A stretch of 32,276 nucleotides of DNA from Alphaproteobacteria bacterium (lineage in GTDB: Bacteria; Pseudomonadota; Alphaproteobacteria; Rs-D84): contig JAFOVN010000027.1 of NCBI GenBank assembly GCA_017392345.1, positions 1 to 32,276 of the forward strand, read 5' to 3'. The notes under the pieces were generated by a model. It was not told where the DNA came from. It worked only from the letters and a program-made list of their open reading frames with translations, and made no database searches. This document shows positions 1 to 32,276 of this stretch, piece by piece (the stretch's first letter is position 1; every line of letters begins with the position of its first letter). Position numbers and translations under genes: made by a program.

Positions 1-2
1 AT

Positions 3-803
3 TTGCGTGACCCGCGTGTCGGCGCAACCAGCATGGTTGCAAGTCGTCTTGCGCCCGCGCAGGGCCGGGCGATTGTTGCATCGAAAAATCAAATTACTAT
101 GCCGGATGTGTCGATTAGTACGGAACCCCGTTCGCCGAGTATTAAAGATGACGATGTAAAACCGTCTTATCCGGCGGCGGATGCGGAAAAAGATAATCGC
201 GATGCGGAACGTGCCGCGTGTTTGAACAATAATATCGGAATTGGGAACACCTTTGTTTGGGCATCGAAATACAGCAACACGAACAGTTATGCCACAATGC
301 AGGAAGATTTGAAAAATCCCGAAAACAATGTTTGCTTTGTAAAGGTTGATTTGAAATCTGCGGATGGGCGCGTGAATATGTCCGATATCCCAAGTCGATA
401 TTTCCAATGGGGGTATAATATAAACTGTGGTTCGTGGGTCGATGAAGAAATGTTGCGCCAACGTATTTTGGATGCGAAAAAATCTGGTCGGACATGGGCG
501 ACCGTTGGTGGTGCGGTTGGTGGTGCCGCGGTTGGTGTTGGGGCGATGGAACTGTTTGGAAATAAACTTATTGGTGGCAAGGTCCAAGGGCAAAAGAATG
601 AAAAACTGTCAGAATCACAAAAGGCCCAATTGTTAAAGACCCAATTGTCTTCTTTGAAACAAAGTGATAAGAAACGTTATGATGAGTTTATGACAGAGTT
701 GCGTAAGTTCAAAGAGGCATGTGACGATTATAAATCGAAAACAGGTGGCACATATAGCAGGTGCGACGAATTCGACTATGACCAGTTGCTTGCCATACAA
801 TAA
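3..803 (+). CDS. C-terminal part of a probable exported protein, function unknown (5' truncated)
   Basis: The frame is open to the left window edge, so the true start lies outside; 266 residues are visible. I do not recognise a family. The first 65 residues are low-complexity and rich in Arg, Ser and Pro. A more ordered region follows with cysteines near residues 73, 112 and 142. Next comes a Gly/Ala/Val segment (WATVGGAVGGAAVGVGAM, about residues 167-184) that looks like a glycine zipper or single membrane helix, and then a Lys/Gln-rich, probably coiled-coil tail with two more cysteines. Similar glycine-rich hydrophobic segments occur in the genes at 3546, 16569 and 16858, which suggests a shared envelope-associated design. 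The gene ends in a hairpin terminator. An envelope location is inferred; the missing N-terminus prevents checking for a signal peptide. Confidence 0.7.
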   Translation: MRDPRVGATSMVASRLAPAQGRAIVASKNQITMPDVSISTEPRSPSIKDDDVKPSYPAADAEKDNRDAERAACLNNNIGIGNTFVWASKYSNTNSYATMQEDLKNPENNVCFVKVDLKSADGRVNMSDIPSRYFQWGYNINCGSWVDEEMLRQRILDAKKSGRTWATVGGAVGGAAVGVGAMELFGNKLIGGKVQGQKNEKLSESQKAQLLKTQLSSLKQSDKKRYDEFMTELRKFKEACDDYKSKTGGTYSRCDEFDYDQLLAIQ

Positions 804-827
804 TGTATAACGCATATAAATATGTAA

Positions 828-849
828 AACACCCAATCGGGTGTTTTTT
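828..849 (+). terminator. Rho-independent terminator
   Basis: Stem AACACCC/GGGTGTT with loop AATC runs into six T residues, 24 bp after the stop of the upstream gene. It also sets a practical upstream limit for the dprA start. Confidence 0.85.
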
Positions 850-885
850 CTTGTGATTTGTGACAAAATGTATAGTATGTGCGGT

Positions 886-1899
886 ATGGACGATTTGTTT
901 AAGCATCTTTTAATTCTGCGTTCGCCGGGGATTGGACCGGTTGCGTATGAAAAATTGCTGCGCCGATTCGGGTCGGTGGATGCGGTGATTGAATCGCTGT
1001 GTCCATCGGTTGAATTGCGTGATGCGGTTATGCGCGAAATTGATGCGGCGACGCGTATGGATATAAAGTTTGTCTTTGATACGGATGAATATTATCCGAA
1101 TGCGTTGCGACGCGTGAAAAATCGTTCGCCGATTTTAACCGTACGGGGAAATATCGAAACACTGCGTCACGAATCGGTTGCGATGGTTGGAACGCGGCAT
1201 GCAACGGCGGCCGGAATGGAATTTATGGCGAATATGGCGACCGCATTCGCGGAACATAATATATGTGTTGTGTCGGGCATGGCAATTGGAACAGATTCGG
1301 CGGCGCATGTTGGGGCACTGCGTGCGCGTGGGGGGGCGAATACCATTGCTGTGCTGGCGGGTGGGGTGGATTATATTTGGCCGCTTGAAAACGAATCGCT
1401 TTATTACGAAATTTTGGAACGCGGTGCGGTGGTCAGTGATATGCCAATCGGATTCGTGCCAAAGGGAACAAATTTTGTGCAACGAAATCGAATCATTGCC
1501 GGAATTGGTGAAAAACTTATATTATCCGAAGCAGATTTGAAATCGGGCAGTATGAAAACCGCCGAATTTGCCCGCGAATATGGGCGTACGGTTTACGCGG
1601 TGCCGTCACATCCGGCCGATTCCCGTGCCGCAGGACCAAATTCACTGATTCGGTCGGGTGCGGCGATTTTGTGCCAAGGCGTATCAGATTTCTTTGCCGA
1701 TGATGGAACAAAAGAAAAAAATCTGAAAAAATCCGAATCTGAAAATGAAATTTTGGATAAAATCGGAACCGTTCCACTGTCAGAATCTGTATTGGCAGAA
1801 ATTGTCGGAAAAAATATTTCGGAAATTAAACGTGAACTTGTAATTTTGGAATTGCAAGGTTTGATTGAAAAACAAGATAATGGATACGTTCGTTTATAG
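886..1899 (+). CDS. dprA: DNA-processing protein DprA
   Basis: DprA binds incoming single-stranded DNA in the cytoplasm and loads RecA during natural transformation. The protein has 337 residues from ATG 886. An N-terminal helix-hairpin-helix/SAM-like region contains LRSPGIGPVAYEKLLRRFGS. The Rossmann-fold core has GTRHATAAG, VSGMAIGTDSAAHVGAL, AVLAGGVDYIWP, PKGTNFVQRNRIIAG and VYAVPSHP. The C-terminal 50 residues match the winged-helix domain (LAEIVGKNISEIKRELVILE). In-frame ATGs at 868 and 877 are alternatives. No ribosome site is seen before any of them, and TATAGT at 871-876 lies 9 bp before ATG 886, so a leaderless message is possible. The frame reads further upstream into the preceding terminator, which is unlikely to be translated. 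Confidence 0.93.
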   Translation: MDDLFKHLLILRSPGIGPVAYEKLLRRFGSVDAVIESLCPSVELRDAVMREIDAATRMDIKFVFDTDEYYPNALRRVKNRSPILTVRGNIETLRHESVAMVGTRHATAAGMEFMANMATAFAEHNICVVSGMAIGTDSAAHVGALRARGGANTIAVLAGGVDYIWPLENESLYYEILERGAVVSDMPIGFVPKGTNFVQRNRIIAGIGEKLILSEADLKSGSMKTAEFAREYGRTVYAVPSHPADSRAAGPNSLIRSGAAILCQGVSDFFADDGTKEKNLKKSESENEILDKIGTVPLSESVLAEIVGKNISEIKRELVILELQGLIEKQDNGYVRL

Positions 1900-2212
1900 G
1901 AAAAGTTGTGTCTATACAGTGTATATACAAAGCGCGGAAATCAGGGGTAAAAACGAATCGTGTCAAAAAATAAATTTCAAAAAATTGGCGAAGATTTGGT
2001 TGCAAATGAAATTCAATTTTATAAATTGTTTTGCGTAGAAAGGTTGGTTCGTAAATTAATGGTATCAGCGAGAGAGTAGAGTGTAGGGAACATAAAAAGG
2101 CGTCAAATAAAATTGGTTGATTGTGTTTGACGTTTTTATGCGGGTGGCTTTTGCATACTTCGCGTTGGGACTTTGCAGGAAACTCTTTGAAAGGAAGGAA
2201 AGGAGAAACGGC
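1900..2212. other. Gene-free leader region before dnaA
   Basis: This 313 bp stretch holds no convincing gene. It contains a perfect 13 bp palindrome TATACAGTGTATA at 1913-1925. It also has a 7 bp inverted repeat CGTCAAA/TTTGACG (2101-2107 and 2126-2132) with an 18 nt loop followed by five T residues, which could be a weak terminator or attenuator ahead of dnaA. I looked for DnaA boxes (TTATNCACA) and saw none, so there is no support for an origin here. No clean dnaA promoter was found. Confidence 0.5.
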
Positions 2213-3487
2213 ATGCAGGTGGCAATTCTTAACAAACAGGTTTCGGTGGATGCAATACGCGAATGTATTGCGACCAAAATGGATGTGGCCTGTTTTACTT
2301 CGTGGATTGCGCCGTTGGATATAACTGTGTCGGATTCTGAATTGGTATTTAATGCGCCAAATCAATTTACCGCGGATTTTGTTAGAACAACATATTCAAA
2401 TATATTAAATGCGGTTGCGTCCACGTATGGTTTGACGGCGCGTATTTCGGTTGCAAATGTTGCCGCGCGCATGGTCAAAACCGCGAACGACAATAATTCG
2501 CAAACATATACCGCGCCGGCCACAACAAATGATGCCGGCGATTTTGATTCCTTTGTTTCGTCCGAAGAAAATTCGTTTGTTGTGTCGGCGTGTAAAAAAA
2601 TGGCGGCGGGGACGGCAACGTTTTCACCGCTGTTTATTTACGGCGCCTCGGGCTGTGGGAAATCTTTGCTTGCGCGGTGCATAAATTCGGCGGCGCGTGG
2701 GCGCACAATTATGATGTCGGGGGCGCAATTTGTTTCGGAATTTGCGCGCGCGTTGCATGACCGCACAATTTTTGCGTTCAAAGATTACTGTCGCAATTGT
2801 GATACATTTATTATGGATGATGTTCAGGTTTTATCCGGAAAACGCGCGACATGCGATGAATTCTTGCAATTGATTATTGATTTGCGCGGGGCGGGTAAAA
2901 ATATCGTTTTGGTTGCGGATGCGGCGCCAAGTAATTTAACCGGTTTTGATCATCGGGCACAATCACTTTTGGCATCGGGATTGGTTGCGGATGTCGTGGC
3001 ACCATCGCGCGCGGTTCGTGCAAAAATGTTTGAACGCGCGGGTGTTGATTCGGCGGTTGCAAATATGATTGCCGGGCGCGTGCTGGCTGATGGTCATGTG
3101 ATTGCGGGTGTGTTAAATAAAATAAGTGCGTACCGTGAAATTATGGGTGAATCAATTGATGAAAATGTTGCGGAACGCATTTTGGCGGATACACTTAAAA
3201 AATCACATTCGCCAATTGCAATTGTAAAATCAATGTGTGAAAAATTGGGTGTGTCATATGACGCGGTTTGTGGAACGGGGCGTGCGCGTGCGTTGGTCTT
3301 GGCGCGTCAAATGATGATGGTCGTGCTTAAAAATGCAACCGGATTGTCACTTAGTGAAATCGGGCAATATGTTGGTGGGCGTGACCATGCAACCGTTATG
3401 TATGGAATTGATAGAATTGAAAAATTAAAGGCGGGCGATTTGGTTTTGTCCGCACAACTTTCACAAATGATTGATGAATATAAATAA
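2213..3487 (+). CDS. dnaA: Chromosomal replication initiator DnaA, divergent
   Basis: DnaA opens the replication origin. The protein has 424 residues from ATG 2213, chosen because AGGAG (2201-2205) sits 7 bp upstream; longer readings from 2117 lack such a site. Domain I is recognisable (CFTSWIAPLDITV, NAPNQFTADFV). The AAA+ domain has a Walker A of unusual form, GASGCGKS, where DnaA normally has GGxGLGKTH, and Walker B FIMDDVQ. Domain IV is clear, with a basic helix and GGRDHATVMYG, close to the classical GGRDHTTVLHA signature. By eye alignment, the box VII arginine finger (normally in LxSRFxWGL) is replaced in RAQSLLASGL. The sensor II arginine (normally VRELEGALN) is His in GHVIAGVLN. It is a real DnaA by architecture, but its ATP switch may be altered; a second DnaA elsewhere in the genome is possible. 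Confidence 0.88.
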   Translation: MQVAILNKQVSVDAIRECIATKMDVACFTSWIAPLDITVSDSELVFNAPNQFTADFVRTTYSNILNAVASTYGLTARISVANVAARMVKTANDNNSQTYTAPATTNDAGDFDSFVSSEENSFVVSACKKMAAGTATFSPLFIYGASGCGKSLLARCINSAARGRTIMMSGAQFVSEFARALHDRTIFAFKDYCRNCDTFIMDDVQVLSGKRATCDEFLQLIIDLRGAGKNIVLVADAAPSNLTGFDHRAQSLLASGLVADVVAPSRAVRAKMFERAGVDSAVANMIAGRVLADGHVIAGVLNKISAYREIMGESIDENVAERILADTLKKSHSPIAIVKSMCEKLGVSYDAVCGTGRARALVLARQMMMVVLKNATGLSLSEIGQYVGGRDHATVMYGIDRIEKLKAGDLVLSAQLSQMIDEYK

Positions 3488-3492
3488 TCGTT

Positions 3493-3520
3493 TTGTCTTT
3501 CGCACTTTTTGTGATAGAAT
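3493..3520 (+). promoter_or_regulatory. Promoter of the OmpA-domain gene
   Basis: TTGTCT (3493-3498), 16 bp spacer, TAGAAT (3515-3520), 25 bp before ATG 3546. AAGGAG at 3533-3538 is the ribosome site. Confidence 0.7.
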
Positions 3521-3545
3521 ATAGGGAAAAGTAAGGAGCGAGAGA

Positions 3546-4565
3546 ATGAAGAAACTTCTTGTGTTTTTTATGGTTTTATTTGGAATAAGTTTGGGCGCGA
3601 TGGCAAATTTTGAAGGGGCATTGATAGATCCCAAAGGGAAAGATGGGCATTGCGTATATTTGCCAGATGATTTTAATGATGATACCGATTACTATGCGGT
3701 TTATTTCAAAACGGGTGAGCATGAACCAACACCGGAATGTGCGAATTATTTTACAGAGGTAAAAGATGCTTTGGCAACGTTGTATGCCGATGGCAGTGTT
3801 GCCAGATTTGTTGTGGTTGGAAGCGCGGATAAACAGGGTGATAACAATGATTATAACAATGCCGAATTATCTAAGCGTAGATTGGATTATGTTAAGAAAA
3901 ATATACTTCCGGATAACGCATTTAGTGGTCGCGGTTATGTCACAGGCAGTGCCAGTGATAGGGTGTTTTATCCAAACAAAAATGCTGTCCCGTATGAACG
4001 TGCGGTGTCTATTCACCCAGTGTGGGCGCGGTTTGAATGTGATGAGAGTTTAGTTAGTGGGATAAATGATAATATTGCCAAATTGGAAAAGGCCAAAAAA
4101 GATTATCCAAAACAAGCAAATGAAATAGATAAGATACTTGCGAATTATAACAATGCACGTGAATTGTGTCCCGAAGTAGACAAGAAATTGGGGGCGGGCG
4201 ATGCGGAAATTTTGGCAAAATATCTGAATGATGCCTTTTCCCTTGCGAGTAATTTGAAAATAAATATCGGAATTACAGAAGTTACGATAAATTCAACGGA
4301 CATTGATACGCATTACTATAACCTTACCAGAATGGTGAGTGGTTTGAAACTTTCAGTGTGGCGGGATGAAAACGGGAACTTTAATACCGCGCGGTTGATT
4401 TCCGATTCGGTTGCCGGGGTTGTTTTGGGGACCGTTGGCGGAATCGTGACCAGTAAACTTGTTAAAAAGAATCAATTAAAGAAAGGGTTCGAAGATTTAT
4501 ATTGTGCCATCGGGGGGCAGACCGTTGCCGAATATGGTGATGATTTTACCGTTGGAATGCGATAG
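3546..4565 (+). CDS. Secreted protein with an OmpA-like peptidoglycan-binding segment and glycine-zipper tail
   Basis: The protein has 339 residues. A signal peptide (MKKLLVFFMVLFGISLGAMA) is followed by a mature start NFEG. Residues about 93-125 resemble an OmpA/MotB peptidoglycan-binding motif: VVVGSADKQGDNNDYNNAEL, then SKRRLDYVKKN. A long helical Lys/Asn-rich middle follows. Near the C-terminus is a small-residue hydrophobic segment (VAGVVLGTVGGIVTSKL), then a basic stretch and the tail CAIGGQTVAEYGDDFTVG. AAGGAG lies 7 bp before the ATG. The gene has its own promoter and terminator, so it is a single-gene unit. A periplasmic or outer-membrane role in tethering to peptidoglycan is inferred from the motif. 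The exact function is unknown. Confidence 0.78.
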   Translation: MKKLLVFFMVLFGISLGAMANFEGALIDPKGKDGHCVYLPDDFNDDTDYYAVYFKTGEHEPTPECANYFTEVKDALATLYADGSVARFVVVGSADKQGDNNDYNNAELSKRRLDYVKKNILPDNAFSGRGYVTGSASDRVFYPNKNAVPYERAVSIHPVWARFECDESLVSGINDNIAKLEKAKKDYPKQANEIDKILANYNNARELCPEVDKKLGAGDAEILAKYLNDAFSLASNLKINIGITEVTINSTDIDTHYYNLTRMVSGLKLSVWRDENGNFNTARLISDSVAGVVLGTVGGIVTSKLVKKNQLKKGFEDLYCAIGGQTVAEYGDDFTVGMR

Positions 4566-4570
4566 AAAAA

Positions 4571-4597
4571 ATCCCGAACTTGTTCGGGATTTTTTTT
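4571..4597. terminator. Bidirectional terminator between convergent genes
   Basis: Stem ATCCCGAAC/TTCGGGAT with T8 on the plus strand and an A-run on the other side. It serves the gene ending at 4565 and probably also the minus-strand gene ending at 4620. Confidence 0.9.
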
Positions 4598-4619
4598 AGT
4601 TATAATTGCATTAGCGTTA

Positions 4620-5039
4620 TTATTTACGTAATCTCATGGCTTGATGAAAGTGGCTATTGCGCTGGCTGATCAATTTGCGAGAGTCTTGGTATGCTTGCAT
4701 GCTGATGTTTGTATGTCCAGGATTCGTGAGAACCAGTCCAGTTGGAAGTACCTTAATAGCCCATTTTGATATTTTGGCTGAAAATGGTGGCGGATTATAT
4801 GGATATTCAACAATTGTACAAGGGTACTGTTGGTCGTTAAATTGGTTTTTGTGTAATAAAATATCGCGTATGTAATATTCTGGACATTCGATGGTTTCAT
4901 CACAAAGTTCTACTTTGATATCATTCCCTTTGCCACGAATAGGTAATAAGTCGTTGTTTTTCCAGTGCACTGGATTGGCCAACAGCTTTGGCAAATCAAT
5001 GTAACAGATAGTGGTATAACTATTTCCATATTGTTCCAT
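4620..5039 (-). CDS. Hypothetical orphan protein, 139 residues
   Basis: I do not recognise this protein. Start ATG at 5039 is chosen because AAAGGA lies about 9 bp upstream; the longer reading from 5090 has no such site. It has no signal peptide or membrane helix. It is rich in Asn, Gln, Tyr and Pro, with cysteines in the middle and a basic tail (SRKLISQRNSHFHQAMRLRK). Codon use is more AT-rich than in neighbours such as parE and dnaJ, which hints at recent acquisition. It is a single-gene unit with a strong promoter of its own that starts at the end of parE, and it ends at a terminator. Comparable stand-alone orphan genes sit at 14111 and 23532; I see no clear sequence similarity among the three. 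Confidence 0.65.
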   Translation of the reverse strand: MEQYGNSYTTICYIDLPKLLANPVHWKNNDLLPIRGKGNDIKVELCDETIECPEYYIRDILLHKNQFNDQQYPCTIVEYPYNPPPFSAKISKWAIKVLPTGLVLTNPGHTNISMQAYQDSRKLISQRNSHFHQAMRLRK

Positions 5040-5078
5040 TTTCTTATATCCTTTGGTTTTTATTCGCAAACGGGTGAA

Positions 5079-5106
5079 AGTATAACGCAAAAAAATGTGG
5101 TGTCAA
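5079..5106 (-). promoter_or_regulatory. Promoter of the 4620-5039 gene
   Basis: On the minus strand: TTGACA (5106-5101), 16 bp, TATACT (5084-5079). The -35 lies just past the parE stop codon, so this gene is transcribed independently of parE. Confidence 0.75.
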
Positions 5107-5110
5107 TATA

Positions 5111-7090
5111 TTATACAAATAAATCTTTGACGAATTGGGCGTGTTCGGTGATAAAGCGGAAACGAAATTCCGGTTTTTTACCCATAAGTTCCGAAACAAT
5201 CGTGCGGGTTTTTTCCGTGTCTTCGGCGCCTTCGTCCGTGCGCGGGGGTAAATCAACCCGGACCAAGCGGCGCGTTTTCGGCGACATTGTTGTTTCCTTT
5301 AACTGGTTCGGCATCATTTCCCCAAGCCCCTTAAACCGTGATATTTCAACCTTTTTATTTTTATATTTCCCGGATGTTAGTTTTTCAAGTTCTTCGTCGG
5401 AATCGATATAGAACGATTCGGTGCCGTGCGTCAATTTATACAATGGCGGACAAGACAAATACAAATGTCCACCGTATATCAATTGTGGCATAAATTGGTA
5501 AAAGAATGTCATTAACAATGATGCAATATGGCTTCCGTCGACATCGGCATCGGTCATGATGATTATTTTATCATAGCGTAATTTTGCATCGTCCCAATTT
5601 TTGGCGGTGCCGGCACCGATAATATCAATTAAATCATTTAGTTCGCGGTTGTTACCAAACTTTTCATCCGAATTTGATACGACATTTAACACCTTGCCGC
5701 GCAGTGGCATAATCGCCTGGGTTGCCCGGTCGCGTGCTTGTTTTGCGGTGCCGCCTGCCGATTCGCCCTCTACAATAAACAACTCTGTGCCGGCGACGCC
5801 ATGCTTGGAACAATCGGCAAGCTTCGCCGGCATACGAATGCGTTTGGTCGGGGTTTTGCGTGCAACCTCTTTGACTTGTTTTACGCGGATGCGCGCGTTG
5901 GCAAGGTTGACAATAAATTCAAGTAATGCGTTCGCCGTTTTCGGGTCAGACGCCAAAAACATTTCCCATGGGTCACGCAGTGCGTTTTCAGTATATTTTG
6001 CAATTTCGGGGTTGGAAAGTTTTTCTTTGGTTTGACCCAAAAATTGTGGTGTTTTATAGAACACGGAAACAATCGCCGCGACCGAATCAAACACATCTTC
6101 GCCTATTATATTCGCCGCAGATTTGTTATTTACTTTTTCCCCATACGCCTTTATCCCGCGGGTGATTGCGGATTTGAACCCGGTTTCGTGTGTGCCGCCG
6201 TCAATTGTTGCGATGGTGTTGCAATATGATGCGAAAAATCCATCGTCCGATGCCGCACCATTTTCGTCGGTTAAAAAGGTTAGCGCCCATTCCACACGGC
6301 CGGAATCGTCCGGAAAATCAACGGTGCCGGAAAAAAGTTTCGGTAAAATCTTTGGCTTGTCACGGGTCTTTTCATCCAAGAAATCCGCGACACCATTCGG
6401 ATAGTAAAATGTCGTGTCGGCCGGAATTTCCATGTCGGCGGTAAGTAATTCGGGCGCACAGTGCCAATCAATTTTCACCCCGCGTGAAAGGAATGCCTTG
6501 GCCCGCGCCATACGGTAAATCTTTATCGGTTTGAAAACCGCCGATTCGCCGAAAATTTCGTCATCAATGGTAAAGCGGATACGTGTGCCGTGCGCCTTGG
6601 ACGGATTGCCACGTGACATTTTTGTTGTGGGTTTGCCACGGGAAAAAGATTGGTGCCATTCGTAACCGTCACGTGCAATTGTCACAACCATTTCGGACGA
6701 TAGTGCGTTGACAACCGCACTGCCCACGCCATGCAGACCGCCACTGGTTTTATAAACATTATTATTAAACTTGCCGCCCGAATGCAGTGTGGTAAGTATA
6801 ACCTCTAGTGCGGATTTGCCGGGGAACTTTGGATGTTCGGCGACGGGGATTCCGCGACCATCGTCGGTAATTTCAATTGTTTTGGAATCAATCAAACGAA
6901 CGGTAATTTTCTTGGCAAAGCCGGCGACGGCTTCGTCAATCGAATTGTCCATAATTTCAATCGGCAAATGGTGCCACGCCTTTTCGTCCGTGCCACCAAT
7001 GTACATCCCCGGGCGCAGACGGACGGGTTCCAATCCTTCCAGTACCTGGATATCCGATGCATCATAAGAATGTGAGTTTTGTTCTGTCAT
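5111..7090 (-). CDS. parE: DNA topoisomerase IV subunit B (ParE)
   Basis: ParE is the ATPase subunit of topoisomerase IV, which unlinks daughter chromosomes with ParC (not in this window). The protein has 659 residues, the usual ParE length and well short of GyrB. The GHKL ATPase motifs are EIMDNSIDEA (Glu45, Asn49), TDDGRGIP and GGLHGVGSAVVNALS. The Toprim domain has EGESAGGTAKQARDR, PLRGKVLNV and TDADVDGSH, and the C-terminus has RFKGLGEMMPNQLKETTM. The frame continues about 65 codons upstream, but those residues are unlike ParE. A perfect extended -10 (TGGTATAAT) lies just upstream, so the message is probably leaderless and starts at ATG 7090 or 7096. Confidence 0.96.
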   Translation of the reverse strand: MTEQNSHSYDASDIQVLEGLEPVRLRPGMYIGGTDEKAWHHLPIEIMDNSIDEAVAGFAKKITVRLIDSKTIEITDDGRGIPVAEHPKFPGKSALEVILTTLHSGGKFNNNVYKTSGGLHGVGSAVVNALSSEMVVTIARDGYEWHQSFSRGKPTTKMSRGNPSKAHGTRIRFTIDDEIFGESAVFKPIKIYRMARAKAFLSRGVKIDWHCAPELLTADMEIPADTTFYYPNGVADFLDEKTRDKPKILPKLFSGTVDFPDDSGRVEWALTFLTDENGAASDDGFFASYCNTIATIDGGTHETGFKSAITRGIKAYGEKVNNKSAANIIGEDVFDSVAAIVSVFYKTPQFLGQTKEKLSNPEIAKYTENALRDPWEMFLASDPKTANALLEFIVNLANARIRVKQVKEVARKTPTKRIRMPAKLADCSKHGVAGTELFIVEGESAGGTAKQARDRATQAIMPLRGKVLNVVSNSDEKFGNNRELNDLIDIIGAGTAKNWDDAKLRYDKIIIMTDADVDGSHIASLLMTFFYQFMPQLIYGGHLYLSCPPLYKLTHGTESFYIDSDEELEKLTSGKYKNKKVEISRFKGLGEMMPNQLKETTMSPKTRRLVRVDLPPRTDEGAEDTEKTRTIVSELMGKKPEFRFRFITEHAQFVKDLFV

Positions 7091-7099
7091 AGCCATATT

Positions 7100-7126
7100 A
7101 TTATACCATAATTTTGTCCGGTGCAA
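7100..7126 (-). promoter_or_regulatory. parE promoter with extended -10
   Basis: Minus strand: TTGCAC (7126-7121), 15 bp, TATAAT (7105-7100) preceded by TGG. The predicted transcript start falls within a few bases of ATG 7090/7096, leaving no room for a ribosome site. Confidence 0.75.
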
Positions 7127-7151
7127 GCCCATAAATAAGAATTTTAGGGGC

Positions 7152-7179
7152 TTGATTTTATTAAAACGCGGACTATATA
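7152..7179 (+). promoter_or_regulatory. dnaJ promoter
   Basis: TTGATT (7152-7157), 16 bp, TATATA (7174-7179). It is divergent from the parE promoter. AGGAG at 7191-7195 is 15 bp from ATG 7211, unusually far for a ribosome site. Confidence 0.6.
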
Positions 7180-7210
7180 TTTGTTTAAATAGGAGTACGG
7201 ACGTATAAAA

Positions 7211-8338
7211 ATGAATAAAAATCCTTATGAAGTTTTGGGTGTGGCGCGCGATGCGTCGGATGCCGATATTAAAAAGGCATATCATAAATTGGTTTTAAAA
7301 TATCATCCTGATAAAAATCCGGGGGATAAAACCGCCGAAGAAAAATTCAAGGAAGTAAATAACGCCTTTGATATACTAAAAGACCCGCAAAAGCGTGCGG
7401 CGTATGACCGGTATGGGGATGCGGCGTTCGCGGGTGGAAATGGCGCATCGGCCGGTATGGGTGGAAATCCGTTTGGAAACGGGGCGTTCCACTTTGATAT
7501 GGGCGGTGGCGCGGGCATGGAAGATATTTTACGCGAAGCAATGCGTGGATTCGGATTCGGTGGGTTTGATGGTGGCGCGCGCGGTGGACAAAGTGCCCAG
7601 GCACGCGGACGTGATTTACTGGACGAAGTGGTGATAAGTTTGCGCGATGCGTATTTCGGAAAAACGCATACTGTGAAATTTGCAAGTAATGTAAAATGTG
7701 AAAAATGTAATGGCTATGGAACGGCGGATGGAAAGCCGGCGCCCGTTTGTCCGCGTTGTCATGGGACGGGGTATGTGAATATGCAACGTGGGTTCTTTGC
7801 AATGCAAACACCGTGCCCGGAATGCAATGGACTTGGGCATAAAATTGATAAAAAATGTTCTGAATGCGATGGAACGGGTGCGGTACACAAAAACCGAACG
7901 ATTGATGTGAAAATTCCGGCGGGAATCGAAGATGGTGCGCGGCTAAGGTTGGCGGGGCAGGGCGAAGCCGGCGTGAACGGTGGTCCCGCGGGCGATTTTT
8001 ACTTGGATGTGCGTGTGAAACCGGATAGCCGCTTTGAACGCGACGGGGCAAATTTGATTATGCATGTTGATTTGCCGTTTACAACACTCGCGTTGGGTGA
8101 TGAAATAGAAATTGAAACAATCGATGATAAAAAATTATCGGTCAAGGTGCCGGCGGGAACGCAAGTGGGCGAAAAATTACGTGTGCGCGGACATGGTATG
8201 CCGACGGGGCGTGGGTCATCATTTGGCGATTTGTATATCAGTATCGGTGTTGTAATTCCAACAAAACTTACCGAAAAACAGAAGAAGATTTTAACCGAAT
8301 TTGCCGATACAAAAAGTGCAAAAAAAGGTTGGTTTTAA
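7211..8338 (+). CDS. dnaJ: Chaperone protein DnaJ
   Basis: DnaJ is the Hsp40 co-chaperone that delivers substrates to DnaK and stimulates its ATPase in the cytoplasm. The protein has 375 residues, typical for the family. The J domain is at the start, with HPD in [12 protein letters not shown] Gly/Phe-rich linker follows (about residues 75-120). Four zinc-finger repeats of the CxxCxGxG type are [24 protein letters not shown] and CSECDGTG. The C-terminal substrate-binding domains end in KKGWF. No dnaK or grpE lies next to it here. It is a single-gene unit between a divergent promoter region and a hairpin pair. Confidence 0.97.
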
Positions 8339-8344
8339 ATCTGT

Positions 8345-8369
8345 CTATACGTCGGAAACCGGCGTATAG
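8345..8369. repeat. Hairpin after dnaJ
   Basis: CTATACG and CGTATAG arms (8345-8351 and 8363-8369) with further CGG/CCG pairing inside. There is no T-run, so this is a stabilising 3' hairpin rather than a terminator by itself. Confidence 0.6.
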
Positions 8370-8380
8370 GGCAAAAAAAT

Positions 8381-8405
8381 GCGCCGAAAAATCGGCGCGT
8401 TTTTT
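8381..8405. terminator. Bidirectional terminator of dnaJ and pgsA
   Basis: GCGCCGA/TCGGCGC stem followed by six T residues on the plus strand, with an A-run on the opposite side. It lies between the convergent dnaJ and pgsA. Confidence 0.9.
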
Positions 8406-8406
8406 C

Positions 8407-9006
8407 TTATTTTATTTTCTTTAGTTTTTGTGCAAAATCGCGCGTGTATGAAACAGCGGACCAAAGACTTGCCACTAATGCAAACCAAAGTGCAAATATA
8501 CCAATGTTTGGTAATGCGTAAATTGCATAGACCAATGCGGTGCCGTCTGATGTGCCGGTTATGGATGCACCAAGCGCGAACAGTGCAAGGAACGCGGTTA
8601 TCGAAATCATCTGCATCGCGGTTTTGATTTTTCCCATTGAAAAACGTGCGTGTGGAACGGGCATAGGAATCTTTTGAGTACCCAAAAATTCGCGCAGACC
8701 ACTGATATACAATTCGCGCGCAATCATTATTATGATTGGAATTACCGTAAACCAAACCGGCATCATAATACATAATAATACAAATGTGTTCACAACCAAT
8801 AACTTGTCGCCGATATGATCCATAACACCACCAAGTTTCGTGCATACATCGTATTTGCGTGCAAGGTATCCGTCAAAGAAATCGGTCAGTGCCGCGATTA
8901 AAAATAATATAAGTGTCGTCATATACATTCCCGACATCAATGTTCCAATGATTGCAAACGATGCAAAAATTCTAAAAGCCGATAAAAAGTTCACGAAAAA
9001 TTTCAT
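8407..9006 (-). CDS. pgsA: CDP-diacylglycerol-glycerol-3-phosphate phosphatidyltransferase (PgsA)
   Basis: PgsA makes phosphatidylglycerol phosphate in the inner membrane, the committed step to phosphatidylglycerol. The protein has 199 residues and several membrane helices. The CDP-alcohol phosphatidyltransferase signature DGxxAR-x8-GxxxDxxxD is complete in DGYLARKYDVCTKLGG followed by VMDHIGD (about residues 44-66). Start ATG 9006 has GAGGAA 7 bp upstream. It lies 40 bp downstream of uvrC and has its own extended -10 in the gap, so it can be transcribed alone or with uvrC. A uvrC-pgsA pairing is common in proteobacteria. Confidence 0.94.
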   Translation of the reverse strand: MKFFVNFLSAFRIFASFAIIGTLMSGMYMTTLILFLIAALTDFFDGYLARKYDVCTKLGGVMDHIGDKLLVVNTFVLLCIMMPVWFTVIPIIIMIARELYISGLREFLGTQKIPMPVPHARFSMGKIKTAMQMISITAFLALFALGASITGTSDGTALVYAIYALPNIGIFALWFALVASLWSAVSYTRDFAQKLKKIK

Positions 9007-9033
9007 TTTAATTCCTCTTTGTTTGGTTGATGT

Positions 9034-9042
9034 ATTATATCA
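9034..9042 (-). promoter_or_regulatory. pgsA extended -10 promoter
   Basis: TGATATAAT on the minus strand (9042-9034) in the short gap after uvrC. It gives a leader of about 20 nt that carries the ribosome site. Confidence 0.6.
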
Positions 9043-9046
9043 TATA

Positions 9047-10465
9047 TCAATGAAAATGTTCGTATATTTTTTTTGCCGCCGCGCCGCCAAGGCCTGGAAC
9101 GCGTTTTAGTGTTTGAATGTCGGCATCCATAATTGCACGCACGGAACCAAAATGATTCAATAATAATTTTTTTCTCGTTGGACCAATGCCTTCGATTTCA
9201 TCAAGGCACGAACCGGTCATTGCCTTGGCACGGGTGGTGCGATGATATGTTATGACAAAATGGTGCGCTTCATCACGGACACGGCGCAATAATAAAAATA
9301 ATTTTGAATCTTTTGGCATGTCGCGATATTCCGTGCCGTCCGGCATTATAAAGTGTTCATCACCATTTCGGACTTCACCTTTTGTCACGCCAAGAATTGG
9401 GATGTTTGGTGCGGTTTGGTGCGCGATGTTCCACTGGGCACGACCGCCATCAACAATTATTAAATCGATTTCAGGACTGTTTTGAACGGCGCGTTCCACA
9501 AATTCCGCCATCATCGCAATATCGTTTCCGGCGCGTGCGCGGTCGCGTAATTTGAAATGCCGATACCCAGATTTTATAAATCCGTCGTGGCCAAATGTTA
9601 TCATCGCACCAACGGGATTTGTTCCAAACAAATGTGAATTATCAAACACGCCGGCATAAGTTATTTTTTTACCAATCCATTTTTCCATTTCGATTATGGT
9701 GTTGTTCCAATCGGTTTCTGAATTTGTTCTATACGCCGGATTCGTGCGTATACCGCGAATTGATGTTTTTGTCATTGCGGAAATTTTATCGCGTAAAATT
9801 GCGGCGTTTTCAAAATCCATTTTTTCCGAACATATTTTCATTTGTGTCGATAATTCGTTTATGATTGGTTCGCTGTCGCCCGTCAAAATCCGTCGTGCAA
9901 GTTTTACATTTTCATCATAGTCTGGAACATTTTGTGTGCATGGTGCGCTGCATCGGCCAATTTGATAAAGCAGGCATGGACGTGCGCGATTTTTCATAAA
10001 TGTATCCGTGCATGTTCGAATACGACAAACCTTTTGAATCATTTTTATTGTGTCGTTTAGTGCGTGAACCGACGGATATGGGCCGTATACATCGCGACGC
10101 TGGGATATTTTTCCGCGGAATTTTAATAAACGCGGGTATTTGTGATTGGTAAGTGCCAACATGGGGTACATTTTCCCATCGGTTAGCATAATGTTATATT
10201 TTGGTTTTTCGGTTTTTATCGTTTTTTCTTCAAGTATAAGTGCATCTGATTCCGTAGGTGTGATTTCCCATTCGACGCGCGCGACAAGTGTGCGCATAAC
10301 CTGTTTATGCAATTCCAGTTTTGAAATATCGACATATTGGTGCAACCGATTCGATAGATTTTTAGCCTTGCCAACATAAAGCAAATTCCCGTCCGCATCA
10401 TACATGCGGTAAATGCCGGGGGAATTTGGCGCATTTTTTATTAAATCACAGAATTGAATATTCAT
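9047..10465 (-). CDS. uvrC: Excinuclease ABC subunit C (UvrC), short form
   Basis: UvrC makes the two incisions of nucleotide excision repair after UvrA/UvrB mark a lesion. The protein has 472 residues from ATG 10465; UvrC is usually about 600. In order: an N-terminal GIY-YIG nuclease (SPGIYRMYDADGNLLYVGKA), a cysteine cluster (CLLYQIGRCSAPC), a UVR motif that contacts UvrB (SEKMDFENAAILRDKI), the RNase H-like endonuclease (VFDNSHLFGTNPVGAM, DLIIVDGG, DEAHHF), and the C-terminal double helix-hairpin-helix (IEGIGPTRKKLLLNHFGS, VPGLGGAAAKKIYEH). All domains are visible, so the short length comes from compact linkers. Only a weak ribosome site is seen. Confidence 0.94.
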   Translation of the reverse strand: MNIQFCDLIKNAPNSPGIYRMYDADGNLLYVGKAKNLSNRLHQYVDISKLELHKQVMRTLVARVEWEITPTESDALILEEKTIKTEKPKYNIMLTDGKMYPMLALTNHKYPRLLKFRGKISQRRDVYGPYPSVHALNDTIKMIQKVCRIRTCTDTFMKNRARPCLLYQIGRCSAPCTQNVPDYDENVKLARRILTGDSEPIINELSTQMKICSEKMDFENAAILRDKISAMTKTSIRGIRTNPAYRTNSETDWNNTIIEMEKWIGKKITYAGVFDNSHLFGTNPVGAMITFGHDGFIKSGYRHFKLRDRARAGNDIAMMAEFVERAVQNSPEIDLIIVDGGRAQWNIAHQTAPNIPILGVTKGEVRNGDEHFIMPDGTEYRDMPKDSKLFLLLRRVRDEAHHFVITYHRTTRAKAMTGSCLDEIEGIGPTRKKLLLNHFGSVRAIMDADIQTLKRVPGLGGAAAKKIYEHFH

Positions 10466-10482
10466 ATCTTTTATGATAAAAT
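10454..10482 (+). promoter_or_regulatory. Promoter of the prepilin-rluC-asmA operon
   Basis: TTGAAT (10454-10459), 17 bp, TAAAAT (10477-10482), the latter with an upstream TGA as extended -10. It overlaps the uvrC start codon on the other strand, so divergent expression may be linked. Confidence 0.7.
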
Positions 10483-10516
10483 AAAAGAAATTAAATAGCA
10501 AATAAAGGATTGAAAA

Positions 10517-10981
10517 ATGAAAATGGAATCTGGACGTTCAATGATTGAAATGTTGGGGGTGCTTGCCATCATGGGGGTGTTGACGGTTGGCGCAATCGGG
10601 CTTATATCCACCGCGATGCGGACGCAAAAACGCAATACGGTAAACGAAGAAGTGTTGCAAATGGTGACTGGCGTGCGCCAATTACTTGGTGAATATGACG
10701 ATTTTTCGCACATAGATAACACGACGATATTTGGTGCAATCGGTATGTCACCGAAAAATCCATATGGCGGAACGTATGAATTGGCAGTTGACCCGGCAAA
10801 CTATCGGCAATTTGTTGTGACGATAAATGGTTTGTCCCGTAATGATTGCGAATATTTTATAACCAAGGCGTGGTCTGATTCGGTTGGGTATTTGGCGACC
10901 GATGGCAAACAGAGTGGGGCAAGTGGAAATTGTCGTATGGAAGACGGCAAAAATGTCGTCAAAATAACATATGGTGAATGA
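10517..10981 (+). CDS. Prepilin-like protein with N-terminal methylation motif
   Basis: The protein has 154 residues. The short basic leader and class-III-type motif GRSMIEMLGVLAIMGVLTVG match type IV prepilins: peptidase cleavage before the hydrophobic helix, with the conserved Glu at +5 in SMIEM. The rest is a soluble domain with paired cysteines (NDCEYF and GNCRME) typical of a pilin disulfide loop. The start has AAAGGA upstream. It overlaps the next gene by a few bases or abuts it. No other pilus assembly gene is in the window, so whether it forms a pilus, a pseudopilus or a minor pilin is unknown. Confidence 0.8.
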   Translation: MKMESGRSMIEMLGVLAIMGVLTVGAIGLISTAMRTQKRNTVNEEVLQMVTGVRQLLGEYDDFSHIDNTTIFGAIGMSPKNPYGGTYELAVDPANYRQFVVTINGLSRNDCEYFITKAWSDSVGYLATDGKQSGASGNCRMEDGKNVVKITYGE

Positions 10982-10986
10982 TTCTG

Positions 10987-11952
10987 ATGGCGGATTCCGT
11001 GACTGTTTCGGCGGTGGAAGATGGAACAAGGCTTTTGCGGTGGTTCGGACGAAATTTTCCATCAATGCCGCATCGTGAATTTTATCGGCTTTGTCGTGGG
11101 GGGCAATTGCGCGTAAATTCGGCGCGTTGCAAGGGAACAGAGGTTCTGCATGTTGGCGATGTTATTCGTATCCCGCCAACAATTCGTAGATTTGCCGAAG
11201 TACCGAAAAAGACCGAATCTGGGGAACAGTTTTCTTTGTCAGATTTGGAAAAATTGCGGCATGCGATAATTTATAACGATGATGATATTGTTGTTTTTAA
11301 TAAACCCGCCGGTCTTGCCGTCCAAGGGGGCAGTGGTATTAGAAAATCAATCGATAAAATGGCGGCGGCGCTCTTTCCGTATTATAAAATTTCACTTGTG
11401 CATCGGTTGGACAGGGAAACCAGTGGTTTATTGGTTGTTGCAAAAAATCAAAAGGCGGCACAAGTACTGTCACGCGCTTTTCAGAGTAAAAGTGCGAAAA
11501 AGGAATATGTCGCGTTGCTAAATGGTGATGTGAAAAATTCACATGGTATTATTGATGATTATTTATTAAAGGGCCGGGTGTTTGATGGCCCGGAACGTGA
11601 AAATGGAACGGGCGCGCGTCCCGTTCATGCGATTACGGAATATCGTGTGTTGTCGCGTGTCGGTGGGGCGTTGACCTGGGTCGCGTTTTCGCCAAAGACC
11701 GGGCGCACACATCAATTGCGTCTGCATAGTGCGTTTGTGTTGAATGCGCCAATTGTTGGCGATGACCTTTATGGGCGAAATAAAAAAATGCCGGACGGTT
11801 TGGAATCTATGTTTGCAACAAATAATTTATTTTTGTTCGCGTATAAAATTACATTTCAACATCCATCCACCGGGCGTATGGTGACCTTTCGCGCGCCGGT
11901 GCCTGATTTTATGACGGCGGTTATGAAGTTGTTGGAATTTGAATTACCATAG
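10987..11952 (+). CDS. RluC/RluD-family 23S rRNA pseudouridine synthase
   Basis: The enzyme converts uridines to pseudouridine in rRNA. The protein has 321 residues from ATG 10987, preferred because GGTGA lies 9 bp upstream; ATG 10978 overlaps the prepilin stop as ATGA. An N-terminal S4-like RNA-binding region (LCRGGQLRVNSARCKGTEVL) is followed by the synthase domain. That domain has VVFNKPAGLAVQGG, the catalytic-Asp motif HRLDRETSGLLVVAKN, GRTHQLRLH and VGDDLYG. The family is clear; the exact target site (RluC type is most likely) cannot be read from sequence. It is the second gene of a three-gene run, with the AsmA-like gene 9 bp downstream. Confidence 0.9.
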   Translation: MADSVTVSAVEDGTRLLRWFGRNFPSMPHREFYRLCRGGQLRVNSARCKGTEVLHVGDVIRIPPTIRRFAEVPKKTESGEQFSLSDLEKLRHAIIYNDDDIVVFNKPAGLAVQGGSGIRKSIDKMAAALFPYYKISLVHRLDRETSGLLVVAKNQKAAQVLSRAFQSKSAKKEYVALLNGDVKNSHGIIDDYLLKGRVFDGPERENGTGARPVHAITEYRVLSRVGGALTWVAFSPKTGRTHQLRLHSAFVLNAPIVGDDLYGRNKKMPDGLESMFATNNLFLFAYKITFQHPSTGRMVTFRAPVPDFMTAVMKLLEFELP

Positions 11953-11961
11953 GGTAAAAAT

Positions 11962-14058
11962 ATGACAAAGAAAAAAAGAAAATTTTTTGTTTTTGCACGT
12001 GCGATATTTTTATTCTTTGCGGTGTTGATTGTTGCGGTTGTTGCAGCGCTGTCGAAAATGGATATGAATGTTTTGCGGAAAAATTTACTTGAAGTGTTGC
12101 GGACGTCGACGGGATTGCAAATCGAAATTATGGGCGATGTTTCGTGGAAATTATCTTTGCGACCGCGTGTGACGATGCGGAATGTCACCGTTCCAAATGT
12201 TGCCGGTGCAAAGCATAAAAATTTATTAGAGGCCGAAACCATAGAGGTGAATCTTGATTTGATTTCGCTGTTTTCAAATCGCCCGACAATTCAACGCGTT
12301 CGTGTAAATGATGCGCATGTTTATATTGATAAAAATTCCAAAGGTGAATTGATTTTGCCGAAAGTTGGGCCGGATGATAAATCGTCCTATACGCCGGATT
12401 CCGCCGTAGAGGCCGAAAATGAAATCCCGGAATATCCATTTGTTGACCCGGGACTTGGTGGGTTAAATGTTGATAAATTGGTTGTTGATATTGCGGGAAC
12501 AAAATATAAAGTTCCGGGTATAAATATACGTTATGTTGCGGCGTCGGATACGCGTGAATATCGTGGGTGGATAAAATTAGATGATTCTAATTTGGTGCCG
12601 TTTATTATTTCGCTTGATAAATATAATGCGGAACGGAAAGTTTATCCTGTGAATTTTGCGTTTTCATCAGATGGTGATGCGTTGACGGCGAATGTTGCAT
12701 TAGAGGGAACAAGTAAAATTCCAATAGATTTTGTTATCAAAGGTGATATCCCGGATATTCGTCCGATTGGAAAATTGCTGAATCTTGATTTTCCAAATAT
12801 GCCGGATATGCATGTTGATATTTCGGGTGGGTTGGATGAAAAAAAATTCACATTGCGGAAATCATCGATTTCTGTGCGGGGCAGTGATATACAATTTTCA
12901 GGCAGTATAAATTGGGCAAAGAAAAAATATGATATAAGTTTGAATTTGTCATCAAAGAAAATAAATTTGAAAGAATTGTTCCCGGAACTGTATGTTGGGT
13001 CGCGACCAAAAAATCGTGAATTAAATGTCTTTCATGACATGCCGTTGTTTGGAAAGTATATGTATGATAACCAATTGTCGATAAATGTTGATTTGGGAAA
13101 ATTTATTGTCTATCGCAATTTGTCGCTTGATAAATTCAAGGTAAAATTTACTGCACGTGATGGACGTGTTCGCGTTGATGCGAATACTGTGTTTGCAAAC
13201 GGGAATATCAAGGCCGCGATTGATGGAACGGTTGAACCGGATGGGCATTTGTATTTAGAAATGGGCGGAATTGGAAGTGGTATTACGGTGGGTCAGATAT
13301 TAAAGCAAATAAATATAAATAATTTTATATCTGATTTGCCACTTAGTTTTGAAACATATGTGCGTGCCGATGGTTTGGATATGTCGGGCATAATGCATAC
13401 CATAACGGGGCCGGTTCGTGTGTATTCAACCGCGCAGGGTTATGCGCATTCCGAATTGGTTTCGTATATGTATGGGGCGGATTTCCTTACCACATTGCGG
13501 CACAGTATCCAAGATATGTTCACGTCCGATAAAAAGTATAACCAAATGACCATAACCGGCGCGGTGGCTAATCTGATGCTGCGCGATGGTGTGGCGGATG
13601 TGAAAAACAGTGTTGCCATTGAAACAAATGCGATAAATATCCGCCTTGGGGGTGACATAAATTTGGGTGATGAAACATTGAACCTTTCGCTTACGACCGT
13701 GCCGGTGCGCGGGATAAAGTTGTCAATCACCGGCAGTGTTGTGAACACAATAACCATAACCGGAAATATGGCGGAACCAGATATTCAAATAAGTGGCGCC
13801 GCCGTCGCGGGCAAGGCGCTTTCGGCAACGGGGCTTGGGCTGTTGCTTGCGCCGATTACGGGTGGATTGGGACTTGTTGCGGGTGCGGGTGTTGGGTTAC
13901 TTGCGGGGGATTTGTTGGAAAATTGGTTGGCGGATAATCATCCGTGTGAAACCGCGTTGGAAAAGGGCGCGGCCGTGCATCGTCATGACCCCGAATGGAT
14001 GCGGGAAACGGCCGAAGATTTGGCAAATGGTGTTTTGAATGGTCAAAAATCAATGTGA
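11962..14058 (+). CDS. AsmA-family protein
   Basis: The protein has 698 residues. A basic N-terminus and one membrane helix (about residues 8-30) anchor a large periplasmic part. The AsmA N-terminal region is recognisable (LLEVLRTSTGLQIEIMGDVS, SLRPRVTMRNVTVPN). The C-terminal AsmA-like region (INIRLGGDINLGDETLNLSL, then VPVRGIKLSITGSV) is followed by a Gly/Leu-rich segment and a short polar tail. AsmA-like proteins are thought to be bridge-like carriers that affect lipid transport and outer-membrane assembly; that role is family knowledge. A weak AGGG precedes the ATG, 9 bp after the pseudouridine synthase. Confidence 0.88.
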   Translation: MTKKKRKFFVFARAIFLFFAVLIVAVVAALSKMDMNVLRKNLLEVLRTSTGLQIEIMGDVSWKLSLRPRVTMRNVTVPNVAGAKHKNLLEAETIEVNLDLISLFSNRPTIQRVRVNDAHVYIDKNSKGELILPKVGPDDKSSYTPDSAVEAENEIPEYPFVDPGLGGLNVDKLVVDIAGTKYKVPGINIRYVAASDTREYRGWIKLDDSNLVPFIISLDKYNAERKVYPVNFAFSSDGDALTANVALEGTSKIPIDFVIKGDIPDIRPIGKLLNLDFPNMPDMHVDISGGLDEKKFTLRKSSISVRGSDIQFSGSINWAKKKYDISLNLSSKKINLKELFPELYVGSRPKNRELNVFHDMPLFGKYMYDNQLSINVDLGKFIVYRNLSLDKFKVKFTARDGRVRVDANTVFANGNIKAAIDGTVEPDGHLYLEMGGIGSGITVGQILKQININNFISDLPLSFETYVRADGLDMSGIMHTITGPVRVYSTAQGYAHSELVSYMYGADFLTTLRHSIQDMFTSDKKYNQMTITGAVANLMLRDGVADVKNSVAIETNAINIRLGGDINLGDETLNLSLTTVPVRGIKLSITGSVVNTITITGNMAEPDIQISGAAVAGKALSATGLGLLLAPITGGLGLVAGAGVGLLAGDLLENWLADNHPCETALEKGAAVHRHDPEWMRETAEDLANGVLNGQKSM

Positions 14059-14068
14059 AAATAAATTC

Positions 14069-14088
14069 CCCCAGGGCAAGCCCTGGGG
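14069..14088. repeat. Strong hairpin after the AsmA-like gene
   Basis: CCCCAGGGC/GCCCTGGGG, nine complementary bases per arm and almost no loop. It lacks an immediate T-run; a T7 run comes 12 bp later (14101-14107) after AAAGTTCCAG. It may act as a terminator or as part of the intergenic palindrome family. Confidence 0.6.
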
Positions 14089-14110
14089 ACAAAGTTCCAG
14101 TTTTTTTGAT

Positions 14111-14728
14111 TTACTTTCCTTTGATATTTTTTTGCTGTTTTACCCAACCCGCAAATTGCACACAATTTTCAACAAACTCTAACTGTTTGTCTTTTGGAAT
14201 TGGGTTGATTTCTGGTATTGGGTTGAAAAAATTGTTTAATGTCGGTGCAATATTTCCCTGACCCGTTTGCGAATCAGTTGGCTTGATTTGTTCCAAGGTT
14301 ACTGGGTTGACGATTGCCGTGGCAAATAAGCTGTCTAATGTTATAACTTTTTTATCAGTGTCAATATTAGAAACATAGAACGTGTCATTATCTCCTGTGT
14401 GAATACTACGGGGGGATATTGTGTAGCCTGCATACTTTGGGTTTTGTTCTATAGATGTTTTTAAAGAATCATAGTTATAATCGCCGAACATAACATAAGA
14501 AGATTCTATGTCTGTATGACGAGGACTTTCTTGCCCGGGTTCATCAAAAAACCAGAGACCATGATAAAGATATAAATATGCAAAACCAGGTACCAAGTAT
14601 TGTTGTTTGGATTTTAACATTTGTTGTAAATTCTGAACGTTTAAATCTGGTGCTGATATGTGTTCGGTTCTGCGGTTTGAGTCTTTACGATATTCTAACG
14701 TTGCCGAGAAATAGTTGATGAAGTTCAT
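14111..14728 (-). CDS. Hypothetical orphan protein, 205 residues, AT-rich
   Basis: No family is recognised. Start ATG 14728 is chosen because AAGGA lies 6 bp upstream, and because the promoter lies inside the longer reading that begins at 14824. It has no signal peptide. The N-terminal half contains aromatic-rich segments (YLVPGFAYLYLYHGLWFF). The middle is rich in Asp, Ser and Thr, and a Pro/Asn linker (NNFFNPIPEINPIPKDK) precedes a short terminal helix. Codon use is AT-rich and includes AGA/ATA, unlike the flanking core genes, which suggests acquisition. It is a single-gene unit with its own promoter, inserted between the AsmA-like gene and dnaN. Confidence 0.65.
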   Translation of the reverse strand: MNFINYFSATLEYRKDSNRRTEHISAPDLNVQNLQQMLKSKQQYLVPGFAYLYLYHGLWFFDEPGQESPRHTDIESSYVMFGDYNYDSLKTSIEQNPKYAGYTISPRSIHTGDNDTFYVSNIDTDKKVITLDSLFATAIVNPVTLEQIKPTDSQTGQGNIAPTLNNFFNPIPEINPIPKDKQLEFVENCVQFAGWVKQQKNIKGK

Positions 14729-14780
14729 AATTTGTCCTTTTTCATTTGTGCTCTCTGCTTCCCCGAATAAACCATTTGGG

Positions 14781-14809
14781 AGAATACTATGGCTTATTAT
14801 ATTTGTCAA
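14781..14809 (-). promoter_or_regulatory. Promoter of the 14111-14728 gene
   Basis: Minus strand: TTGACA (14809-14804), 17 bp, TATTCT (14786-14781). The predicted start of transcription is about 45 nt before ATG 14728. Confidence 0.75.
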
Positions 14810-14848
14810 GATTTCTTTTGTCAATATGTGCGGGCGCGTCTTTTACCC

Positions 14849-14878
14849 TTGCACCGAATCGGCATTTTTTGATAAAAT
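14849..14878 (+). promoter_or_regulatory. dnaN promoter
   Basis: TTGCAC (14849-14854), 18 bp, TAAAAT (14873-14878). The predicted leader of about 40 nt carries AGGAG at 14913-14917. Confidence 0.65.
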
Positions 14879-14923
14879 ACCGTCTGAGAATGTAGAAACA
14901 GGAATAACAAACAGGAGTGTGAA

Positions 14924-16042
14924 ATGGAATTTTCTGTGTTTCGTCAGGTTTTGATTCGTGCACTGGGGCACATGCAATCGATTGTGGAAAAGCGCGCGAC
15001 TTTGCCGATTTTGATGAATGTAAAGTTGGATGTTTCGGACGATTTGGTGTTGTCTGCGACAAATGTTGATTTGGAATTGATTGAACATGTTGCGGCGGAT
15101 GTGACATTGGGCGGTAAAATAACTGTGCCGGTTCAGATGCTGTATGACATTGTGCGCAAATTGCCGGACGATGCCGAAATTTCGTTCAAGCAATCGGGTG
15201 ATTCATTGGTGGTGTCCAGTGGTCGCGCCGTGTTCCATTTGCCAACATTACCGGCGGAAAATTTCCCGGCCATGGCGGGCAGTAATTTAACGACCAAGTT
15301 TCAAATGACAACGGGGGATTTGGCGCACCTTATTAACCAAACAAAGTTCGCGATTCCGACCGATGATGTGCGTTATCATTTGGGCGGTATTTATTTCCAT
15401 ATTGCAAATGACGACGGTTCGAACAAATTGACCGCGGTTGCGACGGATGCCCAGCGTATGGCCCTGTGTGCGATGCCGGCGCCGGTGGGGTCTGCGGAAA
15501 TGCCGTCTGTGATTTTGCCGCGGCGCGTGATAGGTGAATTGTCAAAGTTATTAGAAGATGCAACGGTTGACGATGTAAATGTCGAACTTTCGGATACCAA
15601 AGCGCGCTTTACAATCGGGGCGGCGATTTTGACAAGTAAACTTGTTGATGCGCAATATCCGAATTATCGCGTTGTTATTCCAAAGGGCAACGATAAAATC
15701 GCGATTATGGACCGCAAGCAATTCCTTAACGCCGTCGATTTGGTTTCGGTGGCAAGTGTTGACAAGACGAAATCGGTGCAGTTGACTTTTTCAATGAACA
15801 AATTGGTCGTCAATGCATCAAGTCCGGATGCCGGAACCGCGACCCAGGAATTAGATGTCGAATATAATGGCGATGCATCGTTCACGGTGACGTTTAACGT
15901 GAAATTCCTTATGGATGTTGCGGGCCAGGTCGAAGGTGAAAAATTCCAAATGGAAATGCAGGACCCACTTTCGCCAACAATTATCAAGTCCACGAACAAA
16001 GACACGGACGCGTTGTTCATCCTTATGCCAATGCGGATGTAG
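14924..16042 (+). CDS. dnaN: DNA polymerase III beta subunit (sliding clamp)
   Basis: DnaN is the ring-shaped clamp that gives polymerase III processivity and recruits repair factors. The protein has 372 residues, the normal length, with three clamp repeats. Recognisable segments are QSIVEKRATLPILMNVKLDV, GGIYFHI, AVATDAQRMALC, VILPRRVIGEL and the C-terminal ILMPMRM, which contributes to the peptide-binding pocket. AGGAG is 6 bp before the ATG. In many bacteria dnaN follows dnaA directly; here they are over 11 kb apart, and dnaN is a single-gene unit with its own promoter and terminator. Confidence 0.96.
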   Translation: MEFSVFRQVLIRALGHMQSIVEKRATLPILMNVKLDVSDDLVLSATNVDLELIEHVAADVTLGGKITVPVQMLYDIVRKLPDDAEISFKQSGDSLVVSSGRAVFHLPTLPAENFPAMAGSNLTTKFQMTTGDLAHLINQTKFAIPTDDVRYHLGGIYFHIANDDGSNKLTAVATDAQRMALCAMPAPVGSAEMPSVILPRRVIGELSKLLEDATVDDVNVELSDTKARFTIGAAILTSKLVDAQYPNYRVVIPKGNDKIAIMDRKQFLNAVDLVSVASVDKTKSVQLTFSMNKLVVNASSPDAGTATQELDVEYNGDASFTVTFNVKFLMDVAGQVEGEKFQMEMQDPLSPTIIKSTNKDTDALFILMPMRM

Positions 16043-16064
16043 GGGATTAGTGAAAGTGTAAGTG

Positions 16065-16088
16065 CGGGCGCGAAAGCGCCCGTTTTTT
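16065..16088 (+). terminator. dnaN terminator
   Basis: CGGGCGC-GAAA-GCGCCCG stem-loop followed by six T residues. A near-identical stem is used after the nuclease gene at 27209. Confidence 0.9.
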
Positions 16089-16099
16089 ATTCCAGAGAA

Positions 16100-16263
16100 T
16101 AAAGTTCTCCTCCTGCGGAGGAGTACCCGAAGGGGGAGGTGGGGGTTATAGAAATAATGCTTTTTATTATTACCCCCACCCCGGCGGGTGCTACCCGCCA
16201 CCCCTCCGAAAATCACCCACGCAAAATAAAATTTTGCGCGGGGCCCGATGGAGGGGAACTTTA
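16100..16263. repeat. Composite palindromic repeat: two inverted copies of a GC-rich two-hairpin unit
   Basis: The ends are inverted repeats (TAAAGTTC at 16100-16107, GAACTTTA at 16256-16263). The left half runs AAAGTTC, CTCCTCC/GGAGGAG hairpin, ACCC/GGGGG, AGGTGGGGGTT. The right half on the minus strand runs AAAGTTCCCCTCC, a long AT-rich hairpin, GGAGGGGTGG, a GGCGGGT/ACCCGCC hairpin, then GGGGTGGGGGT. They are joined by an AATAAT/ATTATT hairpin. Related copies lie at 16511-16564 and 22391-22463. Loops and stems differ while the frame AAAGTTCCCCTC...GAGGGGTG...GGGGT is kept. No gene is present. ATTCCAGA borders the element at 16089-16096. Confidence 0.75.
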
Positions 16264-16294
16264 GACCGGGGGGCGCGTAAAACGAACTTTTGCT

Positions 16295-16323
16295 TTGCAC
16301 AAAGTATGATTTTATGATACAAT
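16295..16323 (+). promoter_or_regulatory. Strong promoter of the 16.33-16.51 kb structured RNA
   Basis: TTGCAC (16295-16300), 17 bp, TACAAT (16318-16323). The predicted start is near 16330. No open reading frame with a ribosome site follows for more than 230 bp. Confidence 0.75.
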
Positions 16324-16329
16324 ACTTAT

Positions 16330-16510
16330 GCCGGTGGGGGTTCCATTGGCGGGGTGTAACGACCCTTAGATTCCGAGTGTCCGTGGGGACAAAAAACACC
16401 TCCAACCCAAGGTGGTTGGAGGGCGGTGAATATATCGAATAAACCCACTATTTTTCTCGGAACATAGTCGTTAACCTCCAACCACATGAAAGCAATTTCG
16501 GTGGTTTTTT
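16330..16510 (+). ncRNA. Candidate structured RNA (stand-alone sRNA or leader attenuator), unknown class
   Basis: A promoter at 16295-16323 and a terminator at 16480-16510 bound a gene-free transcript of about 180 nt. One nested fold uses TAACGAC/GTCGTTA (16357-16363 with 16467-16473) and TTCCGAG/CTCGGAA (16371-16377 with 16456-16462). These enclose a 5 bp hairpin (16378-16391) and a 9 bp hairpin CCTCCAACC/GGTTGGAGG (16399-16407 with 16414-16422). CCTCCAACCAC at 16475-16485 can pair with 16412-16422 (11 bp), with the 5' end 16335-16342 (8 bp, one G-U), or form the terminator stem with 16501-16506. I saw no SRP tip, RNase P, tmRNA T-loop or known riboswitch core. A 6S-like RNA or an attenuator for the operon at 16569 are both possible. 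Confidence 0.6.
16480..16510 (+). terminator. Terminator or attenuator at the end of the structured RNA
   Basis: AACCAC/GTGGTT plus GAAA/TTTC with a GCAA tetraloop, running into T residues at 16505-16510. Its left arm is also part of the segment that can pair upstream with 16412-16422, so termination may be conditional. Confidence 0.75.
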
Positions 16511-16564
16511 AATTCCCCTTCGCCTTGTGAAGGGGTGGCACGCGAAGCGTGACGGGGTAGTTGG
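16511..16564. repeat. GC-rich two-hairpin repeat, short copy
   Basis: TTCCCCTTC/GAAGGGG hairpin, then a CACGC/GCGTG hairpin, then GGGGTAGTTGG. It has the same layout as the repeats at 16172-16262 and 22391-22463, with different stem sequences. It ends 5 bp before ATG 16569, so it supplies the leader, and perhaps the weak ribosome site, of that gene. Confidence 0.7.
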
Positions 16565-16568
16565 GAAA

Positions 16569-16868
16569 ATGAAACGATATATTTTATTATTTTTAATTCT
16601 TTTTATGCCGACTTTTGCGCGGGCGGATGATAGCGGTTTTGTTGATGCGGATATGGCGCGACAAATGGAACTTTCGAAATTAAAACGCGAAGTGAGTGAA
16701 CTTGAAATAAAACTTTCCGAATGCAAGCGAAAAAATAAAAATTGGCGCACGGCGACATGGATTGGTGCGGCGGGAACCGTTGCAACCGGCACCGCGGCGA
16801 TAGTGCAGGGTGTAAAACTAAATAACCTTAAAAAAGAAAAAGCGAACGCAAAACAAAATGAAAAATAA
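16569..16868 (+). CDS. Small exported coiled-coil / glycine-zipper protein
   Basis: The protein has 99 residues and no recognised family. A signal peptide (MKRYILLFLILFMPTFARA) is followed by a charged heptad-like helix (MELSKLKREVSELEIKLSEC) with one cysteine. A small-residue hydrophobic stretch comes next (TWIGAAGTVATGTAAIVQG), and a Lys-rich tail ends the protein. ATG 16569 is chosen for the signal peptide; the reading from 16527 goes through the repeat. It overlaps the next gene by 11 bp, and the two share the same order of parts, so they look like diverged tandem duplicates. Insertion in the membrane or assembly in the periplasm is inferred. Confidence 0.72.
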   Translation: MKRYILLFLILFMPTFARADDSGFVDADMARQMELSKLKREVSELEIKLSECKRKNKNWRTATWIGAAGTVATGTAAIVQGVKLNNLKKEKANAKQNEK

Positions 16869-17247
16869 AATTGTAATTTTGATTGGAATGTTTGCGTGCT
16901 TTGCGGTGTATGCAGAAACGGACTATATCGATATACAAATTCATGAATTACAACAACGTCGTGACGCATTACAGGCGGAATTGGACGCATGTGAAGAAAA
17001 TACGCGCAAATTCAAAATCGCCGGTGTTGCAACACTGGGCGCAACGGGTGTTGGCGTTGTTGGGAATATTGCACTGCATAACGAAATCAAAAAAATCGAA
17101 CAATCCAAAAATGGTGGCGGATATCGTGGCGGCGGTGCGGGCGGTGCCATAAAGATTGACACACAAACCCAAGAACAACGCGACGAATCGTCGTGTAGAG
17201 AGTTTGAAAAACTTGGAATCGAGTTGCCAGAAGAATGCAAAAAATAA
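16858..17247 (+). CDS. Small exported coiled-coil / glycine-zipper protein, paralogue-like to its upstream neighbour
   Basis: The protein has 129 residues. A signal peptide (MKNKIVILIGMFACFAVYA) is followed by a coiled-coil helix (IQIHELQQRRDALQAELDAC) ending in Cys, like the upstream protein. A small-residue segment follows (IAGVATLGATGVGVVGNIAL), then a Gly-rich linker (NGGGYRGGGAGGA). The polar C-terminal tail has two cysteines (SSCREFEKLGIELPEECKK). It starts inside the previous gene, so translation is probably coupled. The free cysteines suggest disulfide-linked oligomers, which is inference. Function unknown. Confidence 0.74.
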   Translation: MKNKIVILIGMFACFAVYAETDYIDIQIHELQQRRDALQAELDACEENTRKFKIAGVATLGATGVGVVGNIALHNEIKKIEQSKNGGGYRGGGAGGAIKIDTQTQEQRDESSCREFEKLGIELPEECKK

Positions 17248-17269
17248 ACAACAAACAAAAGGAGAAAAA

Positions 17270-17905
17270 ATGAAAAAAACTTTGTTGTCTGTGACCGCCG
17301 CGCTTGCGGTGATTGGTACCGCGAATGCGGGGATAAAAGAAACGTGTTTGGAACATCCCGATAAATTAGTGTGGGTAGAAAAAACGCAACGGTGTATCCC
17401 GATAAATCCGTGCGAAGCGGATGATCCTGAGATAAAGCGTGTATATTGTGATGAATTTTTTATATATGCTGACATGAGAGATAGTGTAAAACGTGATAAA
17501 CTAATAAAAAAGTATTTGGGAACAAATAATATAGATGTTAAGTTAATTGATGTTTGGTCTAGTTATCCTATGGAAACAGGCGTTATGTTGGTTCGTTATA
17601 GCGGTGATTACAGGGCGATGCCGTATGGAGGAGGAACAGAATCTTTTGGATCTTTTTATCCGCATTGGGTGGCGTGTAACATATACGGTGGATATATCGG
17701 TGTGTATACCGGTGACGAAGAAGCGGATAATGAAGAAAAGTATACACGGTGCGCTGGTGATGGTATAAACCAAAGTACATGTCAAGAGCTTGCTAATTTT
17801 GTATCTGATTTAGAAAATAGAAATGTTAATTATAAGTACGAAGGGTATATGGAAGGAATTGGCGGTTCGTGCCAATTAGAAATACCGTTTTATCTGCAAA
17901 GATAG
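17270..17905 (+). CDS. Exported cysteine-rich protein, function unknown
   Basis: The protein has 211 residues from ATG 17270, with AAAGGAG immediately upstream. The signal peptide is MKKTLLSVTAALAVIGTANA. The mature N-terminus carries closely spaced cysteines (ETCLEHPDKLVWVEKTQRC, then NPCEADD and VYCDEF), and three or four more lie downstream, probably forming disulfides. The middle is aromatic- and Gly-rich (GGGTESFGSFYPHWVACNIY). From about 17450 the codon use becomes clearly more AT-rich than at the 5' end, so the gene may be a mosaic: a common secreted head fused to a variable body. It is third in a run with the two small exported proteins. No enzyme motif is seen. Confidence 0.75.
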   Translation: MKKTLLSVTAALAVIGTANAGIKETCLEHPDKLVWVEKTQRCIPINPCEADDPEIKRVYCDEFFIYADMRDSVKRDKLIKKYLGTNNIDVKLIDVWSSYPMETGVMLVRYSGDYRAMPYGGGTESFGSFYPHWVACNIYGGYIGVYTGDEEADNEEKYTRCAGDGINQSTCQELANFVSDLENRNVNYKYEGYMEGIGGSCQLEIPFYLQR

Positions 17906-17994
17906 AAAAGGATTGGTATTGGTACTTGATGTTGTGAGAAACAAATCAAAACAATAGTCAAAAAACGAGAAAAATGAAAAAAATTATTTTCGAT

Positions 17995-18018
17995 AATCGC
18001 CGATTTTCGGCGATTTTT
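17995..18018. terminator. Terminator after the exported-protein operon
   Basis: AATCGCCGA/TCGGCGATT stem with a TTT loop and trailing T residues. Confidence 0.85.
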
Positions 18019-18033
18019 CACTAACACTTGCAC

Positions 18034-18141
18034 TTATGCGGCTTTTTTGATGCCCGATTTGATATTGCGGACATACTTGCGTAATTCGTCGATTGAAACA
18101 AGACTGCCGTCGCCGTATGCGGTGCCGCGGCAGGCTTTCCA
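18034..18141 (-). pseudogene. Remnant of a protein C-terminus (35 codons, no start)
   Basis: The minus-strand frame between TAG (18142-18144) and TAA (18034-18036) reads like a real C-terminus: KACRGTAYGDGSLVS, then IDELRKYVRNIKSGIKKAA. It has balanced codons typical of this genome. There is no ATG, GTG or TTG in frame, and the frame differs from that of the neighbouring gene that stops at 18146. CACTAAC occurs at 18019-18025 and again at 18140-18146, directly repeated at both edges. This looks like a gene scrap left by deletion or carried in by rearrangement. I do not recognise the parent family. Confidence 0.5.
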
Positions 18142-18145
18142 CTAA

Positions 18146-19630
18146 CTATGGACAGGTGGCGATTTGATCTAAAACATTTTGAACATCGTCATTGATTGCA
18201 ACCGTCACTTCGCGTTGCAATCCGTCAATGTATGTCCAATAAAATGGTGATGCTTCGAATTCCGGACTCATATTCCACAAATCTACAAATGGTGCCAGCA
18301 TTGCGGTAAACCATTGCCGCCCGCGGCACAGGCATCCATTGCGGACGTCCGCGATTGTTGCCGCCGTTGCGGTGCCGGAATACTTTTCATCGATTTCTGC
18401 GTCCGACATCATTAAACAACGACCGCCGATGTTATAGAAATTTGCATCGTCCGCCAAAAATTTATAAATCAATCCGTCCGATGCGCCGGCCTGTTTTAAC
18501 GAATACTTCATGCCTTCGGTGCAACACGCCGCCGCCGAACGCATCAACATTTTATAGCGTTCCAATAACGGTGCCGCCGCCACAGAATTTGCATCCAAAT
18601 CACCGGTTTGGTTCACGGTGAAAATAATTTCCGACATATTTATGGCGCGGATTTGCGGACTGCGCGGGGAAACGGTTTCGCGAATAACGGGTTTGCGCCG
18701 CCAAATGTTGCATTCGGTTTCCGTTTCAAATGGGCAACCGTCATCAATGCCAATAACGCCGGCGCCAAACGCGTTTTGAACCGGAATCGTTAAATCCTGG
18801 GCCGTATAGCGTTCGTTGCAAGGCGTGCGGAATGTCGTTGTCATTGCAATATCCGGGGCGCGGTCGCATGTTTGAATGTCGGTTGTGGTGACCGATGTGG
18901 TTTCTTTATTGCCAAGTAATTCTTCGATACGCGCGTTGGTTGCGTTGATATCTTCAACCGTTTCGTTATAAAGTGTCACCAATTCTGTGTCGTCTGAATC
19001 GCGGATATAAAGTTCCGGCAAACGCTTTAACATCCAATCGCGAAAATCCTTGGTCCGGTAATCAGAAATCGAATCGTCCCAAATCGGAACGCCGTTGCGC
19101 CAATCAACGGTTTTAACATGCGCCGTCGGTTGATAGTTTCCGTTCGTGCCGTCCCAAACCGGCGGGCGATTATCAATCGGTGCCGGCTTTATCGAAAGCA
19201 ATTTTGCATTGCGCATCGGTGTCAAGTTTGCCGCAGAATAACCCGCGGCGCGTTTCGTTGCCATTGTGCGATTCGTTTTGTCGCGTGGCGTGTTTATCCT
19301 AAGGTCGCCGTGATTTATTTGAACACTTTGTTGGCCATCGGTGTTGGTTGCGACAATTGAATACCCGTTGCCGCGATTGATTTCAACGCGTTGGTCACTG
19401 GACGTTTGTTCCACAACCGATGCGCCGGCGTTGCCCGAATCGGGTGTGTCGATATAGACGGTTGTTTGTTCATCACTATAAATCGCGGTGCCACCATCGG
19501 CGACAGCATCGGCGGCCGGGTCGTATGTTATTGTTGCATCGTCCCATTCATATTCGCTTTCAGATGCGCGCGCACCGCCGGTTGCGACCGCACACAACAG
19601 TAATGGTAAAATAAAAATTCTTTTTCTCAT
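18146..19630 (-). CDS. Large exported protein of unknown function
   Basis: The protein has 494 residues. A signal peptide (MRKRIFILPLLLCAVATGGARA) is followed by an acidic Thr/Ser/Asp-rich region of about 100 residues, then a predicted globular part with many cysteines (about eleven, including AACCTEG, GGRCLM and NGCLCRGRQW). It contains a coiled-coil-like stretch (ETVEDINATNARIEELLGNK) and ends in ATCP. No family is recognised; a surface or periplasmic location is inferred from the leader and cysteines. The ATG lies exactly 7 bp after a perfect extended -10 (TGATATAAT) with no ribosome site, so the transcript is probably leaderless. It is divergent from the beta-barrel gene at 19720. Confidence 0.78.
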   Translation of the reverse strand: MRKRIFILPLLLCAVATGGARASESEYEWDDATITYDPAADAVADGGTAIYSDEQTTVYIDTPDSGNAGASVVEQTSSDQRVEINRGNGYSIVATNTDGQQSVQINHGDLRINTPRDKTNRTMATKRAAGYSAANLTPMRNAKLLSIKPAPIDNRPPVWDGTNGNYQPTAHVKTVDWRNGVPIWDDSISDYRTKDFRDWMLKRLPELYIRDSDDTELVTLYNETVEDINATNARIEELLGNKETTSVTTTDIQTCDRAPDIAMTTTFRTPCNERYTAQDLTIPVQNAFGAGVIGIDDGCPFETETECNIWRRKPVIRETVSPRSPQIRAINMSEIIFTVNQTGDLDANSVAAAPLLERYKMLMRSAAACCTEGMKYSLKQAGASDGLIYKFLADDANFYNIGGRCLMMSDAEIDEKYSGTATAATIADVRNGCLCRGRQWFTAMLAPFVDLWNMSPEFEASPFYWTYIDGLQREVTVAINDDVQNVLDQIATCP

Positions 19631-19637
19631 GTTTTGA

Positions 19638-19646
19638 ATTATATCA
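19638..19646 (-). promoter_or_regulatory. Extended -10 promoter giving a leaderless start
   Basis: TGATATAAT (19646-19638 on the minus strand) lies 7 bp before ATG 19630. No good -35 is seen, as expected for an extended -10 promoter. Confidence 0.7.
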
Positions 19647-19719
19647 TAAATTAGATGCGAAAAAAAGATGAAAGTGAAATTCAGTGTTGATATTTTTTGG
19701 GGATTATTTTATTTTTATT

Positions 19720-20526
19720 ATGAAAGGAATTTTTTCGTTGCTGAAATTTTTTAAAATTTTTTTGACGTTGTGTGTTGTGCCATTGGGTGCGTATGCGTAT
19801 CCGACGGGGACACAGTTCGGGGTTGGGCTTTCCGCGACAACGGGGCTTAATGCCTTTACGGGGTATGTGAATAAAAATGCCGAATCGTTTTGGGGTAAAA
19901 GGTTGGGATATCGAATTGACTTTGCCGGGACGAAAATTGTGCGTTCGGGGATAAATTCGGCAATTAATCATTTGGTGGACGACCGGAACATAAAAATCGG
20001 TGATTCCATATCGGTCAATGGCGCAGAGATAGAGGCGAAACATTTCGGCGGAATGTTGGATTTTTACCCGTTTGGGGATACTTGGTTCCTTGGTGGGTGG
20101 CGGATAAGTGGCGGATACTATGGCGGGAAATTTGATGCGACGGCGCATGTTGCGGGCGGTGATGAAAACGGCGAATTCGGTTTGGGACATAATCGATATA
20201 GGTATGCGGACGGTGCTTTTCGGGCAAGCGCAATGGCGAATTGGAAATACGATGGGCCGTATGTTGGAACGGGGTTTGACTTGGGGTTGGTTGCCGGGTT
20301 TAAGATTTTTTTCGATGCGGGCGTTGTCTTTACGCGCAAGGTTGCCAAGATTGGTTTGGATGTGCCGGATGGGGATTTATTTAAATGGGACGGCGCGAAT
20401 TGGGCGTTGGTTGACCCGGATGAATTGGAACAGGATAAACAAGATGCACTGCGCGATGCGCAGTGCGAAGCGGACAAGGTTAAATACTTTCCGATTGTAA
20501 AGTTGGGATTGATGTATCGTTTTTAA
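19720..20526 (+). CDS. Outer-membrane beta-barrel protein
   Basis: The protein has 268 residues from ATG 19720. A signal peptide ends at GAYA before YPTG. The mature part has alternating aromatic/Gly strands (GGMLDFYPFGDTWFLGGWRI, GGYYGGKFD) and ends in LGLMYRF, the aromatic C-terminus that the BAM machinery recognises in outer-membrane barrels. An acidic loop near the end (DPDELEQDKQDALRDAQCEA) is probably a turn region. No named family is assigned. A ribosome site is not evident; GTG 19684 is an in-frame alternative but would spoil the signal peptide. It is divergent from the 494-residue exported protein. Confidence 0.8.
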   Translation: MKGIFSLLKFFKIFLTLCVVPLGAYAYPTGTQFGVGLSATTGLNAFTGYVNKNAESFWGKRLGYRIDFAGTKIVRSGINSAINHLVDDRNIKIGDSISVNGAEIEAKHFGGMLDFYPFGDTWFLGGWRISGGYYGGKFDATAHVAGGDENGEFGLGHNRYRYADGAFRASAMANWKYDGPYVGTGFDLGLVAGFKIFFDAGVVFTRKVAKIGLDVPDGDLFKWDGANWALVDPDELEQDKQDALRDAQCEADKVKYFPIVKLGLMYRF

Positions 20527-20598
20527 TCAAAAAAACTTGCGTTTTTTATATAATTCTTTTATTATTTGTCGCGTTGAATTAAACCAAAGGGATTAAAA

Positions 20599-21168
20599 AT
20601 GGCATCTGTGACAGCAAATGATATGCGGGTCGGTTGGGTTATTTCCCACAATGGCCGGCGGTATACCGTGACATCAATTACCAAGGTTAAACCGGGCAAA
20701 GGCGGCGCGTTTGTTCAGGCGGACCTGCGCGATATTGATACGGGGAACAAGGGCGGTGACCGTTGGCGCGCCGAAGACAAGGTTGAAAAATTGATGGTCG
20801 AAGATGTGGAATGTCAATATCTGTATTCCGATGGAACAGATGCGTATTTCATGAATCTGAATGATTACGAACAATTTACAATGCCACTTGATGCGCTTGG
20901 GGAACAGGTTAAATTCCTTGCGCCGGAAATGACCGTGAAAACCAATTTTGTCGAAGGTCAACCCGTGTCGATGAGTTTGCCAAAGACCGTAATCGCGACG
21001 GTCGAAGAAACCGAACCGGCGTTAAAGGGTCAAACCGCAACGGGCAGTGGGGGCAAGCCGGCAATTTTGGATAATGGTGTTCGCGTTCAGGTTCCTGTAT
21101 TCATAGAGCAGGGCGAAAAGATTGTCGTGAATACGGAAACATTAGAGTATGTCGAGAGAGCAAAATAA
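20599..21168 (+). CDS. efp: Translation elongation factor P
   Basis: EF-P binds stalled ribosomes and helps form bonds at polyproline stretches. The protein has 189 residues, full length. The N-terminal KOW-like domain has VKPGKGGAFVQADLRD, with Lys34 at the tip as in EF-Ps that are beta-lysylated by EpmA. The two OB domains follow (QYLYSDGTDAYFMNLNDYEQ, then TVKTNFVEGQP). The C-terminus has GQTATGSGGKPA, VQVPVFIEQGEKI and VNTETLEYVERAK. AAGGGA precedes the ATG. No modification enzyme is in this window. A stable palindromic structure and then a terminator follow. Confidence 0.97.
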   Translation: MASVTANDMRVGWVISHNGRRYTVTSITKVKPGKGGAFVQADLRDIDTGNKGGDRWRAEDKVEKLMVEDVECQYLYSDGTDAYFMNLNDYEQFTMPLDALGEQVKFLAPEMTVKTNFVEGQPVSMSLPKTVIATVEETEPALKGQTATGSGGKPAILDNGVRVQVPVFIEQGEKIVVNTETLEYVERAK

Positions 21169-21185
21169 ATTATAACAACACATCT

Positions 21186-21244
21186 GCGGGTTTTGGCAAC
21201 GTCTTATGTAGGTTTAACTACACTTCGCCGTTGTCAGAACCCGC
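21186..21244. repeat. Large three-tier palindromic structure after efp
   Basis: Outer stem GCGGGTT/AACCCGC (21186-21192, 21238-21244), middle stem GGCAACG/CGTTGTC (21195-21201, 21229-21235, one G-U), and inner hairpin TGTAG/CTACA (21207-21211, 21218-21222). CATCTGC flanks it on both sides. It has no T-run and no coding frame. It could be an RNA element in the efp 3' region or a small mobile palindrome. Confidence 0.65.
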
Positions 21245-21288
21245 ATCTGCATTATTCTAATTTATTTTTATAGTAGATAGTGTTAGTA

Positions 21289-21313
21289 AAAATCCGCCTA
21301 TACGGCGGATTTT
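21289..21313. terminator. Bidirectional terminator between efp and the aldolase
   Basis: AAAATCCGCC/GGCGGATTTT with loop TATAC, and T-runs on both strands. It is placed between the convergent efp and fructose-bisphosphate aldolase genes. ATAGTGTTAGT just precedes it at 21277-21287. Confidence 0.85.
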
Positions 21314-21355
21314 GCCGTATACGGTTCGTTTTGATATTTATTGCTGATTACCTAA

Positions 21356-22300
21356 TTACAATCTGTTTGCGGAATCCATAATGTTTGTAATTTCATTGAT
21401 TGTATTTTCATAAACCGCGCTGGTCCCAAGGCCCAGATATTTACGTGGATTAAATTCATTTGGGTTTTCGGACATTTCCAAACGCACGCCGGCGGTGAAC
21501 GCAAGGCGCGAATCGGTGTCTACATTTATTTTGCAAATGCCCATCAAAATCGCCTGGCGTAATTGGTCGGTTGGAATGCCGCGTGCCGCATTTATGTTGC
21601 CACCGTTTTCATTTATTGTATCGACAAGTAATTTTGGAACACTTGATGCGCCATGCAGGACCAGCGGGAAATTCGGCAACCTATGCGCAATTTCGCGCAG
21701 TATGTCGAAACGCAATTGTTCCGAATCGGACCGGCGTTTATACGCACCGTGTGATGTGCCAATTGCGATGGCAAGCGAATCGACATTTGTGCGTGCAACA
21801 AATTCAATTGCGTCATTTGGGTTTGTGTAAAATTGATGTGCGGCGTGTGTGTTTTCATCTTCGTGGCCGCCGATTATACCAATTTCCGCTTCGACCGTGA
21901 CGTTGTGGGCGTGTGCGTATTCGGCAACGCGTGCGGAAAGTGCAATGTTTTCTTCAAACGGTAATGCACTTGCGTCAATCATGACACTGGAAAAACCGAT
22001 GTCAATCGCGTGGGCGCATGATTCAAACGAATGTCCGTGATCAAGGTGCAATGCAACCCGTTCATTTGTTGATAATTTTAGCCCGGCAATCATTGACATT
22101 AGCATATCGTCGCCCATATATTCCAACGCCGATTCGGATACCGCCAATATAATTGGTGAATTTGTTTCGCGTGCGGCGGCGGATATTGCAATCAATGTTT
22201 CCATATTATAGAAGTTAAACGCGCCGATTGCGTACCGATGCGCCATCGCGTGTGCGAACATTTCCGCCGTATTCACAAGACCAAATTTTTCGTAAAACAT
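21356..22300 (-). CDS. fba: Class II fructose-bisphosphate aldolase
   Basis: The enzyme is a zinc-dependent aldolase that splits fructose 1,6-bisphosphate in glycolysis and joins trioses in gluconeogenesis, in the cytoplasm. The protein has 314 residues from ATG 22300, chosen because GAGGG lies 7 bp upstream. Motifs of the class II TIM barrel are YAIGAFNFYNME, HLDHGHSFESC (zinc/catalytic region), VEAEIGIIGGHED, AIGTSHGAY, LHGASSVP and KINVDTDSRLAF. The longer reading from 22441 runs through an intergenic repeat and is spurious. Tagatose-bisphosphate aldolase of the same class is an alternative substrate assignment. Confidence 0.92.
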   Translation of the reverse strand: MFYEKFGLVNTAEMFAHAMAHRYAIGAFNFYNMETLIAISAAARETNSPIILAVSESALEYMGDDMLMSMIAGLKLSTNERVALHLDHGHSFESCAHAIDIGFSSVMIDASALPFEENIALSARVAEYAHAHNVTVEAEIGIIGGHEDENTHAAHQFYTNPNDAIEFVARTNVDSLAIAIGTSHGAYKRRSDSEQLRFDILREIAHRLPNFPLVLHGASSVPKLLVDTINENGGNINAARGIPTDQLRQAILMGICKINVDTDSRLAFTAGVRLEMSENPNEFNPRKYLGLGTSAVYENTINEITNIMDSANRL

Positions 22301-22365
22301 GAAAGTTCCCTCGCCATAAACGGTAGAGCAGATTTTGTTTTTATGCAAGATGTTTTTGTTAGCGG

Positions 22366-22541
22366 ATAGTGTTAGTGGGTAGTGGTTAGTGAACCACACC
22401 CCGCCCAGTTCCACTGGGCACCCCTCTCTTCGTCGCGCCAAAGGCGCGACAGAGGGGAACTTTGCTTTCTGGAATAATCACGCAATTACGGATTGATTCC
22501 AGAGTCCCCTACTAACCACTAACACTGGCCACTAACACTAT
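22366..22541. repeat. Composite intergenic element with 13 bp terminal inverted repeats
   Basis: ATAGTGTTAGTGG at 22366-22378 is perfectly inverted at 22529-22541. Inside is the GC-rich two-hairpin unit (22391-22463, minus orientation) with stems CCCAGT/ACTGGG and GTCGCGCC/GGCGCGAC between CCCCTCT/AGAGGGG arms. Next is an inverted pair TCTGGAATAATC (22468-22479) / GATTGATTCCAGA (22491-22503). CACTAACACT occurs twice at the right end. No gene is seen. The element fills most of the 329 bp gap between the aldolase and the lipoprotein gene. Confidence 0.7.
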
Positions 22542-22550
22542 AAAAAATCA

Positions 22551-22578
22551 TTGACATGGCGGATGGTTGTGCAACAAT
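22551..22578 (+). promoter_or_regulatory. Promoter of the lipoprotein gene
   Basis: TTGACA (22551-22556), 16 bp, AACAAT (22573-22578). The ribosome site AAGGA lies before ATG 22630. Confidence 0.6.
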
Positions 22579-22629
22579 ACGCTTGAACGAATCGGGGGCC
22601 GGAGAGATTTAACAAACAAAGGAAAGAAA

Positions 22630-23025
22630 ATGCAAAAAATTTTGTCTTTTATGATTGTGGCCGGTGTGATTACGGGTTGTTCATACTATGATTATTATCG
22701 TGGTGGCGTGCGCTATGTCCAACGCGGTGATAATTGTGTGTATTATTCGGAAGAATCTTCGGAAGAACAATTTTCAGAAAAGGTCGAAGAATTCGATGAC
22801 GAAAACCGTATCGTTTATAAAAATACCCGTTGCGAAGATTTGTTCGCACGTGATAATGCGGGTCGTATGGATCGTAATAAACGTCATGTCTTGGCGCCGG
22901 CGACGGTTGCAAATCGTAAGCCGAAACCAGTGGCGGTGGCAAAGCCGGTGGAAAAACCGTGCTGTGAATGCAAGGCGGAATTGGTTCCGGTTTCGGGTCA
23001 GTTTTTCGCGTTGACCGCAAAATAA
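22630..23025 (+). CDS. Small lipoprotein, function unknown
   Basis: The protein has 131 residues from ATG 22630, with AAAGGA upstream. The leader MQKILSFMIVAGVITGC ends in a lipobox (ITGC), so the mature protein is probably lipid-anchored at Cys17. After it comes an aromatic segment (SYYDYYRGGVRYVQRGDNC), an acidic region, a basic Arg/Lys/Pro linker and a C-terminal pair CCEC. The function is not recognised. The region upstream to 22567 is leader, not coding. Confidence 0.78.
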   Translation: MQKILSFMIVAGVITGCSYYDYYRGGVRYVQRGDNCVYYSEESSEEQFSEKVEEFDDENRIVYKNTRCEDLFARDNAGRMDRNKRHVLAPATVANRKPKPVAVAKPVEKPCCECKAELVPVSGQFFALTAK

Positions 23026-23045
23026 GTTTTGTTTGTTGTTGGTTG

Positions 23046-23073
23046 CACCGCCCACCCCGGGCGGTGTTTTTTT
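23046..23073 (+). terminator. Terminator after the lipoprotein gene
   Basis: CACCGCCC/GGGCGGTG with loop ACCCC, followed by seven T residues. Confidence 0.92.
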
Positions 23074-23084
23074 CACTTTTTCAT

Positions 23085-23113
23085 TTGAAACCGTGTTCGT
23101 TTTGTGATAAAAT
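23085..23113 (+). promoter_or_regulatory. Promoter of the VirB2-like gene
   Basis: TTGAAA (23085-23090), 17 bp, TAAAAT (23108-23113). AAGGAG precedes ATG 23137. Confidence 0.75.
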
Positions 23114-23136
23114 TGTGGGAGAAAAGGAGATTTAGT

Positions 23137-23484
23137 ATGAAAAGTAAAATTTCAAAGTATTTTTTAATTGTGGCAACTTTTGTTATGGCGAATTTGCCGG
23201 CATTTGCGGCGGAAAATCAAGGTGCGTGTGATTTGATAAAAAGTTTGAAACCGGTGATTCAAACTTTGCGAACACTTGCGTTTATCGGTGCTGCATTTGT
23301 CTTGATGGATTGGGCATGGGGTTTTATTAAGAGTGGAAAAGTTGAAATGAAAGATATTGAAGCAAAGGGAATCGGTATGTTTGTTGGTTTCTTCTTGTTG
23401 TTTGGTGTTGGTCTTATTTTGCAATTTGTTGGTTCCAATGCAGGGCAGGAGTATTTCGGTTGTGTCACGGGTGCATTAAAATAA
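23137..23484 (+). CDS. VirB2/TrbC-like small membrane protein (possible conjugative pilin)
   Basis: The protein has 115 residues. A signal peptide (cut after NLPAFA) is followed by a short mature head with Cys (ACDLIKSLK). Two membrane helices follow: LRTLAFIGAAFVLMDWAWGF and IGMFVGFFLLFGVGLILQFV, with a charged loop between them. A second Cys is near the end (YFGCVTG). This leader plus two-helix plan matches VirB2/TrbC pilins of type IV secretion systems, but no other virB gene is in the window, so the call rests on architecture. It is a single-gene unit with a strong promoter and terminator. Abundant expression would fit a pilin. Other two-helix envelope proteins remain possible. Confidence 0.65.
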   Translation: MKSKISKYFLIVATFVMANLPAFAAENQGACDLIKSLKPVIQTLRTLAFIGAAFVLMDWAWGFIKSGKVEMKDIEAKGIGMFVGFFLLFGVGLILQFVGSNAGQEYFGCVTGALK

Positions 23485-23505
23485 AAACCGAACAGAAAAA
23501 AATTC

Positions 23506-23529
23506 AACGGCGCGTTTGCGCCGTTTTCT
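23506..23529. terminator. Bidirectional terminator between convergent genes
   Basis: AACGGCGC/GCGCCGTT hairpin with a GTTT loop, T-rich downstream and A-rich upstream. It separates the VirB2-like gene from the minus-strand module ending at 23532. Confidence 0.85.
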
Positions 23530-23531
23530 TT

Positions 23532-24437
23532 TTATCTTACTTTTTCATGGATATATTTATTTATAAATGTTTGTTCACGTTTGGTGCGGTCGGCAATAAC
23601 ATTTTTTACTGGCGTAAAAGAAAGGTTTTGTTTCGGGGAATCGTGTGCATCGGCAAAGTGCTTGCGAATAGAGAGCATTTCGTTCAGTGAGATTGTATAA
23701 AGGTTGTTATATGTTTTATTTTGTGAATTGTTGTATCGGTTAACTATGTTTTCCAAAGCATTTGCGTATAGTGGTAATAATTTGTGGTTCATATAATCTG
23801 TAATATGGGAATAATTCTGTAAATTGTTATCAGAATTGTATTCTTTTGGAAATAACCAGGTATATAGCAATATATAAAATTTTCCAAATTGATAATTTTG
23901 GTTTATAAGAGTGCCAAGGATGCCGTCGATTTTTTTCTTGTATGTTTTGACTTTTTCGCGGGCATCAATTCGTGATATTTCGTTGACGCGTGCGACGATT
24001 GCGTTTGATTCTTGGTTTGGATACATAAAGTATTCTTGGTGAAAGGTTGTGTTGTTGTGTTTTCCGATTTCTTTCATAATCGCCCATGCGGCATAGCGGG
24101 ATATTTCGGCGGTCATGCTTTCATCAGTAACTTTGATTATGTGCATATGGTTATCAACAAGTTCAAATTTTTGATTTGGTAACATGTTCGCTGGCGCGTA
24201 TTCGCGTAGAATGTTTCCGATGGTGGAACTGCTCTGATAATCTTTTGTTTCTAAATTTTTTACTGTCCCAAGGACATCGGTTAACAACCAAACGTCAGTT
24301 CCGGTATTTGCGGTGGTTGTTTGATTTGGTATTTTCTTTGGCCACAAAGATGGGGTTATATATTCACGCGCAATCGATTTTGTTTGTTTTGTGGAATTTA
24401 GTGTGTCGAAAATATTTTGATATGAATAATCTTGCAT
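23532..24437 (-). CDS. Uncharacterised 301-residue partner of a ribbon-helix-helix regulator
   Basis: No confident family. The protein is soluble, Asn/Gln/Tyr/Lys-rich and AT-rich in codon use. Residues about 95-140 include an HMHIIKVTDE segment and then EISRYAAWAIMKEIG, followed by HQEYFMYPN. This weakly recalls the (L/I)(S/T)RYA.(Y/W)LI...YF pattern of DinD/antirepressor-type proteins; I do not claim membership. A helical Lys-rich region follows (REKVKTYKKKIDGILG), then a Tyr/Asn-rich part. The ATG is 6 bp after the stop of the regulator, and its ribosome site AAGGGG lies inside the regulator's last codons, so the two are translationally coupled. The arrangement suggests a toxin-antitoxin-like or phage-derived regulatory pair. 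Confidence 0.65.
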   Translation of the reverse strand: MQDYSYQNIFDTLNSTKQTKSIAREYITPSLWPKKIPNQTTTANTGTDVWLLTDVLGTVKNLETKDYQSSSTIGNILREYAPANMLPNQKFELVDNHMHIIKVTDESMTAEISRYAAWAIMKEIGKHNNTTFHQEYFMYPNQESNAIVARVNEISRIDAREKVKTYKKKIDGILGTLINQNYQFGKFYILLYTWLFPKEYNSDNNLQNYSHITDYMNHKLLPLYANALENIVNRYNNSQNKTYNNLYTISLNEMLSIRKHFADAHDSPKQNLSFTPVKNVIADRTKREQTFINKYIHEKVR

Positions 24438-24443
24438 TTTCTT

Positions 24444-24671
24444 TTACCCCTTGTCTTCGTCCGTGTTCGCAATCGAAAACAGGACCGATGAAATAAGTGA
24501 TTGATATGGAACATGGTGTGTGTCCGCAAGTTCTTTTAACTTGTCCAATATCGGACGTGGAATTCGCATATTTATAACCGCATCTGATTTATTAAAGGCG
24601 CGATATGCCGCATATTCCCGAAGCAGGGATTCAATGTTCATCACAAAGAGTTGCTGCATCACATTTGGCAT
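24444..24671 (-). CDS. CopG-type ribbon-helix-helix protein (putative antitoxin/autorepressor)
   Basis: The protein has 75 residues from ATG 24671, with AGGAT upstream. The first 27 residues form a helix-rich head (MQQLFVMNIESLLREYAAYR). Residues 28-65 fit a ribbon-helix-helix fold: beta strand DAVINMRIPR, helix PILDKLKELADTHH, then VPYQSLISSVLF, the typical (I/V)PYQxLI turn of CopG-like antitoxins. It is the first gene of a two-gene operon. The promoter is covered by a near-perfect 22 bp palindrome, with a second palindrome downstream, as expected for autoregulation. The head domain probably contacts the partner encoded next. Confidence 0.8.
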   Translation of the reverse strand: MPNVMQQLFVMNIESLLREYAAYRAFNKSDAVINMRIPRPILDKLKELADTHHVPYQSLISSVLFSIANTDEDKG

Positions 24672-24684
24672 AAGATTTTATCCT

Positions 24685-24753
24685 ATACAATATTCAATAC
24701 TGTTGTATCCACAAGGCACTATACCAATGTATTTACAATTGTCAATACAAATG
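24685..24753 (-). promoter_or_regulatory. Promoter and operators of the ribbon-helix-helix module
   Basis: Minus strand: TTGACA (24745-24740), 16 bp, TATAGT (24723-24718). A 22 bp palindrome at 24728-24749 (arms TGTATT and AATACA around ACAATTGT, one mismatched pair) covers the -35. A second, imperfect palindrome at 24685-24708 has arms ATACAA and TTGTAT and lies in the leader. Repeated ATACAA/TTGTAT half-sites fit ribbon-helix-helix binding. Confidence 0.75.
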
Positions 24754-24828
24754 TCTAGACCCTTGTGTTTACTGGGGTGTGGACGATTGTGGGGGCGGTT
24801 GTGTTGTTGGCAGAAATGGTGTTTTGTG

Positions 24829-24912
24829 ATTTAATGTCTGCGACGCAAGTTTTTGCATTCGCAAAAACTGGGTCCCGGCCTTCGCCGGGATGACGACGCT
24901 CTGGAATAATTG
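24829..24912 (+). repeat. Left two-hairpin inverted repeat of the GIY-YIG element
   Basis: ATTTAATGTCTGCGACGCA, then hairpin AGTTTTTGC/GCAAAAACT, then hairpin TCCCGGC-CTTC-GCCGGGA, then TGACGACGC and TCTGGAATAATTG. The matching copy is inverted at 25274-25359. The core resembles the widespread proteobacterial GGATCCCGC...GGGATGACG intergenic palindrome (general knowledge). Confidence 0.8.
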
Positions 24913-24955
24913 GATAATTATTGAAATTTGTTTCTTTTGTTATAGCATGTTTTCT

Positions 24956-25279
24956 ATGAAATCTGGTGGTTGTGTTTATATTATGACGAATAAAAGGAAT
25001 GGGACTTTATATATTGGTTCCACTTCGGATGTTATCGGTCGGGTCTTTGAACATAAAACCAAAGTTTATCCCAAAAGTTTTACGGCTAAATATAATCTTG
25101 ATAAATTGGTTTATGTGGAATGGTATGACAGTTTAGAAAATATGGTTGCGCGTGAACGACAATTGAAGGAATGGAATCGTAATTGGAAAATACGGTTGAT
25201 AATACAACAGAATCATACTTGGAAAGATTTGTATGATGATATATTGGCCGAATATGGTTTTGCACCATTTAAGCAATAA
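24956..25279 (+). CDS. Stand-alone GIY-YIG endonuclease-domain protein
   Basis: The protein has 107 residues from ATG 24956 (ATG 24947 is an alternative). The GIY-YIG nuclease core is complete: GGCVYIMTNKRNGTLYIGST (the VYI...LYIG pair), Arg in VIGRVFEHK, Tyr/Lys in FTAKYNLDKLVYVEWYD, the conserved Glu in VARERQLKEWNR, and the tail W..DLYDDIL. This is the short single-domain subfamily common in alphaproteobacteria; its cellular role is unsettled. No ribosome site is visible. The gene sits between two 84-86 bp inverted repeats, and its TAA stop lies inside the right repeat, so gene and repeats look like one unit. Homing-like or transposition-related action is inference. Confidence 0.88.
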   Translation: MKSGGCVYIMTNKRNGTLYIGSTSDVIGRVFEHKTKVYPKSFTAKYNLDKLVYVEWYDSLENMVARERQLKEWNRNWKIRLIIQQNHTWKDLYDDILAEYGFAPFKQ

Positions 25280-25359
25280 TTCCAGATAATCGTCATCCCG
25301 CGGAAGCGCGGGATCCAGTTTACGGCAACGCCGTAAACTTGCGTCGCAGACGATTAAAT
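25274..25359 (-). repeat. Right two-hairpin inverted repeat of the GIY-YIG element
   Basis: Read on the minus strand: ATTTAATCGTCTGCGACGCA, hairpin AGTTTACGGC/GCCGTAAACT, hairpin TCCCGCG-CTTC-CGCGGGA, then TGACGATTA and TCTGGAATTATTG. Relative to the left copy, both stems differ in sequence but stay paired, and the linkers and the CTTC loop are conserved. Confidence 0.8.
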
Positions 25360-25391
25360 GTGTTGTATACTGAATTTTCCGTTTTGTCCGC

Positions 25392-25420
25392 TTGCACTTT
25401 TTTTATTTGTATCCTAGAAT
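25392..25420 (+). promoter_or_regulatory. tolB promoter
   Basis: TTGCAC (25392-25397), 17 bp, TAGAAT (25415-25420). The ribosome site AAGGAAGGA precedes ATG 25454. Confidence 0.75.
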
Positions 25421-25453
25421 GCGGACGAAGATACTTAAAATAAGGAAGGAAAA

Positions 25454-26773
25454 ATGTTAAAACGAATTTTCGCGTTGGCGTTTGCCATATTGTCTTATAT
25501 AAATGTTGCACATGCGGAATTAAAGGTTGATATCGTTGCGGGGGGAATGGAACCGACATCAATCGCCGTGCAAAAATTTGAACTGGCGGGTGGGGCGCCG
25601 GCGGCGGATGCGGCGACGATTCGCGATGTGGTAGAGGCGGACCTGAAACGTACCGGATTTTTTCATATTGTAAATCACAATGCCTTTCCGGAATTTGTAA
25701 AGTTGGATAAAATGCCGTCGTTTAAATCTTGGGCGGCGATAAAGGCGCAAATTTTGGTGACATCGAAACTGACCAAGCAAAAAGATGGACAATATAAACT
25801 TGAATTCTTTGTGTGGGATATCGCGTCCCAAGAACAGATAGAAGCGCAAAGTTTGGTTGCGTCGAAAAAATCCGTGCGCAGACTTGGGCATATTATGGCG
25901 GATGCGATTTATGAACGACTTACGGGCGAGGTTGGGTATTTCGACACGCAAATCGTCTTTATTGCCGAAACGGGCCCAATCGATAATCGCGTAATGCGTA
26001 TGGCGATTATGGACCAAGACGGATATGGGTTGCGTTATCTGTCCGATACCAAGACATTGGTTATGTCGCCGCATTTTTCGCCGAATATGCAATCGGTGGT
26101 GTTCTTGTCATATTATAATGATGACCCGATGGTTTGGATTTTGGATTTGAACACGGGCGCGCAACGGCGACTTGGGAAATTTAGCGGTATGAATTTTGCG
26201 CCGCGCTTTTCGCCGGATGGGTCACATGTGGCGTTGTCTTTGGTAAAGGACGGAATTACACATATATATGAATACGATATTGAAAATAATTTGCTGCGCC
26301 AATTGACCAGTGGTAATTCAATAAACACCAGTCCGACGTATTCCCCCGACGGACGCAAAATTGCCTTTAATTCCGACCGCAGCGGCAGTCAGCAAATTCA
26401 CGTTTTGGACCTGAATACATTGGCGGAAGAACGCATAACATACGGGGCGGGGCGGTATGCAACGCCCGCGTGGTCACCGGACGGACAGTTTATTGCGTTC
26501 ACGAAAATGGCGGACGATACATTCTATGTCGGGGTGATGGACCCGCGCGGGAAAAATGAAAAAATTCTTGCCGGTGGTTGGTTTATGGAGGCCCCATCAT
26601 GGGCGCCCGGTTCGCGCAGGTTGGTTTATTATGAGACGGAACGCACCGACGATGATATGGAGCGCGTAAGCCATATTCGCAGTGTTGATATCACCGGCCA
26701 GAATTTATATGAAATCGATTTGCCCGATGGTGTGAACGGTTTGGAACCAACCTGGTCGCCAAGGTTGCCGTGA
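25454..26773 (+). CDS. tolB: Tol-Pal system protein TolB
   Basis: TolB is the periplasmic partner of Pal that links the inner-membrane Tol motor to peptidoglycan and the outer membrane during cell constriction. The protein has 439 residues, the normal length. The signal peptide is cut after NVAHA. The N-terminal alpha/beta domain (VDIVAGGMEPTSIAVQKFEL, VVEADLKRTGFFHIV) is followed by a six-bladed propeller with repeated FSPDG/YSPDG/WSPDG motifs: APRFSPDGSHVALS, SPTYSPDGRKIAFNSDR, TPAWSPDGQFIAFTK and APSWAPGSRRLVYY. The stop overlaps the start of the nuclease gene (TGATG), so the two are co-translated. Pal, TolA, TolQ and TolR are not in this window. Confidence 0.96.
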   Translation: MLKRIFALAFAILSYINVAHAELKVDIVAGGMEPTSIAVQKFELAGGAPAADAATIRDVVEADLKRTGFFHIVNHNAFPEFVKLDKMPSFKSWAAIKAQILVTSKLTKQKDGQYKLEFFVWDIASQEQIEAQSLVASKKSVRRLGHIMADAIYERLTGEVGYFDTQIVFIAETGPIDNRVMRMAIMDQDGYGLRYLSDTKTLVMSPHFSPNMQSVVFLSYYNDDPMVWILDLNTGAQRRLGKFSGMNFAPRFSPDGSHVALSLVKDGITHIYEYDIENNLLRQLTSGNSINTSPTYSPDGRKIAFNSDRSGSQQIHVLDLNTLAEERITYGAGRYATPAWSPDGQFIAFTKMADDTFYVGVMDPRGKNEKILAGGWFMEAPSWAPGSRRLVYYETERTDDDMERVSHIRSVDITGQNLYEIDLPDGVNGLEPTWSPRLP

Positions 26774-27183
26774 TGAAGTGGTTTTGTGTCGCCGTTTTGG
26801 TGTTTACCTGGGGCGCATCGGCGTTTGCCGTGCCGGCGCGGGTAGGGCACATTTTGGACGGTGACACTTTTTCTGCGGCGGTTAGTTTGGATGCGGATAC
26901 GACCGTTTCGGTGCGTGTTCGGTTGCGTAATGTTGATACACCGGAAATGAACGGCGATTGTGAATATGAACGATCGCGTGCAATTGCGGCACGCGATAGA
27001 TTGGCGGAAATTATCCCCGTTGGGTCAATGGTGGAACTTAGTAATGTCAAAGATGACAAATACCTTGGGCGGATTGATGCAAATGTGAAAAATGCGAACG
27101 GCGCCGATGTGGGCGAAATTCTGATTCGTGAAAAATTCGGTCGCAAATATAATGGCGGTCGGCGTAAACCGTGGTGCAAATAA
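26773..27183 (+). CDS. Exported thermonuclease-family (SNase) protein
   Basis: The protein has 136 residues from ATG 26773, overlapping the tolB stop by one base. The signal peptide (MKWFCVAVLVFTWGASAFA) implies a periplasmic or secreted nuclease. The staphylococcal-nuclease fold is visible in HILDGDTFSA, VRLRNVDTPEMNGDC (active-site Arg and calcium-binding Asp region), YERSRAIAARDRLAEII and DDKYLGRIDANV (second active-site Arg). A C-terminal basic stretch (RKYNGGRRKPWCK) carries a second Cys that may bond with the one in GDCEY. Degradation of DNA/RNA in the envelope is the family role; physiological linkage to TolB beyond co-transcription is not known. Confidence 0.87.
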   Translation: MKWFCVAVLVFTWGASAFAVPARVGHILDGDTFSAAVSLDADTTVSVRVRLRNVDTPEMNGDCEYERSRAIAARDRLAEIIPVGSMVELSNVKDDKYLGRIDANVKNANGADVGEILIREKFGRKYNGGRRKPWCK

Positions 27184-27208
27184 TAGTTGTTAGTGTAGGT
27201 GATTAGTG

Positions 27209-27231
27209 CGGGCGCGTTCGCGCCCGTTTTT
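27209..27231 (+). terminator. Terminator of the tolB-nuclease operon
   Basis: CGGGCGC-GTTC-GCGCCCG followed by five T residues. The stem is the same as at dnaN, with TTAGTG upstream in both cases. Confidence 0.9.
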
Positions 27232-27937
27232 ATGCACTGTGTTTATTGATTGCGGCATGGACATCGGCCAATGTTGCGGTTGATGGCAAAATGTCTTCAA
27301 AATAAATTTTTACCGTGCCGGGTTTCATTTTTCCGCGCTTTGGCCAATAAAGTCCGGTATCAACGCCGACCGGGGTAATCGGCAACTTTAATTGTTCCGC
27401 CAAAAACAGCAGACCGCGTTTTAATTGAATTTTTTGCCCGGGTTTTACACGTGTGCCTTCGGGAAAGATGATAAGTGTTTGGCCGTTCATTATGCGCGCG
27501 GCGACCGATGCCGAAAGTTTTTTCATATTTGTTGCGCCACGTGTGCGGTTCACTGGTTGCAATCCCATGCGCCAAAATGACCATCCGTAAATTGGTATCC
27601 AAAATAATTCGCGCTTTACAATAAAAAATGGATTTTGAATGTTGGTGACCAAAATTGCAACCTCCATAATCGACATATGTTTTGATGCGATAATCGCCTT
27701 GCCATCGGTGCGGATATTGTCGTTCGGTTGGACGGGAACACCGTTTTCTTCGGTCGGGGGATAAAAAATGCGATACTTTATTCCGCATATAATTCGGGCA
27801 AGTTTTAATACGCCACGCGCATCCGCAACAATCGCGCACAGTGTCATTTTGCGCGATGGCAATACGACCAATAATATCGGCGCCCACAAAACAAAGTATA
27901 TGCCAAGTATGATTTTGAAAACAATTGTCCTAAACAT
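27230..27937 (-). CDS. plsC: 1-acyl-sn-glycerol-3-phosphate acyltransferase (PlsC)
   Basis: PlsC acylates lysophosphatidic acid to phosphatidic acid at the inner membrane. The protein has 235 residues. An N-terminal membrane helix (IILGIYFVLWAPILLVVLP) precedes the acyltransferase domain. Motif I is KHMSIMEVAIL, an HX4E form of the usual HX4D; the Glu form is, as I recall, frequent in alphaproteobacterial PlsC. The glycerol-phosphate motif is IIFPEGTRVKPG, and VGLQ-type and P-rich motifs follow (PITPVGVDTGLYWP). AAAAGG lies before ATG 27937. It is the last gene of the ftsE-ftsX-ydcF-plsC run, 11 bp after the ydcF-like gene. Confidence 0.92.
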   Translation of the reverse strand: MFRTIVFKIILGIYFVLWAPILLVVLPSRKMTLCAIVADARGVLKLARIICGIKYRIFYPPTEENGVPVQPNDNIRTDGKAIIASKHMSIMEVAILVTNIQNPFFIVKRELFWIPIYGWSFWRMGLQPVNRTRGATNMKKLSASVAARIMNGQTLIIFPEGTRVKPGQKIQLKRGLLFLAEQLKLPITPVGVDTGLYWPKRGKMKPGTVKIYFEDILPSTATLADVHAAINKHSA

Positions 27938-27948
27938 TTTTTACCTTT

Positions 27949-28476
27949 TTATTTATATGATGATTCCGGGCCTTCCCTGATTCCAATCATTGTGACCAAG
28001 AATTTTACATATTCAACCATCCAACGTTCCAATCGGCGTGCGGGTCGCATTTCATGCAGTGCAACCGGGCATGACACGATTTGCGTTTCCGGTAATTCCG
28101 ATTTTATAAGAAATGTTGCGCGTTGAATATGATCTTCGGTTGTGATGACCACGATTCGGTCCAGTCCTGATTTTTCCACAATATCCTTTATCGCCAATGC
28201 GTTTTGATATGTTGACTTTGATTCCGATTCGATTATGGCACGTTCGGTGCCAATATATGGTGCGCCGGGGCCCGCACCGATTATATAAAGGTCCGCGTCG
28301 GGATACTTTTCAACCTGGCGCAGGGCGAATGGAACGCGACGAAAATCACCCGTTAAGACGAAAATGCTGTCGCTATTTAAAATAAAGTCGCAATCGTTTG
28401 GTGATGTCAATTTGAAAACAATTCCGCCAATGACGAACATGCCAAGTAATAAAAATGATGGGCGCAGCAATTTCAT
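27949..28476 (-). CDS. YdcF-like DUF218 membrane-anchored protein
   Basis: The protein has 175 residues from ATG 28476, which overlaps the ftsX stop as ATGA; the longer reading from 28689 lies inside ftsX. An N-terminal membrane helix (SFLLLGMFVIGGIVFKL) is followed by a DUF218 domain. Its motifs are SIFVLTGDFRRVPFAL, ADLYIIGAGPG, ESKSTYQNALAIKDIV (the conserved SxxTxxNA pattern), VVITTEDHIQRATF and a short C-terminal membrane-near segment. Family members are linked to envelope carrier-lipid and cyclic Enterobacterial common antigen metabolism; the reaction here is unknown. Its place between ftsX and plsC is a conserved alphaproteobacterial arrangement. Confidence 0.85.
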   Translation of the reverse strand: MKLLRPSFLLLGMFVIGGIVFKLTSPNDCDFILNSDSIFVLTGDFRRVPFALRQVEKYPDADLYIIGAGPGAPYIGTERAIIESESKSTYQNALAIKDIVEKSGLDRIVVITTEDHIQRATFLIKSELPETQIVSCPVALHEMRPARRLERWMVEYVKFLVTMIGIREGPESSYK

Positions 28477-29315
28477 GATTCGGTTTTTAATATCTTTAAT
28501 GTTGTTCGTTTCGTTACCATTATCGCAAACAGCACGATTATAAATGGAACCAGTAAAAGTGCAACCCATCCGGCACCAGATATTTCCAGCATCGCCATCA
28601 ACCCAACGCGGGCGGACCGCGCAAGCCCCAATGTCATAAGTAATATCGGGCATGCAATTGCAAAACCAATGATGCATGCGATGGTGCAAATTCGCGCGAC
28701 AATTATTTGCATTTGCCGTGTTATAAACCTATCACTGGCGCCGACCTGGTTCAAAATTTCAAGTTCGCGTCGATGTAAAATTGCCGTGTTGCGTGCGATA
28801 AATGAAACACATGTGCCGATTGTCACAATGATAAGCCCAAGCAGTAATGCAAGTATCGTTACCATTTTCCATCCCGCAGATATCGACGGCCGTAATGCAT
28901 CATAATGTGGAATAAAACGCGCATTTGTACCGATTAAACCGCCGATTGTGTTCATATCGGATTTTGATTTAAATTTAACTTCGAACATTACCGGCAGATA
29001 TTTTTTAAGCACACCCCTGTCGCCGCCCATCCACGGTCGCATAAGGCGTGACATTTCGTCATCTTCGATTTGGCGCATGCTATCAATTTTATCTTGGTTC
29101 GATTCAAAAATTTTCTTGATTGTGTCGGTTTTTTCGGTGTTCGTAATTTGCACCGTGGCATGGACATCCCATTGGCGATTCCAATTTACAATTCCCGTTC
29201 CAATCGCCAGTGCCAACCCCAATGACAACACCGCTAAAAAAGTCATTATGCCCATAATTGCCGTCATAAATACGGACTGGTCGTGAAACAGTGAAAACAC
29301 AATCGGTTTTTTCAT
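28473..29315 (-). CDS. ftsX: Cell division protein FtsX
   Basis: FtsX is the membrane half of the FtsEX complex, which couples ATP hydrolysis to activation of septal peptidoglycan hydrolases. The protein has 280 residues and the FtsX plan: a first helix (about residues 17-43), a periplasmic loop of about 105 residues, then three helices (about 150-172, 205-230 and 240-265). The family motif region around the second helix is RRELEILNQVGASDRFITRQ, the typical 'ELEIL...GAxxxFI' segment. It starts 2 bp after the ftsE stop, and its own stop overlaps the start of the ydcF-like gene. Confidence 0.92.
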   Translation of the reverse strand: MKKPIVFSLFHDQSVFMTAIMGIMTFLAVLSLGLALAIGTGIVNWNRQWDVHATVQITNTEKTDTIKKIFESNQDKIDSMRQIEDDEMSRLMRPWMGGDRGVLKKYLPVMFEVKFKSKSDMNTIGGLIGTNARFIPHYDALRPSISAGWKMVTILALLLGLIIVTIGTCVSFIARNTAILHRRELEILNQVGASDRFITRQMQIIVARICTIACIIGFAIACPILLMTLGLARSARVGLMAMLEISGAGWVALLLVPFIIVLFAIMVTKRTTLKILKTES

Positions 29316-29317
29316 CT

Positions 29318-30097
29318 TTATTTATTTCCAATATCGTTAAATTGTTTTGATAATTCCGTAAAATACTTTGTGTCGTGGATTTCGGGCGCAACCCTTTTCG
29401 CCCCGGTATGCGCGTGTGCCGGCCCCGTAAATGTCAGTTTATGATTTTCAACATGCATAATCGGGAATTTATATGTTTCCATCAGTTTTGAATTATGTGT
29501 GGCAAGAATTATTGTTGTTCCAAACATTTTATTCATTTGGATAAACAGTTCCATTAAACGTGACGCGTTTTCATCGTCCAAATTTCCGGTTGGTTCGTCC
29601 GCAAGCATAATTGACGGTTGAACAATAATTGCACGTGCCACAGAAACGCGTTGTTGTTGGCCGCCACTTAAACTCTTGGGATTTGCGTTTGCGTATTTGG
29701 CAAGTCCGACCCATTCCAATGTTTTTGTGACAAGTTTTTTTATCTTTACTTCGTCCACACCGCGCACGCGCAGGGGCAATGCGACATTATCAAACACCGA
29801 TATGTGCGAAAGCAAGGAATATTCTTGGAACACAATCGCCATTTTGTGGCGCATTTCGGTTATTTCGTCGCGCGACATAGAATTTGTCGGTTTACCAAAA
29901 ATCTTTATCGTTCCGCGACAAGGTTTATGCAGTTGATATATCAATCGCAACAGTGTTGTTTTGCCCGCGCCCGATGCACCCGATAGGAAATAAAAAGAAC
30001 CCGCACCGATGTTAAAAGACACATCAGTCAATATGTCCGGGTCATTGTCATAACGCGCACCAACGCCGATAAAAGAAATTACGGTATTATCTTCCAT
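29318..30097 (-). CDS. ftsE: Cell division ATP-binding protein FtsE
   Basis: FtsE is the cytoplasmic ATPase of FtsEX. The protein has 259 residues from ATG 30097, slightly long for FtsE owing to a C-terminal tail of about 35 residues. ABC motifs are Walker A (LSGASGAGKTTLLRL), Q-loop (VFQEYSLLSHISVFDNVALP), signature (LSGGQQQRVSVARAI), Walker B (IMLADEPTGNLDD) and the H-loop (ILATHN). ATG 30097 lies 7 bp after a TTGACC-17-TAGTAT promoter and has no ribosome site, so the operon transcript is probably leaderless; readings from 30106 or 30133 would begin inside the promoter. A LolD-like lipoprotein exporter was considered, but the adjacent ftsX fixes the call. Confidence 0.92.
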   Translation of the reverse strand: MEDNTVISFIGVGARYDNDPDILTDVSFNIGAGSFYFLSGASGAGKTTLLRLIYQLHKPCRGTIKIFGKPTNSMSRDEITEMRHKMAIVFQEYSLLSHISVFDNVALPLRVRGVDEVKIKKLVTKTLEWVGLAKYANANPKSLSGGQQQRVSVARAIIVQPSIMLADEPTGNLDDENASRLMELFIQMNKMFGTTIILATHNSKLMETYKFPIMHVENHKLTFTGPAHAHTGAKRVAPEIHDTKYFTELSKQFNDIGNK

Positions 30098-30104
30098 AAC
30101 ATGC

Positions 30105-30133
30105 ATACTAGTAAAAAAAAAATTTGCGGTCAA
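30105..30133 (-). promoter_or_regulatory. ftsE operon promoter
   Basis: Minus strand: TTGACC (30133-30128), 17 bp containing a T10 tract, TAGTAT (30110-30105). The +1 is predicted at or next to ATG 30097. Confidence 0.75.
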
Positions 30134-30185
30134 GGGCGTTGGAAAGTGAATAAAAAATTTTTGTCTTTTATAAAAAATTCAAATG

Positions 30186-30194
30186 TGTTATAGT
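30186..30194 (+). promoter_or_regulatory. Extended -10 promoter of the surface beta-barrel gene
   Basis: TGTTATAGT at 30186-30194, with the ribosome site AGGAG at 30215-30219, 6 bp before ATG 30226. The -35 is weak (TTGTCT lies 22 bp away). Confidence 0.6.
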
Positions 30195-30225
30195 TTTAGA
30201 GAAAGGAAGCATTTAGGAGTTTTCT

Positions 30226-31260
30226 ATGAAGCGGTTTTTGGGCGGATTTGTGGCGGTTTGCGCCGTTTTGGTTTATGACCAGGCGAACGCGGCCTGTGGT
30301 GACGTGGGTGGGTGTCAAAATATTCGTATGACACCTGGTACGCCCCAGGTCGTTTCGAATACCTTTACAATGGGTGGCGGGTGTTCCAATGGCGGATGCG
30401 TGACCACTGGGGCGAATCCTGGTACAAGGTATGTTGTGGGTGCACCTGTGACCACGCCGGTTGTCAGACAAAATTATGTTGAACGCACATATGTTCCCCA
30501 ACAAGGTTATATTAGGCAACCAACAAGTTATCAACGTATAAATTATGTGGCCCAGCCGAATAATGTTGTTACGAATACGCGAACAATGACATATCAGCAA
30601 TCACGTCCGGTGGGAAATTCTGGGACTTCGGGGGCGTATATGTATAACAAGGGCGGGTCTGGCTATGTCGGTATGAATTTGGATATAAATTTGCTAAATT
30701 GGCGTAATGAATATAAGGCATTGCCGGTGGCGGCCAACGAGGCATTTAATCATGACGATTATCGATTCAAACCGTTGATTGGTGGACATATTGTTGCGGG
30801 TTATCGGTTTAGTCCGGGGTGGCGCATGGACGTAGAAGGCGGGTTTACATCGGAATTTGAAGATTCTGATAATGGTTTATCTTTTAAGTTATCTGTGCCA
30901 TACGTGACGGCGAATGTTTATCATGATTTTACGAATGGTCTTTACCTTGGTATTGGTGGCGGTGCGGCGTTCCCAACCATTTCGATGGAGTGGGAACATT
31001 TTACATCAAGTAATTCAAGCAAGACCGCAACATCACCCATGGGTGCGGCGATGATTGGGTATGCGTATTATTTGTCTGAAAATTTGATTTTGGATGTTCG
31101 TTATCGTTTTGCCGGGTTCAAAGGGCCGAAACTTAAACGTGGGGTTACCGATTGGTACATAGATGTTGGCGATCAACGAATACCATTGGAATCGGTGGAA
31201 ACAAAGATTGGTTTTATGAGGGAGCATTCGATTTCAATCGGACTTAAATACGAATTTTAG
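30226..31260 (+). CDS. Surface protein: Gly/Asn/Tyr-rich N-terminal region plus outer-membrane beta-barrel
   Basis: The protein has 344 residues. A signal peptide ends at DQANA. Residues about 23-135 are low-complexity, rich in Gly, Asn, Thr, Val and Tyr, with two cysteine pairs (ACGDVGGC and GGCSNGGC). The C-terminal part (about 140-344) is an OmpA/OMP_b-brl-type barrel with alternating strands (YVGMNLDINLLNW, IVAGYRFSPGWRMDVEGGF, GLYLGIGGGAAFP, LILDVRYRFAGF) and ends in SIGLKYEF, a terminal Phe as in outer-membrane barrels. It resembles surface-antigen proteins of host-associated alphaproteobacteria in general plan only. The N-terminal region may be exposed or periplasmic. Confidence 0.83.
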   Translation: MKRFLGGFVAVCAVLVYDQANAACGDVGGCQNIRMTPGTPQVVSNTFTMGGGCSNGGCVTTGANPGTRYVVGAPVTTPVVRQNYVERTYVPQQGYIRQPTSYQRINYVAQPNNVVTNTRTMTYQQSRPVGNSGTSGAYMYNKGGSGYVGMNLDINLLNWRNEYKALPVAANEAFNHDDYRFKPLIGGHIVAGYRFSPGWRMDVEGGFTSEFEDSDNGLSFKLSVPYVTANVYHDFTNGLYLGIGGGAAFPTISMEWEHFTSSNSSKTATSPMGAAMIGYAYYLSENLILDVRYRFAGFKGPKLKRGVTDWYIDVGDQRIPLESVETKIGFMREHSISIGLKYEF

Positions 31261-31284
31261 TTGACGAAAATTTGAAACAAAATT

Positions 31285-31312
31285 CCCGCGATTTTTTCGC
31301 GGGTATTTTTTT
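31285..31312 (+). terminator. Terminator after the surface beta-barrel gene
   Basis: CCCGCGA/TCGCGGG stem with a T5 loop, followed by TA and eight T residues. Confidence 0.92.
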
Positions 31313-31319
31313 TCGAAAA

Positions 31320-31410
31320 ACGATTCGTTTTCCGCGGAAAACCGATTCGTTTTAGGAATAAAAAGCGAATCGGTTGCTTTGACAAAAAAACATAAAAATC
31401 GATTCGGTTT
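31320..31410. repeat. Cluster of CGATTCG repeats and palindromes
   Basis: CGATTCG-type words occur near 31321, 31343, 31366 (inverted) and 31400. AACCGATTCG (31340-31349) and CGAATCGGTT (31366-31375) form a perfect 10 bp inverted repeat. TTTTCCGCGGAAAA (31328-31341) is a perfect 14 bp palindrome. The cluster lies upstream of the promoter of the last gene and could be an operator array or an RNA structure. Confidence 0.6.
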
Positions 31411-31463
31411 GTTGTGTGAAACCCCCGGAATCCGTGGTATATAAAAAATTTGACAGACAGATT

Positions 31464-31491
31464 TTGTGAAAGACCAAACCAGTGGTATAAT
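31464..31491 (+). promoter_or_regulatory. Promoter of the repeat-containing surface protein
   Basis: TTGTGA (31464-31469), 16 bp, TATAAT (31486-31491) preceded by TGG as a perfect extended -10. GAGGAAGAGAG precedes ATG 31510. Confidence 0.75.
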
Positions 31492-31509
31492 ATGTGGTGA
31501 GGAAGAGAG

Positions 31510-32276
31510 ATGAAGTTTACATTTCATACATCTTTGATAGCGTTGATTTTTGCGGTTGGTGTGACGGATACATTTGCGGCGCCGGCGGTGCGTCAGCTTG
31601 GTGGTTTCGTTGGCACGGGTTCAACGGGGACCGGTTCTGTGAATACATCCGTGGGAACGTCTGCGAATGGTAATACAGTTACAGCACCCACATCGCCATC
31701 GGGTATAACGTCATCGCGTGCGGGATCGATACGTTCGACGACCCGTCCGACGGTTACGTCAAGTGGTTCCGCTGAGCCGGTTGCAACGGTTGCGTCGGGA
31801 ACGGCGGGTGCAAATCGTTCGGCGTCCACGCCGCAACGTTTATCAATTGGTCCATATATCGGTGCACCGCGTCAGATTAGCAGTGGTGGTGGCGGTGATA
31901 CCACAGAAATTACCAACGATATTAAGAACATTAATAACGAGATTCAAAATATCACAAATATACTTGATGATGTGGAGGCTGATATTTCCGGCAAGGTTGA
32001 TAAAGAGCAGGGTATCAACAAGGCCGGTCAGGCATTGGTGGTTGGGTCCGATGGTTGGGTGACGACGTCCGAATTTGTGACGCCGGATGAATTGGATGTT
32101 GATTTGTCGGGCAAGGTCGATAAAGACCAGGGTATTGGCGCCGCCGGTCATGTTTTGTCGGTTGATGCCGACGGTCGGGTCACCAATGCGAACGAAGTTT
32201 ATTATAAACCGGAAATGGATGCCAAATTGGCGGAAAAGGTTGATATATTGCAAGGTCGCCAATACAAAGGCAAGGC
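31510..32276 (+). CDS. Repeat-containing exported surface protein (3' truncated by the window)
   Basis: The frame is open for 255 codons to the right edge. The signal peptide is cut after VTDTFA. Residues about 24-125 are Ser/Thr/Gly-rich low complexity. A short coiled-coil follows (ITNDIKNINNEIQNITNILD). Then come repeats of about 40 residues: DISGKVDKEQGI...AG.ALVV.SDGWVT, then DLSGKVDKDQGI...AGHVLSVDADGRVT, then a third beginning AEKVDILQGRQYKGK. This KVDK-x-QG pattern is like phage tail-fibre or adhesin stalk repeats, which are trimeric in known cases; that comparison is from memory. A role as a surface fibre or adhesin is inferred. AGAG/GAGG lies before the ATG. Confidence 0.8.
   Translation, partial: MKFTFHTSLIALIFAVGVTDTFAAPAVRQLGGFVGTGSTGTGSVNTSVGTSANGNTVTAPTSPSGITSSRAGSIRSTTRPTVTSSGSAEPVATVASGTAGANRSASTPQRLSIGPYIGAPRQISSGGGGDTTEITNDIKNINNEIQNITNILDDVEADISGKVDKEQGINKAGQALVVGSDGWVTTSEFVTPDELDVDLSGKVDKDQGIGAAGHVLSVDADGRVTNANEVYYKPEMDAKLAEKVDILQGRQYKGK

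Follow-up and report, generated by a model that had tools for sequence, protein, structure and literature searches.

What kind of RNA is made from the promoter at position 16295 of the window (the whole 32,276-nucleotide stretch of DNA analysed), and how does it relate to the gene that begins at 16569, is the question raised by this locus. The original prediction proposed the logic of an attenuator or riboswitch, or an RNA with closing ends such as 6S, and left the class unnamed. Comparison with homologues, many of them from the order of reduced gut Alphaproteobacteria (here the gut order), indicates that the element at 16295-16510 is a genuine structured leader RNA, kin to the phage antisense RNAs that control antirepressor genes. 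The leader is ~185 nt long, has its own promoter, and is both larger and better conserved than originally described. We read it as a domesticated C4-type module, which would work in cis as a default-off transcription attenuator. The assignment of the leader of the gene at 16569 as a C4-type antisense-RNA module used as a cis transcription attenuator is, in our judgement, probable; the comparison supports the order of the parts, the private a1:a′ and b1:b′ pairings, the exclusivity of A:B and B:C, the terminator, and the fixed position before the gene.

Architecture of the leader

The order of the parts, 5′ to 3′, is HP1, H2 with a1 in its loop, b1, Pc, A, B, Pf, Pe with b′ in its loop, a′, C and the terminator. 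In the window copy the features are as follows.

16295-16323, + strand: promoter TTGCAC-17-TACAAT (sequence, pattern scan, −10 spacing in relatives)
16330-16350, + strand: HP1, a 5′ hairpin near the expected transcription start (fold; a hairpin of different sequence in the same place in other copies)
16351-16366, + strand: H2 hairpin GGGG/CCCU, with a1 in its loop (covariation)
16357-16363, + strand: a1, UAACGAC, partner of a′ (both-side changes in 5/6 pairs; own- versus cross-locus test, p = 6e-54)
16371-16377, + strand: b1, UUCCGAG, partner of b′ (own- versus cross-locus test, p = 5e-47)
16378-16391, + strand: Pc hairpin UGUCC/GGACA (covariation)
16399-16407, + strand: A strand, CCUCCAACC, predicted to pair with B in the terminated state (three-strand test; covariation)
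16412-16422, + strand: B strand, GUGGUUGGAGG, partner of A or C (pairing; covariation; three-strand test)
16425-16445, + strand: Pf hairpin, with conserved loop GAAUAUAUNGAAUAA (covariation)
16448-16467, + strand: Pe hairpin CUAU/AUAG, with b′ in its loop (covariation; 100% paired)
16456-16462, + strand: b′, CUCGGAA (own- versus cross-locus test)
16467-16473, + strand: a′, GUCGUUA (own- versus cross-locus test; covariation)
16475-16485, + strand: C strand, CCUCCAACCAC, predicted to close the C4-like core with B or to be the 5′ arm of the terminator (pairing; covariation; three-strand test)
16480-16510, + strand: intrinsic terminator AACCAC/GUGGUU with U-run (fold; terminator statistics against shuffles)
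16569-16868, + strand: downstream gene, encoding a small protein with an N-terminal signal peptide, MKRYILLFLILFMPTFARADD... (ORF from the ATG at 16569; a co-oriented gene lies 3′ of most copies)

The proposed promoter was found in the sequence and by a pattern scan, with the −35 element TTGCAC at 16295-16300 and the −10 element TACAAT at 16318-16323, separated by a 17 nt spacer. The −10 box of relatives lies at a fixed distance, 27-28 nt 5′ of the start of the core, so transcription is expected to start at about HP1. Folding of the region, with pseudoknots ignored, gives a predicted minimum of −72.5 kcal/mol (z = −3.8, with none of 200 shuffles as good), which corresponds to the terminated state containing a1:a′, b1:b′, A:B and the terminator; the B:C state of the window copy, at −59.3 kcal/mol, is 13 kcal/mol costlier.

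At 83 nt beyond C, the start codon of the window gene is more distant than that of most relatives, and its Shine-Dalgarno sequence is weak. Between terminator and gene, the window (16512-16560) and locus L002 both have a GC-rich palindromic spacer, CCCCTTC..GAAGGGG..CGACGGGGTA, that resembles intergenic sequence elsewhere in the window's own genome. A short ORF following a GGAGG (GTG at 16426) was rejected, as it meets an immediate stop in both L002 and L003.

Competing pairings and how they are conserved

The pairings on which the original prediction was built are for the most part present. The segment CCTCCAACCAC (16475-16485), i.e. C, pairs perfectly over 11 bp with 16412-16422 (B), 16399-16407 (A) is a perfect local 9 bp partner of 16414-16422, and 16480-16485 pairs with 16501-16506, next to a T-run, in the terminator stem. 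The third partner suggested for C, 16335-16342, did not survive comparison, in that it sits in the local 5′ hairpin and is not conserved, with copies such as L003 having no complementarity there. The B strand is complementary to both A and C in 204/208 homologous copies, compared with 12/208 after shuffling of everything else in the element. The A/B/C triplet occurs in at least six sequence versions, changed together, including CTCCAACC/GGTTGGAGG/CCTCCAACC, CTCCTGAC/GTCAGGAGG/CCTCCTGAC (also given as CTCCTGAC/GTCAGGAG/CCTCCTGAC), CTCCAG/GGCTGGAGG/CCTCCAGCC and CTCCTGTC/GGCAGGAGG/CCTCCTGCC. The attenuator logic is thus supported: exclusive terminator and anti-terminator pairings lie 5′ of a co-oriented gene, the exclusive A:B and B:C helices are kept by joint changes, the terminator is in register, and the gene starts at a fixed distance.

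Covariation was assessed on an alignment made by MAFFT without reference to the structure and was compared with 500 shuffles, none of which reached the observed level; joint changes among the homologues keep both alternative pairings, and changes on both sides are present in each of a1:a′, H2, Pe, Pc and Pf. The Pe stem, for example, is CAAU/AUUG, CUGC/GCAG or CUGU/ACAG in relatives. The strongest covariation is in two long-range helices absent from the original prediction, 16357-16362:16468-16473 and 16371-16377:16456-16462, which correspond to a1:a′ and b1:b′ and which are private to each copy, e.g. b1/b′ is UUCCGAG/CUCGGAA in the window copy and UGCUCGG/CCGAGCA in L003. When the a′ and b′ of each copy were paired with the upstream part of their own locus or with that of other loci, own-locus pairing was favoured for both a1:a′ (p = 6e-54) and b1:b′ (p = 5e-47). 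Within a single genome, G065, the best fit for a′/b′ was the copy's own a1/b1 in 28 of 30 copies, which argues for cis pairing.

A mechanism can be proposed in which, by default, a1:a′, b1:b′ and A:B would form during synthesis of the RNA, leaving C free to form the terminator, such that the gene would be off and an RNA of ~185 nt released. Occupation or disruption of a1/b1, with candidate occupants being another RNA, a protein or a ligand, would enable B to take C, so closing the C4-like core; with B:C formed, the terminator could not form and the gene would be read.

Pairing by C to form a terminator is predicted in 87% of gut-order copies, compared with 7% of shuffles. In L190 and L195, C is able to pair with the Shine-Dalgarno sequence of the next gene instead, and the same applies, by inspection, to L181 and L204. 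Two loci from the window's own genome, L158 and L162, have no terminator, and their A strand, CACAATCC, is complementary to the Shine-Dalgarno region of the next gene, GGATTGTG; this complementarity is a possible further output. Minimal versions of the element, of ~91-105 nt, are present in genome G189 (L191, L198, L202 and L206), where a short loop of GAAA or GCAA type takes the place of the conserved Pf loop.

A true riboswitch, in which small-molecule binding by a 5′ part with a double pseudoknot sets the A/B/C switch, would be in accord with the pseudoknotted fold, with the dozens of copies before functionally mixed genes, and with the interchangeability of the outputs, i.e. terminator or Shine-Dalgarno pairing, as in the four loci named above. 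We consider it unlikely, however, in that the a and b pairing segments are variable and private to each copy, in the manner of an antisense code, and in that the best-conserved loop, GAAUAUAUNGAAUAA, becomes a GAAA tetraloop in G189. A c-di-GMP riboswitch was rejected; c-di-GMP is unlikely as the ligand or signal because none of the 59 genomes of the genus has a GGDEF domain.

Relationship to C4 and sRNA-Xcc1

With respect to RNA class, the window gave no match to Rfam at the gathering score, 6S included, and 6S is likewise absent from its permissive matches; together with the leader position and the many copies, these results argue against the 6S suggestion. Permissive Rfam matches elsewhere in the loci were ascribed to chance or to tRNA/5S. 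The best match of the window among 4227 families was to sRNA-Xcc1 (RF02221), which at 22.3 bits is below the cut-off of 53 but in register over model positions 1-87, and the window copy has the consensus core secondary structure of RF02221. The original prediction named no class; the kind that matches is the C4-type phage leader, with sRNA-Xcc1 as the nearest Rfam family. A copy from the same genus, in G143, matches RF02221 at 39.7 bits (E 6e-6). The cut-off is exceeded by L230, a distant homologue from another alphaproteobacterial order, the 3′ half of which scores 66.2 bits.

Full-length matches of model R1, which was built from copies in the window's genus, extend to two leaders of phage antirepressor-type genes. 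One is L268, located 5′ of a Bro-N gene, at 29.2 bits (E 3e-6); the other is L270, from phage Rac-SA53, which precedes ant and scores 22.2 bits (E 3e-4). RF02221-type loci are themselves located directly before ant in phages Aaphi23 and Rac-SA53, and before a Bro-N gene in a Pasteurella record. RF02221 models only the B:C-closed core. The RF02221 loci L233-L262 and the phage loci L269 and L270 have, in addition, an unmodelled a1/b1 half upstream and a2/b2 over the ribosome-binding site of the next gene downstream. The arrangement of the RF02221 loci is that annotated for P1 c4, where the order is a1, b1, c4, a2, b2, icd, ant; from these sequences, the RF02221 family seems to describe the core region of a leader of C4 type.

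The C4 RNA of phages P1/P7 (RF01695; c4-a1b1, RF03163) has the same order of parts as the gut-order copies and is likewise in the leader of the gene that it controls. The characteristic C4 features, i.e. a stem closing two hairpins (B:C, Pf and Pe), b′ in the second loop, a′ before the closing strand, and upstream a1 and b1 complementary to a′ and b′, are all present, and the C4 (RF01695) covariance model gave no match to the window even at permissive thresholds. The sections of PMC5320573 consulted describe C4 as an RNase P-processed RNA in which b′ blocks ribosome-binding sites and a′ determines specificity. By contrast with C4 of P1/P7, the gut-order copies use strand C as terminator and have an A strand that competes for B; they are also many, chromosomal and located before host genes, whereas C4 precedes the phage ant gene. 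C4-type a2/b2 at the downstream ribosome-binding site is absent in the gut-order copies (a2, p = 0.15; b2, a slight excess, p = 0.012).

The likeness to sRNA-Xcc1 lies in the RF02221 model itself, a B:C-closed core with Pf and Pe, and in the upstream a1/b1 half shared by its loci. The outputs differ, with the sRNA-Xcc1 loci having a2 (p = 7e-5) and b2 (p = 8e-9) and a terminator in only 7%, and the gut-order copies showing the reverse. Among class-level copies a terminator is present in 14/20, and L228, L230 and L232, which are without one, have a2/b2-like matches. The contrast between a2/b2 and terminator suggests that one and the same module can act either through an intrinsic terminator or by pairing as an antisense RNA with the ribosome-binding site.

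In excerpts from the literature, sRNA-Xcc1 is reported to be 88 nt long, its ends having been mapped (PMC2996969), and to occur upstream of symE in Xanthomonas integrons (PMC12444791). C4 and sRNA-Xcc1 are listed as separate annotations in the relevant part of PMC12189769, the only paper found for both terms in a limited literature search. The C4-like sRNAs of Acinetobacter baumannii, as covered by the sections of PMC5320573 consulted, resemble the gut-order copies in that a C4-type structure is multiplied in one genome, apparently with processing from longer transcripts. They are described there as small RNAs with variable a′ targets and, unlike the gut-order copies, with no intrinsic-terminator attenuator or per-copy a1/b1 code in that part of the description.

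Distribution, gene context and possible role

The window's own genome has seven copies of the element. Within the genus it is present in 55/59 genomes, with the copy number reaching ~52 in a genome of ~1 Mb (51 in G065), and model R1 detects it in 179/201 genomes and 19/23 genera of the order. In the rest of the class the element was found in only eight sampled genomes, and viral contigs gave only three exact matches to the core pattern. Candidatus Enterousia is among the named records with the element, as are further Alphaproteobacteria of the gut and of termites. A start codon follows C by 25-75 nt on the same strand in 160/203 copies (median 48 nt). Of 171 downstream proteins, a simple rule marks 89 as secreted-looking, and 45 have fewer than 90 aa, many of the latter being HTH-like; Pfam identified HTH domains and Listeria-Bacteroides repeats, as well as single instances of UvrD, an ABC transporter, Stealth and an OMP barrel. 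Each copy in the gut order is apparently, from its sequence and position, a self-contained off/on switch for its own gene.

The same units might be regarded as a trans-acting sRNA family that is merely upstream of genes and whose product, released whole or processed to a C4-like core, acts on other mRNAs. That every unit comes with a promoter and a terminator, that gene-less tandem units exist, and the 88-nt sRNA-Xcc1 RNA reported in the part of PMC2996969 cited above, are consistent with such a role. It is nonetheless improbable as a general explanation, since the spacing to the start codon is fixed and, in most copies, leaves no room for a further promoter beyond the terminator, and since a′/b′ match their own a1/b1, not those of other copies. 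Some copies may act only as small RNAs, because tandem arrays contain upstream elements that have a promoter each and lack a gene of their own. Such arrays, of 3-4 elements, were observed at G065:C2:122-887 (L166), L119 and L060, with a promoter for each element and with the last element preceding a small HTH-like gene. A simple tandem-leader reading of the arrays is weakened by the tandem copies carrying their own promoters. A structured repeat or mobile sequence devoid of regulatory function, as might be suggested by the many copies, paralogous expansion and tandem arrays, is very improbable given the compensatory changes in most helices, the joint three-strand changes, and the retention of promoter, terminator and gene spacing.

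With a C4-type attenuator in cis as the preferred reading of the leader, a broader proposal can be made, which we regard as possible rather than probable. It may be that an order of gut bacteria has adopted a C4 phage immunity module as a general-purpose switch for genes, a single ~1 Mb genome containing as many as ~50 such leaders, each having a private a/b code and an intrinsic terminator, and each opened singly by matching RNAs or jointly by a common signal, sRNA-Xcc1 being the same kind of leader. If so, sRNA-Xcc1, so far described as a trans-acting small RNA, would be such a leader, and RF02221 would be part of a longer one, so joining two Rfam families, C4 and sRNA-Xcc1, that are kept apart. 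One module would then have two alternative outputs, antisense to a ribosome-binding site or an intrinsic terminator, and would be a candidate regulator for dozens of genes, many of them encoding secreted proteins and small HTH proteins, in bacteria with little known regulation.

Certain types of gene recur after the element. A family of ~60-aa HTH-like proteins with a PTxYQLIMFI motif is found after copies including L039, L049, L053, L064 and L119, among others. The window also has, at 23137-23484, a gene that appears by eye to encode a VirB2/TrbC pilin-like protein, and pilin-like genes follow the element in L046, L102 and L132.
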